In this document: piece after piece, positions 1-64,000 of the stretch | Numbering within the stretch: the first letter of the stretch is position 1 | Layout: the number at the start of each line of letters is the position of its first letter | Source of the DNA: Gammaproteobacteria bacterium | Lineage (GTDB): Bacteria; Pseudomonadota; Gammaproteobacteria; Steroidobacterales; PWYM01 | Direction of reading: 5' to 3' | Length of the DNA stretch: 64,000 nucleotides | NCBI GenBank assembly: GCA_003567475.1 | Contig: PWZL01000057.1 | Location: 20,473-84,472, forward strand | Position numbers and translations under genes: made by a program | Notes under the pieces: generated by a model | Told to the model about the DNA's origin: nothing | The model's input: the letters and a program-made list of their open reading frames with translations, nothing else | Databases searched by the model: none

Positions 1-3000
1 GGGATGTCCAGCGCAACTGCAGCCGCGTTACAGCTGTCCGCCAGTTCGGCGAGCGCATCGGCCACTGTGGCCGCCTCGACGGCCGGATCACGTGCGGCCT
101 GTTCCAGACGCGCTGCCGCTTCGGTGATCGCGGGATAGCCGTAGCCCCCGCCGGCGCCCTTGAGCTGGTGGGCGAGTCGCCCCAACTCGGTGTACTCGCC
201 AGCCGTGGCGAGCACGTTCAGGTGGCTGATGCGCTCCGGCAGCTCGCCGACGAACTCGGCGAGCAAGGGTTGCATGTCGGGGTCATGGGCAAATTCACTC
301 AACATGGGGTGATGATCTCCATTGTCAGGACGGCGCGCCGTGATCGCGTTCACGTCATGGTCGCTGCCCACCAGAGCAAGGCAGGTCTCGAGCAGCGCCT
401 GGCGGTCGATCGGCTTGACCAGGTAGGCGTCGAACCCTGCAGCCTCGCAGCGCGCCCGGTCCTCGGGCAGGGCATGCGCCGTGAGTGCCAGCATCGGTGG
501 GGCGATCGCCAGCCGCGCCGCCTCGCGGGCGAGTTCATAACCATCCATGACGGGCATGTCGATATCACTGACGACGAGCGCTGGGGGTCGTCCCTGCTGG
601 TGCCGGCGGCGCAGGTGCGTGAGCGCGGCAGCCCCATCGGCAACATCCGTGACCTTGGCACCCGCACTGTCTAGGTAGTGGCAGATCAACCGGCGGTTAT
701 CTTCCCCATCCTCGACCACCAGCACCTCCAGACCCTCGAGCGCCCGTTCGCTGGCGATTCGGGACTGCATGATCGCGCGACTCTCGGGGAGGGTCGTGAC
801 CAGGCTCGCGCCGGCGCTGGCGACCAGCGGCACATTGAGCATGAAGCCTGCCGGGTCGCCAGGCGCCGGCGGCTGGACATCCAGCTGGCCCCCCAGGAGT
901 CGGGCCAGTCTGCGGGCAGTCATCAGTCCGAGCTGCGTGCCGTCATGGCGTGGCGCAATGGCGTCGCTGTCGTTGGGCGTCGACTCGAACAGCACTTCGG
1001 TCGCCGCCGGATCCAGCCCTGGGCCACTGTCTCGGAGAGAAATGACCAGTCGCTCGCCCTCGGGTGAAAGCTCACGGCTGATGGCCATGACGACCTCGCC
1101 GCCCAGGCCTGTCCTGACCGCGTAATCGACCAGCTTGACGAGAATCTGGCGCAGACGCAGCGGATCGCTCAGGATGCGCTCCGGAATGGCGTGCCGCAGC
1201 TCGAGGCGCAGGTGAGCGCCCGTTTCCGCGAGTCGCGGCCGCATCGTCAGTTCGATTTCGCGCACCAGATCCACCAGCGAGATGTCGCGAGATTCTAGGG
1301 TGAGCGTGCCGGCTTCGAGCTGCGAGAGGTCGAGAATATCGTTGATTGTGGCCAGCAGGCGCTCGCCGGCGCGTCGCAGCACGGCTGCAGTGTCGTCGCG
1401 GGCGTCGCCGACCGGCACCGCGGCGGCATCGCCCAGCATGTCCGCATAGCCGAGAATCGCGGTCAGCGCGGTGCGGATCTCATGACCCAGGCTTTCCAGA
1501 AAGCGGCTTTTCGCGACGCTGGCGGCCCGGGCTTCGGTCAGCGCCTGTTCAATACGGCCCTCGCGCTCAAGCTGTTCACTGACATCGACGGCAACGGACA
1601 CCAAGCGGTCGCAGTGTCCGTCCGGCCCTCGCAGCGGGATCTTGTCCGTACACAGACTTCGGTAAGTGCCGTTGGCGTCGCGGTAGCGTTCGAGAATCCC
1701 GAATCTTGGTCGGCCAGTGCGCAGCACTTCCCGGTCGTCTGTCAGGTATTTGCCAGCATCCTCGGGCGGAAAGAGTTCCTCCACGCGGTGGCCGCGAACG
1801 TCCTCCACCGGCAGCCCGAGAGCCTGCGCCGCCGTTCGGTTTAGATCGAGGATGCGGTTGCCATCGTCCTTGTAGAACACCAGCGCCGGAATGGCGTCGA
1901 TGATGGCCTGGAGTTCGCTACGCTGCTCGGCGAGCCGTCGACTGGCACGGGTGACCTGAGCATGGGCCTCGCGCAGCTCGGAGATGTCGATATGGACACC
2001 GGCGATCCGTCTGGCCTGACCGGCGAAATCCCGTTCGATGACCTGACCCGCGTCGAGGATCCAGGCCCACTGACCGTCGGCACGACGCAGCCGGTACTCA
2101 CACCGGTATTCAGGCGAGGTGCCGGCGAGATGACCGTCGCGGGCCGCGGCGACGCGCGGATAATCCTCCGGGTGCACCAGTCGCTGCCAACCGTCGATCG
2201 AATCGGGGATGTCCTCGGCACTCAGGCCGAGCAACTCGCCCCAGGCCGCGTCGCGGTTGACCCGGCCGGTGGCGAGATCGACTTCCCAGGTGGCCACGCC
2301 GGCGCCGCGGATGAGCGTGCTCAGTCGATTCGCAGCTTCGCGTTGCCGGGTCACGTCCCGGACCACGGCGATGGCACCGACCAGCGCACCCGCAGCATCA
2401 TGCAGTGGGCGGCTCGAGGAACTGATCCAGCGGATTCGGCCGTGGGCGGCGGGGATGCCGACGATGCAGTCGTCGACCGCTTCACCGCTGCGCAGGGTCA
2501 GACTCGCTGCGTGGTCTTCCCCGGGAAAGCGACTGCCGTCTTCCCGGATCGCTTGCCAGGACGGGTCGGTCGGCTTGCGTCCGATCAAGTCGGCGGCCGA
2601 TAGTCCCAGGATGGCCTGGGCGGCGTCGTTACAGGCCACGACAGCCCCGTCGGCGGCGAACTCGATGATGCCGTCCGTACCGGCCTGCACAACCGCCTGC
2701 AGCCGCCGTTCATGGATCAGACGCTCGCTGATGTCACGCTCGATCAACAGCCAGCCGCGCGTATCCCTGGGTTCCAGTTCGACCTCCGCCCAGTAGTGGC
2801 CGGCGTCACGGTGGCGGAGCTGCAGCCGGGCCCGGGAGGCTTGTCCGGTGGCGAGGGCCGCAAGCAGTGCCTCGCGCTCCGGCGAGTCTTCGCAGCGCTG
2901 TGCGAGCAGCGAGCTCAGGGTCTGGCCGGCGAGAACTGTCGTCGACCATCCGCTGGCGCGTTCCCACGCGGCATTGCACCAGCAGATCACGCCCGCGGCA

Positions 3001-3101
3001 TCCGTCTCCAGCACCGCCGTGGGTCGGGTCTGAATGTCGGCAACCAGTTTTTTGACGGACAGTGCCGGGTGGAAGGCGTTGACGTTGGACGTGTCCCCCA
3101 T
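1..3101 (-). CDS. Multi-PAS hybrid sensor kinase (about 4 PAS, HisKA/HATPase-like, REC, HPt); kinase core degenerate; truncated at the window edge
   Basis: Reverse-strand reading from ATG at 3101 stays open to position 1 (absent from the ORF track because there is no stop in the window). Reads MGDTSNVNAFHPALSVKKLV..., H-box SLGHEIRTALTAILGYA, REC VLVVEDGEDNRRL...VVSDIDMPVMDGYE...VKPID, HPt LAHQLKGAGGGYGYPAI. Confidence 0.85.
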   Translation of the reverse strand, partial: MGDTSNVNAFHPALSVKKLVADIQTRPTAVLETDAAGVICWCNAAWERASGWSTTVLAGQTLSSLLAQRCEDSPEREALLAALATGQASRARLQLRHRDAGHYWAEVELEPRDTRGWLLIERDISERLIHERRLQAVVQAGTDGIIEFAADGAVVACNDAAQAILGLSAADLIGRKPTDPSWQAIREDGSRFPGEDHAASLTLRSGEAVDDCIVGIPAAHGRIRWISSSSRPLHDAAGALVGAIAVVRDVTRQREAANRLSTLIRGAGVATWEVDLATGRVNRDAAWGELLGLSAEDIPDSIDGWQRLVHPEDYPRVAAARDGHLAGTSPEYRCEYRLRRADGQWAWILDAGQVIERDFAGQARRIAGVHIDISELREAHAQVTRASRRLAEQRSELQAIIDAIPALVFYKDDGNRILDLNRTAAQALGLPVEDVRGHRVEELFPPEDAGKYLTDDREVLRTGRPRFGILERYRDANGTYRSLCTDKIPLRGPDGHCDRLVSVAVDVSEQLEREGRIEQALTEARAASVAKSRFLESLGHEIRTALTAILGYADMLGDAAAVPVGDARDDTAAVLRRAGERLLATINDILDLSQLEAGTLTLESRDISLVDLVREIELTMRPRLAETGAHLRLELRHAIPERILSDPLRLRQILVKLVDYAVRTGLGGEVVMAISRELSPEGERLVISLRDSGPGLDPAATEVLFESTPNDSDAIAPRHDGTQLGLMTARRLARLLGGQLDVQPPAPGDPAGFMLNVPLVASAGASLVTTLPESRAIMQSRIASERALEGLEVLVVEDGEDNRRLICHYLDSAGAKVTDVADGAAALTHLRRRHQQGRPPALVVSDIDMPVMDGYELAREAARLAIAPPMLALTAHALPEDRARCEAAGFDAYLVKPIDRQALLETCLALVGSDHDVNAITARRPDNGDHHPMLSEFAHDPDMQPLLAEFVGELPERISHLNVLATAGEYTELGRLAHQLKGAGGGYGYPAITEAAARLEQAARDPAVEAATVADALAELADSCNAAAVALDI

Positions 3102-3141
3102 GGAGGCTCCCCGAGGCAGGTGATCGGCAGTGCTCGTGCCT

Positions 3142-3168
3142 GTATCGTCCGCAGCACGGAATTCTTCA
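3142..3168 (-). promoter_or_regulatory. Possible sigma28-like or sigma70 promoter for the hybrid kinase
   Basis: Reverse strand TGAAGAAT-N11-GACGATAC; the same bases also read as TTGAAG-N17-GATACA (sigma70-like). Confidence 0.35.
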
Positions 3169-3195
3169 ATCGCTGCGCTCCGGTAAGATAGGCCC

Positions 3196-3723
3196 ATGGA
3201 TAAGGTGGCCCTCGACATGCCTGACGCCGCGCGGCGTCACCCGGTGCTGCACCTGGAAGTCTCGCTGCGCGAGCAGTGCCTGAGCCTGTGGCAGGCTGGC
3301 GTGCGGGTTGCGGACTACCCGGTCTCCACGGCGCTGCTGGGCCCCGGGGAGCAGGCAGGCAGTGGCTGTACCCCCCGCGGTCGTCATTGCGTCCGCGCGC
3401 GGATCGGCGCGGGTCTGCCTGCGGGTGCCGTCCTGGTGGGCCGACGTCCCACCGGAGAGCTCTGGTCACCGGTCCTGGCGGAGCATTATCCGGAGCGTGA
3501 CTGGATCCTTAGCAGAATCCTCTGGTTGAGCGGGCTGGAGCCCGGCGTCAACCGGCTGGGCAAGGTCGACAGCATGCGCCGGTACATTTACATCCACGGG
3601 ACGCCAGAGACCGAACCTATGGGCATCCCCCGGTCCCATGGGTGTGTGCGGATGCGTAATCAGGATGTCATCGAACTGTTCGACCGTGTTGTCGTCGGTA
3701 CCGGGGTGAGGATCGTCGAGTGA
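3196..3723 (+). CDS. L,D-transpeptidase (YkuD-fold) family protein
   Basis: C-terminal HGTPETEPMGIPRSHGCVRMRN matches the L,D-transpeptidase SHGCVRM active site. Confidence 0.85.
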   Translation: MDKVALDMPDAARRHPVLHLEVSLREQCLSLWQAGVRVADYPVSTALLGPGEQAGSGCTPRGRHCVRARIGAGLPAGAVLVGRRPTGELWSPVLAEHYPERDWILSRILWLSGLEPGVNRLGKVDSMRRYIYIHGTPETEPMGIPRSHGCVRMRNQDVIELFDRVVVGTGVRIVE

Positions 3724-4766
3724 CGCTCGGACCGGTCATGGTTGATCTCGCCGGCACGGAGCTCAGGCCCGACGAGCGTGAGCTGCTGATGCGCCCGGAG
3801 GTGGGCGGCGTCATCCTGTTTGCGCGCAACCATGCCTCGGCACCGCAGCTGACCGCGCTGGTGGACAGCATCCATGCGCTGCGCACACCGCCGCTGCTCG
3901 TGGCCGTCGATCAGGAAGGCGGGCGCGTGCAACGCTGCCGCCAGGATTTCACCGCACTGCCTCCGGTGAGATTGCTTGGCCATCTCTACGACGCCTGCCC
4001 GCGTGAAGCGCGTGAGCTGGCGCGACTGTTCGGCTGGCTGCTGGCCGCTGAGCTCAGAGCCTGTCACGTGGATCTGAGTTTTGCGCCAGTGCTCGACCTC
4101 GATCGCGGGGTGGCGCAGGTGATCGGTGATCGCGCGCTGCATCGCGCGCCCGACGCGGTCGCGGTCCTGGGGCAGGCGCTGATGCTCGGCATGCGGGATG
4201 CCGGCATGGCCGCCGTGGGCAAGCACTTTCCGGGTCACGGCGCGGCAGTGGCCGACTCGCATGTGGCCGAGGCGGTGGACCGGCGTGAGTGGGGGGAGCT
4301 GCTGGACGATATCGAACCGTTCCGGCGCATGATCGATGCGGGCCTGTCTGGTCTGATGATGGGCCACGTGATCTATCCCTCGGTCGACGCACGCCCGGCA
4401 GGTTTCTCGTCACGCTGGATTCGGGAGGAACTGCGCGGACGCCTTGGGTTCGCTGGCGCGGTGTTCAGTGATGATCTCAGTATGCAAGGCGCGGTATCTG
4501 GCGGCGGGCCCACCGGGCGGGCGCAGGCGGCCCTTGAGGCTGGCTGCGACATGGTGCTGGTGTGCAACGATCCCGCGGCAGCACGTCGGGTGGTGACCGA
4601 CCTAGAGGGCCACGTCGATCCCGCGGCGCAGCTTCGCCTGGTGCGCCTGCGCCCGCGGCGGCAGCTGGACTGGCAGGCCCTGCGCGCGTTCCCGCAATGG
4701 CACAGTGCCCGCGAGCAGATCGCACGGCTGGCTGCGCCGCCCGGTCTGGTGCTTGACCCGGAGTGA
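3720..4766 (+). CDS. nagZ: Beta-N-acetylhexosaminidase (GH3)
   Basis: VMVDLAGTELRPDERELL.RPEVGGVILFARN, AVDQEGGRVQR, KHFPGHGAAVADSH; 4-bp overlap with the upstream gene. Confidence 0.93.
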   Translation: MTLGPVMVDLAGTELRPDERELLMRPEVGGVILFARNHASAPQLTALVDSIHALRTPPLLVAVDQEGGRVQRCRQDFTALPPVRLLGHLYDACPREARELARLFGWLLAAELRACHVDLSFAPVLDLDRGVAQVIGDRALHRAPDAVAVLGQALMLGMRDAGMAAVGKHFPGHGAAVADSHVAEAVDRREWGELLDDIEPFRRMIDAGLSGLMMGHVIYPSVDARPAGFSSRWIREELRGRLGFAGAVFSDDLSMQGAVSGGGPTGRAQAALEAGCDMVLVCNDPAAARRVVTDLEGHVDPAAQLRLVRLRPRRQLDWQALRAFPQWHSAREQIARLAAPPGLVLDPE

Positions 4767-4770
4767 ACGG

Positions 4771-5340
4771 ATGAGCCGCGCCGAGCGTGCGAAACAACTG
4801 CTGGCTCGCGCGCGTGTCATCCACGACCCGGCGGCGGTGGCCCATGCCCTGGATGTGCAGGCCGTAGCGATTGCCCGGCAGCTGGCAGATGCGGACCCCC
4901 TGGTCCTCGCCGTGATGTCGGGGGGGATGTGGCCGACCGTCGAGCTCGGCCGGCGCTTCGGCTTTCCCCACCAGGTGGACTATCTGCATGCCACCCGCTA
5001 TCGCGGCGGACGACGCGGCGGTGAACTCGACTGGCGGGTCTCGCCTCGGCTGGCACTCGAGGGCCGCACAGTGCTTGTGATCGACGATATCCTCGACGAG
5101 GGCCATACACTGGCCGCGGTGCAGGTGGCCTGTCATCGCGCTGGCGCGCGCAGCGTGGCCACGGCGGTGCTTGCGCTGAAGCGTCATGACCGGCGGGCAC
5201 CCGGTGTCGCTGTCGATTTTCACGCGCTGGAAGTGCCCGACGAGTACGTGTTCGGTTGCGGCATGGACGTCGATGAATACTGGCGAAACCTGCCGGCCAT
5301 CTATGCCGTGGCCACCGAAGGAGTCGAGCATGAGCGTTGA
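4771..5340 (+). CDS. Hypoxanthine-guanine phosphoribosyltransferase family
   Basis: PRPP motif VLVIDDILDEGHTL; start moved from the ORF-track 4705 to ATG 4771. Confidence 0.85.
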   Translation: MSRAERAKQLLARARVIHDPAAVAHALDVQAVAIARQLADADPLVLAVMSGGMWPTVELGRRFGFPHQVDYLHATRYRGGRRGGELDWRVSPRLALEGRTVLVIDDILDEGHTLAAVQVACHRAGARSVATAVLALKRHDRRAPGVAVDFHALEVPDEYVFGCGMDVDEYWRNLPAIYAVATEGVEHER

Positions 5341-6115
5341 TCCGCCGAGGATCGGCCTGATCGGCGGCACTGGCCTGGACCAGCCCGAGCTTCTGGAGGC
5401 GCGCGTTGAGCGGCCGATGACAACGCCCTGGGGAACGCCGTCGGCCGCGCCGGTGCTCGGCGAGATGGCCGGCGTGCCCGTGGTCTTTGTCGCCCGTCAT
5501 GGTCTGGAGCATGAGTGGCCGCCGCATCGGGTCAACTATCGCGCCAATCTTGCCGCCCTGCAGGCTGCCGGTGCACGCGTGGTTGTCGGACTCAATGCCG
5601 TCGGGGGCATTGCGTCTTGGCTGGGACCGGGCTGCCTGGCCCTGCCGGATCAGCTGATCGACTACACCTGGGGCCGCTGTCAGAGCCTCTGGGACGGCCC
5701 CGGTGAGATGCGGCATGTGGAGTTCACCGACCCGATGGCTCCGCCGGTGCACGCGTGCCTGTGCGAGGCGGGGCGCCGGCTCGAGGTGGCGCCGACACCA
5801 CGCGGCGTGTACGGCGTGACCCAGGGGCCTCGGCTGGAAACCCGCGCGGAGATCGAACGCCTGGCCCGCGACGGGTGCGACATGGTCGGCATGACCCTCA
5901 TGCCGGAGGCGGCCATCGCCCGCGAACTTGGACTGGCCTATGCCTGCATCGCCCTGTCGGTCAACTGGGCCGCCGGTCGCGGTGCCCGCGGTCTACATGT
6001 CGAGATGACCGAGTCCATGGCGGCCGCCACAGCCGCCGCACTGGCCCTGTTGCGCGCGGCGCTGCCAGCGCTTGCCGCGTTACCGTGGCCATCGCGCGAC
6101 GAAAGCTTCACCTGA
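5330..6115 (+). CDS. S-methyl-5'-thioinosine/thioadenosine phosphorylase family
   Basis: IGLIGGTGLDQPELL, FVARHGLEHEWPPHRVNYRAN, GLNAVGGI, VGMTLMPEAAIARELGLAYACIAL; start ATG 5330. Confidence 0.85.
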   Translation: MSVDPPRIGLIGGTGLDQPELLEARVERPMTTPWGTPSAAPVLGEMAGVPVVFVARHGLEHEWPPHRVNYRANLAALQAAGARVVVGLNAVGGIASWLGPGCLALPDQLIDYTWGRCQSLWDGPGEMRHVEFTDPMAPPVHACLCEAGRRLEVAPTPRGVYGVTQGPRLETRAEIERLARDGCDMVGMTLMPEAAIARELGLAYACIALSVNWAAGRGARGLHVEMTESMAAATAAALALLRAALPALAALPWPSRDESFT

Positions 6116-6226
6116 AGCGCGTGCCGGCGCTGGGCGTGACCGGCGCCTTCATTTTCCCGTCGTCCGGTCGATACCCCGCGGGAGGCGTCGGGTCTGCCGC
6201 CGTCGGATGGTTGAGAGGCATGCGCG

Positions 6227-9076
6227 ATGGAGTACCGCGGAGACGAGGGCAACGAACAGGTTCGCCTTGCGGCCCTGCATCGCCTGGAGCTGCTGGATAC
6301 CCCGGACGAAGAACGCTTTGACCGACTGACCCGCCTGGTCGCGCGCGTGCTGGAGGTGCCGATAGCGCTGATCAGCCTGGTAGACGCCGAGCGAGTCTGG
6401 TTCAAATCGCGCTACGGTCTCGCGGCCCGGGAAGTGCCACGGGATTGCACCTTCTGCGAACTTGCACTGGAAGAAGCGGGCCCCTTGGTGGTGCCCGATA
6501 CACGCCGCGATGTCCGGTTCGCCGCCGCACCGCTGGTGACGGCGGAGAATGGCATTCGCTTCTATGCCGGACAGCCGCTGCGCTCGCCAGAGGGACAGCG
6601 TATCGGCACGCTATGTGTGCTGGATGTCGAACCGCGTGGTTTCGATGAGGAAGCGCTGAGTACGCTGGTGGAATTCGGCGCTCTGGTCGAACATGAACTG
6701 GCCGCGCGCGGCCGCGAACTGGCCTATCACGAGGTTCTCGAACGTCTCCCGGACGCCGCCTATCTGATCGGATTGGAAGGCGCGGAACGCGGCCGCGTCC
6801 TCTGGGTCAATTCGGCGGCCATCCGGCTCTACGGTCTGGACCCCACCTGCAACCGTGGCCGTCTGATGCGTGATATGGGCACCCCGGAAGGCGCGCGGGA
6901 GGTCGAAGCGCGGATGGCCCGGCTGGAGGCCGGAGAGCATCTGCGCTTCCGGCAACGCCATGTCGCCCCCGAGGGTGGGGAGTTCGAGGTGGCGATTTCC
7001 GCGCGGCGTATCGTCCTCGATGGCCGCGGAGTCGTGCTGTCGCTGCATCGGAATCTCGAAGAGAGCGCGCTGCGCGAGCTCGACGCCCTGCGGAGCGCCA
7101 TCGGCCGGCATATGTTGTACTCCGTTACCGATCGACGCGGGCGGATCGTCGATGTCAACGAGGGCTTCTGCCGCCTGAGCGGTTTCCGTCGCGAGGACCT
7201 GCTCGGGCGCGATCATCGGGTGTTCAGCTCCGGCTATCACGACCAGCAATTCTGGCAGGGCATGTGGGGCGCTCTGCTGGCCGGGCGGGTCTGGCGTGGC
7301 GAGATCTGCAACCGCGCCCGCGACGGTGCCCTGTTCTGGGTGGACTCCACGCATATCCCCCAGCTGGATGGTGATGGACGGCCTGAGCGCTACATCACGC
7401 TGCGCTTCGACATCACCGCGAAGAAGCGTCTGGAACAGGAACTGCGCGAGCAGACGCGAGACCTGGAGCTCAAGCAGCGCTCGCTGGAGCATGCCGAACA
7501 ACGTTTGCTCCTGGCCATGGAAACCGGGCGTATCGGCCTGTGGGATGCCGATCTGGATCTGCGCAGTGCGTATTGCGCCGAAAGCTGGTTCACCTTGCGC
7601 GGCAGACCACCGCGGGAGGGACGGGTCCCCCTCGATGAGGGCTACGAGGAGTGTCATCCGGAGGACCGACCCGGCATGGAGGTGGCGATGGAGCGTCATA
7701 TTTACCTCGGCTCACCAGGTTATGTGAACGAACGCAGAGTCCGCACCGCCGAGGGGCAGTGGCGCTGGATTCGAGATGTGGGACGGGTGATCGAGCGACG
7801 GCCTGACGGGTCGCCCCGGCGACTGATCGGGGTCAATATCGACATCCAGGCACTGCGTGAAGCCATGCGGCAGGCCGCGGCGGCGAGCCAGGCGAAAAGC
7901 GAATTCCTCGCTCACATGAGCCACGAGATCCGTACGCCGATGACCGCGATTCTCGGCTACGCAGAACTGCTTGCCGAAGCGACAGAACCGGACCCCGCTC
8001 AGTTCCGGCCTGCTGCAGACACCATCCGTCGCAATGCCGAACATCTGCTGACCGTGCTGAACGACATCCTCGACGTTTCCAAGATCGAAGCGGGGCAGCT
8101 GCAGATCGAACAGGTCCCTGTGCAGCCGCTGGCGCTGGTCCGGGACGCATTGCAATTGCTTCAGGCGAAGGCGGCGGCCAAGGGTCTGAGCTTGCGCCTG
8201 GTGTGCGATTCAGAGGTGCCCGAGACCATTCAGTCCGACCCGGTACGGTTACGACAGATTCTCCTGAATCTGATCGGCAACGCCATCAAGTTCACCGAGG
8301 CCGGTGAGGTGGTGGTCCACGTGCTGCATGACGAGCGTTCCAGGTGGCTGGTCTTCCGGATCGTGGATACCGGGATCGGCATGAGTCCGGAGGCCTGTGC
8401 CCGGATCGCGCGTTTCGAGGCGTTCAGCCAGGGCGATGCCAGCATGGCACGGCGGTTCGGCGGGACGGGCCTGGGACTCAGGATCTCGCGCGCGCTGGCA
8501 CAGAAGCTCGGCGGGGACCTGACGCTCACTTCGCGCGAGGGGGTGGGCAGCACCTTTTCGGTCACGGTGAGCACAGGCGACATCACTGGTGTGCCGCTGC
8601 ACCCGGCCGGCGTGGTCGGGGCGCCGGCCCCCAGCACGGCCGTCGCGCCGCGGTCGTCGGGGGGGCAGCCGCTTGCCGGTCTCGCGATCCTGCTGGTCGA
8701 GGACGGTATGGACAACCAGCGGCTGATCCGCCATCACCTTGTGCGTGGCGGGGCCCGAGTGTCACTGGCCGAAAACGGCCGCGAAGCCATGGAGCTCGTG
8801 ACCGCGAGGGAGGCAGGTCCGGACCTGATCCTCATGGACATGCAGATGCCCGTGATGGACGGCTACAGCGCGACCCGGGCGCTGCGTGCCGCCGGCTGGA
8901 CCGCGCCGATCGTTGCGCTGACCGCTCACGCCATGAGTGGTGATCGGGAACGGTGTCTTGAGGCAGGCTGCGACGACTATCTGAGCAAGCCGGTGAATGT
9001 GGCGCAACTGCTCGAGACCTGCCAACGGCTGGCCGGTGGCAGCGGTGCCGCGCGGCGGGTAGGCTTCGGAAGATGA
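6227..9076 (+). CDS. GAF-PAS hybrid sensor histidine kinase with C-terminal REC, no HPt
   Basis: SHEIRTPMTAILGYAELL, NLIGNAIKFT, DTGIGMS, FGGTGLGLRIS, LLVEDGMDNQRL...LMDMQMPVMDGYS. Confidence 0.92.
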   Translation: MEYRGDEGNEQVRLAALHRLELLDTPDEERFDRLTRLVARVLEVPIALISLVDAERVWFKSRYGLAAREVPRDCTFCELALEEAGPLVVPDTRRDVRFAAAPLVTAENGIRFYAGQPLRSPEGQRIGTLCVLDVEPRGFDEEALSTLVEFGALVEHELAARGRELAYHEVLERLPDAAYLIGLEGAERGRVLWVNSAAIRLYGLDPTCNRGRLMRDMGTPEGAREVEARMARLEAGEHLRFRQRHVAPEGGEFEVAISARRIVLDGRGVVLSLHRNLEESALRELDALRSAIGRHMLYSVTDRRGRIVDVNEGFCRLSGFRREDLLGRDHRVFSSGYHDQQFWQGMWGALLAGRVWRGEICNRARDGALFWVDSTHIPQLDGDGRPERYITLRFDITAKKRLEQELREQTRDLELKQRSLEHAEQRLLLAMETGRIGLWDADLDLRSAYCAESWFTLRGRPPREGRVPLDEGYEECHPEDRPGMEVAMERHIYLGSPGYVNERRVRTAEGQWRWIRDVGRVIERRPDGSPRRLIGVNIDIQALREAMRQAAAASQAKSEFLAHMSHEIRTPMTAILGYAELLAEATEPDPAQFRPAADTIRRNAEHLLTVLNDILDVSKIEAGQLQIEQVPVQPLALVRDALQLLQAKAAAKGLSLRLVCDSEVPETIQSDPVRLRQILLNLIGNAIKFTEAGEVVVHVLHDERSRWLVFRIVDTGIGMSPEACARIARFEAFSQGDASMARRFGGTGLGLRISRALAQKLGGDLTLTSREGVGSTFSVTVSTGDITGVPLHPAGVVGAPAPSTAVAPRSSGGQPLAGLAILLVEDGMDNQRLIRHHLVRGGARVSLAENGREAMELVTAREAGPDLILMDMQMPVMDGYSATRALRAAGWTAPIVALTAHAMSGDRERCLEAGCDDYLSKPVNVAQLLETCQRLAGGSGAARRVGFGR

Positions 9077-9999
9077 ACGCCGCAGCGCCTGTGTCGCCCG
9101 CCAATGCGTTGACCCCGGAACTCGCGCGCTGGGTGATCGAGGGCCTGCACACGCCGGTGCTGGTGCTCGGTCCGGCGGCAGCCGCGGAGCAACCGCTCTG
9201 CTGGAATCCGGCATTTTTGCGGCTTACAGGCTTCAGCGCGGAGGGCTTCGCCGCGGCACCAGACGCCTGGCTGAGTCGTCCCGAGGCCTTGTCGGCCGCG
9301 CTGCGTGCCAGCGAGGCCGACGCCGCCGAGCATCGCGGGTTGGTGGTGGAGGGTCAGGATGCCCTCAGGCAGCCGGTACGCTGGCGGCTGCGGGCCACCG
9401 CCCTGGGGGGTGGGGCCGGTGATCCCTCGGGCTGGCTGCTCGAATGTGCCCGTGCCGAGGGGGTGGCGGCCCGTCAGCGCGGCCTGATCCGCGACGACGC
9501 CGTCAGCGGCATGCTCGATCGCGGCTGGTTCGTGGAATTCTGTCGCCACCAGGTGGCCGGCGCACGGCGCCATGACCGTCGGCTGGCGGTCATGGTGTTC
9601 GAGGTCGAGGCCTTCGACGCCTACGTCGACACCTATGGACGCAACGCGGCAAACAATTGTCTGCGCCTGGTGGCCCACGGCATCGCCTCTTGTCTGCGCC
9701 GGACCACAGATCTGGTGGCCCGGGTCGGCGACAGCACCTTCGCGGCACTGGCCGAGGACATGCCGGTGGAGGCTGTAGCGGCGCACCTGGCCCGGATAGA
9801 AGCGGCCGTGGCGGCACTGGGCATCCACAACCCGCGTGCACCCGGAGCACGCTATGTGCAGGTGACCGCCGGGGCGTGCGCCGGCGTTCCCGCTGTGGCC
9901 GAGGATATCGAGGACTGGCTGGCGGCGGCCCGACAGGCGGCGGGCGCGGGCGGTCAGCGGGTCATCGTGACGCCTGTGTCTCGGCGTTCGACCGGCTGA
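9073..9999 (+). CDS. PAS plus degenerate GGDEF-like domain protein
   Basis: GGDEF-fold pattern DDAVSGMLDRGWFVEFC...VMVFEVEAFDAYVDTYG...ARVGDSTFAAL, with VGDST where GGDEF is expected; 4-bp overlap with the kinase. Confidence 0.7.
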   Translation: MNAAAPVSPANALTPELARWVIEGLHTPVLVLGPAAAAEQPLCWNPAFLRLTGFSAEGFAAAPDAWLSRPEALSAALRASEADAAEHRGLVVEGQDALRQPVRWRLRATALGGGAGDPSGWLLECARAEGVAARQRGLIRDDAVSGMLDRGWFVEFCRHQVAGARRHDRRLAVMVFEVEAFDAYVDTYGRNAANNCLRLVAHGIASCLRRTTDLVARVGDSTFAALAEDMPVEAVAAHLARIEAAVAALGIHNPRAPGARYVQVTAGACAGVPAVAEDIEDWLAAARQAAGAGGQRVIVTPVSRRSTG

Positions 10000-10730
10000 A
10001 TGGTGGCGATGACCCCGAACGCGGGGTGGTCGAAATAATGAACCTCTCCGCTGCGCATGCGCCGGGATTCTTCAATACGATATCGTGGCACGAGCAGACG
10101 GACCTCTCCAGTCCCGTCGTCGCCCATCGGTCGCGGCACGGCCACTCCGTCTTCCGGGTTGAGAAACTCGAGGTCGAGCTGCAGATGCAGGAAGCGCGAG
10201 CGCGACAGCCGCGCTGCGCCGACGAGCTCATCACTTCCCAGGCGCAGACGCTCAAAGCCCACCACTGGCGCCGGCTGGTCGACCTCGCCGGGCTGTTCCC
10301 AGATCAGGTGCATCAGCGGGCGATAGCCGGACTGTGCGGCCAGCCGCCGATAGACCGCGACCAGTTCCCCGGCACTGGTGTCGAGCAGCTGGCGCCAGGT
10401 CGGCAGAGCGACGGGCTCCAGCGGGGGCGGGGGCCGGAGACGCGGCGGAAGCGCCACGGGCTCGAGCCGCGGCGTATCTGCTCGATCCGGTCGTGCCCCG
10501 AGATCACCGCGGACGCTCACCGTGAGTTCAATACTCTCGAGTACCGGCTCGGGCAGGGCGGGGGGCGCCACCAGGAAATCTTCCGCGGTCTCCAGCGCAC
10601 CGCCCTCGTGCGCGAAGATCACCAGTTCCACGCGAAACAGGGGTGTGTCACGGGTCTGCGCCGGAAGGGTCTGGGCGGATAGACTGCCCGCCAGCAGAAG
10701 GGTGCTCAGACAGAGTCCCGATAGTGCCAT
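9954..10730 (-). CDS. csiV: CsiV-family secreted protein
   Basis: Signal peptide then FRVELVIFAHEGG; located directly downstream of mfd, a common gammaproteobacterial arrangement. Confidence 0.7.
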   Translation of the reverse strand: MALSGLCLSTLLLAGSLSAQTLPAQTRDTPLFRVELVIFAHEGGALETAEDFLVAPPALPEPVLESIELTVSVRGDLGARPDRADTPRLEPVALPPRLRPPPPLEPVALPTWRQLLDTSAGELVAVYRRLAAQSGYRPLMHLIWEQPGEVDQPAPVVGFERLRLGSDELVGAARLSRSRFLHLQLDLEFLNPEDGVAVPRPMGDDGTGEVRLLVPRYRIEESRRMRSGEVHYFDHPAFGVIATIQPVERRDTGVTMTR

Positions 10731-10799
10731 GCCGTGAAGGGTCCTGGATGGCCGCGCCAGCCGCCCTGGCGGTGTCGCGGGGATGGAAAGATGCCCTGA

Positions 10800-13700
10800 T
10801 TATAGGCGATCCGTCCGCACGGGCGGCGAACCGAGCGTCTGCAGCAGTCCGCTGGCGAACGCGTAGCGGGCGTCGACCTCCGGCAGGCGGTTTTTCACCC
10901 GCAGCAACGTGCCGCCGTCGAGCGTGTACACTGAGGGCTCGCGCTGCACCAGACCCACCAGCACCAGCGGGTCGACCGGGGTGTCGCCATGGAATCGGAC
11001 GCGCCCGCCCTCGGCGGTCATGTCCAGTTTCTGGATGCCCAACCGGCTGGCTCGCTGCTTCAGGCGGGTCACGAGCACCAGATGCTTTGCCGCTGGGGGC
11101 AATAATCCGAAGCGGTCGATCATCTCGACCTGGAGTTCATCCAGGGCGTCGTCGTCGCTGCAGGCGCTGATGCGCTTGTAAAGCACCAGGCGTTGGTGGA
11201 CGTCGGGCAGATAGTCCTCGGGCAGCAGGGCGGCGACGCCGAGATCCACCTCCGTACCGTGGAACAGCGGTTGCTCAAGTGCAGGTTCGCGGCCGGCCTT
11301 GAGGTCGGCCACCGCCCGCTCGAGCAGGTCCATGTACAGGGTGAAGCCGATCTCGTGGATCTGTCCGCTCTGCTCATCGCCCAGCAGCTCCCCCGCGCCA
11401 CGGATCTCGAGATCGTGCGAGGCCAGGGCGAAGCCCGCGCCGAGGTCCTCCAGGGCTTCGATGGCCTCGAGGCGCTTGACGGCATCCGGGGTCAACGCCG
11501 GGGTCGGCGGAGCCAGCAGGTAGGCGTAGGCGCGGTGATGCGAGCGGCCGACCCGCCCGCGCAGCTGGTGGAGCTGGGCCAGGCCGAAGCGGTCGGCACG
11601 ATTGATCAGGATGGTGTTGGCTGTCGGTACGTCGATCCCGCTTTCGATGATTGTGGTGCACAACAGGACGTTGAAGCGGCGGTGGTAGAAGTCCAGCATG
11701 ATCTGCTCGAGGTCGCGCTCGCGCATCTGCCCGTGAGCGATCCGGAGATTGGCTTCGGGGACCAGCGCCTCGATCTCCCCGGCGATCTTCTCCATGGTCT
11801 CGATGGTGTTGTGGACAAAATAGACCTGCCCGCCGCGCTTGATCTCGCGCAGGCAGGCCTCGCGGATCACCGCCGGGGACCACTGGGTGACGAAGGTCTT
11901 GACGCCCAGCCGATCGGAGGGGGGCGTGGTGATCAGCGAGAGCTCGCGCAGGCCACCCAGCGCCATGTTCAGCGTGCGTGGAATCGGTGTGGCGGTCAGC
12001 GTCAGCAGATCGACCTCGGAGCGCAGGCGTTTCAGTGCCTCCTTGTGGCGGACACCGAAGCGGTGTTCCTCGTCGACGATGACCAGCCCCAGCCGCTTCA
12101 GCTTCACGCCTTCCGAGAGCAGCTTATGGGTGCCGACCACGATGTCGACCTGCCCGGAGGCCAGCTCTTCGAGCACTTTGGCGGCCTGTTTGCCGGTGCG
12201 AAACCGCGACAGCAGCTCGATGCGTACTGGCCAGTCGGCGAAACGATCGATGAAGGTCTGGTAGTGCTGCTGGGCCAGCAGGGTGGTGGGCACAAGCACG
12301 GCGACCTGGCGGCCACCCTGCACGGCCATGAAGCTCGCCCGGAGTGCCACCTCGGTCTTGCCGAAACCGACGTCGCCGCACACCACCCGGTCCATGGGCT
12401 GGGGGGCACGCATGTCGTCGAGCACCTGCTCGATGGCGGTGAGCTGGTCTTCGGTCTCCTCGAACGGGAAGGCTGCCACGAAGGCCCGATAGTCGGCTTC
12501 ATCCAGGCGAAACGCGTGGCCCTCGCGCGCCGCACGCCGCGCGTGGACGTCGAGCAGTTCGGCGGCGACATCCCGAATCTTCTCAGCGGCCTTGCGGCGG
12601 GCTTTGGTCCACTGCTCACCCCCGAGCCGGTGCAGCGGTGCCGACTCGGGCGGTCCCCCGGTGTAACGGCTGATCAGCTCGAGGCTCTGGACCGGCACGT
12701 AGAGCTTGTCTTCACGGGCGTATTCCAGTGCGAGGAACTCCTGGGTCACGCTGCCGACATCCAGCGTGACCAGGCCGAGAAAGCGGCCGACGCCGTGATC
12801 CTGGTGGACCACGGGGGTGCCGGGGCGCAGATCGCGCAGGTCGCGGATGAGGGTGGCGGGGTCGCGTTCGGCGCGCCGGCGCTCGCGCCCCGCGGTGCGC
12901 GCGCGCTCGCCGAACAGCTGTTCCTCGGCAATCACTGCCAGCCCGGACTCTGGCAGGACCAGTCCGCTGTCCAGCGGCGCGACGCAGATCCCCAGCGCCG
13001 GCGAGCGCTCCAGGAAGCCCTGCCAGTGCTCGCAGGCGACCGGCAAGCGCTCGCGCGCGCGCAGCACGTCGAGAATCATCTCCCGTCTGCCGGCGCTTTC
13101 AGCCACCAGCAGAACCCGCCCGCCGAACTCGTCGAGGAACGCGACCAGCTTGGCTGCCGGCGCCTCGGCACGCGCGTCGAACGCGACTGGCGGTGGCAGC
13201 GCGGTCGCGTAATTGACCCGTTGCCGGCCGTCGGCGCCGGCCAGCTCGGTGCGGGAGAGCTCGATGCAACGGTGTCTGGATGACAGCGCGTCGAGCAGCG
13301 GCGCCGGCGGACACAGCGCCTCATCGGGGCGCAGTAGCGGACGCTCGGGATCGACGGCCATCTGCTCGTGGCGCTCGCAGGCCTGCCGCCACTGCGTCTC
13401 GAGCAGGGTGGTGATGCCGTCAGGCAGGCAGAGGATGCTGTCGTCGGGCAGGTAGTCCAGCAGCGAGGCCGTCTGGTCGAAGAACAGCGGCAGGTAATAC
13501 TCGATCCCGCCGGGCGCGTTGCCCGCCGACACCTCGCGGTAAATCAGCGTGCGCGCCGGATCGCCTTCGAAACGTTCGCGGAAGCGTCGGCGGAAGCCGC
13601 GAATGCCATCTTCGTCGAGCGGAAACTCGCGCGCGGGGAGGATGTCCAGGCGCTCGAGGGTGTCGGTGGAACGCTGGGTCTCCGGATCGAATAGCTTCAG

Positions 13701-14294
13701 GGAATCGATTTCATCATCGAACAGATCGATGCGCACAGGGGCGTGCTCGCCCATGGGAAACAGGTCGATCAGCGAGCCGCGGACGGCGTAGTCCCCGTGT
13801 TCCATCACCTGCGAGACGTGCGTGTAGCCCGCGGTCTCGAGCTGCCGGCGCAGGGCCACCCCATCGAGCTGCTGACCCGGGACCAGCGACAGCGAGCGTG
13901 ACACCCAGGCGGCTGGCGGCAGCCGCGCCAGCAGCGTGGCGGCGGAGACGACGATCAGTGAGCGCTCACCGCGCGCGAGTTCCGCCAGACGACGGATGCG
14001 CTCGGAGACCAGGTCCGGATGCGGCGAGAAACTGTCGTAGGGCAGGGTCTCGGCGTCCGGAAACAGCCGTACCGCCGCCTGATCACGATGGTAGAACGCC
14101 AGCCGCGCGGCCATGCGGTCCGCCTCGGCCGGGCTCGCACAGACCACGACCCATTGCTGGTCAGGGGCGTGACGGTGGGCCTGGGCAATGGCCAGCGCGT
14201 CGGCCGATCCATGCAGGCTGCCCCAGCAGACGCGGTGTCCGGCGGCGCCCGGCAGGACGCTCTGGCGAATATCGATGGCGGTCACGGCACCCAT
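10800..14294 (-). CDS. mfd: Transcription-repair coupling factor
   Basis: Full-length 1164 aa with HQDHGVGRFLG, DRVVCGDVGFGKTEVALRA, DEEHRFGVRHKE, LTATPIPRTLNMAL, LHQLRGRVGRS. Confidence 0.98.
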   Translation of the reverse strand: MGAVTAIDIRQSVLPGAAGHRVCWGSLHGSADALAIAQAHRHAPDQQWVVVCASPAEADRMAARLAFYHRDQAAVRLFPDAETLPYDSFSPHPDLVSERIRRLAELARGERSLIVVSAATLLARLPPAAWVSRSLSLVPGQQLDGVALRRQLETAGYTHVSQVMEHGDYAVRGSLIDLFPMGEHAPVRIDLFDDEIDSLKLFDPETQRSTDTLERLDILPAREFPLDEDGIRGFRRRFRERFEGDPARTLIYREVSAGNAPGGIEYYLPLFFDQTASLLDYLPDDSILCLPDGITTLLETQWRQACERHEQMAVDPERPLLRPDEALCPPAPLLDALSSRHRCIELSRTELAGADGRQRVNYATALPPPVAFDARAEAPAAKLVAFLDEFGGRVLLVAESAGRREMILDVLRARERLPVACEHWQGFLERSPALGICVAPLDSGLVLPESGLAVIAEEQLFGERARTAGRERRRAERDPATLIRDLRDLRPGTPVVHQDHGVGRFLGLVTLDVGSVTQEFLALEYAREDKLYVPVQSLELISRYTGGPPESAPLHRLGGEQWTKARRKAAEKIRDVAAELLDVHARRAAREGHAFRLDEADYRAFVAAFPFEETEDQLTAIEQVLDDMRAPQPMDRVVCGDVGFGKTEVALRASFMAVQGGRQVAVLVPTTLLAQQHYQTFIDRFADWPVRIELLSRFRTGKQAAKVLEELASGQVDIVVGTHKLLSEGVKLKRLGLVIVDEEHRFGVRHKEALKRLRSEVDLLTLTATPIPRTLNMALGGLRELSLITTPPSDRLGVKTFVTQWSPAVIREACLREIKRGGQVYFVHNTIETMEKIAGEIEALVPEANLRIAHGQMRERDLEQIMLDFYHRRFNVLLCTTIIESGIDVPTANTILINRADRFGLAQLHQLRGRVGRSHHRAYAYLLAPPTPALTPDAVKRLEAIEALEDLGAGFALASHDLEIRGAGELLGDEQSGQIHEIGFTLYMDLLERAVADLKAGREPALEQPLFHGTEVDLGVAALLPEDYLPDVHQRLVLYKRISACSDDDALDELQVEMIDRFGLLPPAAKHLVLVTRLKQRASRLGIQKLDMTAEGGRVRFHGDTPVDPLVLVGLVQREPSVYTLDGGTLLRVKNRLPEVDARYAFASGLLQTLGSPPVRTDRL

Positions 14295-14356
14295 GCTGCA
14301 GTTGCGAAAGGCGCCGGATTCTACACCCCTCGGCGGAGGGGCGCAGGGGGGTGCGC

Positions 14357-14662
14357 TCAGCGGGTCTCGCGCGTCAGCGCAGCATGCAGCACGAGTTCAT
14401 ACTCGAAGTAGACGATGAACCCGGGATACTCCCAACGGGTGATCGGCGGCTGGCCGACCGCGGAGGTCCGGACCAGCGGCTCGCCGAACTGGCGTTCGAC
14501 GGCCGTCTTGCTCATGCCGCGCCTGGGCCGCTCGGCCGCGGTCTCGGCCGCGGCGTCGATGCCTTCGATCAGCAGCGTGTCGGCACCAGGCGCCGTGCTC
14601 CAGGCCAGTCCAAGGCTGAGCAGGGCACTGCCAAGTGCGATGCGGAAATGGGCCATGGGCAA
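14357..14662 (-). CDS. Small secreted BamE-like-fold hypothetical protein
   Basis: Signal peptide plus RGMSKTAVERQFGEPLVRTSAVGQPPITRWEYPGFIVYFE, a recurrent gammaproteobacterial small-protein pattern. Confidence 0.6.
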   Translation of the reverse strand: MPMAHFRIALGSALLSLGLAWSTAPGADTLLIEGIDAAAETAAERPRRGMSKTAVERQFGEPLVRTSAVGQPPITRWEYPGFIVYFEYELVLHAALTRETR

Positions 14663-14755
14663 CAGTCCTCCCGGTGGTGGCTGCCGGAACTATAGCACCG
14701 TCGCCAGACTCCGAAGCGCGAACCACGTCTATATCCGCTATGGTCTAATGCTGTC

Positions 14756-15997
14756 ATGTTTCGTCCCCTGGAATGCTTCATCGGCCTGCGCTACCTGCGC
14801 GCCCGGGGGCGTAACGGGTTCATTTCGTTCATCAGCCTGGCCTCGATGCTGGGCGTGGCCGTGGGCGTGGCGGCGCTGATCGTGATTCTCTCGGTCATGA
14901 ACGGGTTCGAGGGGGAGCTGCGGGAGCGGCTGCTCAGCATGACCGCCCACGCCTCGCTGCAGGCCCCGTCGGGCGGGCTGGAAGACTGGCCGGTACACCG
15001 CGAAACCGCGCGCGCCACGCCCGGCATTCGCGGCGCGGCCCCCTACGTTCGGCTCGAGGGCATGCTGGCCCACGGCAGCCAGCTGGCCGGGGCCGAGATC
15101 CGCGGCGTGCTGCCGGCCCTGGAGCCGGAGGTCTCGAGGATCGGGGAGTTCATGCGCCGGGGGGGGCTGGACGATCTGGTGCCGGAGGCGGGATACATCA
15201 TTCTCGGTCGGGTGCTGGCGCTGTCGATCGGTGCCGAGGTGGGTGGCGAGGTCGCGGTGCTGGTGCCGGAACTGGTCCCCGGTGGCGCGGGTATCCGCCC
15301 GCGGCTTCGCAGCTTCACGGTCTCGGGTATTTTCGAGGCCGGCCTGCAGGACCACGATGGCGGACTCGCGCTCGTGCACCTCGATGAGGCCGCGCGACTG
15401 GCGGGGCTGGGGACGGCCGTGACCGGGCTGCGGCTCGAAACCGACGACGTCTTTACCGCGCCGCGGCTGGCGCGTGCGCTCGCCGCGGAGCTGGGCCTGC
15501 GTCACAGCGACTGGACGGTCGAGAATGCCAGTTACTTCCGGGCCATCCGCCTGGAAAAGACCATGATGACCACGATCATGCTGCTGATCGTCGCGGTCGC
15601 GGCGTTCAACATCGTCGCCTCGCTGGTGATGGTGGTCACCGAGAAGCACACGGACATCGCCATTCTGCGCACGCTGGGGCTGTCAGCGCCGGCGGTGAAC
15701 CGGATTTTCATGGTGCAGGGGTGCGTGATCGGCACCGTCGGCCTCGCGCTCGGCGTCGGCCTCGGCATCGGGCTCACGCTCAATATCGAGACCCTCGTGC
15801 CCTGGCTGGAGCAGACCTTCCGTTTCCAGATCATGCCCGGCGATGTCTATTACGTGACCGATATTCCGGCCGAACTGCGCTGGCCGGATGTCAGCTTGAT
15901 CGCCGCCGCCTCGCTGGTGCTGACGCTGCTGGCGACGGTCTACCCGGCGCGGCGCGCGGCGGGCATCGCGCCGGCCGAAGCGCTGCGCTACGACTGA
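14756..15997 (+). CDS. lolC: Lipoprotein-releasing ABC transporter permease (LolC/LolE family)
   Basis: [51 protein letters not shown]; upstream of a paralogue and lolD. Confidence 0.9.
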   Translation: MFRPLECFIGLRYLRARGRNGFISFISLASMLGVAVGVAALIVILSVMNGFEGELRERLLSMTAHASLQAPSGGLEDWPVHRETARATPGIRGAAPYVRLEGMLAHGSQLAGAEIRGVLPALEPEVSRIGEFMRRGGLDDLVPEAGYIILGRVLALSIGAEVGGEVAVLVPELVPGGAGIRPRLRSFTVSGIFEAGLQDHDGGLALVHLDEAARLAGLGTAVTGLRLETDDVFTAPRLARALAAELGLRHSDWTVENASYFRAIRLEKTMMTTIMLLIVAVAAFNIVASLVMVVTEKHTDIAILRTLGLSAPAVNRIFMVQGCVIGTVGLALGVGLGIGLTLNIETLVPWLEQTFRFQIMPGDVYYVTDIPAELRWPDVSLIAAASLVLTLLATVYPARRAAGIAPAEALRYD

Positions 15998-16005
15998 GAC
16001 CTGCG

Positions 16006-17256
16006 GTGACCCGTCTGCCTTTCGAACTGTTCATCGGCCTGCGTTACCTGCGTGCCCGCGGTCGCAACCGCTTTATCTCCTTCATCTCGCTGATTTCAAT
16101 GCTGGGCATCGCGCTGGGTGTTGCGGTACTGATAGTCGTGTTGTCGGTGATGAATGGTTTCGAACGCGAGTTGCGGGAGCGCATCCTGGACATGACCGCC
16201 CACGCCACGATCACGGGTTTCGACGCCGCGCTGCCAGACTGGGCCGCGGTGAGCGAGACGGCGCTGGCCCATCCGCAGGTGCGCGGTGCGGCGCCCTTTG
16301 TCGAGGGTCAGGGCTTGGCGCTGCATGGCGAGGCGTTGTCGGGTGTGGCGCTGCGCGGCATCGATCCGGCGCTGGAGGCCACCGTGGCAGGCATCGATGG
16401 GCTGATGGTCGAAGGTCGGCTGGATGCGCTTGCCCCGGGTGCGTGGCGCGTGGTGCTCGGCGAGGAGCTCGCGCTGGCGCTCGGGGTGCAGCCGGGCGGG
16501 CGCGTCGTGCTGGTGATTCCGGAAGGCACGGTCACGCCCGCCGGCATCGCGCCGCGCATGCGGCGTTTCGAGGTGGTCGGCATCTTTCGCGCCGGGATGT
16601 ACGAATTCGATCGGGGCGTGGCGCTGGTGCACATGGCCGACGCGCAGCGGCTGTATCGGCTGGGCGAGCGCGCGAGCGGCGTTCGCCTGGCGGTGACCGA
16701 TATCTTCCGGGCCGGTACGGTGGTGCGTGAGGTCGCCCTCGACGTGGGCGGTGGGGTCTATATCGACGACTGGACCCGCCGGCACGCAAACTTCTTCCGC
16801 TCCATCCAGCTCACCAAGACCATCATGTTCGTGATTCTGCTGCTGGTCGTGGCCGTTGCCGCATTCAACATCGTCTCGACGTTGGTGATGGTGGTGCGTG
16901 ATAAACAGTCCGACATCTCCATTCTGCGCACCCTCGGTGCCGCGCCACGTCACATCACCGCCGTTTTCATGGTGCAGGGCACGGTGATCGGCGTGCTCGG
17001 GACCGCCATGGGGGTCCTGTTCGGCGCGCTGCTCTCACTGAATCTGGAGCGGCTCATCGGCGTGGTCGAGCGGGTGTTCGATACCCGTTTTCTCGCCCCG
17101 GACGTCTATTTCATCAGCGATCTGCCCGCCCAGCTGCTGTGGCAGGACCTCGCGCTGATCGCGCTCACGGCGCTTGCGCTGTCCCTGGTCTCGACGCTCT
17201 ACCCGGCCTGGCGTGCCGCCCGTATCCAGCCCGCGGAGGCTCTGCGACATGACTGA
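16006..17256 (+). CDS. lolE: Lipoprotein-releasing ABC transporter permease (second LolC/LolE paralogue)
   Basis: GTG start at 16006 gives [29 protein letters not shown]; the ORF-track start 15721 lies inside the upstream gene. Confidence 0.9.
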
Positions 17257-17983
17257 CTCCACGCATCCCGACCCGGCCGCCGGCCGCAAGCCTACGCCGC
17301 CCGTGCTGGAGGCCGTGAGCGTCGAGCGCAGTTTCACCGAGGTGCGCGGCGCGCTGCATGTCCTCCGGGGGGTGGATCTGACCATTCACGCCGGCGAGCG
17401 CATCGCGATCATCGGCGCCTCCGGTTCGGGCAAGACCACCTTGTTGCAGATTCTCGGCGGGCTCGACCGGCCCAGTGGCGGGGAGGTGCGGATCAACGGC
17501 CAGCCGCTGTTTGCGCTGGGCGAGGCGGCGCGGGGCGAGCTGCGCAATCGCACGCTGGGGTTCGTCTACCAGTTTCATCATCTGTTGCCCGAGTTCACGG
17601 CGCTGGAGAACGTCGCCATGCCGCTGCTGATCCGGCGACTGCCCGTGGCCGAGGCGCGGCGCGAGGCCGCCGGCGTGCTCGAGCGTGTCGGCCTGGGCGC
17701 GCGCCTGGATCACAAGCCCGCGGAGCTCTCCGGTGGCGAGCGTCAGCGCGCGGCGGTCGCGCGGGCACTGGTGACGCGGCCCTCGGTGGTGCTCGCCGAC
17801 GAACCCACCGGCAATCTCGACGGCGCCACTGGCGAGCGGGTGTTCGAGCTGATGCTCGAACTCAATCGCGAGCGCGATACCAGCCTGGTGGTCGTCACGC
17901 ATGATCTCGTGCTGGCACGGCGAATGGACCGGGTGCTTACGCTGGATGACGGTCGTTTGTCGCCGGCAGAGCTGGCCGCCTAG
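17249..17983 (+). CDS. lolD: Lipoprotein-releasing ABC transporter ATP-binding protein
   Basis: Walker [39 protein letters not shown]; start ATG 17249. Confidence 0.95.
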
Positions 17984-18516
17984 AGCCGTTCGAGGCGTTC
18001 GCGCTGGCGTCGTCCGCGCCGGCGGAAACGCCAGCGCAGGGCCAGGCGCCACAGCCCGTTCAGCAGGCCATAGGCGAGGGCGGCGGCGATGCTGCCCGCC
18101 ACCAGGCCGCCGAGAAACAGCGGCGCGCCGATCCGCGCCAGCTGCTCGATCATCAGCGGCAGGCTCAAGGCTTCAGGAAAACCAAGGGGCTCGCGGCCGA
18201 GCAGCCAGGTACCGATGCGGTAGTTCAGATAATAGAGCTGGACCAGTGTCAGCGGATTGTTGAGGAACACCGCGACCACGGCCACGGGCAGGTTCACCCG
18301 CCACCAGATCGTCACCGCTGCGAGCAGCGGCAGCTGTAGCGGCGTGATGGGCAGGAAGGCGACGAAGACCCCGAGTGCGAAGGCGCGCGTCACGCCTCGA
18401 CGGTGGATGGCCCACAGCGCCGGATCGTGCAGCAGGGCACGGAATGGGCGCAGATACCACCGGGCGTTGAGGTGTTCGCGGCGGGGCAGTACCCGGCGCA
18501 GGAAGCGTCGCAACAT
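17980..18516 (-). CDS. DUF2062 membrane protein
   Basis: [16 protein letters not shown]...[29 protein letters not shown]...NNPLT; start ATG 18516. Confidence 0.8.
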
Positions 18517-18554
18517 GCGATGGGGATTATCCACGAAGCCGCCACGGAGGGAAG

Positions 18555-20876
18555 ATGCTTCGCCTCGGCGCATGGATGCTGCTGGGCAACCTGTTCGTGC
18601 TGCAGTTGTCCGCGCTGCCGCCTGCCGGCTGGCTGTTGCTGGTGGCGGCCGGGGCGGCGCTGCTGTTCGCCTGGCGTTACCCAGGCCCTGCGGTGGCGCT
18701 GGCGATGGCGGCCTGGACCGGCTGGACGGCCAGCCAGGCGTTGGAGACACGCCTCGGCGAGGCCCTCTCCGGTCAAGATGTCACCGTCACTGGCCGGATC
18801 GCCGATTTTCCCCGTCAGGGACAGGCACGGAGCAGTTTCCTTTTCGAGGTGGATAAGGCTCCGGCGGGGGTGCCGCGACGGTTGCAGCTCTCCTGGTACG
18901 GCGTCCCCAGGGCGCTGGCACCGGGTGAGCGTCTCGCGCTGGAGGTGCGGCTGCGCCCGCCCCGCGGACTCGCCAACCCAGGCGGCAGCGACCAGGCGGG
19001 CCGGCTGTTTCGCGCCGGGACGGGCGCGACGGGCTATGTCCGGCGGGAACTCGCGCCGGGCCGACCGCCGGTGACGCGTGACCTGCTGGCACTGCGGGCC
19101 ACGCTGGCGGCGCGGCTGACCGAGGCCCTGGGCGAGGGTCGTGAGGTCGGGGTGCTGCTGGCAGTGGGCCTGGGCACGCGTCACCTGCTGGCGGCTGAGG
19201 ATCGGGAGATCCTGGCCCGGACCGGCACCAGCCATCTGATGGCCATCTCCGGGCTGCACGTCGGGCTGGTGGCTGCGCTGGGCCTGGTGATGTTCCGCGC
19301 GGGCTGGGCATGGCTGCCGGGCCGCTGCCGACGGGTGCCACCGCTGCTTGCCGGTGCCTGGCTGGGGCTCGGGCTGGCCGCGGTCTACGCCTTGCTCGCC
19401 GGGTTCGCCATCCCGACCCGCCGGGCCCTGCTGATGCTCGCCGTGGTGCTCGCCGGGCTGTGTCTGCGCCGACCGTTGCGCCCCGGGCGGGGGTTGATGC
19501 TGGCTGCCATGGGGGTGCTGGTCACCGATCCGCTGGCGAGCCTGGATGCGAGTTTCTGGCTGTCATTCCTCGCGGTGGGCGTGATCGCGCTCGTGTTTCA
19601 CGGGCGTATCGCCGACCCGGGAGGAGCGGGGGAGGCCGGCGCAGGCGTCGCGGGCGCGCTGGAGAGGGGCTGGCGCCTGGGCCAGGGGGTGCGCCTGTTT
19701 CTGCTGTTCCAGGCGTGGCTGGTCATCGGCATGGCGCCGGTCACCGGGCTGTGGTTCGGCCAGGTGCCGCTTCTCTCACCCGTGGCCAACGCGCTGCTGG
19801 TGCCGGTGTTCAGCCTGCTGGTGGTGCCGGGGACCCTGCTTGGACTGTTGATTCTGCCATTGGCGCCGAGCGTGGGGCGCGCGGTCCTCGGGGCACTCGT
19901 GGGCGTGCTGGAGCTCATGTGGCGCCTGCTCGCCGAGCTTGCGACCCTGCCTCTGGCGGTGGTTTCGCTGCCGGCGCTGCCGCCGGCCCTGTGGCTCGCG
20001 CTCGCGCTGGCCGCCTGGCTGGTCCTGATGCCGCGCGGCTGGCCGGGGCGCTGGCTGGCGCTGCCGCTGGTGCTGGCGATCGTCGTCTGGCGGCCATCGG
20101 CGCCGTCGCCGGGTGGGTTCCATGTCTGGCTGCTGGACGTCGGGCAGGGGCTCGCGGTGGTGGTGCAGACGACCGGCCACCTGCTGGTCTATGACACCGG
20201 GCCGGCCTCGCCGGAGGGGTTCGACGCCGGGCGGGCGGTGGTGCTGCCCGCGCTGCGACATCTGGGGCATCGCCGGATCGATGCGCTGGTGATCAGTCAC
20301 GGTGACAATGACCACGCCGGGGGGCTCGCGGCCGTGCGCGCAGGCCTGCCGGTGGGGCGGCTGCTCGTGGGCGGTGCGGACGCCGCCCGGCTGGGCGGTG
20401 AGGCCTGTCGGGTGGGTGAGCAGTGGCACTGGGACGGCGTGGTGTTCGAGATGCTGCATCCGGCCAGTGCCCGACTGCGGGGCAACGAGGGCTCCTGTGT
20501 CCTGAGCGTGCGCGGCAGTGGCGGCTCGCTGCTGCTGACCGGGGATATCGAATTCTGGGGGGAATCCAGCCTGCTGGCGGGGCCGGCTGCACTGGCGCAT
20601 GACATCGTCCAGGTGCCGCATCATGGCAGCCGGACCTCCTCCAGTCCCGGGTTCGTGCGGGCGACGGCGGCGGCCTATGCGCTGGTGAGCGTCGGCCACG
20701 CCAACCGCTGGGGACTGCCGCGGCCAGAGGTGGTGGCCCGCTGGGAAGCCGCCGGGGCCGAGCTGCTGAGCACCGCTCAGCTGGGCGCCGTGGAACTCCG
20801 GGTCTCGCCAGAGGGGGAGATCGAGGTGGGTATGGGCTGGCGGGAGCGGCGGCGACGCTTCTGGCATCTCGACTGA
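18555..20876 (+). CDS. comEC: DNA internalization competence protein ComEC/Rec2
   Basis: TSHLMAISGLHVGLVAALG, C-terminal MBL domain VWLLDVGQGLAVVVQT, VISHGDNDHAGGL, VPHHGSRTSSS. Confidence 0.95.
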   Translation: MLRLGAWMLLGNLFVLQLSALPPAGWLLLVAAGAALLFAWRYPGPAVALAMAAWTGWTASQALETRLGEALSGQDVTVTGRIADFPRQGQARSSFLFEVDKAPAGVPRRLQLSWYGVPRALAPGERLALEVRLRPPRGLANPGGSDQAGRLFRAGTGATGYVRRELAPGRPPVTRDLLALRATLAARLTEALGEGREVGVLLAVGLGTRHLLAAEDREILARTGTSHLMAISGLHVGLVAALGLVMFRAGWAWLPGRCRRVPPLLAGAWLGLGLAAVYALLAGFAIPTRRALLMLAVVLAGLCLRRPLRPGRGLMLAAMGVLVTDPLASLDASFWLSFLAVGVIALVFHGRIADPGGAGEAGAGVAGALERGWRLGQGVRLFLLFQAWLVIGMAPVTGLWFGQVPLLSPVANALLVPVFSLLVVPGTLLGLLILPLAPSVGRAVLGALVGVLELMWRLLAELATLPLAVVSLPALPPALWLALALAAWLVLMPRGWPGRWLALPLVLAIVVWRPSAPSPGGFHVWLLDVGQGLAVVVQTTGHLLVYDTGPASPEGFDAGRAVVLPALRHLGHRRIDALVISHGDNDHAGGLAAVRAGLPVGRLLVGGADAARLGGEACRVGEQWHWDGVVFEMLHPASARLRGNEGSCVLSVRGSGGSLLLTGDIEFWGESSLLAGPAALAHDIVQVPHHGSRTSSSPGFVRATAAAYALVSVGHANRWGLPRPEVVARWEAAGAELLSTAQLGAVELRVSPEGEIEVGMGWRERRRRFWHLD

Positions 20877-20955
20877 ACTGTGGCCTGTGTTCTGGCCTGC
20901 CCGCGGCCCAACGGCTATAGTCGGCGTTTGACTTAACCTCCCGTTACAGGACCTC

Positions 20956-21585
20956 ATGTTAGAGATCGTCCGTGCCGGCGGCTGGCTCATGCTGCCGATC
21001 ATCCTCTGCTCCATCGGTGCTGCCGCGATCATCCTCGAGCGTCTGTGGACGCTCAAGCAGGATCGTGTCGTGCCGCGCAACCTCACCGCCGAGGTCTGGC
21101 AGCTGGTGAAGTCCAACCAGCTCACCCAGGAACATATCCAGCGGATTCAGCAGGAATCGCCCCTGGGCCAGATCCTTGCGGTCGGGCTGGTGAACCGGGA
21201 TCGCGAGCGGGCGGAGCTCAAGGAAAGCATCGAGGACACGGGCCGGCATGTGGTCCATGAGCTCGAGCGCTATCTCAATCCGCTGGGCACCATCGCCGCG
21301 ATCACGCCGCTGCTGGGTCTGCTGGGTACGGTGATCGGCATGGTCAAGGTCTTTGCCGCGATCACCACCCATGGCGTTGGCAATCCCGGCGTGCTCGCCG
21401 GCGGGATCTCCGAGGCCCTGATCACCACGGCGGCCGGCCTGTCGGTCGCGATTCCGGCGCTGATGGGCTATCGCTATCTGCGTGGGCGGGTCGATGGGCT
21501 GGTCGTCGAAATGGAGAAAGAGGCGATGAAGCTGGTCGAGGCGCTGCAATACCGCAAGAGTTCGGGGGTCGCGGTCGATTCATGA
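20956..21585 (+). CDS. exbB: ExbB/TolQ/MotA proton channel family protein
   Basis: ITPLLGLLGTVIGMVKVFAAI...GISEALITTAAGLSVAIPALMGYRYL; followed by exbD. Confidence 0.9.
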   Translation: MLEIVRAGGWLMLPIILCSIGAAAIILERLWTLKQDRVVPRNLTAEVWQLVKSNQLTQEHIQRIQQESPLGQILAVGLVNRDRERAELKESIEDTGRHVVHELERYLNPLGTIAAITPLLGLLGTVIGMVKVFAAITTHGVGNPGVLAGGISEALITTAAGLSVAIPALMGYRYLRGRVDGLVVEMEKEAMKLVEALQYRKSSGVAVDS

Positions 21586-22007
21586 AGCTGCAGACCCGCA
21601 CGCGCGAAGAGCCTGACATCAATCTCACGTCCCTGATCGATGTGGTGCTGCTGTTGCTGGTGTTCTTCATGGTGTCGACCAGCTTTGTCCGCGAATCCGA
21701 GATCCGCCTGAATCTTCCCGAAGCCACCGAGAGCCCGCCGGCGCCGGCCGAGCAGCGCGTCATCGAGATCACCGTCACCGCCGCCGGAACCTACCTGGTC
21801 GACGGACGCAGCCTGGTGTCCAGCAACGCAGCCACGCTGCGCCGGGCGATTCTGGCCGTGAGCGAGGGCCGCGATTCCCTGCCGGTGATCATTCGGGCCG
21901 ATGCCGAGGCCAGACACCAGGCCGTGGTCACCGCCATGGATGTCGCCGGGCGGCTGGGCCATAGCGACATCAGCATCGCCACAGTCAGCAATCCCGATGC
22001 GCGCTAG
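21582..22007 (+). CDS. exbD: ExbD/TolR family biopolymer transport protein
   Basis: EEPDINLTSLIDVVLLLLVFFMVSTSF. Confidence 0.92.
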   Translation: MKLQTRTREEPDINLTSLIDVVLLLLVFFMVSTSFVRESEIRLNLPEATESPPAPAEQRVIEITVTAAGTYLVDGRSLVSSNAATLRRAILAVSEGRDSLPVIIRADAEARHQAVVTAMDVAGRLGHSDISIATVSNPDAR

Positions 22008-22016
22008 GCCTGGTCA

Positions 22017-23768
22017 ATGAGTCGGTTCGGCGTCGATCAGGAGGTGCTGCGGGTCTACGGGCGCCTGTTGACCTATGCGCGGCCGCATCTGCGGGTGCTG
22101 GTGTTCGCGATGATCGCCATGATCCTCTACGCGGCGACGGATTCGGGCTTTGCCCTGCTGATGCAGCCCTTGTTGCGTTCGCTGGAGGCAGGGGAGGCGG
22201 CGAGTTCGCTGCTGATGCCCCTGCTGGTACTGGGTTTGTTCGTGAGCCGCGCGCTCGCCGGATTCGCCTCCAACTTCACCCTGGGCTGGGTCGGTCGGCA
22301 GGTGATCCGGCAGATGCGTGGTGAGGTGTTCGCCCACATGGCGCGACTGCCCACACGCTACTTCGACCGCACCTCCTCGGGCATGCTGCTGTCCAAGCTG
22401 ACCTACAATATCGAGCAGGTGGCCGAGTCGACCAGTAATGTCCTCACCATCCTGATCCGCGACACGCTCACCATCCTCGGGCTGATCGCGGTGATGATCT
22501 ACCTGAGCCCCACGCTGTCGCTGTTCATCGCGGTGGTCGGACCGCTGATCGCCATCCTCATCCGTCATCTCAGCAAGCTCTTTCGGCGCTACAGCGGTCG
22601 TATCCAGAGTTCCATGGGGGACGTGACGCGGGTCGCCGAGCAGGCCATCTCGGGGCACCGGGTGATCAAGGTATTCAATGGCCAGGACTTCGAGGCCGCG
22701 CAGTTCGGCGGCGTCAATGAGCACAATCGCCGCCAGCACATGAAGCTGATCACGGCGAAGTCGCTTGGCGATTCGGCCACGCAGTTCCTGGCGGCGCTGG
22801 GGGTGGCGGGCGTGGTGTATGTCGCGACCATCCAGAGTGCCATCGATGCCATCGACCCGGCGCGTTTTGTGGCGTTTCTGTCGGCGATGCTGTTGCTGAT
22901 GGCACCGCTCAAGCGCCTGACCAACGTCAACGTCGCCCTGCAACGGGGCATCGCCGCCGGCGAGACCATCTTCGCGCTGCTCGACGAGCCGCCGGAGCCG
23001 GACCGCGGCACGCTGGCGCCCGCGCGGGTCCGCGGGGAGATCGAGTTCCGACACGTCGCCTTTACGTACGACTCCGCCAAGGGCGCGGTGCTCGCTGACA
23101 TCGACCTGACGGTGCCGGCCGGCCAGACCCTGGCGATTGTCGGTCGCTCCGGGAGTGGCAAGTCCACTCTGGTGAGCCTGCTGCCGCGCTTCTATGACAT
23201 CGACGAGGGCCAGGTGCTGCTTGATGGTCATGACATCCGTGACTATCGCCTCGCCGATCTGCGTCGCCAGATTGCCCTGGTCAGCCAGGATGTCACCCTG
23301 TTCAACGACAGCATCGCTCGCAACATCGCCTATGGGCTCGGCGACGAGGTCTCGCGCGAGGAGATCGAGCGGGCCGCGCGCGTGGCACACGTCAGCGAAT
23401 TCCTGCCCAGCTTGCCGGAAGGCCTGGAGACGCTCGTTGGCGACCGCGGGGTGCTGCTCTCCGGGGGACAGCGCCAGCGCATTGCCATTGCCCGTGCCGT
23501 GCTCAAAGACGCGCCGATCCTGATTCTCGATGAGGCGACCTCGGCGCTGGATACCGAGTCGGAGCGCCACATCCAGCAGGCGCTGGAGGCCTTGATGCGT
23601 GACCGCACCACGCTGGTCATCGCCCACCGGCTCTCCACTGTGGAGAAGGCTCACCGGATTATCGTGATGGACAGCGGGCGGATCATCGAGAGTGGCAGTC
23701 ACGCGGAGCTGCTGGCGCGCGACGGACACTATGCCATGCTTCACCGTATGCAGTTCGCCGAGAGCTGA
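22017..23768 (+). CDS. msbA: Lipid A export ABC transporter/permease MsbA
   Basis: ABC exporter with GRSGSGKSTLVSLLPRFY, LLSGGQRQRIAIARA, upstream of lpxK and kdsB. Confidence 0.95.
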   Translation: MSRFGVDQEVLRVYGRLLTYARPHLRVLVFAMIAMILYAATDSGFALLMQPLLRSLEAGEAASSLLMPLLVLGLFVSRALAGFASNFTLGWVGRQVIRQMRGEVFAHMARLPTRYFDRTSSGMLLSKLTYNIEQVAESTSNVLTILIRDTLTILGLIAVMIYLSPTLSLFIAVVGPLIAILIRHLSKLFRRYSGRIQSSMGDVTRVAEQAISGHRVIKVFNGQDFEAAQFGGVNEHNRRQHMKLITAKSLGDSATQFLAALGVAGVVYVATIQSAIDAIDPARFVAFLSAMLLLMAPLKRLTNVNVALQRGIAAGETIFALLDEPPEPDRGTLAPARVRGEIEFRHVAFTYDSAKGAVLADIDLTVPAGQTLAIVGRSGSGKSTLVSLLPRFYDIDEGQVLLDGHDIRDYRLADLRRQIALVSQDVTLFNDSIARNIAYGLGDEVSREEIERAARVAHVSEFLPSLPEGLETLVGDRGVLLSGGQRQRIAIARAVLKDAPILILDEATSALDTESERHIQQALEALMRDRTTLVIAHRLSTVEKAHRIIVMDSGRIIESGSHAELLARDGHYAMLHRMQFAES

Positions 23769-23773
23769 CCTGC

Positions 23774-24799
23774 GTGCCCGGCTGGGTCGAACGGCTCTGG
23801 TACGGCGCCTCGCGCTGGCGCTGGCTGCTCTGGCCGCTGTCGCTGGTGTTTCTCGCGGGCGTGGTCAGTCGCCGCGCGGCCTACCGCTTGGGCCTGTTCC
23901 GCGTGCAGCGGGTGCCCCTGCCGGTCGTGGTGGTGGGTAACCTGACGGTGGGCGGCAGCGGCAAGACGCCGCTGGTGCTCTGGCTGCTGGCTGCCCTTGC
24001 GGCCCGCGGCATCCGTGCGGGCGTGGTCAGTCGCGGTTACGGTGGCCGGCCTCAGCTGCAGCCGCGCCTGGTCGATCCGGCGGATCGCGCTGCGGACGTC
24101 GGCGATGAGCCGCTGCTGATCGCGCGGCGCAGCGGCGCGCCGGTGGTCGTGTGTCGGGCCCGCGCCGCGGCGGTGCGCCGGCTCGCCGAGGAGGGGGTGG
24201 TGCTGGCGATCAGCGACGACGGCTTGCAGCATTATGCGATGCCGCGGGCTGTGGAGCTCGCCGTCGTCGACGGCGAGCGTGGACTGGGCAATGGGCTGTG
24301 CCTGCCCGCGGGGCCCTTGCGCGAGCCCCCGCCGCGCCTGGGCGAAGTCGATGCGGTGGTGGTGAACGGCGGCCGGACGCTGCCCCCGGGCCTGCCGCTC
24401 GCGCGCACGCTGCGGATGCGGCTGGTGCCAGGCGCCTTGCAGCCGCTTGGCGGCGGCACCCCGCGGGCGCTCGACACCCTCGAGGGCGTGACCGTGCATG
24501 CGGTCGCCGGGATCGGCCATCCCCAACGGTTTTTTCGCCTGCTCGCCGACCTCGGGGCGCGGGTGATCGCCCATCCGCTGCCCGATCACGCGCCCCTGCG
24601 GCGCGAGGATGTCGAATTTCCCGATGCGCATCCGGTGATCATGACCGAGAAGGATGCCGTGCGCTGCGAGGGTTGGACCGGGTCCGGGGTGTGGTGGTTG
24701 CCGGTCGAGGCAGACATCGCCGAGATGCAAGCGGACGCCTTGCTGGAACGGCTGTTGCTCGGTACCGGGCTGGCACGGGAGGTGAACAGTGGCCGATGA
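23774..24799 (+). CDS. lpxK: Tetraacyldisaccharide 4'-kinase
   Basis: VPLPVVVVGNLTVGGSGKTPLVLWL, GVVSRGYGG, DDGLQH; GTG start. Confidence 0.95.
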   Translation: MPGWVERLWYGASRWRWLLWPLSLVFLAGVVSRRAAYRLGLFRVQRVPLPVVVVGNLTVGGSGKTPLVLWLLAALAARGIRAGVVSRGYGGRPQLQPRLVDPADRAADVGDEPLLIARRSGAPVVVCRARAAAVRRLAEEGVVLAISDDGLQHYAMPRAVELAVVDGERGLGNGLCLPAGPLREPPPRLGEVDAVVVNGGRTLPPGLPLARTLRMRLVPGALQPLGGGTPRALDTLEGVTVHAVAGIGHPQRFFRLLADLGARVIAHPLPDHAPLRREDVEFPDAHPVIMTEKDAVRCEGWTGSGVWWLPVEADIAEMQADALLERLLLGTGLAREVNSGR

Positions 24800-25598
24800 G
24801 AGGGACAGCACCCGGGCGCCGGGTTTTCATGTGGTCATCCCGGCGCGTCACGCCTCCCAGCGGCTGCCGGGCAAACCTCTGCGGGACATTGCCGGGAGGC
24901 CCATGGTGATCCATGTCTGGATGCGTGCGCAGGCGGCTGGTGCCGATGAGGTGTGGATCGCCACCGACGATGAGCGCATCGCCGCCGTTGCCCGGCAGGC
25001 CGGGGCCGAGGTCATGCTCACCGATCCGGGGCACGCCTCCGGCACCGACCGGGTGGCCGAGGTGGCGGGCCGCCGAGGGTGGGATCCTGGCAGCGTGGTG
25101 GTCAACGTTCAGGGTGATGAGCCACTGATTCCGCCGGCCAACATCCGCCAGGTCGCGGAGCTCTGCAGCAGCGCACCAGGGATCGCCATCGCCACGCTCG
25201 GGGTCCCCCTGGACAGCGCCGAGGCGCTTACCGACCCCAACGCCGTCAAGCTGGTGACCGCGGCCGATGGTCGGGCGCTGTATTTCAGTCGTGCGCCGAT
25301 TCCCTTCGTGCGTGATGCGGGGGGCGCAGACGGGGCGAGCGGGCGGCTGCACCGACGGCATGTCGGGCTGTATGCCTATCGGGTGGCTGCGCTTCGCCAA
25401 CTGGCGGCGGCTGCGCCCTGCGCGATGGAACAGGCCGAGAAGCTCGAGCAGCTGCGGGCGCTGTGGCTTGGCATGCGCATCCAGGTGGCCGATGCGGCGG
25501 AGCTCCCGCCCGCGGGGGTCGACACCCTTGAGGATCTCGAGCGCGTGCGGATCGTCGCTCAAGCCGCGGCGGCGCGCGCCGATACAGGCGGGGATTAA
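24789..25598 (+). CDS. kdsB: 3-deoxy-manno-octulosonate cytidylyltransferase
   Basis: FHVVIPARHASQRLPGKPLRDIAGRPMVIHV, NVQGDEPLIPP. Confidence 0.95.
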   Translation: MADERDSTRAPGFHVVIPARHASQRLPGKPLRDIAGRPMVIHVWMRAQAAGADEVWIATDDERIAAVARQAGAEVMLTDPGHASGTDRVAEVAGRRGWDPGSVVVNVQGDEPLIPPANIRQVAELCSSAPGIAIATLGVPLDSAEALTDPNAVKLVTAADGRALYFSRAPIPFVRDAGGADGASGRLHRRHVGLYAYRVAALRQLAAAAPCAMEQAEKLEQLRALWLGMRIQVADAAELPPAGVDTLEDLERVRIVAQAAAARADTGGD

Positions 25599-25643
25599 GG
25601 GCGTCGCCATGCAGGATGCGCGGCGCGCCGGAAGGAGCGCTGC

Positions 25644-28153
25644 TTGTCCGAGACCACTACCACGCTTTTCGATGGGATGCCGTCCGGCGGCTATCCCGTT
25701 GGCGATCAGTCGCTCGGGACCATGACCAGTGTCATCCCCGATCTGCTGTTGCTGCTGGATGGGGATGGACAGGTCCTCGCCTGTCATGGCGGCGATGAGG
25801 CCCGGCTGATCCAGCCGGCGGACGCGATTCCGGGCCGGCGGCTGGAAGACATCCTTTCCCCGGAGCTTGCGCTGCGGACGCGACAGGCCATTGCCGACGC
25901 GCGGGCCGGGGTTCGCGTTGTCCGGTTCGTCCATGAACTGGCCCAACCGGCCCGGCGATGGTTCGAGGCCCGGGTGCGGAGCATGGCTTCGGGCGCCAGC
26001 CTGGTGATGTTCCGGGATATCACGGCCTTGCGCCGGCTGATCGCGGCAGGACACCGCTCGGAGCGCCGTTATCGCGCGCTCTACCATCGTTCCCGTGATG
26101 CCGTGATGATGATGAACCGCGACGGCCTCTACGACTGTAATCCAGCCGCCCTGGCGCTGTTCGGCATCTCGTCGAAAGCAGCGCTGAAGGCGCTGCATCC
26201 CTCTGACCTCTCGCCGGCGTTTCAGCCCGACGGCCGATGTTCGCGCGCGGCGGCGCAGGGGTATCTCGACCAGGCATTCGCCGGCGGCGATGCGCGCTTC
26301 GAATGGTTACACCTGCGCTGGGACACGGGCTTGCCGGTGTATTGCGAAGTGCAGCTCAGCGCACTCGAGATCGAAGGGGAAACACTGGTCCAGGGTGTGG
26401 TGCGCGACATCAGCGCACAGGTGCGTGATCGCCAGCGCCTGCACTCGATCTACCAGACGGTTGCCGAGGGGATCGTGCTGATGAACGCCGACGGGGGGAT
26501 CGTCGAGGCCAACCCGGCGGCGGAGCGCATCCTGGGGCTCAGCCGGGACCAGATCCTCGGGCGGACACCACGTGACCCGCGGTGGCGAGCGATCCGCGAG
26601 GATGGCAGTGATTTTCCCGGGGACCAGCACCCGGCAAGCCTCACGTTGCAAACTGGCGAGCCTGTCCGCGGGCTGGTGCATGGTGTGCATCTGCCGGGTG
26701 GATCACTGCGCTGGATATCGGTCAGTACTGCGCCGCTGCATGGTGAGGATGGGGCGGTGGCCGGAGTCGTCGCCAGCATGGCGGACGTCACCGAATTGCG
26801 TCGCGAGTCAGAAGCGCGGGCGGCGCAGCAGGAGGCGCTGCGTGAGGCTGCCCGACGAGCCGAAGCCGCCAATCGGGCGAAAAGCGATTTCCTGGCCAAC
26901 ATGTCTCACGAAATCCGCACGCCGATGGCCGCGATTCTGGGTTACGCCGAGCTGTTGGCTGAGCGGCTGCCGGTGACGACGCCTGTCGAGGCTGACAGCC
27001 CGGCGCAGATGCTGCACGCGATCCGCAGCAACGCCGAGCACCTGCTCGATGTCATCAACGACGTCCTCGATGTATCCAAGATCGAGGCCGGTCAGATGGA
27101 GGTGGAGCAGATCGAGGTCTCGCCCGTCGAGGTGGTGACCCAGGTGCTCGAAATGATGCGTCCGCGCGCGCGCGCCAGGGGGCTCTCGTTGTCCTGTGAG
27201 ATGGCCACTCCGATCCCGGAGACGATTCTCAGCGATCCACTGCGCCTGCGCCAGATTCTAGTGAATCTGGTGGGCAACGCGATCAAGTTCACGGCCGCCG
27301 GCGCGGTCTGTGTGCGTCTGGGCTGTGACGTGTCGGCGGACCGGTTACAGGTGGTCGTTCTCGATACAGGGATCGGCATGAGCGCCGAACAGCGGGCGCG
27401 GATCGCGCGATTTGAGGCGTTTTCGCAGGCCGACAGCACCATGAGTCGGCGTTACGGTGGCACCGGCCTTGGCCTTCGGATCTCCAGCACGCTGGCCACG
27501 CTGCTCGGAGGGAGTATCGCCGTCGATTCGACACCGGGCGAGGGGAGCACATTCACGCTGACCCTCACCACCGGTCCGCTGGTCGGGGTGCCACTGGTGG
27601 AGACGATCGACTGGCTAGAGACGACCACGTTGGCACTGCCACGTCGGCAGTCGAGCGGGCGGCCGTCGATGGATGCAGGCGAGGTCGCTGCCGGCGCAGC
27701 CGCAGAGAGCCGTCCACTTGAGGGCGTCGGGATACTGCTGGCTGAGGATGGTGTCGACAATCAGCGTCTCCTATCCCACCACTTGCGCCGTGCAGGGGCC
27801 CGAGTGATGCTGGTGGAGAATGGCGCGCGCGCGGTGGCATGGATCGAGCGCGGGCACCCCGCAGTGGATCTGGTGCTCATGGATATGCAGATGCCGGAAA
27901 TGGACGGCTATGCTGCCACCCAGGCGCTGCGTGGGCGTGGGTGTCGGCTGCCGATCATCGCGCTCACCGCGCACGCGCTGGCCGGTGATCGCGAGAAGTG
28001 TCTGGCCGCTGGATGCGATGACTATCTGAGCAAGCCGGTCGACCGGCGCAGCCTGGTGGATGCCTGTGGGCGCCAGCTGGCCAGGTATCGGTCGGCGATG
28101 GGGCGGGCCTCATCGAGTCGACTTGGCGAGATGCGATCCGGGGAGGAGCTCCG

Positions 28154-28157
<4 letters not shown>
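25644..28157 (+). CDS. Multi-PAS hybrid sensor histidine kinase with REC, no HPt
   Basis: TTG start preceded by AAGGAG; SHEIRTPMAAILGYAELL, NLVGNAIKFT, GGTGLGLRIS, LMDMQMPEMDGYA. Confidence 0.92.
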
Positions 28158-30484
<2,327 letters not shown>

Positions 30485-30487
<3 letters not shown>

Positions 30488-30511
30488 AGTCTCTATCGGT
30501 GGCGCCGATAC
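30485..30511 (+). promoter_or_regulatory. Sigma28 (FliA) promoter
   Basis: TAAAGTCT-N11-GCCGATAC against consensus TAAAGTTT-N11-GCCGATAA; the TAA is also the kinase stop codon. Confidence 0.75.
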
Positions 30512-30557
30512 AGCATCAGCGCGGTCGCGCAGTGAAGTCACGAGGGTTGGAACCACA

Positions 30558-30752
30558 ATGAACCTGCTGATCGTTAGTGTCGTGGTCATGCTCGCGATCG
30601 AGGCCGATATCGATGAGCCCGAATCGAGCGAGCTGTTCCAAGCCTATCCGGGCATTCTGGCGGATCAAAACGTCATCCCGCCCGAATTGTGGCCCGACTT
30701 CGAGGAGCTCGAAGAGGAACTGAAAGGCACACCGGCGTCTGTCCCTGCCTGA
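30558..30752 (+). pseudogene. motA: motA remnant (internally deleted, in frame)
   Basis: MNLLIVSVVVMLA|IEADIDEPESSELFQAYPGILAD|QNVIPPELWPDFEELEEELKGTPASVPA; the second block matches the MotA mid region (xEADIxxPxxSELFxxYPxxLAD) and the third the MotA C-terminus (xRPSFxELEExxKG). Channel TM regions are missing. Confidence 0.7.
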
Positions 30753-30763
30753 CGGGCAGCAAA

Positions 30764-30859
30764 ATGTCGAATACCCAGCCGATCGTCATCAAGCGGATCT
30801 TCAAGGTCGACGGCCATCACGGCGGCGCGTGGCCTGGTCGAGGTGGAGTGAACCGATGA
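30764..30859 (+). pseudogene. motB: motB remnant (N-terminal residues only)
   Basis: MSNTQPIVIKRIFKVDGHHGGAWPGRGGVNR*; matches the MotB N-terminus (PIVIKRxKK..GHHGGAWKVAYADFVTAMMAFF) then ends before the TM/plug. Not in the ORF track because it is too short. Confidence 0.7.
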
Positions 30860-31731
30860 GTACAGTGCCGCCCCGTCTCTCTGATGCGCGCGCCGCGGCA
30901 TCCCTGCCTGGCATCAGCGTCGCGGTCATCGAGCTGCTTCGCAGCATCGGCGCTGCGGAGGCTACGGCCACCGAGATCAGCGACGCGCTCAGCCGAGACC
31001 TGACGCTGACCGCGCGGGTGCTGAAGGTGGTGAATTCGGCCTACTACGGGCAGTCCCGAACCATCGCCTCGGTCGAGCGCGCGGTCGTTGTTCTCGGTTT
31101 TCCCGCGGTACGCAGCATCGCCATGGCTGCCGGCTGTTTCCGGCTGCGGCGCATGGGTGGTTCGGTCGGTGGCGTCACTCCGGAGGCGCTGCTCAGCCAT
31201 GGGCTCGCGGTCGCGCTGGCCAGTCGCCACCTCGCGCGAACTCGCCAGGGACTGTGCCGGGAAGAGGCCTTCATGGCGGGGCTGCTGCATGATTTCGGCC
31301 TGCTGCTGGAAATGCATGGCTCGCCTGCCGACTTCGCCACGCTCGCGGCCGACATGCCGATCGGAGAGGCGGCGACGCCGTCGAGCTGGCTGGCGATGGA
31401 GACGGCACTTTTCGGTGCTGCTCACGGGGAGAGAGCTGCAGGGGTGTTCGCGGAGTGGCAGTTGCCAGAACGTATCGTCGGCGCCATCGCCTGCCATCAT
31501 GCGCCGTTGACGGCCGAGGATCCGCTGCGTGAACTCGCCGCCGTGGTCGCCCTGGCGGACAGCCTGGCCGCGGATGCCGAGCTGGGTTTCGCGGGTGCCT
31601 CGGAGCCTGTGACGCCGGATGATGCGGTACTGGAGTACCTGGCCTTCGACTGGTCAGAACGGACCGACTTGCAAGACAGTGTCCGCAATGAAATGGGCAG
31701 CCTGCAGGGGATTCTGGCTGATGGCGCCTGA
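30856..31731 (+). CDS. HDOD domain protein
   Basis: LPGISVAVIELLRSI...VLKVVNSAYYGQ..TIASVERAVVVLGF, EEAFMAGLLHDFGLLLE; start ATG 30856 overlaps the motB-remnant stop. Confidence 0.88.
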   Translation: MSTVPPRLSDARAAASLPGISVAVIELLRSIGAAEATATEISDALSRDLTLTARVLKVVNSAYYGQSRTIASVERAVVVLGFPAVRSIAMAAGCFRLRRMGGSVGGVTPEALLSHGLAVALASRHLARTRQGLCREEAFMAGLLHDFGLLLEMHGSPADFATLAADMPIGEAATPSSWLAMETALFGAAHGERAAGVFAEWQLPERIVGAIACHHAPLTAEDPLRELAAVVALADSLAADAELGFAGASEPVTPDDAVLEYLAFDWSERTDLQDSVRNEMGSLQGILADGA

Positions 31732-34700
31732 ATCGCACTGGCGTACGCTGCTGGACGCCCTGCCGGATCCGGCCTGTGTGCTCGCCAGCGATGGTGTGAT
31801 CCTGACCGTCAACACCGCATGGGTGGACTTTGCGCGAGAGAACGGTGGCGATCCGGCCGCGATCGGTCCCGGTGCGGATTATCTGGCCGCATGCGATACC
31901 GAGCAGAGGGCATTGGAGGATCATGATCCGGCGATGATGAGCGTTGCGGCGATCGTCGGCACGCTCGGTGATGTGCTGGCCGGGCGGCTGACGCAGACCG
32001 TCTGCGAGTATCCGTGTCATGCGCCGCGAATACGCCGATGGTTTCTAATGCGTGCCCGGGGTTTTGTAGCGGAGGGTGAGCGCCGCGTGCTGGTGACCCA
32101 TACGGACATCACCCTCTCGCGGCGCAGTTGGGAGGATCGTCGCGAGCACCTTGAGCTGTTCGAGGCGCTGGATCATCAGCCCGGTATTGCCCTCTGGGAA
32201 ATGTCGGTCAGGACGGGCCGCGTCAGCCATTCGGCCGGTCTGTTACATCTGCTGGGGCATCCCGAAGACGGGCGCCGGACGGAGACGCCTGCTTGGCATC
32301 ATCTGGTGGCCCGGGTCGAGCGCCGCAGACTGATCGACTGGGTGGGACGGGCCCGCCAGGGGGTGATCGCCGAGCACACCTTCGCCGATGAAGTGCGCCT
32401 GCGTCACTATGCCGGCCGGCCCCTCTGGGTGCTTGCCGTCGCCCGGGTCGTCGCCTGGAGCCAGGAGGGCAGGCCGACCCGACTCGCCGGCATGGTGATC
32501 GATGTCTCATCGCGCAAGCGTCTGGAGCACCTGCTGGCCCGCGAGCGGCGAGTCTACGAACGGCTGTCACTGATTGCCAGCAACACAGACAATCTGGTGA
32601 TCTTCACCGACCGCGCCGGGCGCACGACGTGGGTCAACGAAGGGTTCAGCCGGGCCACAGGTTTCACGCTGCAGGAGATCCGGGGCCGCAAGCCCGGTGA
32701 GCTACTGCAAGGGCCGGGGACTGACCCCGCGACAATAGGGCTGATCCGCGCAGCCGTGGCCCAGGGTGAGCCCATTACCGTGAAGCTGCTGAATTACACT
32801 AGGGACCGTCGTCCCTACGAGGTGCAGGCTGAGATCAAGCCGATTGACGGCGCTGACGGGACCGTTACCGGGTTCATGGCCGTGCAGACCGACATCACCG
32901 AACAAAGCGAGCGGGCGCGCGAGCTGCAGCGACTCTACGCGCAGCTGCATGCGCTGACCGAGCTGGTGCCGGGCGGTCTTTACCAGTATCGCATCAGCCC
33001 TGACGGCGATCATGTCATGGATTACTGCAGCGATCAGTTCCGGGAGCTCCATGGACTCGGCGAGGACGCCGATGCCGACGCCGATGTGCTGCGTCAGTTG
33101 CAGAGGCGGATTCCGGCGGATGACTACGCCACCTTGATTCGTCAGGTCGAAGGGGTGGTTGGGACTTCAGAGGCGCTGGCCTACGATTACCGTATTCTGT
33201 TACCGGACGGGGGCGAGCGGCATATCTCCGGGGTATCCCGGTCGGTCGTCCACGTAGACGGCTCGACCGTATTCCATGGTTTCGTGCGGGATGTGACCGA
33301 GCGACGGGTCATGGAAAGACGACTCAGGGAGTCACACCAGCGTTTCGCCGATATCGCCAGACTGACGCACGAGGTGCTTTGGGAAACCGATGTCGACGCG
33401 CGCTTGAGTTTCGTCAGTGACAACGTCGAGGAGATTCTGGGTTATCGTCCTGCGGACCTTGTCGGTGAGACCTTTCTGGTGCTGTGTGACCCAGAGGCGC
33501 GGGCCAGAATTCAGGAGAACATGCGCGGGGTACGCGGCCGCCGTCAGGAGTTTCGCGACTACCATCTGCCCGCACTCGATGCGGCGGGCCATCGGCGCTG
33601 GCTGGAGTTCAGCGGGACGCCATTGATCGGTGCCGATGGTGCGCTGGCCGGCTATCGGGGTTCGTTCAGCGATGTCACTTCGCGCGTAGAGACAGCCCGG
33701 AAGCTGCGCCGGAGTGAAGAACGGTTCGAGCGCGCGGTGCGCGGCAGCACCGATGGACTGTGGGACTACGCCTTTGCCAGCCGGACAATCTGGGTCTCCG
33801 CCCGGATGGACGAGCTGCTTGGTCGCCGACCCGAGCAGGCACTTGCGGGCCATCGACCGCTGCTGAGCCTTCTTCGCAGGCTGCACCCCGGCCACCATGC
33901 CATGGTCCGGGCGGCTTGGCGCGCACACCACGATTCGGGGCACCCTTTCGACGTCGTGGTCCAGTTGCGGGTGGGCGATTTCGACTGGCGCTGGTTCCGC
34001 ATTCGCGGTGAGCTCAGTCGCCAGGAGACCGGTGATGTGGTGCGCATGTCGGGCTCGCTTTCCGATGTGCACGAATGGCAGCAAGCCCGTGAACGCCTCG
34101 AGTGGCAAGTGCTGCATGATCCCCTGACCGGACTCTCCAATCGCGAACTGTTCATGGACCGGGTCGGCCAGCTGATCTATCGCCAGCGCGAAGAGTCCGC
34201 ATTGCGGGCCGCCGTGTTCGCCATGGACTTCGATAGATTCAAGCAGGTCAATGATGTTCACGGGCATGCGGTGGGCGATGAACTGCTGCGGCGCATTGGT
34301 CAACGCCTGCGCGAGCAGACGTCAGGCGGCGACATCGCCTGCCGTTTCGGCGGAGACGAGTTCGCCGTACTGTTGCCGGGGGTTGGCAATGCGGAGGAGG
34401 CGAGAGTACGCGCCGAACGGCTGCATGCCGCGCTGGGCCAACCCTATGCGCTTCAGGGCGGCCTCGAGATTGTCTGCTCTGCCAGTATCGGGGTGCTGTA
34501 CCTTGAGGCTGCGCGTTACGACAGCGCCGATGCCGTGCTTCGGGATGCCGATGCGGCAATGTATCAGGCCAAGGCGTCCGGCGGGCGCGTCCAGTTTTTC
34601 GACAGTCGCCTGCGCGAGCGGATGGCGCGGATGGCGCACTTGGAGCAGGGCCTGCGCCAGTGTGTCGCCAATCGTGAGTTGATGCTCCGCTACCAACCGG

Positions 34701-35491
34701 TGATTTCATTGGAAACCGGGCAGATCAGCCTGCTCGAGGCGCTGGTCCGCTGGCAGCGCCCTGGGGAAACCGAGCTCGTGCGGCCGGACGAATTCATTCC
34801 CCTGGCCGAGGAAACCGGGCTTATCGTGGGGATCGGCCGCTGGATTGCGGAGCAGGCCTGTTCGGATCTGGTGGCCATGCGCGCGCAGGAACCCGCCATG
34901 TCGGCGCTGCGGATGGCGATCAATGTCTCGCGTCGGGAACTGGTTGAGCCGGATTATGTGCCGTGGTTGCAGGCGATGGTGAAAACCCACGGGTTGCAGC
35001 CGCAGGATCTGATGCTCGAGATCACCGAGACGGCCTTCGTCGATGCGCGGTATGACATCACTGACACGGCGAAGCAGCTGCGTGATGCCGGCTTCCTGCT
35101 GGCGCTGGATGATTTTGGTACCGGACAGTCGTCGCTGAACAGCCTGCAGGAACTGCCGATCAGCGTCGTCAAGATAGACAAGAAATTCATTCGCGAACTC
35201 ACCAGCCGGCAGAGTTTCATGGCGATCGTGCACGCCATCGTCACGCTCGGTCACTACCTGGAACTGCAGGTGATCGCCGAGGGCGTGGAGTCCGAGACCG
35301 AGGTGGCTGCGTTGCAGGGCATGGATTGCGCCATGGGGCAGGGATTCTTCTTTTCGCGGCCGGTGGTCTGGGAGGACATCATCGGGCTCGCGCGTTCGCG
35401 ACAAGTGCGTGCGGTGCCGGATGCCCAGGGGTGTCTGGCCAACTGGCCGCGCGAAAGGGCACTGACCGCCGGAGGGTATGCCCATGGATGA
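31721..35491 (+). CDS. Multi-PAS GGDEF-EAL protein with intact catalytic motifs
   Basis: CRFGGDEFAVLLPG; EALVRWQ, DDFGTGQSSL, KIDKKFIREL; start ATG 31721. Confidence 0.9.
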   Translation: MAPESHWRTLLDALPDPACVLASDGVILTVNTAWVDFARENGGDPAAIGPGADYLAACDTEQRALEDHDPAMMSVAAIVGTLGDVLAGRLTQTVCEYPCHAPRIRRWFLMRARGFVAEGERRVLVTHTDITLSRRSWEDRREHLELFEALDHQPGIALWEMSVRTGRVSHSAGLLHLLGHPEDGRRTETPAWHHLVARVERRRLIDWVGRARQGVIAEHTFADEVRLRHYAGRPLWVLAVARVVAWSQEGRPTRLAGMVIDVSSRKRLEHLLARERRVYERLSLIASNTDNLVIFTDRAGRTTWVNEGFSRATGFTLQEIRGRKPGELLQGPGTDPATIGLIRAAVAQGEPITVKLLNYTRDRRPYEVQAEIKPIDGADGTVTGFMAVQTDITEQSERARELQRLYAQLHALTELVPGGLYQYRISPDGDHVMDYCSDQFRELHGLGEDADADADVLRQLQRRIPADDYATLIRQVEGVVGTSEALAYDYRILLPDGGERHISGVSRSVVHVDGSTVFHGFVRDVTERRVMERRLRESHQRFADIARLTHEVLWETDVDARLSFVSDNVEEILGYRPADLVGETFLVLCDPEARARIQENMRGVRGRRQEFRDYHLPALDAAGHRRWLEFSGTPLIGADGALAGYRGSFSDVTSRVETARKLRRSEERFERAVRGSTDGLWDYAFASRTIWVSARMDELLGRRPEQALAGHRPLLSLLRRLHPGHHAMVRAAWRAHHDSGHPFDVVVQLRVGDFDWRWFRIRGELSRQETGDVVRMSGSLSDVHEWQQARERLEWQVLHDPLTGLSNRELFMDRVGQLIYRQREESALRAAVFAMDFDRFKQVNDVHGHAVGDELLRRIGQRLREQTSGGDIACRFGGDEFAVLLPGVGNAEEARVRAERLHAALGQPYALQGGLEIVCSASIGVLYLEAARYDSADAVLRDADAAMYQAKASGGRVQFFDSRLRERMARMAHLEQGLRQCVANRELMLRYQPVISLETGQISLLEALVRWQRPGETELVRPDEFIPLAEETGLIVGIGRWIAEQACSDLVAMRAQEPAMSALRMAINVSRRELVEPDYVPWLQAMVKTHGLQPQDLMLEITETAFVDARYDITDTAKQLRDAGFLLALDDFGTGQSSLNSLQELPISVVKIDKKFIRELTSRQSFMAIVHAIVTLGHYLELQVIAEGVESETEVAALQGMDCAMGQGFFFSRPVVWEDIIGLARSRQVRAVPDAQGCLANWPRERALTAGGYAHG

Positions 35492-36317
35492 CACGCCGTC
35501 CGCCGTCGCCACGGGAGCAGGAGGGCGGCCGCGCCGCCTGCCAACTCTCGAGGTCGCGACCAGTCAGCTGATGATTTATCTCCGCGATCCCGATGTTTCC
35601 GACCAGCGGGTCCTGTCTTTACTGCAGTTGGACGTCGCGCTGTCGAGCACCGTACTGGCGGTTGCCAACTCGCCCTTCTACGGTCTGCCGCGGCGGGTCG
35701 AGTCGCTGCATCAGGCGCTGCGGGTGCTCGGCTTCAACGCGTTGTGCAATCTCATCTACGCAGCGACCATCCAGCGCTTGTTTCGTCAGGGACGAATCTG
35801 TTCCGGTTTCGATGCCAAATGCCTCTGGTATCACGCCTCCACTACCGCAGCTGCCGCACGTCGGCTGGCCTTGCACGTCGGTGGTATCGATCCCCAGCAG
35901 GCGTTCCTTGCCGGGCTGTTGCATGACATTGGTCATATCGTCGAGATCCAGATGGATCGCGAGGCCTATTGCAGCGTACTCGGTCAGGCGCCGGAGGCGT
36001 GGTTGCTGGCCGAGCGCGGGGCATTCGGTGAGGATCACACCCGGATCGGGGCCGACGCCTTACGGCTCTGGCGGTTTCCGGACTGGGCGGTCGAACTGGT
36101 GGCGTCGCATCACACGCCGGTGGTTGACGCGGGGCCTGAGGCGGCTCTGCTGAGAGTCTGTCAGTTGGCAGACAGCCTGTCGGCAGGACTGCCGGGAAGC
36201 TTCGAGCGTGATCTGTCGCCGGAGTTGCTCGGCTCGCGCGCTGCAGCGCTGGGCCTGACTGAGGCGCTGGTCGAGACTGTGCGCGCTCAGGTGTTGCTGG
36301 AATGTCCGGTCATCTAG
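35484..36317 (+). CDS. HDOD domain protein
   Basis: VLAVANSPFYGLPRRVESLHQALRVLGFNALCNLI, FLAGLLHDIGHIVEI; start choice 35478 or 35484. Confidence 0.85.
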   Translation: MDDTPSAVATGAGGRPRRLPTLEVATSQLMIYLRDPDVSDQRVLSLLQLDVALSSTVLAVANSPFYGLPRRVESLHQALRVLGFNALCNLIYAATIQRLFRQGRICSGFDAKCLWYHASTTAAAARRLALHVGGIDPQQAFLAGLLHDIGHIVEIQMDREAYCSVLGQAPEAWLLAERGAFGEDHTRIGADALRLWRFPDWAVELVASHHTPVVDAGPEAALLRVCQLADSLSAGLPGSFERDLSPELLGSRAAALGLTEALVETVRAQVLLECPVI

Positions 36318-36332
36318 TCCGGATCGCCGGCC

Positions 36333-37574
36333 ATGGCTGATTTTTTCGTTGGCCGGCAGCCGATCGTCAATGGCCGTGGCAAGACGGTGGCCTATGAACT
36401 GCTATTCCGGCAGGACCCGACAGTGGTTACCACGGCAGGCCCCGGCCATGAACCGGTGGATGGTGACATCGCCACGGCGCGGGTCATCGCAGGGATACAT
36501 GGCGGGGGCGGTCTCAAGACGCTCTCAGGTGGCCGACGACTGTTTATCAACGCGACACGTCACACGCTGACGAGCGGGATGTTTACCACCCTGCCACGCG
36601 ATGCGGTGGTGGTGGAAGTGCTTGAGGATGTCGAAGTCGACGCAACGCTTGTCCGGGATATCCATACGCTAAAGCAGGCCGGTTACCGGATCGCCCTGGA
36701 CGATTGGACGGAGTGCAGTCGCCAGCACGCCCTGCTGCCGCTGGCCGACATCATCAAGGTCGAGATTCCCGCGTTTTCGCATCGCCAGTTGGCTGATACC
36801 GCAGCGGCACTGCATCGCCGCGGCGTGATGCTGTTGGCCGAAAAAGTCGAGACGCGGGAACAGCATGTCATTTGCGAGAGTCTAGATTTCAAACTGTTTC
36901 AGGGGCATCTGTATGCTAGGCCGCGCTTGATCCGTCACCGTCAGGTCAATCCGGTACGCAGCACGGCGCTTCGGATGCTCAGTGATCTGCAGCAGCCCGA
37001 TATCGATCTGCAGGCCATCAGCGCGCTGATCACGCAGGACCCTGGCTTTGCCATCCGGGTGCTGCGACTCTGCAACAGTGCGCTGATCGCCGGGGCACGG
37101 ACATTCGGAGACATTTCCACAGCAGTGGCGTTTCTGGGTACGCGTCGGCTGCAGCAGCTGGCCAGTCTCGTGGCGTTCAGCGGTCTGGGCGCCAGCACCG
37201 CCGATGCGGAGCTGCTGCGGGTGGCACTCACCCGCGCGCGCGCCTGCGAACTGCTCGCGCCGCAATACAGCGCGGACAGCTCGGCGGCGTTCCTGGTGGG
37301 ACTGGTGTCCATGGCAGAGCGGATGCTGGGCATCGAGGTGGCCGTGCTGGCTGCGGAAATGGCGCTTGCTGACGGCTCCCGACGTGCCCTTGCCGGTGAC
37401 GACACCGCACCGCTTGGCGGCTGCCTTGCTCGTGTGCTGGCGTTCGAGGCGCCGGGAGATCAGTCAGAGGATGTATTGGCGCAGACCCGGCGGTTCTCTA
37501 TGGCCTACATTCAGGCGATGCGCTGGGCCAATGAGGTGATCGAGGAGTCGCTGGACATGCATCCGGACGACTGA
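36333..37574 (+). CDS. EAL-HDOD (YuxH/CdgJ-type) signalling protein, degenerate EAL
   Basis: FFVGRQPIVNGRGKTVAYELLFR...VVEVLEDVEVD...ALDDW; HDOD VLRLCNSALI; YELLFR replaces EALLRW. Confidence 0.88.
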   Translation: MADFFVGRQPIVNGRGKTVAYELLFRQDPTVVTTAGPGHEPVDGDIATARVIAGIHGGGGLKTLSGGRRLFINATRHTLTSGMFTTLPRDAVVVEVLEDVEVDATLVRDIHTLKQAGYRIALDDWTECSRQHALLPLADIIKVEIPAFSHRQLADTAAALHRRGVMLLAEKVETREQHVICESLDFKLFQGHLYARPRLIRHRQVNPVRSTALRMLSDLQQPDIDLQAISALITQDPGFAIRVLRLCNSALIAGARTFGDISTAVAFLGTRRLQQLASLVAFSGLGASTADAELLRVALTRARACELLAPQYSADSSAAFLVGLVSMAERMLGIEVAVLAAEMALADGSRRALAGDDTAPLGGCLARVLAFEAPGDQSEDVLAQTRRFSMAYIQAMRWANEVIEESLDMHPDD

Positions 37575-37583
37575 ATGCCGCCT

Positions 37584-37638
37584 CCGGGACACGGCGCCAT
37601 GACAAGGTATCAAGACCCAGAATGACGCTGTGTCCCGG
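37584..37638. terminator. Long inverted repeat between convergent genes (candidate bidirectional terminator or structured RNA)
   Basis: CCGGGACACGGCG (37584-37596) and CGCTGTGTCCCGG (37626-37638): 13-bp arms with one G-T wobble, 29-nt loop. Confidence 0.45.
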
Positions 37639-37661
37639 CGTTTGCAGGGGTGGCGTGCCGC

Positions 37662-37988
37662 TCAGCGCGAGGCGAGCTGGACGGCGCGATTGAAGTTGCG
37701 GATCTCACGGTTCATGCGGGTCGCCAGGCGGTGGGCAGCATCGACGGCATCGTCGCGATCGCGGATATGGTCGCGCTGGTCGGCACGTGCGAGGCCGTCG
37801 ACACAGGCCGCATAGGCCTCGATGGCGCTGACCAGGTCGGCAACGGCCTGCTGTGCCTGAATCATCTCCGCCTCAGTCGCCGACGCGCCGGATGGGATGT
37901 CGAGCGAGGCGATGTCGGGGACTTCGCAGGCCAACGCCTGACCGGACATCAGCATGGCGGCCGCAAGGGCTGTCAGATAACGCTGCAT
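37662..37988 (-). CDS. Small secreted helical protein of unknown function
   Basis: ATG 37988 with AAGGAG RBS; MQRYLTALAAAMLMSGQALACEVPDIASLD... signal peptide. Confidence 0.65.
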   Translation of the reverse strand: MQRYLTALAAAMLMSGQALACEVPDIASLDIPSGASATEAEMIQAQQAVADLVSAIEAYAACVDGLARADQRDHIRDRDDAVDAAHRLATRMNREIRNFNRAVQLASR

Positions 37989-38148
37989 GGGGCACTCCTT
38001 GGAAAAGCCGAGGGTTCTGGAACGAATCATGGCGTAGGCGACCGTAGCCGCGCCGAGTAGGGCGCCGCGGTGTATCGCGCGCCGGCCAGTCGCGAGTCGG
38101 CGGTGACGGGGAATACTTGAGTTCGCAGGCGGGGGCGGTCGACGGAAC

Positions 38149-38164
38149 TGTGAACTGCATCACA
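38149..38164. promoter_or_regulatory. CRP/Vfr-type binding site
   Basis: TGTGA-ACTGCA-TCACA, exact match to both half-sites of the CRP consensus, in the divergent intergenic region. Confidence 0.6.
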
Positions 38165-38223
38165 CGTCGAGGCATACCCGGGTGAGGGTCATCACGTCCT
38201 GCGGTATCGGACTGAACGGGTGC

Positions 38224-38250
38224 TCAAGATTGTCCTGGTGGCGCCGACAT
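38224..38250 (+). promoter_or_regulatory. Sigma28-like promoter upstream of the SCO-MCP genes
   Basis: TCAAGATT-N11-GCCGACAT. Confidence 0.45.
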
Positions 38251-38318
38251 GCGCTGCAGACAGGCCGGTCCGATCCTGCTTCGACCGGCACATCGCCAGA
38301 TGCCCTGAGAGGGAGTTC

Positions 38319-38987
38319 ATGCACAGGCAGTTGTCCGTTCCGTCCCGGCCACCGCTGGAGTCCGGCCTCCTAGAATCATCGCCAGCCGTGCCGGGTGTCG
38401 TGCGTACGCTTGCCGGCTCGGCCCTGCTGGCCGTGCTCGCGGTTGGAGTGCTGTTGGCGTTGCCACAGCTGCCCAAGGGGCATGTTGACATCGATGCCGA
38501 AGCCTTTCTGCTCGGACGCCACGATGCCGCGCCGCTGGTGCTCGCCTATTTCGGTTTTCCTGGGTGTGCGGACACCTGCCCAGCTGCCCTGGCGGCGCTG
38601 TCGATGTTGCAGATCAAGCTCGCGTCCCTAGGGCTGGATGAGCGCGTGGAATTCGCTTTCGTCAACATCGACCCGTGGGCCGATCGGGGCGCGCTGGACG
38701 CTTGGATGAGCGGATTCAATCCAGCCATCAACGCCTATCTGCCCGGCCAGGAGGGCCTCGCGCTGCTCGAGAGACGCCTGGGGCTGGTGCTCCGCCCCGT
38801 GGCGGGCCGCGGCCACACCCACGCCGACTATTTCGTTTTGCTCCGGCGTAGCCCGGACGGCGCCTGGACCGTCATCGACCGAAGCCGTCGCCCCGACGGG
38901 ACGCGTCTCGAACGCCTGGCACGCGAGGGTGCTGGCGACCCGCGAGGCCCGATGTCGGCAAACACGCTGCACTCTCCACGCTCCTGA
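38319..38987 (+). CDS. SCO1/SenC-family membrane-anchored copper/thioredoxin-fold protein
   Basis: TM anchor, [19 protein letters not shown] (CxxxCP), distal [11 protein letters not shown] His; start MHRQL at 38319. Confidence 0.8.
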
Positions 38988-39001
38988 TCAAGGTCAACGT
39001 C

Positions 39002-41182
39002 ATGTCAAGCAACAACGCAGGAATCAAGCACGGGTTTCGCGAGGCGCTGGCCTCCCTGTATGCCTGGGCCCGTGTGCCGAAACCAAGCGAGCAGCGTCGG
39101 AAGTTTGAGGCGGACTTCCGCGCCGCCGACACGCAGATGCTCATGATCATCGCAGCGCACTGGCCGGTGGCCGTGCTGCTCACCAGCCTGCCGTACGGCA
39201 CCTGGCTGCTCGGACTGGTAGGTGGCGGTCTTATCGTCGTGCTCGCCGGCGGTACGTGGTGGCTGTATCGCGGCCAATGGCAGGCCCGGGTCGCCATGGG
39301 CGTCTCTTTGATGCTGTTTTCGGCGCTGTTCATCGAGCAGAACATGGGACGGATCGAGTTTCACTTCCACATCTTCGCTGCGCTGGCGCTGCTCATCCGC
39401 TATCGCGATCCCACGCCGCTGCTTGCCGCGGCCGGTGTGATTGCCACGCACCACCTGGTCTTCAACTACTGTCAGGCCGCGGGGCTGACGATCGCCGGCA
39501 TGCCAATCATGGTCTTCGACTATGGCACGGGGCTGGACATCGTGTTGCTGCATGCCGCATTCGTCATCGCCGAGGTGGGTATGCTGCTGTTTCTGTCGGT
39601 GCAGATCAGCCGCGCCTTCCAGCAGAGCATTCTGCTCGAAGAGGCTATCGAGCGGGTTGCCGAATCGGGCGACTTCGGGATTCGTACCGAGCAGGTCGCT
39701 GGTGGCCCGCTGGCGGCGTTTAACAGCTTGATGGATGCGCTGGATGGCGCGGTGCGCGATACCATGACGACCGTTGAGGTCATTGCCGCCGGTCGCTTCG
39801 AGCGCACTGCGGCCGCAGAGGGTGCCGGGCTTGGGGACCTGGCGCGTCTCGCCGACGGCGTCGCCGATGCGGGTGAGGCCCTGCAGTTCAACATGACAGA
39901 GCTGGGTCGCGTGATGCAGGGACTGGAATCGGGGGATTTCTCGATTCGCATGGACGGACGGGTGCCGGAGCGCTTCCGCGCCGGGGTCGATTCGGCGATG
40001 GGCGCGCTGGAACAGGTGTTCGGCGAACTCGAGAGATTGGCCGAGGGGTTGGCTTCAGGCGAGTTTTCACAGCGACTGGAGTTCCGCGCTCATGGTCAGG
40101 TGGCGCGGATGCAGTCCGCACTGAATTCGGCTCTCGATGCCGTCGATGGTGCGATCGATGGAATAGGCGGTGCCTGCGAGGCGCTGGCCGACGGGGATCT
40201 GACAGCGCGTGTCGAGGGTGCGTTCCCAGGTCGTCTCCAGCACCTGCAGCAGACGTTCAATACCGCAGGCGAGCAGCTCGAGGCCCTGGTAATCGAAGTC
40301 TCCCGCGCTGGTGAGCAGGTGGCCAACCAGTCCGCTGCCTTCGCTGACAACAGCGGACTGCTCAACGAGCGGACCGTTCGCCAGGCCGCTTCACTGGAGG
40401 AGACGGCCGCCTCCATGGAGGAAATGGCCGTGGGCTTGAAGGAGACCGCGTCGCAGGCTCGCGAGGCTGTCGATCTCGCCGAGCGCAGCGAACAGCTGGT
40501 CGGCCGCGGGGTGGAAGTCGGCACCCGCACCAGCGAAGCCATGAGCCGCATTCGCGAGGCCAGTGCAGAGGTAAGTGAGATCACCACGCTGATCGACAAT
40601 ATCGCCTTCCAGACCAATCTGCTGGCGCTGAATGCGGCGGTCGAGGCGGCACGGGCGGGCGAGCACGGCCGCGGGTTCGCCGTGGTGGCTGCGGAGGTGC
40701 GCAGTCTGGCGCAGCGTGCCGGCAATGCCGCAGGCGAGATTCGTACGCTCGTGGGGCGAACCGGAGACATCGTCGCCGAGGGCAGCACGCTGGTGGCGGA
40801 GAGTGGCGGTGCGCTGGAGTGCCTCGGCGAATCGGCCAGGGAAGTCAAGCGTATGGTCGCGCAGATCGCCAATGCGATCAACGAGCAGTCCGCCGGCGTC
40901 AACCAGGTGAACCAGGCGGTCAATGAGCTCGACCAGATCACCCAGGACAATGCCCGCTTCGTCGAAGAGTCGACCGCGGTGGGTCAGCGTCTGAGCGAGC
41001 AATCCCGTGGACTCGGGGTGCTGATTTCGAGATTCCGCACGCAGGCGTCGGAGGCTGCATCGTGGAGCGGCGCGCCGTCAGTTGCCATTGGTGCGGAAGA
41101 TCTGGCAGCGGGCCCGGAGTCCGATGCCACCGGTCAGCTGGAGGTCGAGGTGTCGCCGGAGACGCTTACCACGCCCGCCTGA
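39002..41182 (+). CDS. Methyl-accepting chemotaxis protein with polytopic His-rich membrane sensor and poly-HAMP
   Basis: [39 protein letters not shown] membrane domain; signalling tip [45 protein letters not shown]. Confidence 0.92.
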
Positions 41183-41229
41183 GCGGTTGCCGCGCGGTGG
41201 CGGGCGGCAACTGCCACACGCCATGACGA

Positions 41230-41264
41230 CCCGGAGGACGCCGTTTGCCTCCGGGGTGGTTTTA
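41230..41264 (+). terminator. Rho-independent terminator after the MCP
   Basis: CCCGGAGG-N10-CCTCCGGG followed by GTGGTTTTA. Confidence 0.65.
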
Positions 41265-41272
41265 TCTGGGGC

Positions 41273-41959
41273 TCAAACGATATCCGAGACTTCGAGGCGA
41301 GTGGTGAACATGCCCACGAACTCGACCAGGGATCGCAGTTCGACGTTGGTCTCGACGCGGAGCATGGCGTAGGCGGCTTCCCGGTCGAAGCTCACCACCC
41401 GCCCGGCAATGATCTGTGGATCGGCATCATCCGGCAACTTTACATGGATGACCACGGGCGTATCAGCCGCCAGCTCAGTTCCGCAGTCTCTCAGTGTGGT
41501 GAGCTCTTCCCCCGGGATGCGGATACGACAGCCGTTGAGGCTGACATCGCGAATCACTGCCCGCGGGATTTCGAGCTCGTCGAGCTTCACACGGCATGGC
41601 AGATAACACGCCATGCGCGGATGACGGCGCAGCGAATGCGTTTCGGTGTGATGCGGAAAGGCGACGACAGTCAACGGATGGGGCTGACTGATGCGACCGA
41701 GTACCGGGGTGCGGAAGCCGATGATCATGCCATCGTGCATGTAGCGCAGGGTCAGTACGTCGTCGACCGAGAATGCAGTGCTGATACCGGTCGGGAGGTG
41801 CGCCTCCGGGGTTTCCAGTAGCAGGTAGTGCTGTTCCTTCCAACCGACGATGCGCGACCACATGCGCCCGGTCAGCCGGGAACTCTCCAGGCTGACCCGC
41901 GTCCCGACATCAGGCATGATCAGTGGCGTCCCGCCGCTGGCGTTTGGCTGTGCTGCCAT
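41273..41959 (-). CDS. PilZ-domain (YcgR-like flagellar brake) protein
   Basis: LRRHPRMACYLPCRVKL...AVIRDVSLNGCRIRIPG; start MAAQPN at 41959. Confidence 0.85.
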   Translation of the reverse strand: MAAQPNASGGTPLIMPDVGTRVSLESSRLTGRMWSRIVGWKEQHYLLLETPEAHLPTGISTAFSVDDVLTLRYMHDGMIIGFRTPVLGRISQPHPLTVVAFPHHTETHSLRRHPRMACYLPCRVKLDELEIPRAVIRDVSLNGCRIRIPGEELTTLRDCGTELAADTPVVIHVKLPDDADPQIIAGRVVSFDREAAYAMLRVETNVELRSLVEFVGMFTTRLEVSDIV

Positions 41960-41969
41960 TACAACGTCC

Positions 41970-42452
41970 TCACTCTGGTGAGACCGCGCCGCGCCTGACA
42001 CTTTCCTTGACCACGGGCGGCGTGGCGTAATCGATCAGGCTGAGCACGGTCAGCAGATCCGAGACATGACCGCCCAGCATCCGGCTGAGGGGTGGTGTGC
42101 CGTTAGCGAAGGGCAGGGCGGCCGCATCCCGCAGCCATGCGGCCGGTGTGCGGCTGGGCGGCAACAGTGCCGTGATCCCGGCGTCGATCGCGATCAGGGT
42201 GCTGATCCGTTCGATCTGGTCACGGTGCAGCCGGCTGCGTTCACTGCTCCGGCGCCAACGGCGTATGCTCGCCGCCGTGCTGGCGAGCAGGATGGCCTGC
42301 TCTCGAGGGGTCAGTGCCCAGCGATCAGCGAGTCTGAAAAAGGTGCGCAGACCCAGGGGTGATAGCCGTGACCAGCCCCCCTGAGGTGCGTAGCAGTCGG
42401 CCAGGCTACGGGAAGCGAATGGGGTCCTGGCCGAGTCAGAACAGCTCGACAC
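41970..42452 (-). CDS. Xre/MbcA/ParS (DUF2384)-like protein without an adjacent toxin
   Basis: [24 protein letters not shown]...[63 protein letters not shown]; start uncertain (GTG 42452 or TTG 42479). Confidence 0.6.
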
Positions 42453-43593
42453 TGCCCTGTTCCATGGAGGTCTGGGCAACGGGCCGTGCCCGCATGCGGC
42501 TCTCCCGTCGCTGCCGCAACGTGCCGAGTTTCTCGGCGAGAACCGGGATACAGCTCAGGGGATCCTCGGCCTCCTTCACGGAGGCATGTACCTCGACGCG
42601 CAGGTCGGTCAGCCGCGAGACCGCCTCGGCGGCAGTGCCCAGCGCCTGTGAGGAGATATCCTCGAACTGTAGTGACCGGACGGCATCGGCCACGGTCTTC
42701 TGCAAGTTGGCGTTGATCGGGGCGAGTTCGGCCATCAGCTTGTGGCGGATCTCGCCGCGGGCCTGCTCGGCCCGCTTGAGCGTGTGCGCGATGCGTTCCT
42801 TTTCGGCCGTGGTCTTGGCGACGTCGAAGGAGACCAGGCCCCGTGCGTTATGTTGCACGCGGGCCACGGCTTCGCGGGTCTCCTCGACCCGCTCGCGGAT
42901 CTGTTCGTTGAATTCCGCTGAGCGTTGCGAGAGCTTGCGGACCTCGTCCGCCACGACCGCGAATCCGCGGCCGGCCTCGCCCGCACGCGCCGCCTCGATG
43001 CTCGCGTTCAGCGCCAGCAGATTGGTCTGCTCGGCGAGGCTGCGAGCCTCCTCGAGCACGCGGAAAATCCCGTGCAGGTGCTGGAGCATGTTTTCGGTAT
43101 CGGTGGCCATGGCGACGCTCTGGGAGCTGACGGTCACCAGCGCCTCCATGAAGTTCTGCAACGCCTCGGTGGTTGCGGCGCTGCCGCCGTCCTCGGCCGG
43201 GTCGGCGCCGCCGCCAAGGCTCTTTTCCAACAGCTCGCTCTGTGAGCGGGCGATGGCGTGGAGGCGGTTGAAGCTCGCTGTGAGTTCACCGACAGACTCG
43301 CTGATCAGATTCTGGACCCGGTGAATCTCCAGTTCGATGCCCTCGACGTCTTGGTCGAGCTCGGTATCCAGCCCGCGAACCAGTTCGACCAGCGTCTCGC
43401 GACTGACCTTGGAGTTGCCCTTGATCGGGCGGGTCGTCGTCCGCCAGAGGGTCAGGCCGGCGGTGATGCACACCGCCGTCGCGATCGCTGCGACCAGGCC
43501 GTTACCGGTCAGTACGCCGGTGAGCAGCAGTGCGGCGGCTCCGGCCAGGGAGGCCATCGCGAAGGAAAGCAGAGCCAAGTCCTGTTTGTTCAT
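42436..43593 (-). CDS. MCP-like membrane signalling protein
   Basis: Two TMs at the N-terminus; [50 protein letters not shown]-terminus MEQGSVELF. Confidence 0.9.
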
Positions 43594-43629
43594 GTGCGAT
43601 CACGCCTGGGTCAGATTGAACTTGAATAC

Positions 43630-43657
43630 GTATCGGCCGGCCGGGGCGCTAACTTGA
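43630..43657 (-). promoter_or_regulatory. Sigma28 promoter for the mcp operon
   Basis: Reverse strand TCAAGTTA-N12-GCCGATAC. Confidence 0.6.
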
Positions 43658-43688
43658 GCCAGCGGCCCCGCGAAAAACGTGTGCTGTG

Positions 43689-44798
43689 TCACGCGATGTA
43701 CGCCGCGCGTTCCTCGCAATGGGCCAGCAGCGCGTCGGCAATATCGGCCAACGTGAGCACGGCCTCGGCGGCCCCCAATTTGACCGCTTCCCCGGGCATC
43801 CCCCAGACCACGCTGCTCGCCTGGTCCTGGGCGACTGTCCGGGCGCCTGCGCCACGCAGGGCCAGCAAGCCGCGCGCGCCGTCTGCGCCCATACCCGTGA
43901 GCAGGGCGGCGCAGGCGTTGGGCCCTGCCGCCTCCGCCAGCGAGTCGAACAGGACATCGACGCTGGGTCGATGCCGGTTCACGGGGGCGTCATCACCGAT
44001 CTGGCAGTGATAGCGGCCGCCACTGCGTCGTACCCGAAGGTGATAGCCCCCCGGTGCGACATACGCATGTCCGGGCAGGATCACCTCGCCGTGCTCGGCT
44101 TCCTTGACGCGAATCGCCGCCAAAGAATCGACCCGCCTGGCGAACGCCGCACTGAACCTGGGCGGAATGTGCTGGGTGATCACGACCCCTGGGGCATCGG
44201 GCGGCAATGCGCAGAGTACTTCGCGGATGGCCTCCGTGCCGCCAGTCGATGCACCGAGGGCGATCAGTCGGTCGGTAGTGCGCAGGTGCCGGCGGCGGGG
44301 AGGCGCGCTGCCGCCGGTCGATGACATGCGGCCGGTCCCGTTCGCCGGACTGCCGCCCGGACTCTGGGCGCGCGGCGGGACGGGTGTCCGCGCCGCCGCG
44401 CGGATCTTGTTGCGCAGCTCGTCGGTGAGCTGCGCAAGCCCCGCCTGCACGTCGAGTTTCGGCTTGCTGACAAAGTCGAAGGCTCCCAGCGCCAGCGCAT
44501 CGAGGGTGACGTCCGCGCCTTTTTCGGTCAGCGACGACACCATGACCACGGGCATGGGGTGCAGACGCATCAGATTACGCAGGAAGCTGACGCCGTCCAT
44601 GCGGGGCATTTCGACATCGAGCGTCAGGACGTCCGGCTTAAGCTGCTTGATGCGCTCTCGGGCGATATAAGGGTCGCCGGCCGTGCCGACCACCTCGATA
44701 TCCGGCGCCTCATTCAACATAGCCGTCAGCAGTTTCCGGATCAGCGCTGAGTCATCCACCACCAGTACCTTGATGATCGGGGTCTGGATCTCGCTCAT
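43689..44798 (-). CDS. cheB: Chemotaxis methylesterase/deamidase CheB
   Basis: VLVVDDSALIRKLLTAML...LDVEMPRMDGVSFL; catalytic LIALGASTGGTEAI, ITQHIPPRFSAAFA; start ATG 44798. Confidence 0.95.
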   Translation of the reverse strand: MSEIQTPIIKVLVVDDSALIRKLLTAMLNEAPDIEVVGTAGDPYIARERIKQLKPDVLTLDVEMPRMDGVSFLRNLMRLHPMPVVMVSSLTEKGADVTLDALALGAFDFVSKPKLDVQAGLAQLTDELRNKIRAAARTPVPPRAQSPGGSPANGTGRMSSTGGSAPPRRRHLRTTDRLIALGASTGGTEAIREVLCALPPDAPGVVITQHIPPRFSAAFARRVDSLAAIRVKEAEHGEVILPGHAYVAPGGYHLRVRRSGGRYHCQIGDDAPVNRHRPSVDVLFDSLAEAAGPNACAALLTGMGADGARGLLALRGAGARTVAQDQASSVVWGMPGEAVKLGAAEAVLTLADIADALLAHCEERAAYIA

Positions 44799-44814
44799 GG
44801 CGTAGTTCTCGCTC

Positions 44815-45405
44815 TCAAAACAACTCGGCGCTGCCACGGACGGGTTCGTCCATGGCGCGCAGGTAGCGGGTCTCGGCCACCGCGACGTCGCGGGATTCGA
44901 CCCGTGGCAGCCGTCGCACCAGTACCCGTCCGGTGGCTGGATACATCAGCAGTTTACGTGGCTGCTCACCGCCGAGATCCTCACTGATCACCGTCAGACC
45001 TTCCAAGGACACATAGCGACGTACGAAATCGATATTGCGGGCGCCGACGTCCGACAGTCGCGCCAGTACCCGGGCCCCGCCGAACAGTTTGACCTGCAGT
45101 CGCTGGCGCGCCGCGCCACGCCCTAGCAGCGCATTGATCAGGCTCTCCATCGCAAAGGCACCGTAGCGCGCGCCGCTCGACACCAGGGCTGAGGGATCTT
45201 CCTGGGGGCTCGCCTCTGGCAGCAGGAAATGGTTCATGCCACCGATACCGCGGACCGGATCGTGGATGCAGGCGGCAACACAGGACCCGAGCAGGGTGCC
45301 GATCACCTCGTCTGCGGTGGCGACGTGAAAACGACCCGGCATGAGCTTGAACACGTGCACCTTGAGCCGCGGATCGAAATACCCGGGGCTGCTGTCGCCG
45401 CTCAT
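44815..45405 (-). CDS. cheD: Chemoreceptor glutamine deamidase CheD
   Basis: LLGSCVAACIHDPVRGIGGMNHFLLPEA; C-terminus VRGSAELF. Confidence 0.95.
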   Translation of the reverse strand: MSGDSSPGYFDPRLKVHVFKLMPGRFHVATADEVIGTLLGSCVAACIHDPVRGIGGMNHFLLPEASPQEDPSALVSSGARYGAFAMESLINALLGRGAARQRLQVKLFGGARVLARLSDVGARNIDFVRRYVSLEGLTVISEDLGGEQPRKLLMYPATGRVLVRRLPRVESRDVAVAETRYLRAMDEPVRGSAELF

Positions 45406-46238
45406 GCGCGGGATGTCCTGGTCGGTAGGGGGGCATACACGGTATGGCCGCGCGACTGGAAGAGATCGGCGCAGTGGCCGAAGCTCTCCGAGTGGCCGGC
45501 AAACAGCAGCCCCTGCGGGTGCAGCAGCGGGTGGAAACGCTCGAGGATCCGGCGTTGCGTCGGCTTGTCGAAGTAGATCATGGCGTTACGACAGAAGATT
45601 CCGTCAAGCGGGCCGCGCAGCGGCCAATCGGGTGCCACGAGGTTCATCGGGCGAAAACGCAGGAGCTGCCTCACCTCTGGGCGCACACGCACATGACCGG
45701 CCTTGCTGCCAGTGCCTTTGAGGAAAAAACGTCTCAGACGATCCTCACCCAGGCCACTGACACGTTCCAGCGGGTAGACACCCAGCTCCGCCACCCGTAT
45801 GGCACGCGTATCAAGATCGCTGGCAAGGATGCTGACCCGAGTTGCCTGGTCACCCAAGGCCTCGATTGCGGCAATGGCCATCGAATAGGCTTCCTCGCCC
45901 GTGGAGCAGGCCGCCGACCACAGCGTCACCGGGCCCCGTGAGATCTGCTGCTGCAGCAGCGAGCCCAGGGTGGCGAAGTGATGGGCCTCTCGGAAAAACG
46001 CGGTGAGGTTGGTGGTCAGCGCATTCACCAGTTCCTCGAATTCCTCGCTGTCCCGCTCGATCAGGGCCAGATACTCGGTGAACGAGGTCAGACCCGTGGC
46101 CCGCAGTCTGCGGGCCACGCGGCTGTACACCATTTCCGACTTGCCCTCGCCAAGCGAAATGCCGGCATGGGCATGGATGAGCTCACGGATACGCGCGAAG
46201 TCCCGCGGCCGAAACTCGAACTCGCGCTGACTGCTCAT
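45402..46238 (-). CDS. cheR: Chemotaxis methyltransferase CheR
   Basis: NLTAFFREAHHF, WSAACSTGEEAYSMAI, FFLKGTGSKAGHVRV, IFCRNAMIYFDK. Confidence 0.96.
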   Translation of the reverse strand: MSSQREFEFRPRDFARIRELIHAHAGISLGEGKSEMVYSRVARRLRATGLTSFTEYLALIERDSEEFEELVNALTTNLTAFFREAHHFATLGSLLQQQISRGPVTLWSAACSTGEEAYSMAIAAIEALGDQATRVSILASDLDTRAIRVAELGVYPLERVSGLGEDRLRRFFLKGTGSKAGHVRVRPEVRQLLRFRPMNLVAPDWPLRGPLDGIFCRNAMIYFDKPTQRRILERFHPLLHPQGLLFAGHSESFGHCADLFQSRGHTVYAPLPTRTSRA

Positions 46239-46244
46239 GGGGCA

Positions 46245-48692
46245 TCAGAACTCCACCCATTCCTCATCACCGACGCTGAGCACGTCGGGCGTGGTTGGCG
46301 CCTTGGCCGCAGTCCTGCCTACGGGCACCGTTTCGGCGGAGACCTTGCGTGCCGCGCTCGCGGGCTGCTGCGACCGTCCCCCGGCGGGGGCGGGCGCGCC
46401 GGCGTCGGACCTGCCCGCGGCGACGCTGCGCTGCAGCCGCGTGACACTTGCCGTGCCGCGCAACTGGAAGACGCTGACCGACTGTGCCAGACGTCCCGCC
46501 TGCTGCTCCATGGCCCCCGCAGCGGCTGAGGCCTCCTCGACCAGTGCCGCGTTCTGCTGAGTCATTTCGTCCAGCTGCGTCACGGTGGTGTTGACCTGCT
46601 CGATGCCCTGGCTTTGCTCCTCGGAAGCGGCCGAAATCTCGCTCATGATGTCGGTGACGCGCTTGATCGAGTTAACGATCTCCTCCATGGTCTGACCGGC
46701 TTCGTCGACCAGGGTGTTGCCGGCCTCGACGCTCTTCACCGACTCACCGATCAGGTCCTTGATCTCCTTGGCCGCCTGCGCGGAGCGCTGCGCCAGCGTA
46801 CGCACCTCCCCCGCAACCACGGCAAAGCCCCGACCCTGTTCGCCGGCGCGCGCCGCCTCGACCGCCGCATTCAGCGCGAGAATATTGGTCTGGAACGCGA
46901 TGCCGTCGATGACGCTGATGATGTTCTCGATCTTCTGGGCACTCTCGGTGATCTCACTCATGGAACGCACCACCTCGCGCACCTTGGTGCCACCGCTGTT
47001 GGCGACCTCGCGGGCGCCCTGCGCCAACTGGTTGGCCTGGCGGGCGTTGTCTGCGTTCTGGCGGACGGTCGACGTCATCTCCTCCATGCTGGAGGCGGTT
47101 TCCTCCAGGCTGGCCGCCTGTTCTTCGGTGCGCTGCGAGAGATTGGTGTTGCCCGCGGCGATCTCACGTGAGGCGCTGCCGATGGCATCCACGGCCTGAT
47201 GGACCTCACCGATCAGCGCCTCAAGTTGCTCGATGGCCTCGTTGGTGTTCTGCTGGAGTTCCCGGAAGGCGCCTTCAAATTCACCGCTCACGCGCTCGGT
47301 CAGGTCGCCGGCCGTCAATGCCTTGAGGACCCTGATGACCTCGCTCAGGCTCGATTCCGTGGTTTCGACCAGGCGATTCATCCCCTCGCCGAGGGTGCGG
47401 AAGAATCCGCTGCTGGCGGCAACATCCATCCGCCGCGAGAAGTCTCCGGCACCGGCGGCTCCCACCAGCGCTTCGACTTCGCGCTCGACCAGCACCTGTG
47501 CGGTCTCGTCCACCCACTGGACGACCGTGCCCAGACGGGTGCCGGCCTCGTCCCGAATCGGCGTGGCCGTGAGTGCGAGATGGACGTTGCCGATACGCAG
47601 GCGCGCCTCGTGCGCGCCCTCGAGCTTGTCCAGCAAGGCGCGCTGGTGCGAGGGATCACGGTGGAAGATGTCCATATTTGAGCCGATCATCGTATCGGCA
47701 GAAAACTCGGGGAGAATACTCTGGAAATCCGCTTCCCGATGGTTGAACAGAGCTACCGCTGCTGGGTTCATGTGGACGATGGCGTAATCGGCGTCAGCGA
47801 CCATGATCGAGTCGCTGACAGCGTCCAGCGCGTCGCTGGTGCGTTTGGCCTTTGCGGCCTCCTCGCGCTCGGCGGCCAGGCGGGTCCTCAGCGTCTCCTG
47901 CATGGTCCGCAGCCCCTGAAGAATCCGCCCCATCTCGTCGTCGGACTCGATGAGGATTTCGGAATCGAGGCGGTCGTGACGGATGGCCTCGAAGACCGCC
48001 AGTGCCCGGTTGGCGGGCCGGACCACGGCCCGTGCGAGCAGCCAGCCGAGCAGGGCACTGAGCAACAGGCTGACGATGACGATAGCGGCGACAACCCCGA
48101 AATCACGCTGGACCCGGGACTGACCGGCAGCGAAAGTGTCGTCGGCGATGCTGTTCTTGTGACTGGTCAGTGCCCCGATGCTGTCGATCACTTCTTCAAA
48201 CAACGGCAGGGCGACACGGGTCAGCGTCACGTTGCCTTCGACGAACTGTCCCGAGCTAAAATAGCGCAGGGTCGGTTCAAGGCCCTGGCTGACAAATTCC
48301 GTTCGAGCGTCTGCGAAGGCGTCGGCGAGAGCGCGTTCGTCGTCGGTCTGTACAGTCTCCAGATACCGCTCCCAGAGCACCGTCACGAACTCACTGTTGC
48401 CGGCGATCTCGTCGGCGAAGTCTTCGAGGGCGAAGCTCGAGGGTTCGCGGCCATCGTTCAGGCGGGGGTCGAGCTGCGACATACGCAGCAGGGTTTCGAC
48501 ATTGGTCCGTGCCAGATCCTGGATGGTGGCGAGCTGCTGAGCCGGGCGCATCTGCTGCTCGATCAGCTGCTCGACGTTCTGGTCTAGCGCGCGCATGCCC
48601 GTCAGGCCCGTACCCGCGACAAGGGCGATGAACACGGCAGACATCGCACCGGTCAGGGTGAGTTTCGCCTTGATGGAAAGCTTGCGGAACAT
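46245..48692 (-). CDS. Methyl-accepting chemotaxis protein (4HB-HAMP-PAS, Tar/Tsr-like signalling domain)
   Basis: [28 protein letters not shown]...[45 protein letters not shown]-terminal EWVEF. Confidence 0.96.
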   Translation of the reverse strand: MFRKLSIKAKLTLTGAMSAVFIALVAGTGLTGMRALDQNVEQLIEQQMRPAQQLATIQDLARTNVETLLRMSQLDPRLNDGREPSSFALEDFADEIAGNSEFVTVLWERYLETVQTDDERALADAFADARTEFVSQGLEPTLRYFSSGQFVEGNVTLTRVALPLFEEVIDSIGALTSHKNSIADDTFAAGQSRVQRDFGVVAAIVIVSLLLSALLGWLLARAVVRPANRALAVFEAIRHDRLDSEILIESDDEMGRILQGLRTMQETLRTRLAAEREEAAKAKRTSDALDAVSDSIMVADADYAIVHMNPAAVALFNHREADFQSILPEFSADTMIGSNMDIFHRDPSHQRALLDKLEGAHEARLRIGNVHLALTATPIRDEAGTRLGTVVQWVDETAQVLVEREVEALVGAAGAGDFSRRMDVAASSGFFRTLGEGMNRLVETTESSLSEVIRVLKALTAGDLTERVSGEFEGAFRELQQNTNEAIEQLEALIGEVHQAVDAIGSASREIAAGNTNLSQRTEEQAASLEETASSMEEMTSTVRQNADNARQANQLAQGAREVANSGGTKVREVVRSMSEITESAQKIENIISVIDGIAFQTNILALNAAVEAARAGEQGRGFAVVAGEVRTLAQRSAQAAKEIKDLIGESVKSVEAGNTLVDEAGQTMEEIVNSIKRVTDIMSEISAASEEQSQGIEQVNTTVTQLDEMTQQNAALVEEASAAAGAMEQQAGRLAQSVSVFQLRGTASVTRLQRSVAAGRSDAGAPAPAGGRSQQPASAARKVSAETVPVGRTAAKAPTTPDVLSVGDEEWVEF

Positions 48693-48731
48693 CGGTGTAC
48701 TCCAGTCCTGCGTAATGGGGATCAGCGGCGC

Positions 48732-49229
48732 TCAGGCGGCAAATTCGGCATCGACCAGTCCGAGCTCGGGTGCCCGCACCAGGGCCTCGATGTCGACGAT
48801 AATCAGCATGCGCTCGCCCACGGAGGCGAGGCCTTCGAGATAGTCGGTATCCAGCTGGGCACCGAACTCCGGGGCATCGCGCACCTCGTCGGCGGCCAGC
48901 GCGATCACGTCCGAGACGGCATCGACCACGATGCCGATGACGCGATTGTCGACGTTCAGAATCACCACCACCGTGAAATCGTCATACACGACTTCGGGGA
49001 AGCGGAACTTGATGCGCAGGTCGAGGATGGGGACGATCGTGCCGCGCATGTTGATGACGCCTTTGACGAACTCCGGGGCGTTCGCGATCCGGGTCACCGA
49101 TTCGTAACGGCGGATTTCCTGGACCTGGAGGATGTCGATTCCGTATTCTTCTTCGCCGAGCCGGAAGGTCAGCAGCTCGCGCTTGGCGGCGCCGTGGTCT
49201 TCTGTCCGAAGGGTCCCTGGGTGGCTCAT
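48732..49229 (-). CDS. cheW: Chemotaxis coupling protein CheW
   Basis: [54 protein letters not shown]. Confidence 0.96.
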
Positions 49230-49262
49230 CGATTCACTCCTCGCTAGGTTCTGGCGTCAGGT

Positions 49263-51320
49263 TCAGTGCACTGTGCCGTGCAGGCGCGTCAGCGAGTCGA
49301 CATCCAGGATCATGGCCACACGGCCGTCTCCCATGATCGTCGCCCCTGAGACCCCGGGCACTTTGCGGTAGTTGGTTTCCAGGCTCTTGATCACCACCTG
49401 GTGTTGCGCGATCAGCTCGTCGACGAACAATGCCGCGCGATCCTCGGCCGACTCCACGACCACAACGATGCCGTCCTCGGGTCGCTCATGGGTGGCCGGG
49501 ACATTGAAGAGGTTGTGCAGCGGCACCAGCGGAATGTAATCCCCCCTCAGCCGCACCACCCGGCCGCGGCCGGAGATAGTGTGCAGCTGCTCGGGGGTCG
49601 GTTGCAGCGACTCCAGGATGGCCGTCAGCGGCAGGATGTAGACCTCTTCGCCAACCCGCACCGACATCCCGTCGAGAATCGCCAGCGTGAGCGGCAGACG
49701 CACGGTGATACGCGTGCCCTGACCCTCGGTTGACTCGATGTCCAGACGGCCATTCACGGCCTCGATGTTCCGCCGCACCACATCCATGCCGACGCCCCGC
49801 CCGGAGACGTCGGTGACGGTCTCGGCGGTGGAGAAGCCAGGCGCGAAAACGAGCTGCCAGATGTCGCGGTCGCTGGCGTTCTCCGGGACGGCCATGCCCT
49901 GGGCGCGGGCCTTGGCGAGGATACGCTCACGATTGAGTCCGCCACCGTCGTCGCTGATTTCTATGATGATGTTGCCGCCCTGGTGGCCCGCGCGAAGCAC
50001 CAGCGTGCCGGCCTCCGACTTGCCGGCGGCCCGTCGACGTTCCGGGGACTCGATGCCATGGTCGATGGCGTTGCGCACGATGTGCGTCAGCGGGTCCACC
50101 AGCTTCTCGATCAGACCCTTGTCGAGCTCGGTCTCCTCGCCGATGATCCTGAGGTTGACCTGCTTGCCAAGCGTGTTCGATAGATCACGAACCACCCGCG
50201 GGAAGCGGCTGAAGACGAAATTGATGGGCAGCATGCGCACACTTAGGACCGCTTCCTGGAGTTCACGCGTATTGCGTTCCAACAGCGTGAGGCCATGGCG
50301 GAGCTGCTCCACGGCGCGGGCATCGAGCTGATCGGCCGAGTGACCGATGGTGTTGATCATCGCCTGGGTAATGACCAGTTCACCGACCATGTTCACCAGG
50401 GTGTCGACCTTGTCGGTGGCCACGCGGATCGACGCGGCATCAGCGCGTCGTTCCACCGGTGCGCCGTTGGCCGCGACGGGGCGGCCGCCGGGCGCGGTTT
50501 GCGGCTGGGCGTCGAGCGGCGCCGCCGGGGCAGATGCCGCAGGCGCCTCGGACACCGTGGCCGGCGGCTGGCCGAGGTGGCGGACGATGAGACTGCACTG
50601 GTCCTCGACCCACTCGAAGGCTTCGCGAATCGCCGCCTCCTCGACCTCACCGTCGAGTCTCAGGCGCCAGTGCAGCAGGCAGTCCTCGGCGACCAGTGCG
50701 CCCAGTGCCGGCAGCGCGTCAGTCTCGCAGTGGACGGTGAGTTCGCCGAGTTCGGCCAGCCACGCGAAGATTCCCAATGGATCGTTACCCGAGCGCAACA
50801 GCACGCTCTGCGGCACGAACAGGATCTCCCAGGGGCCGGCGGGTGTCGGCCTGCTCTCGCCGTGCGTCACCCCGGACTGGGCTGCGGTGCTGTCGGCGGC
50901 CACGGGGGTCGCCGCGTCGGTGCCTGGACATCCGTGGGCCGAGGTGAGCATCGCCTCGATGCGCCCGGAGGTTTCGGCAACGCGGTCGGGGTCATGCGCG
51001 CTGCCGTCGCGGGCCGCCAGCAGCATCTCGCGCATGCGATCCACGGCCTCGAGCATCAGGCCGCGGATCTCGGGGGTCATCTCGCGTTTGCCGTTGCGGA
51101 CTTCGTCCAGCAGGGTTTCGGCACCGTGGGTAAAATCGCTGACGGCCGAGAAGCCGAAAGTGCCGGCGCTACCCTTGATCGAGTGTGCCGCCCGAAAAAT
51201 GGCGTTGACCTGCTCGGCGTCGAGCGCCTGCTCGCGCAGTAGTTCCACTTCCATCAGGTCCAGACCTTCGAAACTCTCATCGAGGAAGGCCTGGACGAAC
51301 TGCGAGATGTCGATGGTCAT
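49263..51320 (-). CDS. cheA: Chemotaxis histidine kinase CheA
   Basis: IFRAAHSIKGSAGTFGF, LVDPLTHIVRNAIDHGIE, FAPGFSTAETVTDVSGRGVGMDVVR; start MTIDIS at 51320. Confidence 0.97.
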   Translation of the reverse strand: MTIDISQFVQAFLDESFEGLDLMEVELLREQALDAEQVNAIFRAAHSIKGSAGTFGFSAVSDFTHGAETLLDEVRNGKREMTPEIRGLMLEAVDRMREMLLAARDGSAHDPDRVAETSGRIEAMLTSAHGCPGTDAATPVAADSTAAQSGVTHGESRPTPAGPWEILFVPQSVLLRSGNDPLGIFAWLAELGELTVHCETDALPALGALVAEDCLLHWRLRLDGEVEEAAIREAFEWVEDQCSLIVRHLGQPPATVSEAPAASAPAAPLDAQPQTAPGGRPVAANGAPVERRADAASIRVATDKVDTLVNMVGELVITQAMINTIGHSADQLDARAVEQLRHGLTLLERNTRELQEAVLSVRMLPINFVFSRFPRVVRDLSNTLGKQVNLRIIGEETELDKGLIEKLVDPLTHIVRNAIDHGIESPERRRAAGKSEAGTLVLRAGHQGGNIIIEISDDGGGLNRERILAKARAQGMAVPENASDRDIWQLVFAPGFSTAETVTDVSGRGVGMDVVRRNIEAVNGRLDIESTEGQGTRITVRLPLTLAILDGMSVRVGEEVYILPLTAILESLQPTPEQLHTISGRGRVVRLRGDYIPLVPLHNLFNVPATHERPEDGIVVVVESAEDRAALFVDELIAQHQVVIKSLETNYRKVPGVSGATIMGDGRVAMILDVDSLTRLHGTVH

Positions 51321-51340
51321 GCTCGGGGACTCCGCGGTGC

Positions 51341-51703
51341 TCAGCCAAGCACACGCTTGATGGTCGACATCAGTTTCTCGGGGTCGAAGGGTTTGACCAG
51401 CCAACCGGTGGCGCCGGCGGCCTTGCCTTCCTGCTTCTTTTCATCGGAAGACTCGGTGGTCAGCAGCAGGATGGGCGTGAACTTGTAGTCGGGCAGGCCG
51501 CGCAGCTCGCGAACGAGCGTGATGCCATCCATGTGCGGCATGTTGATGTCCGAGATGACCAGGTCGGCGGGCTTGCTCTTCGCCGCTTCCAGTCCGGCGA
51601 CGCCGTCGGCGGCCTCGATGACGTCATGTCCGGCTTCCTTCAGCGTGAACACCACCATCTGGCGCAAGGATGCGGAGTCGTCGACTGCGAGGATTGTTGC
51701 CAT
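51341..51703 (-). CDS. cheY: Chemotaxis response regulator CheY
   Basis: ILAVDDSASLRQMV...VISDINMPHMDGITLVRELR...TGWLVKPFDPEKL. Confidence 0.94.
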   Translation of the reverse strand: MATILAVDDSASLRQMVVFTLKEAGHDVIEAADGVAGLEAAKSKPADLVISDINMPHMDGITLVRELRGLPDYKFTPILLLTTESSDEKKQEGKAAGATGWLVKPFDPEKLMSTIKRVLG

Positions 51704-51751
51704 GGTTTAGACCCTGTGCTCTGTGAGATGTCGAGAGAGATGGATGGCCAT

Positions 51752-52042
51752 TCAGTGACTGGCTGTCGATACGGTTGGCGTGTCGTTGGCAAGCAGTGTT
51801 TCGGCAAGTCCGAGCGAGACCAGTGCCTCGCGCAGGGGCGGGGTCGCGTCGGCAAGGCCGGCCGCCGCAGGCGGTTCGCCTAGCAGCGCACTGGCCAGCA
51901 GCTGCACGCCAGCGGTATCCACGCGTTCCACGGCCGAGGCGACGAGCAGGACAGGCCCATCGGCAGTCGCGGCTTTCAGGGCCTCATGCACGCCGGCGAC
52001 GTGGCGGATGTCGAGCTGGGCAGGAAGCGTGAAGCGCTGCAT
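51752..52042 (-). CDS. STAS domain protein heading the chemotaxis operon
   Basis: FTLPAQLDIRHVAGVHEALKAA..GPVLLVASAVERVDTAGVQLLASAL. Confidence 0.8.
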   Translation of the reverse strand: MQRFTLPAQLDIRHVAGVHEALKAATADGPVLLVASAVERVDTAGVQLLASALLGEPPAAAGLADATPPLREALVSLGLAETLLANDTPTVSTASH

Positions 52043-52072
52043 GTCGGTCGTCCCTGAATAGTTCCCGTGGGC

Positions 52073-52099
52073 GTATCGGCCGGACGGCCATCGGCTTTA
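52073..52099 (-). promoter_or_regulatory. Sigma28 promoter for STAS-cheYAW-mcp-cheRDB
   Basis: Reverse strand TAAA-N15-GCCGATAC, exact consensus spacing. Confidence 0.75.
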
Positions 52100-52142
52100 G
52101 GCGTCAGACGAGGTGTTCCCGGCAGGCGAGGAAGGCGGCACG

Positions 52143-52163
52143 AAAATCTGTCGACCCGGTCAC
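52143..52163. repeat. 21-bp repeated element, copy 1
   Basis: AAAATCTGTCGACCCGGTCAC; matches 53071-53091 at 19/21 positions. Confidence 0.55.
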
Positions 52164-52190
52164 ACAGGGGGTGCGCCGACAACGGCGATC

Positions 52191-52634
52191 TCAGCCGATG
52201 GCGAGCGGTCGACCCTGGCCGGGAGGGAGCTTGCGCGGCTGGCCGGCGGGGCCGTAGCCCTCTGGTGCGGACGCATGGCCCAGCAGGCTGAGCAGTTCGG
52301 CGTTCTGGCGAAGTTGCGTGGAGAGCGTGGCGCCGATCGCCTGGTTGAGTTCATGGCAGCGTCCAAGGCGCGCCAGCATCTGCTGCCACGCCGGCGAGTG
52401 CGCATCGCCCTGGCGACCCGGGACCTGCAGGCGGGTCACTTCGGCTTCAAGCTCGCGAAGCAGCCGGCGCTTGTCCTGGGTATGGCGGTTGAGCGCGTCG
52501 AGATCACCGGTGGTCAGCGCCTGTATCTCGCCATCGAGCAGGTGCTCCAGGCGCTCGAGCGCCGGCAACAGCCGCCGCCCCGCGGTGTCAAAGTCCACGT
52601 GCGCCTGTGCGCTGGTCATCGCCGGGTGAGTCAT
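52191..52634 (-). CDS. flgN: FlgN-like flagellar chaperone
   Basis: LLPALERLEHLLDGEIQALTTGDLDALNRHTQDKRRLLRELEAEV; directly downstream of flgM. Confidence 0.75.
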   Translation of the reverse strand: MTHPAMTSAQAHVDFDTAGRRLLPALERLEHLLDGEIQALTTGDLDALNRHTQDKRRLLRELEAEVTRLQVPGRQGDAHSPAWQQMLARLGRCHELNQAIGATLSTQLRQNAELLSLLGHASAPEGYGPAGQPRKLPPGQGRPLAIG

Positions 52635-52659
52635 GGGCTGTGCCTCAGGTCGCAACGGC

Positions 52660-52959
52660 TCAGAGCTGGCGTTCCAGCGCCAACAGCCGCTCGGCGATCC
52701 GGCCAGCATCGACGCGGTAGCTGCCGTCGGCGATTGCCTCGCGCAGCGCAGCCACGCGGGCCCCATCGACAGGCGTGCTGGTTTCGCGACCCGCCTCGAG
52801 CAGACTGCGCGCCGCCGCTGTGAGGGTCAGCTGGTCGCTGGTCGAGGCCGGACCACGCCCAACCGTCTGACCGGACGCCGCCGCGGTGTCGGCGCTCTCG
52901 CCAGCCGGACCACGGGTCCCCGTGGTCAAAGCCTTGATCAGTGGATTCTTGATTTCCAT
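52660..52959 (-). CDS. flgM: Anti-sigma28 factor FlgM
   Basis: DQLTLTAAARSLLEAGRE...ARVAALREAIADGSYRVDAGRIAERLLALE. Confidence 0.9.
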   Translation of the reverse strand: MEIKNPLIKALTTGTRGPAGESADTAAASGQTVGRGPASTSDQLTLTAAARSLLEAGRETSTPVDGARVAALREAIADGSYRVDAGRIAERLLALERQL

Positions 52960-53030
52960 TGTATTGTCATCCGTGTGTCGGTGGTTTTGCGCCATGCTCG
53001 AGCGTCGCGCATCCAACCCCTGCGACCCGG

Positions 53031-53057
53031 CTGTCGGCCGAAGGCGGGGAAACTTTA
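53031..53057 (-). promoter_or_regulatory. Sigma28 promoter for flgMN
   Basis: Reverse strand TAAAGTTT-N11-GCCGACAG. Confidence 0.75.
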
Positions 53058-53070
53058 GGGCCAATCGTCA

Positions 53071-53091
53071 AAAATCTGTCGATCCGGCCAC
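53071..53091. repeat. 21-bp repeated element, copy 2
   Basis: AAAATCTGTCGATCCGGCCAC; 19/21 match to copy 1, just upstream of the flgM promoter. Confidence 0.55.
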
Positions 53092-53160
53092 TGCGGTGCG
53101 GAATGTCTGCGGCGCGTGGCGTCGAGCCCACGGGTCTGGTGACGGTTTTCCGACACCCGG

Positions 53161-53919
53161 TCATCGGCCTGCCAGCACTTGGCCGCGCTCATCGACCAGC
53201 CCTTCGACGATCTGGCGACTGCGCAGATTGCGCACCCGCACGCGCTCTCCGGCAGCGGCATCGGCGAGCGCCTCGCCTTCGCTGCGCACGGCGATGCCGC
53301 CGACACCGGCGATCACCGCCACCCGCTGACCACGACGCACCAGTCGGGGCGCTTCCAGCGCCTCCCGCGTGATCACCTGTCCCGGACGCAGTGGCCGGCG
53401 CAGCATCATGCCAACGGCCTCGTCCGGCGAGGTCATCCAGCCGCCGTTAAGTTGGGCGACGTCGTGTTCTTCCAGGCGAAGATGGTCGGCACGCAGGGTC
53501 TCGCCACGCCCGGCGGCGTTGCCGAGCACGAGCACGGCAGCGCGCATCTCCACGCGCACCGGGACATACAAGGTCCACTCGGCACCGCTCATGCAGCGCA
53601 CGCCAACGCTGATGTTGGCGCCTCCCCGCCTTCCCGGCGGGTCGAAGGTTTCCGGCGTGACAGCGCACGCTGGCAGGCGCAGCCGCGGATCGAGGCGGGC
53701 AGCCTCGGCACGCAGGCGGGCGCCGTCGGGAGCGCTGCGTTCGGCCTGGCTCAGGGCGTGGGCACTTGCCAGCTCGCGCAGCTGCTGGTGATCGGTCAGC
53801 GGCGTGGCCACGGCAGAGCCGACGGTGAGCAGCAGCGCGAAGACACCCCACAGCGCCCCCGCGCGGTGAACAGGCTGGGGCAGGCGGTGGACGGGGCGGT
53901 CGGCGTGAGTCACTGGCAT
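53161..53919 (-). CDS. flgA: Flagellar P-ring assembly chaperone FlgA
   Basis: MMLRRPLRPGQVITREALEAPRLVRRGQRVAVIAGVGGIAVRSEGEALADAAAGERVRVRNLRSRQIVEG. Confidence 0.92.
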   Translation of the reverse strand: MPVTHADRPVHRLPQPVHRAGALWGVFALLLTVGSAVATPLTDHQQLRELASAHALSQAERSAPDGARLRAEAARLDPRLRLPACAVTPETFDPPGRRGGANISVGVRCMSGAEWTLYVPVRVEMRAAVLVLGNAAGRGETLRADHLRLEEHDVAQLNGGWMTSPDEAVGMMLRRPLRPGQVITREALEAPRLVRRGQRVAVIAGVGGIAVRSEGEALADAAAGERVRVRNLRSRQIVEGLVDERGQVLAGR

Positions 53920-53948
53920 CTCCGATAGCGACGGGGCCCAGGGAATAA

Positions 53949-53964
53949 AGCAAGAGCCGTGCCA
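53949..53964 (-). promoter_or_regulatory. Sigma54 promoter for flgA
   Basis: Reverse strand TGGCACG-GCTC-TTGCT. Confidence 0.7.
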
Positions 53965-53994
53965 GTGCGTGCCCGAGCGGGCGATCGGCGTCGG

Positions 53995-54022
53995 TCAAGT
54001 TCCGGTTGCAGCCGCCGATACC
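53995..54022 (+). promoter_or_regulatory. Sigma28 promoter for cheV
   Basis: TCAAGTTT-N12-GCCGATAC. Confidence 0.65.
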
Positions 54023-54037
54023 CTCGCTGTGCGGTGA

Positions 54038-54997
54038 GTGTGTGCGAGGGAGAGGGTGGTGGCCCAGGTTCTCGAAAGTGTTGATCGCCTGACGCGTCTG
54101 GTCGGCCAGAACCGCCTGGAGCTGTTGATGTTCCGGCTGAACGGCGATCAGCTCTACGGCATCAACGTGTTCAAGGTACGGGAGGTGGTTCACGCCCCGC
54201 TGCTGCGTCGCTTCCCGCATGCCCACCCGCTGGTGGCCGGCATGGCGCGTATCCGCGGCGTCACCGTGCCGGTGCTCGACCTCGCGCACTCCATCGGCCA
54301 GCCTTCGCTGCCGCAGGACGCGGCGCGCTACGTGGTCTTGACCGAATTCAGCCGCTCGGTGCAGGGGCTGTTGGTCAGCGGCATCGAGCGCATCATCAAC
54401 GCCGGCTGGGACAGCGTGCGCCCGCCACCGGTGGATGACCCCGAGCGCTGTCATGTCACCGCCATCACCTATTTCGGCGATGAACTGGTACAGATCCTCG
54501 ATGTCGAGCGGGTGCTGGATCTCGTGGTCGGACCGACCGCGGGGGTGTCGGCGGCGCTGGCCGCGGATTCGCGCGCGCGGCTCGGCACCAAGCCCCGATG
54601 TGCGCTGGTGGCGGACGATTCCGCCGTGGCACGTGGGCAGATCCGCCGGGCGCTGGCTGACATCGGTGTCGAGGCCATTCTGTGTAATGACGGTCGCCAA
54701 GCCCTCGAGCGACTCCAGCTCTGGGCGGATGCCGGCAATCTCGAAGAGCGGATCAGCATGGTGATCTCGGATATCGAGATGCCGCAGATGGATGGCTACA
54801 CGCTGGTGCGCGAAATCCGCAAGGACCGTCGCCTCGCGCATCTGCACGTCATGATGCACTCCTCGCTCAGCGGACGCTTCAACAGCCGCGCCTGCGAGGA
54901 GGCCGGCGCGGACCGGCTGCTCGCCAAGTTCGATCCGGATGAATTCGCTCACGCGGTGACCGAGTACCTTGCAGGCGACGTGCCGGTTCACCACTGA
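54038..54997 (+). CDS. cheV: CheV (CheW-REC) chemotaxis adaptor
   Basis: LELLMFRLNGDQLYGINVFKVREVV...ITYFGDELVQILDVERVL; REC ALVADDSAVARGQIRRAL...VISDIEMPQMDGYTL. ORF-track coordinates kept. Confidence 0.94.
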   Translation: MCARERVVAQVLESVDRLTRLVGQNRLELLMFRLNGDQLYGINVFKVREVVHAPLLRRFPHAHPLVAGMARIRGVTVPVLDLAHSIGQPSLPQDAARYVVLTEFSRSVQGLLVSGIERIINAGWDSVRPPPVDDPERCHVTAITYFGDELVQILDVERVLDLVVGPTAGVSAALAADSRARLGTKPRCALVADDSAVARGQIRRALADIGVEAILCNDGRQALERLQLWADAGNLEERISMVISDIEMPQMDGYTLVREIRKDRRLAHLHVMMHSSLSGRFNSRACEEAGADRLLAKFDPDEFAHAVTEYLAGDVPVHH

Positions 54998-55101
54998 GCC
55001 GCTGGTTCGCGTCAGCGTCTTGACGCCCTCCCGCGCGGGGGCTGACCGCCTGGCCTGATCACGCGCTGCTCGGACGCAGCCGACCGATGAGCCGTGGTCT
55101 G

Positions 55102-55123
55102 AAGCGGCAGTGGCTTGCCGCTT
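55102..55123 (+). terminator. Hairpin after cheV (candidate terminator)
   Basis: AAGCGGCA-GTGGCT-TGCCGCTT; only a weak T tract. Confidence 0.35.
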
Positions 55124-55206
55124 TCCGGCGCGCGGTTGCCGCTCGCCCGCGAACTTCTGCGGTTTTCCCCTCAATACGGTCCCCGGCCCATGGGTGCCGG
55201 GCCGAA

Positions 55207-55222
55207 TGGCATGCCCCTTGCA
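55207..55222 (+). promoter_or_regulatory. Sigma54 promoter for the flgB operon
   Basis: TGGCATG-CCCC-TTGCA, 34 bp upstream of the flgB ATG. Confidence 0.7.
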
Positions 55223-55255
55223 AGAGCGGTTGCGACAGACCATTGGAGGCTGCCA

Positions 55256-55678
55256 ATGAACCGCATGCTCGATGCCGCACTGGGGATCCACCCGCAGGCC
55301 CTGGCCGTGAGTGCCCGCCTCCTGGAGGTGCTCGCCGGCAATATGGCCAACGCCGACACGCCGGGCTTCAAGGCCCGTGATATCGACTTTCGCAGCGCGC
55401 TCAAGGGCGAGCTGGAGACCCGGCTGAATGGCGCCGCCGGGGGCCTGCCGGCCACCTCTCTGGCCACCACCCGGGCCGGCCATCTGCCTGCCGGCGGCAC
55501 GTCCGCGATACCCGAGCCGATGTACCGCGTGCCCCACCATCCTTCGCTCGACGGCAACACCGTCGATACCCAGATGGAGCAGGCCGCCTTCGGTGAGGCC
55601 GCGGTGCGCTACCAGGCCAGCCTCGATTTTCTCGGCAGCCGCGTGGAGGGCCTGCGCAAGGCCCTGCGCGGCGAATGA
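55256..55678 (+). CDS. flgB: Flagellar rod protein FlgB
   Basis: LLEVLAGNMANADTPGFKARDIDF; start MNRMLD at 55256. Confidence 0.95.
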   Translation: MNRMLDAALGIHPQALAVSARLLEVLAGNMANADTPGFKARDIDFRSALKGELETRLNGAAGGLPATSLATTRAGHLPAGGTSAIPEPMYRVPHHPSLDGNTVDTQMEQAAFGEAAVRYQASLDFLGSRVEGLRKALRGE

Positions 55679-55722
55679 CGCGGCCGCGCTGATCTCGCAG
55701 CCCTGAACGGAGACCCCCACCC

Positions 55723-56142
55723 ATGAGCCTCTTCAACATCTTTGACATGTCCGGCTCGGCGCTGAGTGCCCAGTCGGTCCGCCTGAATACGGTGGCCAGC
55801 AATATGGCCAACGCCGAGACGGCGAGTGCCACGGCCGAGGGCGTGTACCGTTCGCGCCAGCCGCTGTTCGCCGCTGTGCTGCAGCAGCAGGGCGGGACGG
55901 CGCCGACCCAGGCCGGGGTCCGTGTGACCGGGATCGTCGAGAGCACTGCGCCACCGCGGATGGAGTATCTGCCCGGCCATCCGCTGGCCAACGAGGACGG
56001 TTATGTGTTTTTCCCGGCGATCAACATGGTCGAGGAGATGGCCAACATGATGTCAGCCTCGCGTAACTACCAGAACAACGTCGAGATGATGAATACCGTG
56101 CAGCAGCTGATGCTGCGCACCCTGCAGCTGGGGCAGCGCTGA
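55723..56142 (+). CDS. flgC: Flagellar rod protein FlgC
   Basis: FNIFDMSGSALSAQSVRLNTVASNMANAET...MVEEMANMMSASRNYQNNVEMMNT. Confidence 0.96.
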   Translation: MSLFNIFDMSGSALSAQSVRLNTVASNMANAETASATAEGVYRSRQPLFAAVLQQQGGTAPTQAGVRVTGIVESTAPPRMEYLPGHPLANEDGYVFFPAINMVEEMANMMSASRNYQNNVEMMNTVQQLMLRTLQLGQR

Positions 56143-56819
56143 TGGCCGGGAATATCGACGTCAACGCCCTGAGCCAGCTTGGCCTCACCGCCAAGCCCGC
56201 GGACAAGCCGCGGGATCGGCTGGGGCAGGAAGAGTTCATGCGGCTGATGATCACCCAGCTGCGCAACCAGGACCCATTCGCCCCAATGGAGAGCGGCGAG
56301 TTCCTGGGTCAGCTCGCGCAGTTCGGCACGGTCTCCGGTATCGAGGACATGCGCCAGTCGTTCGAGACGCTGGCCGGGTCGATTGCCGGGAACCAGACCT
56401 TGCAGGCCGCCGGCCTGGTCGACCGCCAGGTGCTGGTGCCTGCGCGCGAGGGCTGGCTGCCGCCCGAGGGCAGCCTCACCGGCGCGGTGGACGTGCCCGC
56501 CGGGGTCTCGGGCGTCGGCCTCGGGGTCTACGACCTCGGCGGGCGGCTGGTGACCACGCTGCCGGTGCAGGCCGAGGGCAATGGCGGGCGCGCGGCGTTC
56601 AGCTGGGACGGGCGCCTGCCCGACGGCGGGCGCGCGGCGCCGGGCTTCTATGAACTGCGGGCCACCGGCAACGAAGCCGGCCGTGCCGTGGCGCTGGAGG
56701 CGCTGGTCTCCGGGCGGGTCGAGAGCGTCGCTGTGGGCGAGCGCAACGGCGCGATGTCGCTGACGGTCACGGGTCTTGGGGTAGTAGATTTCGGCCGCGT
56801 ACGCGGTATCAGTAATTGA
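56142..56819 (+). CDS. flgD: Hook cap protein FlgD
   Basis: LGQEEFMRLMITQLRNQDPFAPMESGEFLGQLAQFGTVSGIEDM. Confidence 0.96.
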   Translation: MAGNIDVNALSQLGLTAKPADKPRDRLGQEEFMRLMITQLRNQDPFAPMESGEFLGQLAQFGTVSGIEDMRQSFETLAGSIAGNQTLQAAGLVDRQVLVPAREGWLPPEGSLTGAVDVPAGVSGVGLGVYDLGGRLVTTLPVQAEGNGGRAAFSWDGRLPDGGRAAPGFYELRATGNEAGRAVALEALVSGRVESVAVGERNGAMSLTVTGLGVVDFGRVRGISN

Positions 56820-56844
56820 AACATAAGGATACGGGAGTAACCTC

Positions 56845-58062
56845 ATGCCATTTCGTACAGCACTGAGCGGTCTGAACGCGGCGTCGGCCGACCTGCGGGT
56901 CACTGGCAACAACATCGCCAACTCCGGCACCACCGGCTTCAAGGGCTCACGCGCCGAGTTCGCCGATATTTTTGCGACCGCCTATGGCGGCGTAGGGCGC
57001 ACGGCCATCGGCACCGGCGTGCGCTTGTCCTCCGTGACCCAGCAGTTTTCCCAGGGCAACATCGACTTCACCGGCAGCAACCTCGACATGGCCCTGTCCG
57101 GCCGCGGCTTCTTCGTCCTTTCCGACCAAGGGGCGCGCAGCTATACGCGTGACGGCGCCTTCCAGGTGGACCGCGACGGCTTCGTGGTCAACAGCGGCGG
57201 CAAGCGCCTGCAGGCGTATCCTCTGCAGGATCGGTTGAGCGGGACGTTCAACACCGGTCAGCTCGAGGACCTGCGTCTGGCGACGACGGAGTCCTCGCCC
57301 GGGGCGACCCGTCGCGTGGAGGCGTCGTTCAATCTGCGGGCCAACGCCGAGGACCTCTCGGACATCGATTTCGACGCCGAGGATCCGAACAGCTACTCGT
57401 TCTCGACCTCACTGACGGTCTACGACTCGCTTGGCCAGTCGCATGTGGCGACGGTGTTTTTCCGGAACGTCGGCAATCTCGAGTGGGAAGCCAACCTGGC
57501 GATCGACGGCGAGGTCGTCGGCGGTCCGCAAAGCCTCACGTTCGCTGCCGACGGCTCGCTGGCCGCGCCGCAGGATCCGCTGCAGTTCGGCGCGTTCACG
57601 CCGACCAACGGCGCCGAGCCGCTGGACATCGAGTTCGATGTCAGCCGCGCGACGCAGTTTGGCGCGACCGACAGTGTCAGTGCGCTGCGCCAGGACGGCT
57701 TCGCCAGCGGCCGGCTGACCGGCATCGATATCGATGATTCGGGGGTGGTGTTCGCCCGGTACACCAACGGTCAGAGCGCACCGCTCGGTCAGGTGGCCGT
57801 GGCGAGCTTCGCCAATCCGCAGGGCCTGCAACAGATCGGCGACAACGGCTGGGTCGAGACCTTCGCCGCGGGCGACCCGATTCTCGGCACGGCCGGCAGC
57901 GGCGATCTGGGGACGCTGCAGTCCGGCGGACTGGAGGCCTCGAACATCGACATCGCCGCCGAGCTCGTGAACCTGATCACCGCGCAACGCAACTTCCAGG
58001 CCAACGCGCAGGTGATCAGCACGGCCGATACGGTCACCCAGACCATCATCAACATCCGCTGA
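56845..58062 (+). CDS. flgE: Flagellar hook protein FlgE
   Basis: FRTALSGLNAASADLRVTGNNIANSGTTGFKGSRAEFADIF. Confidence 0.96.
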   Translation: MPFRTALSGLNAASADLRVTGNNIANSGTTGFKGSRAEFADIFATAYGGVGRTAIGTGVRLSSVTQQFSQGNIDFTGSNLDMALSGRGFFVLSDQGARSYTRDGAFQVDRDGFVVNSGGKRLQAYPLQDRLSGTFNTGQLEDLRLATTESSPGATRRVEASFNLRANAEDLSDIDFDAEDPNSYSFSTSLTVYDSLGQSHVATVFFRNVGNLEWEANLAIDGEVVGGPQSLTFAADGSLAAPQDPLQFGAFTPTNGAEPLDIEFDVSRATQFGATDSVSALRQDGFASGRLTGIDIDDSGVVFARYTNGQSAPLGQVAVASFANPQGLQQIGDNGWVETFAAGDPILGTAGSGDLGTLQSGGLEASNIDIAAELVNLITAQRNFQANAQVISTADTVTQTIINIR

Positions 58063-58074
58063 CAGGGCTGAACC

Positions 58075-58818
58075 ATGGACCGACTGCTCTATGTGGCGAT
58101 GACCGGTGCGCGCGAGGCGCAGGTGGCGCAGTCCGTCACCAGCCAGAACCTCGCCAATGCCTCGACCACTGGCTTCCGCGCCACGCTCGCCAGTGCCGTG
58201 CACGCGCCGCTGACCGGCCCCGGACATGCCGGCGCCCGCGCCTATGCGGTCACCGAGGGCCAGGGCATCGACTTCACCCCCGGCCCGCTGATGGCCACCG
58301 GTCGCGCGCTCGATGTCGCCATCGACGGCGAGGGCTGGCTTGCCGTGCAGGCGCCCGACGGGGGCGAGGGCCTGACGCGCGCGGGCGACCTGCGGGTGGA
58401 CGCCTTCGGCATGCTGACCACCGGCACCGGCCTGCCGGTGCTGGGCAACGGCGGACCGATTGCGCTGCCGCCGTTCGAGTCGCTGGAGATCGCCGGCGAC
58501 GGCACCATCAGCATCCGCCCGCTGGGCCAGGACGCCGCGGGACTGGCGGTGGTGGAGCGTATCCGCCTGGTCAACCCGGATCCGGCGACGCTGGTGCGCG
58601 GCGAGGACGGGTTGGTTCGCGTGGCCGCCGGCGAGGCGCCGCCAGCAGAGGCTGACGTGCGGCTGCTGGGTGGCATGCTAGAGGGCAGTAACGTCAACAC
58701 GGTGAGTGCCATGGTGGAGATGATCCGCCACGCCCGCAGCTTCGAGCTGCAGGTGAAGATGATGAACACCGCCCAACAGAACGACCAGAGCTCCGGCGCA
58801 CTGTTGCGCCTGGGCTGA
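58075..58818 (+). CDS. flgF: Flagellar rod protein FlgF
   Basis: [36 protein letters not shown]. Confidence 0.95.
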
Positions 58819-58855
58819 ACCGCGTGATGCGCGCATCGCGCAGGAGGACCGCACC

Positions 58856-59647
58856 ATGAACCAGGCCTTATGGATCGCCAAGACCGGACTCGACGCTCAG
58901 CAGACCCGTCTGGCGACGATCTCGAACAATCTCGCCAACGCCAACACCACCGGGTTCAAGAAAGACCGCGCGGTGTTCCAGGACCTGGTCTACCAGAACA
59001 TCCGCCAGCCCGGGGCCCAGAGTTCGCAGGACACCCAGCTGCCCTCCGGGCTGATGCTCGGCACCGGTGTGCGCACCGCAGCCACCGAGAAGATCCACAC
59101 CCAGGGCAACCTCATCCAGACCGACAACGCGCTGGATGTCGCCGTCCAGGGCCGGGGCTTCCTGCAGATCCTGATGCCGGACGGCACGCTGGCCTACACG
59201 CGGGACGGCGCCCTGCAGGTCAACCGCGACGGCCAGGTGGTCACGGCCAACGGCTTCGAACTGCAGCCTGGCATCGTGGTGCCGGACAACGCGCTGTCCG
59301 TGAGCATCGGCCAGGACGGCATCGTCTCGGCCTCGGTTCCGGGCAACCCGATCCCGGTGGAGCTCGGTGCCGTCCAGCTCGCCGACTTCGTCAACCCGGC
59401 CGGCCTGCAGGCGGTCGGTGGCAACCTCCTGATCGAGACCGCCGCCAGTGGCCCGCCGCAGGTCGGTGTGCCGGGGCTCACGGGCCTGGGCACGCTGATG
59501 CAGGGGATGCTGGAGAGCTCCAACGTCAACACCGTCGAGGAGCTGGTCAACATGATCGAGACCCAGCGCGCCTACGAGATCAACTCCAAGGCCATTTCCA
59601 CCGCGGATCAGATGCTGCAGTTCGCGAACAACAACCTCGGCCGCTGA
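58856..59647 (+). CDS. flgG: Flagellar rod protein FlgG
   Basis: [43 protein letters not shown]. Confidence 0.97.
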
Positions 59648-59679
59648 GGCGGCCGAGCCGAGTTTCAGGGAGTGAACCC

Positions 59680-60453
59680 ATGATCTTCTCGCCACGACCC
59701 CCCAACCGCGAGGGGTGCTGCGATGCCGCGCCGCGCCGCCTGCCACGCCCACCGCGGGGCTGGACCTCGGTCCGCCGGGCCCTGGTCCTGCCGCTGGCCG
59801 CGGCCCTGCTCGCCGGCTGTGCGACCGGCGCCCATGTCACCTACCCCGGGGGCGATGAGCGTTTCTCGGCCACACCGCCCCCCGAGCCGCGACCGGCCTT
59901 CGACAATGGCGGCGCCATCTTCCAGGCGGCGTCCTCGCAGAGCCTGTTCCAGGACTACAAGGCCCGGCGGGTTGGCGACGTGTTGACCGTGCTGCTGGCC
60001 GAGCGGACCAACGCCCGGAAGTCCGCCGGCGCGGCCACCTCGAAAGACAGCAGTGTGCGCATGAACAACCCGGTGATCATCGGCCGGCCGATCACCCGCG
60101 ACGGCAACCCGCTGTTCGAGGCCGAGGTCAGCGGTTCGCGCAGCTTCGAAGGCCAGGGCGATGCCTCGCAGAGCAATCTGCTCGAGGGCTCGATCACGGT
60201 CACCGTCGCCGAAGTGCTGCCGAATGGCAACCTGCGGGTGCAGGGCGAGAAGTGGATGCGCATCAACCAGGGAGAAGAGTTCATCCGGCTGCGCGGCATC
60301 GTCCGCCCGGTCGATATCCGCGCCGACAACAGCGTGCTCTCCACCCAGGTGGCCGATGCCCAGCTCGCCTACGGCGGCACCGGCACGATCGCCCATTCCA
60401 GCTCGCCGGGCTGGCTGAGCCGCTTCTTCAACAGTCCGGCCTGGCCGTTCTGA
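59680..60453 (+). CDS. flgH: Flagellar L-ring lipoprotein FlgH
   Basis: Lipobox [31 protein letters not shown]; start ATG 59680. Confidence 0.95.
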
Positions 60454-60463
60454 GGAGTTTTTG

Positions 60464-61600
60464 ATGAACACACGGCGCTTCACCTGGGCCGGTATCGGTC
60501 TGCTTGTCACGCTGCTCACGCTCGGCTCGGCACTGACGGTCTCGCCCGCGGCCGGCGCGGAGCGCGTCAAGGACCTGGCCAGTATCGCCGGCGTACGGTC
60601 CAACCAGCTGGTCGGCTACGGCCTGGTGGTCGGTCTCGATGGCAGCGGCGACCAGACCACCCAGGCGCCGTTCACCTCGCAGAGTCTGCGCAACATGCTC
60701 GGGCAGCTGGGCGTGACCATCCCACCGGGTGTGAACCTGCAGGTGAACAATGTCGCCGCAGTGATGGTCACCGCCGATCTCCCCGCGTTCGCGAAACCGG
60801 GGCAGAACATCGATGTCACCGTCTCGTCCATCGGCAACGCGCAGAGCCTGCGCGGTGGCAGCCTGCTGATGACTCCGCTGCTCGGTGCCGATGGCGAGAT
60901 CTACGCCATGGCCCAGGGCAACCTGGTGGTCGGCGGCTTCGGCGTGGACGGGCGGGACGGGTCGCGCGTCACCCTCAACGTCCCCAGCGTCGGGCGTATC
61001 CCCGCCGGCGCCTCGGTCGAACGCGAAGTGCCGACCAGCTTCAACCAGGGCGACAGTCTGGTGCTGAACCTGAACCGCGCGGACTTCACCACGGCCCGTC
61101 GGCTGGCCGATACCATCAACGACCTGCTGGGCGACTTGACCGCCCAACCCATCGATGCCACCTCGGTGCGCGTACGCGCACCGCTGGATCCCGGCCAGCG
61201 GGTGGCATTCGTCTCGGTGCTCGAGAACCTGACGGTGACGCCGGGGCAGCCGGCGGCCCGCGTGATCGTCAACGCCCGCACGGGCACCATTGTGATGGGT
61301 GGTGCGGTGCGCGTCCTGCCGGCGGCCGTATCCCACGGCGGCCTGTCGGTCACGATCACCGAGAGTTTCGACGTGAGCCAGCCCGAGCCCTTTGCCCGCG
61401 GCGAGACGGTGGTCACGCCGCGCAGCGACATCGAAGTGGAGCAGGGTGCCTCGCGCATGTTCCCGTTTGGTCCGGGCACCAGCCTGGACGAGATCGTGCG
61501 CGCGGTAAACGAGGTGGGCGCGGCGCCTGGCGACCTGGTCGCCATTCTCGAAGCCCTGCATCAGGCCGGCGCGCTGCGCGCCGAGCTGATCGTGATCTGA
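60464..61600 (+). CDS. flgI: Flagellar P-ring protein FlgI
   Basis: [47 protein letters not shown]. Confidence 0.97.
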
Positions 61601-61617
61601 GGCGGGGCAAGACCAGC

Positions 61618-62679
61618 ATGCGCGCGGACCTCCAGGGCAGTTTCACCTTCACCGACCTCCAGGGCCTCGGCGCCCTGCGGCGTGAGGCGCGCGAGGATAC
61701 CCCCGAGGCCCGTCGGGTGGTGGCCCAGCAGTTCGAGGCGATGTTCCTGAACCAGTTGCTGAAGCAGATGCGCGATGCCACCGCCGTGATCGACAGCGGT
61801 CTGGTCGACCGCGACCGCATGCGTTTCCACGAGGACATGCTCGACCAGCAGCTGGCGCTGACGCTGTCGCAGGGGCGGGGGATCGGGCTGGCCGATGCCA
61901 TCCTGCGCCAGATCGGCGGTGAGCCGGCCGAGTCGCGGCCGGCCACGCCTGTGTCCGCCCCGAACGCTGCGGCCTCCGCGGGATCGATGCTGCCGGCAGA
62001 CGTCCGTCATGGCCGCGCCGCCGGGCTGCAGCCCGGCGTGTTCGTCAGGGAAGTCCCCATGGCCGAGATCGCGTTTCAGCCCCGTGCCGCTGCCCCCGAG
62101 CCCTTCTCGCCGGCAACCCCGGACGACTTCGTCGACGCTGTCTGGCCCCACGCGGAGCGCGCCGCGCGGCGCCTGGGCGTCCCGGCCGAGGTGCTGGTCG
62201 CCCAGGCCGCGCTCGAGACCGGCTGGGGCCGGCACATGATCCGCGATGCGTCGGGCCAGAACGCGTTCAATCTCTTCGGCATCAAGGCCACCGGCGGCTG
62301 GGACGGCCGCCAGGCGCGCGTCTCGACGCTGGAGTTCATCAATGGGATCCCGGAGCGGCGCCAGGAGCCCTTCCGCGTCTATGACGGGCTGGCGCAGAGC
62401 TTCGAGGACTATGTCCGGCTGATCGAGAGCCGGCCGCGTTACGCCGAGGCGCGCGCCGCCACCACCGCCGCGGACTACGCTCGCGGCCTCCAGGCCGGCG
62501 GCTACGCCACGGACCCGGACTACGCCAACAAGATCATCGCCATCGTCGAGCGCGGCCTGCCCGGGCGGCCGGTGGCGGTCGACGGTGGATTCCGTGATCA
62601 AGTTCACACGGCTGCGGCCGATAACAGCGAATCGGAGCTGGCCGCGCGGGTGCGCCCGGCCACGGGAGATGAGGCATGA
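61618..62679 (+). CDS. flgJ: FlgJ rod-cap with C-terminal peptidoglycan hydrolase
   Basis: VAQQFEAMFLNQLLKQMRDA; LVAQAALETGWGRHMIRDASGQNAFNLFGIKA. Confidence 0.96.
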   Translation: MRADLQGSFTFTDLQGLGALRREAREDTPEARRVVAQQFEAMFLNQLLKQMRDATAVIDSGLVDRDRMRFHEDMLDQQLALTLSQGRGIGLADAILRQIGGEPAESRPATPVSAPNAAASAGSMLPADVRHGRAAGLQPGVFVREVPMAEIAFQPRAAAPEPFSPATPDDFVDAVWPHAERAARRLGVPAEVLVAQAALETGWGRHMIRDASGQNAFNLFGIKATGGWDGRQARVSTLEFINGIPERRQEPFRVYDGLAQSFEDYVRLIESRPRYAEARAATTAADYARGLQAGGYATDPDYANKIIAIVERGLPGRPVAVDGGFRDQVHTAAADNSESELAARVRPATGDEA

Positions 62680-64000
62680 GCGGAGGCGGCATACTCGGCG
62701 TCGGCACCTCGGGCCTGCTGGCCTACCAGCGTGCCCTACAGGTGACCGGCCACAACATCGCCAACGTCGGCACTGAAGGCTACAGCCGCCAGCAGCTGCA
62801 GCTGGGCACGCAACAACCCCAGAACACGGGGTTCGGCTCGCTGGGCACGGGCGTGGCCGCAAGCAACGTGCGCCGGGTGGTCGACCAGTTTGTCGAACAG
62901 CGGCTGGGCATGAACCTCTCCTCCGAGGGCTATGAGCGCACCTATGCGGAGTTCGCCCGCCAGCTCGACAACGTCCTCGCCGATCCCGATGCCGGCCTGG
63001 CACCGGCACTCAGCCGCTTTTTCGCGGCCTTGGAGGACGTCGCCACGGACCCGACGTCCACCGCCGCACGCCAGCAGCTGATCACCGAGGCGCAGGCCCT
63101 GACCGATCGCTTCGCCCAGGTCGAGGGGCGCATCGAAGACCAGCGGAGCATTGCCAACGGACGGATTCAGAGCACGGTCGACGAGATCAACCAGCTCGCC
63201 GGCAGCATCTCCCAGCTCAACCAGGAGATCGTCGAATCCCGCGGGCGCAACGGTGGTCGCGACCCCAATGATCTGCTAGACCGGCGCGACAACCTGATCC
63301 GCGAACTCTCCGAGCGCATCGGCGTGAACACCGTTGAGCAGTCCGACGGCAGCGTCAATGTCTACATCGGTCGCGGCCAGGCGCTGGTCGTCGGCGCCCA
63401 GCAGACCGAGCTGTTCGCCCAGGCGCTGGGGTCGGACCCGCTGCGGCTGGACATCGGCTTTCGCAACGGCTCGGCGATGGTGGTGGCCACGGAGTTCATG
63501 ACCGGCGGGCGGCTGGGGGCGCTGCTCGAGCTGCGCGACACCCTGTTCGACCCGGCGAGTAACGGGCTGGGTCGTATTGCCGTCTCGCTGGTCGATACCT
63601 TCAACGAGATCCACAGTAGCGGCATGGACCTGCGTGGCCTGCCCGGGGAAGATTTTTTCTCGCGGCCGGAACCGCGCGTGCTGGGCAACCGGACCAACAG
63701 CGTTACCGGCACTCCGCAGCTCTCGATCAGTGACATCGGCGCGCTGGAGGCGAGCGACTATCAGCTGCGCTTCGATGGCGACAACTGGACTCTGCGTCGC
63801 CTGTCCGATAACCAGCGGATCGCCTCGATCCCGCCGGGGGGCAGCCTGGATTTCGACGGCCTGTCGCTGGACCTCGGCGATCTGGCCGGGGCAGCACGCG
63901 GCGACAGCTTCCTGCTGCGTCCGACGCGGGTGGCCGGGGACCTCGAGGTGCGGATCACCGATCCCCGCGCGGTGGCGGCCGCCCTGCCGGTCACGGCCGA
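62676..64000 (+). CDS. flgK: Hook-filament junction protein FlgK (3' truncated by window)
   Basis: ILGVGTSGLLAYQRALQVTGHNIANVGTEGYSRQQ; open to the window end. Confidence 0.95.
   Translation, partial: MSGGGILGVGTSGLLAYQRALQVTGHNIANVGTEGYSRQQLQLGTQQPQNTGFGSLGTGVAASNVRRVVDQFVEQRLGMNLSSEGYERTYAEFARQLDNVLADPDAGLAPALSRFFAALEDVATDPTSTAARQQLITEAQALTDRFAQVEGRIEDQRSIANGRIQSTVDEINQLAGSISQLNQEIVESRGRNGGRDPNDLLDRRDNLIRELSERIGVNTVEQSDGSVNVYIGRGQALVVGAQQTELFAQALGSDPLRLDIGFRNGSAMVVATEFMTGGRLGALLELRDTLFDPASNGLGRIAVSLVDTFNEIHSSGMDLRGLPGEDFFSRPEPRVLGNRTNSVTGTPQLSISDIGALEASDYQLRFDGDNWTLRRLSDNQRIASIPPGGSLDFDGLSLDLGDLAGAARGDSFLLRPTRVAGDLEVRITDPRAVAAALPVTA

Follow-up and report, generated by a model that had tools for sequence, protein, structure and literature searches.

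A probable genus-specific pseudo-histidine kinase with conserved phosphotransfer sites is a candidate HPt hub for c-di-GMP signaling

Pseudo-histidine kinases are few, and most of those known come from model organisms. They are defined as histidine kinase homologues without one or more kinase functions (PMC12632262), and DivL of Caulobacter is one that has been repurposed in a kinase network (PMC4211667). RetS of Pseudomonas aeruginosa has a degenerate HATPase domain and does not autophosphorylate; it keeps the HExxT motif and acts by blocking, siphoning, and dephosphorylation (PMC5992135). In RcsD of the Enterobacterales, an inactive HATPase, conserved less well than its active counterpart in RcsC, lies upstream of an HPt domain that serves a response regulator (PMC7418988). 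FasC of Streptococcus pyogenes is a proposed pseudokinase that would work as a trans-phosphorylated half, its DHp histidine being phosphorylated by a partner (PMC12675982). The HPt domain of SypF in Vibrio fischeri collects phosphate from other hybrid kinases, RscS and HahK (PMC11841056).

The window analyzed here, a 64,000-nucleotide stretch of a gammaproteobacterial genome, carries at its left end a minus-strand gene (positions 3 to 3101; C13:20439-23573 in the genome) that we call the pseudokinase gene. It is a single open frame with 1033 codons inside the window and 11 codons plus the stop beyond the window edge (about 34 bases); an alternative start lies at 3218, and orthologue alignments begin at the ATG at 3101. 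The domain order is PAS(x4)-HisKA-HATPase_c-REC-HPt, with all signaling domains above the Pfam cutoff. A PAS-like first domain at about residues 20 to 125 precedes PAS domains 2 to 4 (1572 to 2705; Pfam PAS, PAS_3, and PAS_4), which are followed, on the same strand, by HisKA, the DHp domain (1308 to 1514; PF00512, E value 2.4e-14), a degenerate HATPase_c, or CA, domain (864 to 1166; PF02518), REC (387 to 725; PF00072), and HPt (39 to 266; PF01627). By Pfam, the protein and its orthologues thus have the HisKA, HATPase_c, REC, HPt order of a tripartite (unorthodox) hybrid histidine kinase; the catalytic ATP-binding boxes (N, G1/D, and G2) are not those of such a kinase. The PAS region (1524 to 2897) looks mosaic, with residues 69 to 256 showing 42% identity to the window kinase at 25644 and residues 389 to 526 showing 47% identity to a kinase on contig C33; these identities to different paralogues suggest domain exchange between paralogues.

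The initial annotation had reported that both N-box asparagines are lost, and we found the N-box KLVDYAVRTG (1107 to 1136, minus strand) in one uninterrupted frame, with Lys656 and Tyr660 in place of both Asn. It had compared this kinase with three others in the window, all canonical plus-strand hybrid kinases without HPt: 6227 to 9076 (GAF-PAS-HisKA-HATPase-REC), 25644 to 28157, and, overlapping the latter gene by 4 bases, 28154 to 30487 (HisKA-HATPase-REC). The degraded G2 box HDGTQLGL (924 to 947, minus strand) versus their GGTGLGL held up, as did the altered H-box around His540, GHEIRTAL versus SHEIRTPM, in which the Ser preceding the DHp His is Gly. The N-box pattern given for the three, N-L-x-G-N-A-[IL]-K-F-T, fits two of them (NLIGNAIKFT and NLVGNAIKFT) and must be widened to N-[LI]-x-G-N-A-[IL]-K-F-T for the third (NIVGNALKFT). 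Two features had been overlooked: the D-box (G1), DSGPGL (1014 to 1031, minus strand), is kept in this copy, and the HExxT phosphatase motif is intact, including Thr544. The DHp His540 lies at codon 1484 to 1482, and the REC phospho-acceptor Asp846 (SDIDMPVMDG; codon 566 to 564) and the HPt His978 (AHQLKGAG; codon 170 to 168) are intact where they had been placed.

Three of the other four genus genomes carry an orthologue (76, 74, and 69% identity), and none was found in the fifth genus genome (G002, 87% complete). Apparently the same genes, with identical boxes, occur in the gammaproteobacterial MAGs DLM2.Bin61, Super_Day8_Bin.28, and CSSed162cmB_305. All four genus copies have lost both N-box Asn residues and the G2 glycines and have Ala for the H-box Pro. 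The replacement residues differ, the other three N-boxes being KLIDHALKVS, RLLEHALKTE, and KLVDHSLNRN. The D-box is lost in three of the four (ADTPGM, APGLCL, and DDSPST) and kept only in this genome's copy, while HExxT is invariant across them and the DHp His, REC Asp, and HPt His are also conserved. Asn stands at the second N-box position in 106 of 114 homologous kinase cores gathered from all loci; the 8 without it include all four pseudokinase orthologues, so the pattern is not chance. Degenerate N-boxes (NLISSGMKSI, HLASHAIRSS, and NLVGLAIRAG) were also seen in hybrid kinases of Aquisalinus (L088:7986-9161 and L103:8010-9185), Planktophila (L117:7878-9092), and Opitutales (L062:9780-10949), apparently as independent losses, and the D-box Asp is lost as well in the Aquisalinus pair and the Opitutales kinase.

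Nei-Gojobori counts over the six orthologue pairs gave dN/dS values of 0.35 to 0.57 for the CA domain and mostly about 0.1 (extremes, 0.06 to 0.25) for PAS3, PAS4, HisKA (0.06 to 0.25), REC (0.09 to 0.22), and HPt, all of them rough values because dS is often near or above 1. Identity between orthologues is 39 to 56% for CA, 72 to 88% for HisKA, 74 to 88% for REC, and 79 to 87% for HPt, and in every pair the 117-residue window of lowest conservation begins at residues 660 to 671, in the CA domain. The codon-model tree length (IQ-TREE) is 4.9 for CA versus 2.3 to 3.1 for the other domains. For the CA domains of the canonical paralogues, dN/dS is 0.09 (6227), 0.13 (25644), and 0.17 to 0.27 (28154); the last is also less conserved (66 to 68% identity), so the contrast with the pseudokinase CA domain is clear but not absolute. 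The PF02518 score is 52 bits here and 46, 37, and 39 bits in the orthologues versus 86 to 98 bits in canonical relatives. Only the ATPase domain is under relaxed constraint, and even there some constraint is left. The stretches RLRQxLxxL, LGLxxAxxLAxLLGG, and GFxLxxPL are invariant in the pseudokinase CA domain and look like the fold core, and an AlphaFold model shows a confident CA core fold with an uncertain ATP lid. Taken together, a conserved loss with varied residues and strong purifying selection on HisKA, REC, and HPt make autokinase activity, initially called doubtful, very doubtful and show that the altered protein is maintained. The ATP-site residues are absent and CA constraint is relaxed, as the pseudo-histidine kinase class predicts, with the loss of activity itself predicted from the sequence.

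Directly downstream of the pseudokinase gene in all four genomes, and off the window here, is a REC-GGDEF-EAL gene that overlaps it by 4 bases (GTGA). It encodes about 590 residues, with motifs that by eye appear intact. No close copy of it was found outside the genus in 369 genomes of the class at the chosen cutoff, and among 396 genomes of the order, close copies outside this genus turned up in G126 and G063 alone. The same operon occurs in G126, a member of another family in this order, where a full-length relative of the pseudokinase (31% identity, same domain order) carries the canonical N-box RFRQILLNLVGNAVKFT and is a probable co-orthologue. The initial annotation had named an orthologue with a canonical N-box as the case that would tell against it; there is none inside the genus, and the one in G126, being outside it, places the loss in this lineage and leaves the earlier reading unrefuted. 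Because the G126 operon has an intact kinase, the ATP-site loss is probably derived, and the simplest reading is an ancestral live kinase whose ATPase was lost in this genus. In a tree of the full core with all columns, the pseudokinase is placed beside the 28154 kinase, its nearest paralogue there (SH-aLRT, 91), and in a tree without CA columns beside the C218 kinase of G001 (84). The exact sister differs by tree; both nest the pseudokinase in a single clade of canonical hybrid kinases (support, 97 to 98).

G001 has a second module (L157:5711-10470), in which a canonical hybrid kinase gene is divergent from a standalone HPt gene and a REC-GGDEF-EAL gene whose product shares 67% identity with the pseudokinase partner. 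The HPt domains of the pseudokinase, the G126 operon, and this second module, the latter two both placed before REC-GGDEF-EAL, align well. G002, without the pseudokinase, has a REC-GGDEF-EAL gene (53%) at L158:1059-3988 beside a MotA-like gene, with no adjoining kinase, and in this genome MotA/MotB-like genes, named by eye only, adjoin the pseudokinase operon (L118:8520-10336). From 25644 to 35491 in the window, the two overlapping hybrid kinases are followed by two genes identified by eye, one HDOD-like and the other a large PAS-GGDEF-EAL gene; together they are likely a second c-di-GMP signaling cluster.

In this genome (98.4% complete), Pfam recognizes HPt domains in two CheA proteins, in a truncated protein of ChpA-like type, and in the pseudokinase, whose HPt is thus the only one detected here outside CheA/ChpA-type proteins; the truncated protein, on C82 and cut by the contig end, is called ChpA-like because of a complete homologue in G002. 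Six hybrid kinases in this genome combine HisKA, HATPase, and REC and are without an HPt. The pseudokinase gene is not the sole HPt source in G001, where a second HPt stands alone, or in G004, where another small frame contains an HPt. The 28154 to 30487 kinase, a close relative and candidate partner, has close orthologues (67 to 75%) in all four genomes that carry the pseudokinase and no close orthologue in G002, which is also without the pseudokinase, a co-occurrence drawn from five genomes, with G002 at 87% completeness. At DHp contact positions, which we take to be those that set receiver choice, the pseudokinase nearly matches the canonical kinases, with AGYM (AGYT in G001) versus their AGYL. 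On this evidence a shared HPt hub is the most parsimonious account, and SypF and RcsD are precedents for it.

We therefore lean, with somewhat better than even confidence, toward a genus-specific pseudo-histidine kinase that serves as a shared HPt hub, fed by HPt-less hybrid kinases, with REC-GGDEF-EAL and c-di-GMP as its output. Given that three phosphate-passing sites are kept and the ATP-site residues are lost, the protein probably relays or drains the signals of other kinases. Predicted to be unable to autophosphorylate, it would be fed phosphoryl groups by canonical HPt-less hybrid kinases, with the 28154 to 30487 kinase as the best candidate, either from the partner REC to the pseudokinase HPt or onto its DHp or REC within a mixed dimer. 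The HPt would then pass phosphate to REC-GGDEF-EAL and so set c-di-GMP; the direction of that effect is inferred, and the output protein carries a cyclase domain as well as a phosphodiesterase domain. The DHp and REC domains would drain phosphate from the same route, and the PAS domains would thereby tune a relay energized by other kinases. Counting against a hub, the REC domain of a hybrid kinase may function with no HPt at all, and the strong conservation of the DHp His would be superfluous if only the HPt mattered. The retention of His540 and HExxT suggests additional RetS-like draining or trans-phosphorylation, and the three activities are mutually compatible. A fuller version, which we offer tentatively and at a little under an even chance, is that a tripartite kinase lost only its ATPase and became an ATP-independent His-Asp-His hub, with several donor kinases and flow in either direction to the cotranslated REC-GGDEF-EAL.

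Among described systems, RetS is the best structural match among kinase cores and shares with the pseudokinase a degenerate HATPase, HisKA with HExxT, and REC downstream. Unlike the pseudokinase, RetS keeps the second N-box Asn, acts on GacS without REC-GGDEF-EAL coupling, and has two REC domains and no HPt rather than one of each; nor is it known to share an operon with a c-di-GMP enzyme. DivL, a structural match (4q20), is the reverse case, its DHp His being replaced by Tyr and its CA domain kept. SypF, a hybrid sensor kinase with the relay domains, would share with the pseudokinase an HPt fed by other hybrid kinases, a likeness suggested here by genomic evidence, but it is regarded as a working sensor kinase, whereas the ATP site is lost here. 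FasC differs in having neither REC nor HPt and in belonging to a different family. RcsD resembles the pseudokinase, with its predicted inactivity, in the poorly conserved HATPase upstream of an HPt but is without REC and without the DHp His (PMC3762810), both of which the pseudokinase has. Given these differences from RetS, RcsD, and SypF, the protein is best described by its sequence as a pseudo-histidine kinase and as a member of none of the three. Such proteins were known already; what would be new is the combination of an apparently live DHp His, a presumably dead ATPase, REC and HPt, and a c-di-GMP output.

We consider it unlikely that the protein is chiefly a RetS-like inhibitor, whose mixed dimers would block an active hybrid kinase, siphon phosphate to its own REC, and dephosphorylate the partner REC via HExxT, the HPt being secondary. 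Of the solved structures that superpose well, RetS is the nearest (6dk7/6dk8; TM-score of 0.82 over the kinase core, E value 1e-16), its sequence matches at an E value of 2.7e-27, and the invariant HExxT of the orthologues fits such an action; however, the pseudokinase HPt, which RetS lacks, is as conserved as REC and sits beside its apparent target. Less probable again is the substrate half of a FasB/FasC-like heterodimeric kinase, in which a partner CA would phosphorylate His540 in trans and the phosphate would then reach the protein's own REC and HPt. FasC offers a precedent, and conservation is high at His540 and in the DHp around it though the protein's own CA domain looks dead, but the H-box has lost its Pro and has Gly for the Ser that precedes the His.

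It is very improbable that the protein remains an active kinase whose nucleotide site is merely unusual. The loss of both N-box Asn residues and the G2 glycines in all four copies, and of the D-box in three, outweighs the Pfam recognition of HATPase_c above the cutoff, the DSGPG kept in this copy, and a CA dN/dS below 1, and RetS is inactive despite a milder loss, its second N-box Asn being kept (LLDNAFK). A gene in decay, or an error of sequencing or binning, is scarcely credible; one domain is under relaxed constraint, but intact frames, a conserved operon, and strong purifying selection in all other domains, across four genomes, contradict it. We take the gene to be a maintained pseudokinase rather than a decaying one.

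The shared HPt hub that we favor would be a testable case of a closed kinase pathway becoming a shared one. The loss maps to one genus, the operon of another family in the order having an intact kinase, and, with the damage confined to one domain, ATP use has been separated from relay in nature. The finding also cautions that HisKA-HATPase-REC-HPt proteins should not all be annotated as kinases. If the proposal is true, G126-type operons with an apparently live kinase would allow a direct comparison of the ancestor-like and derived forms.
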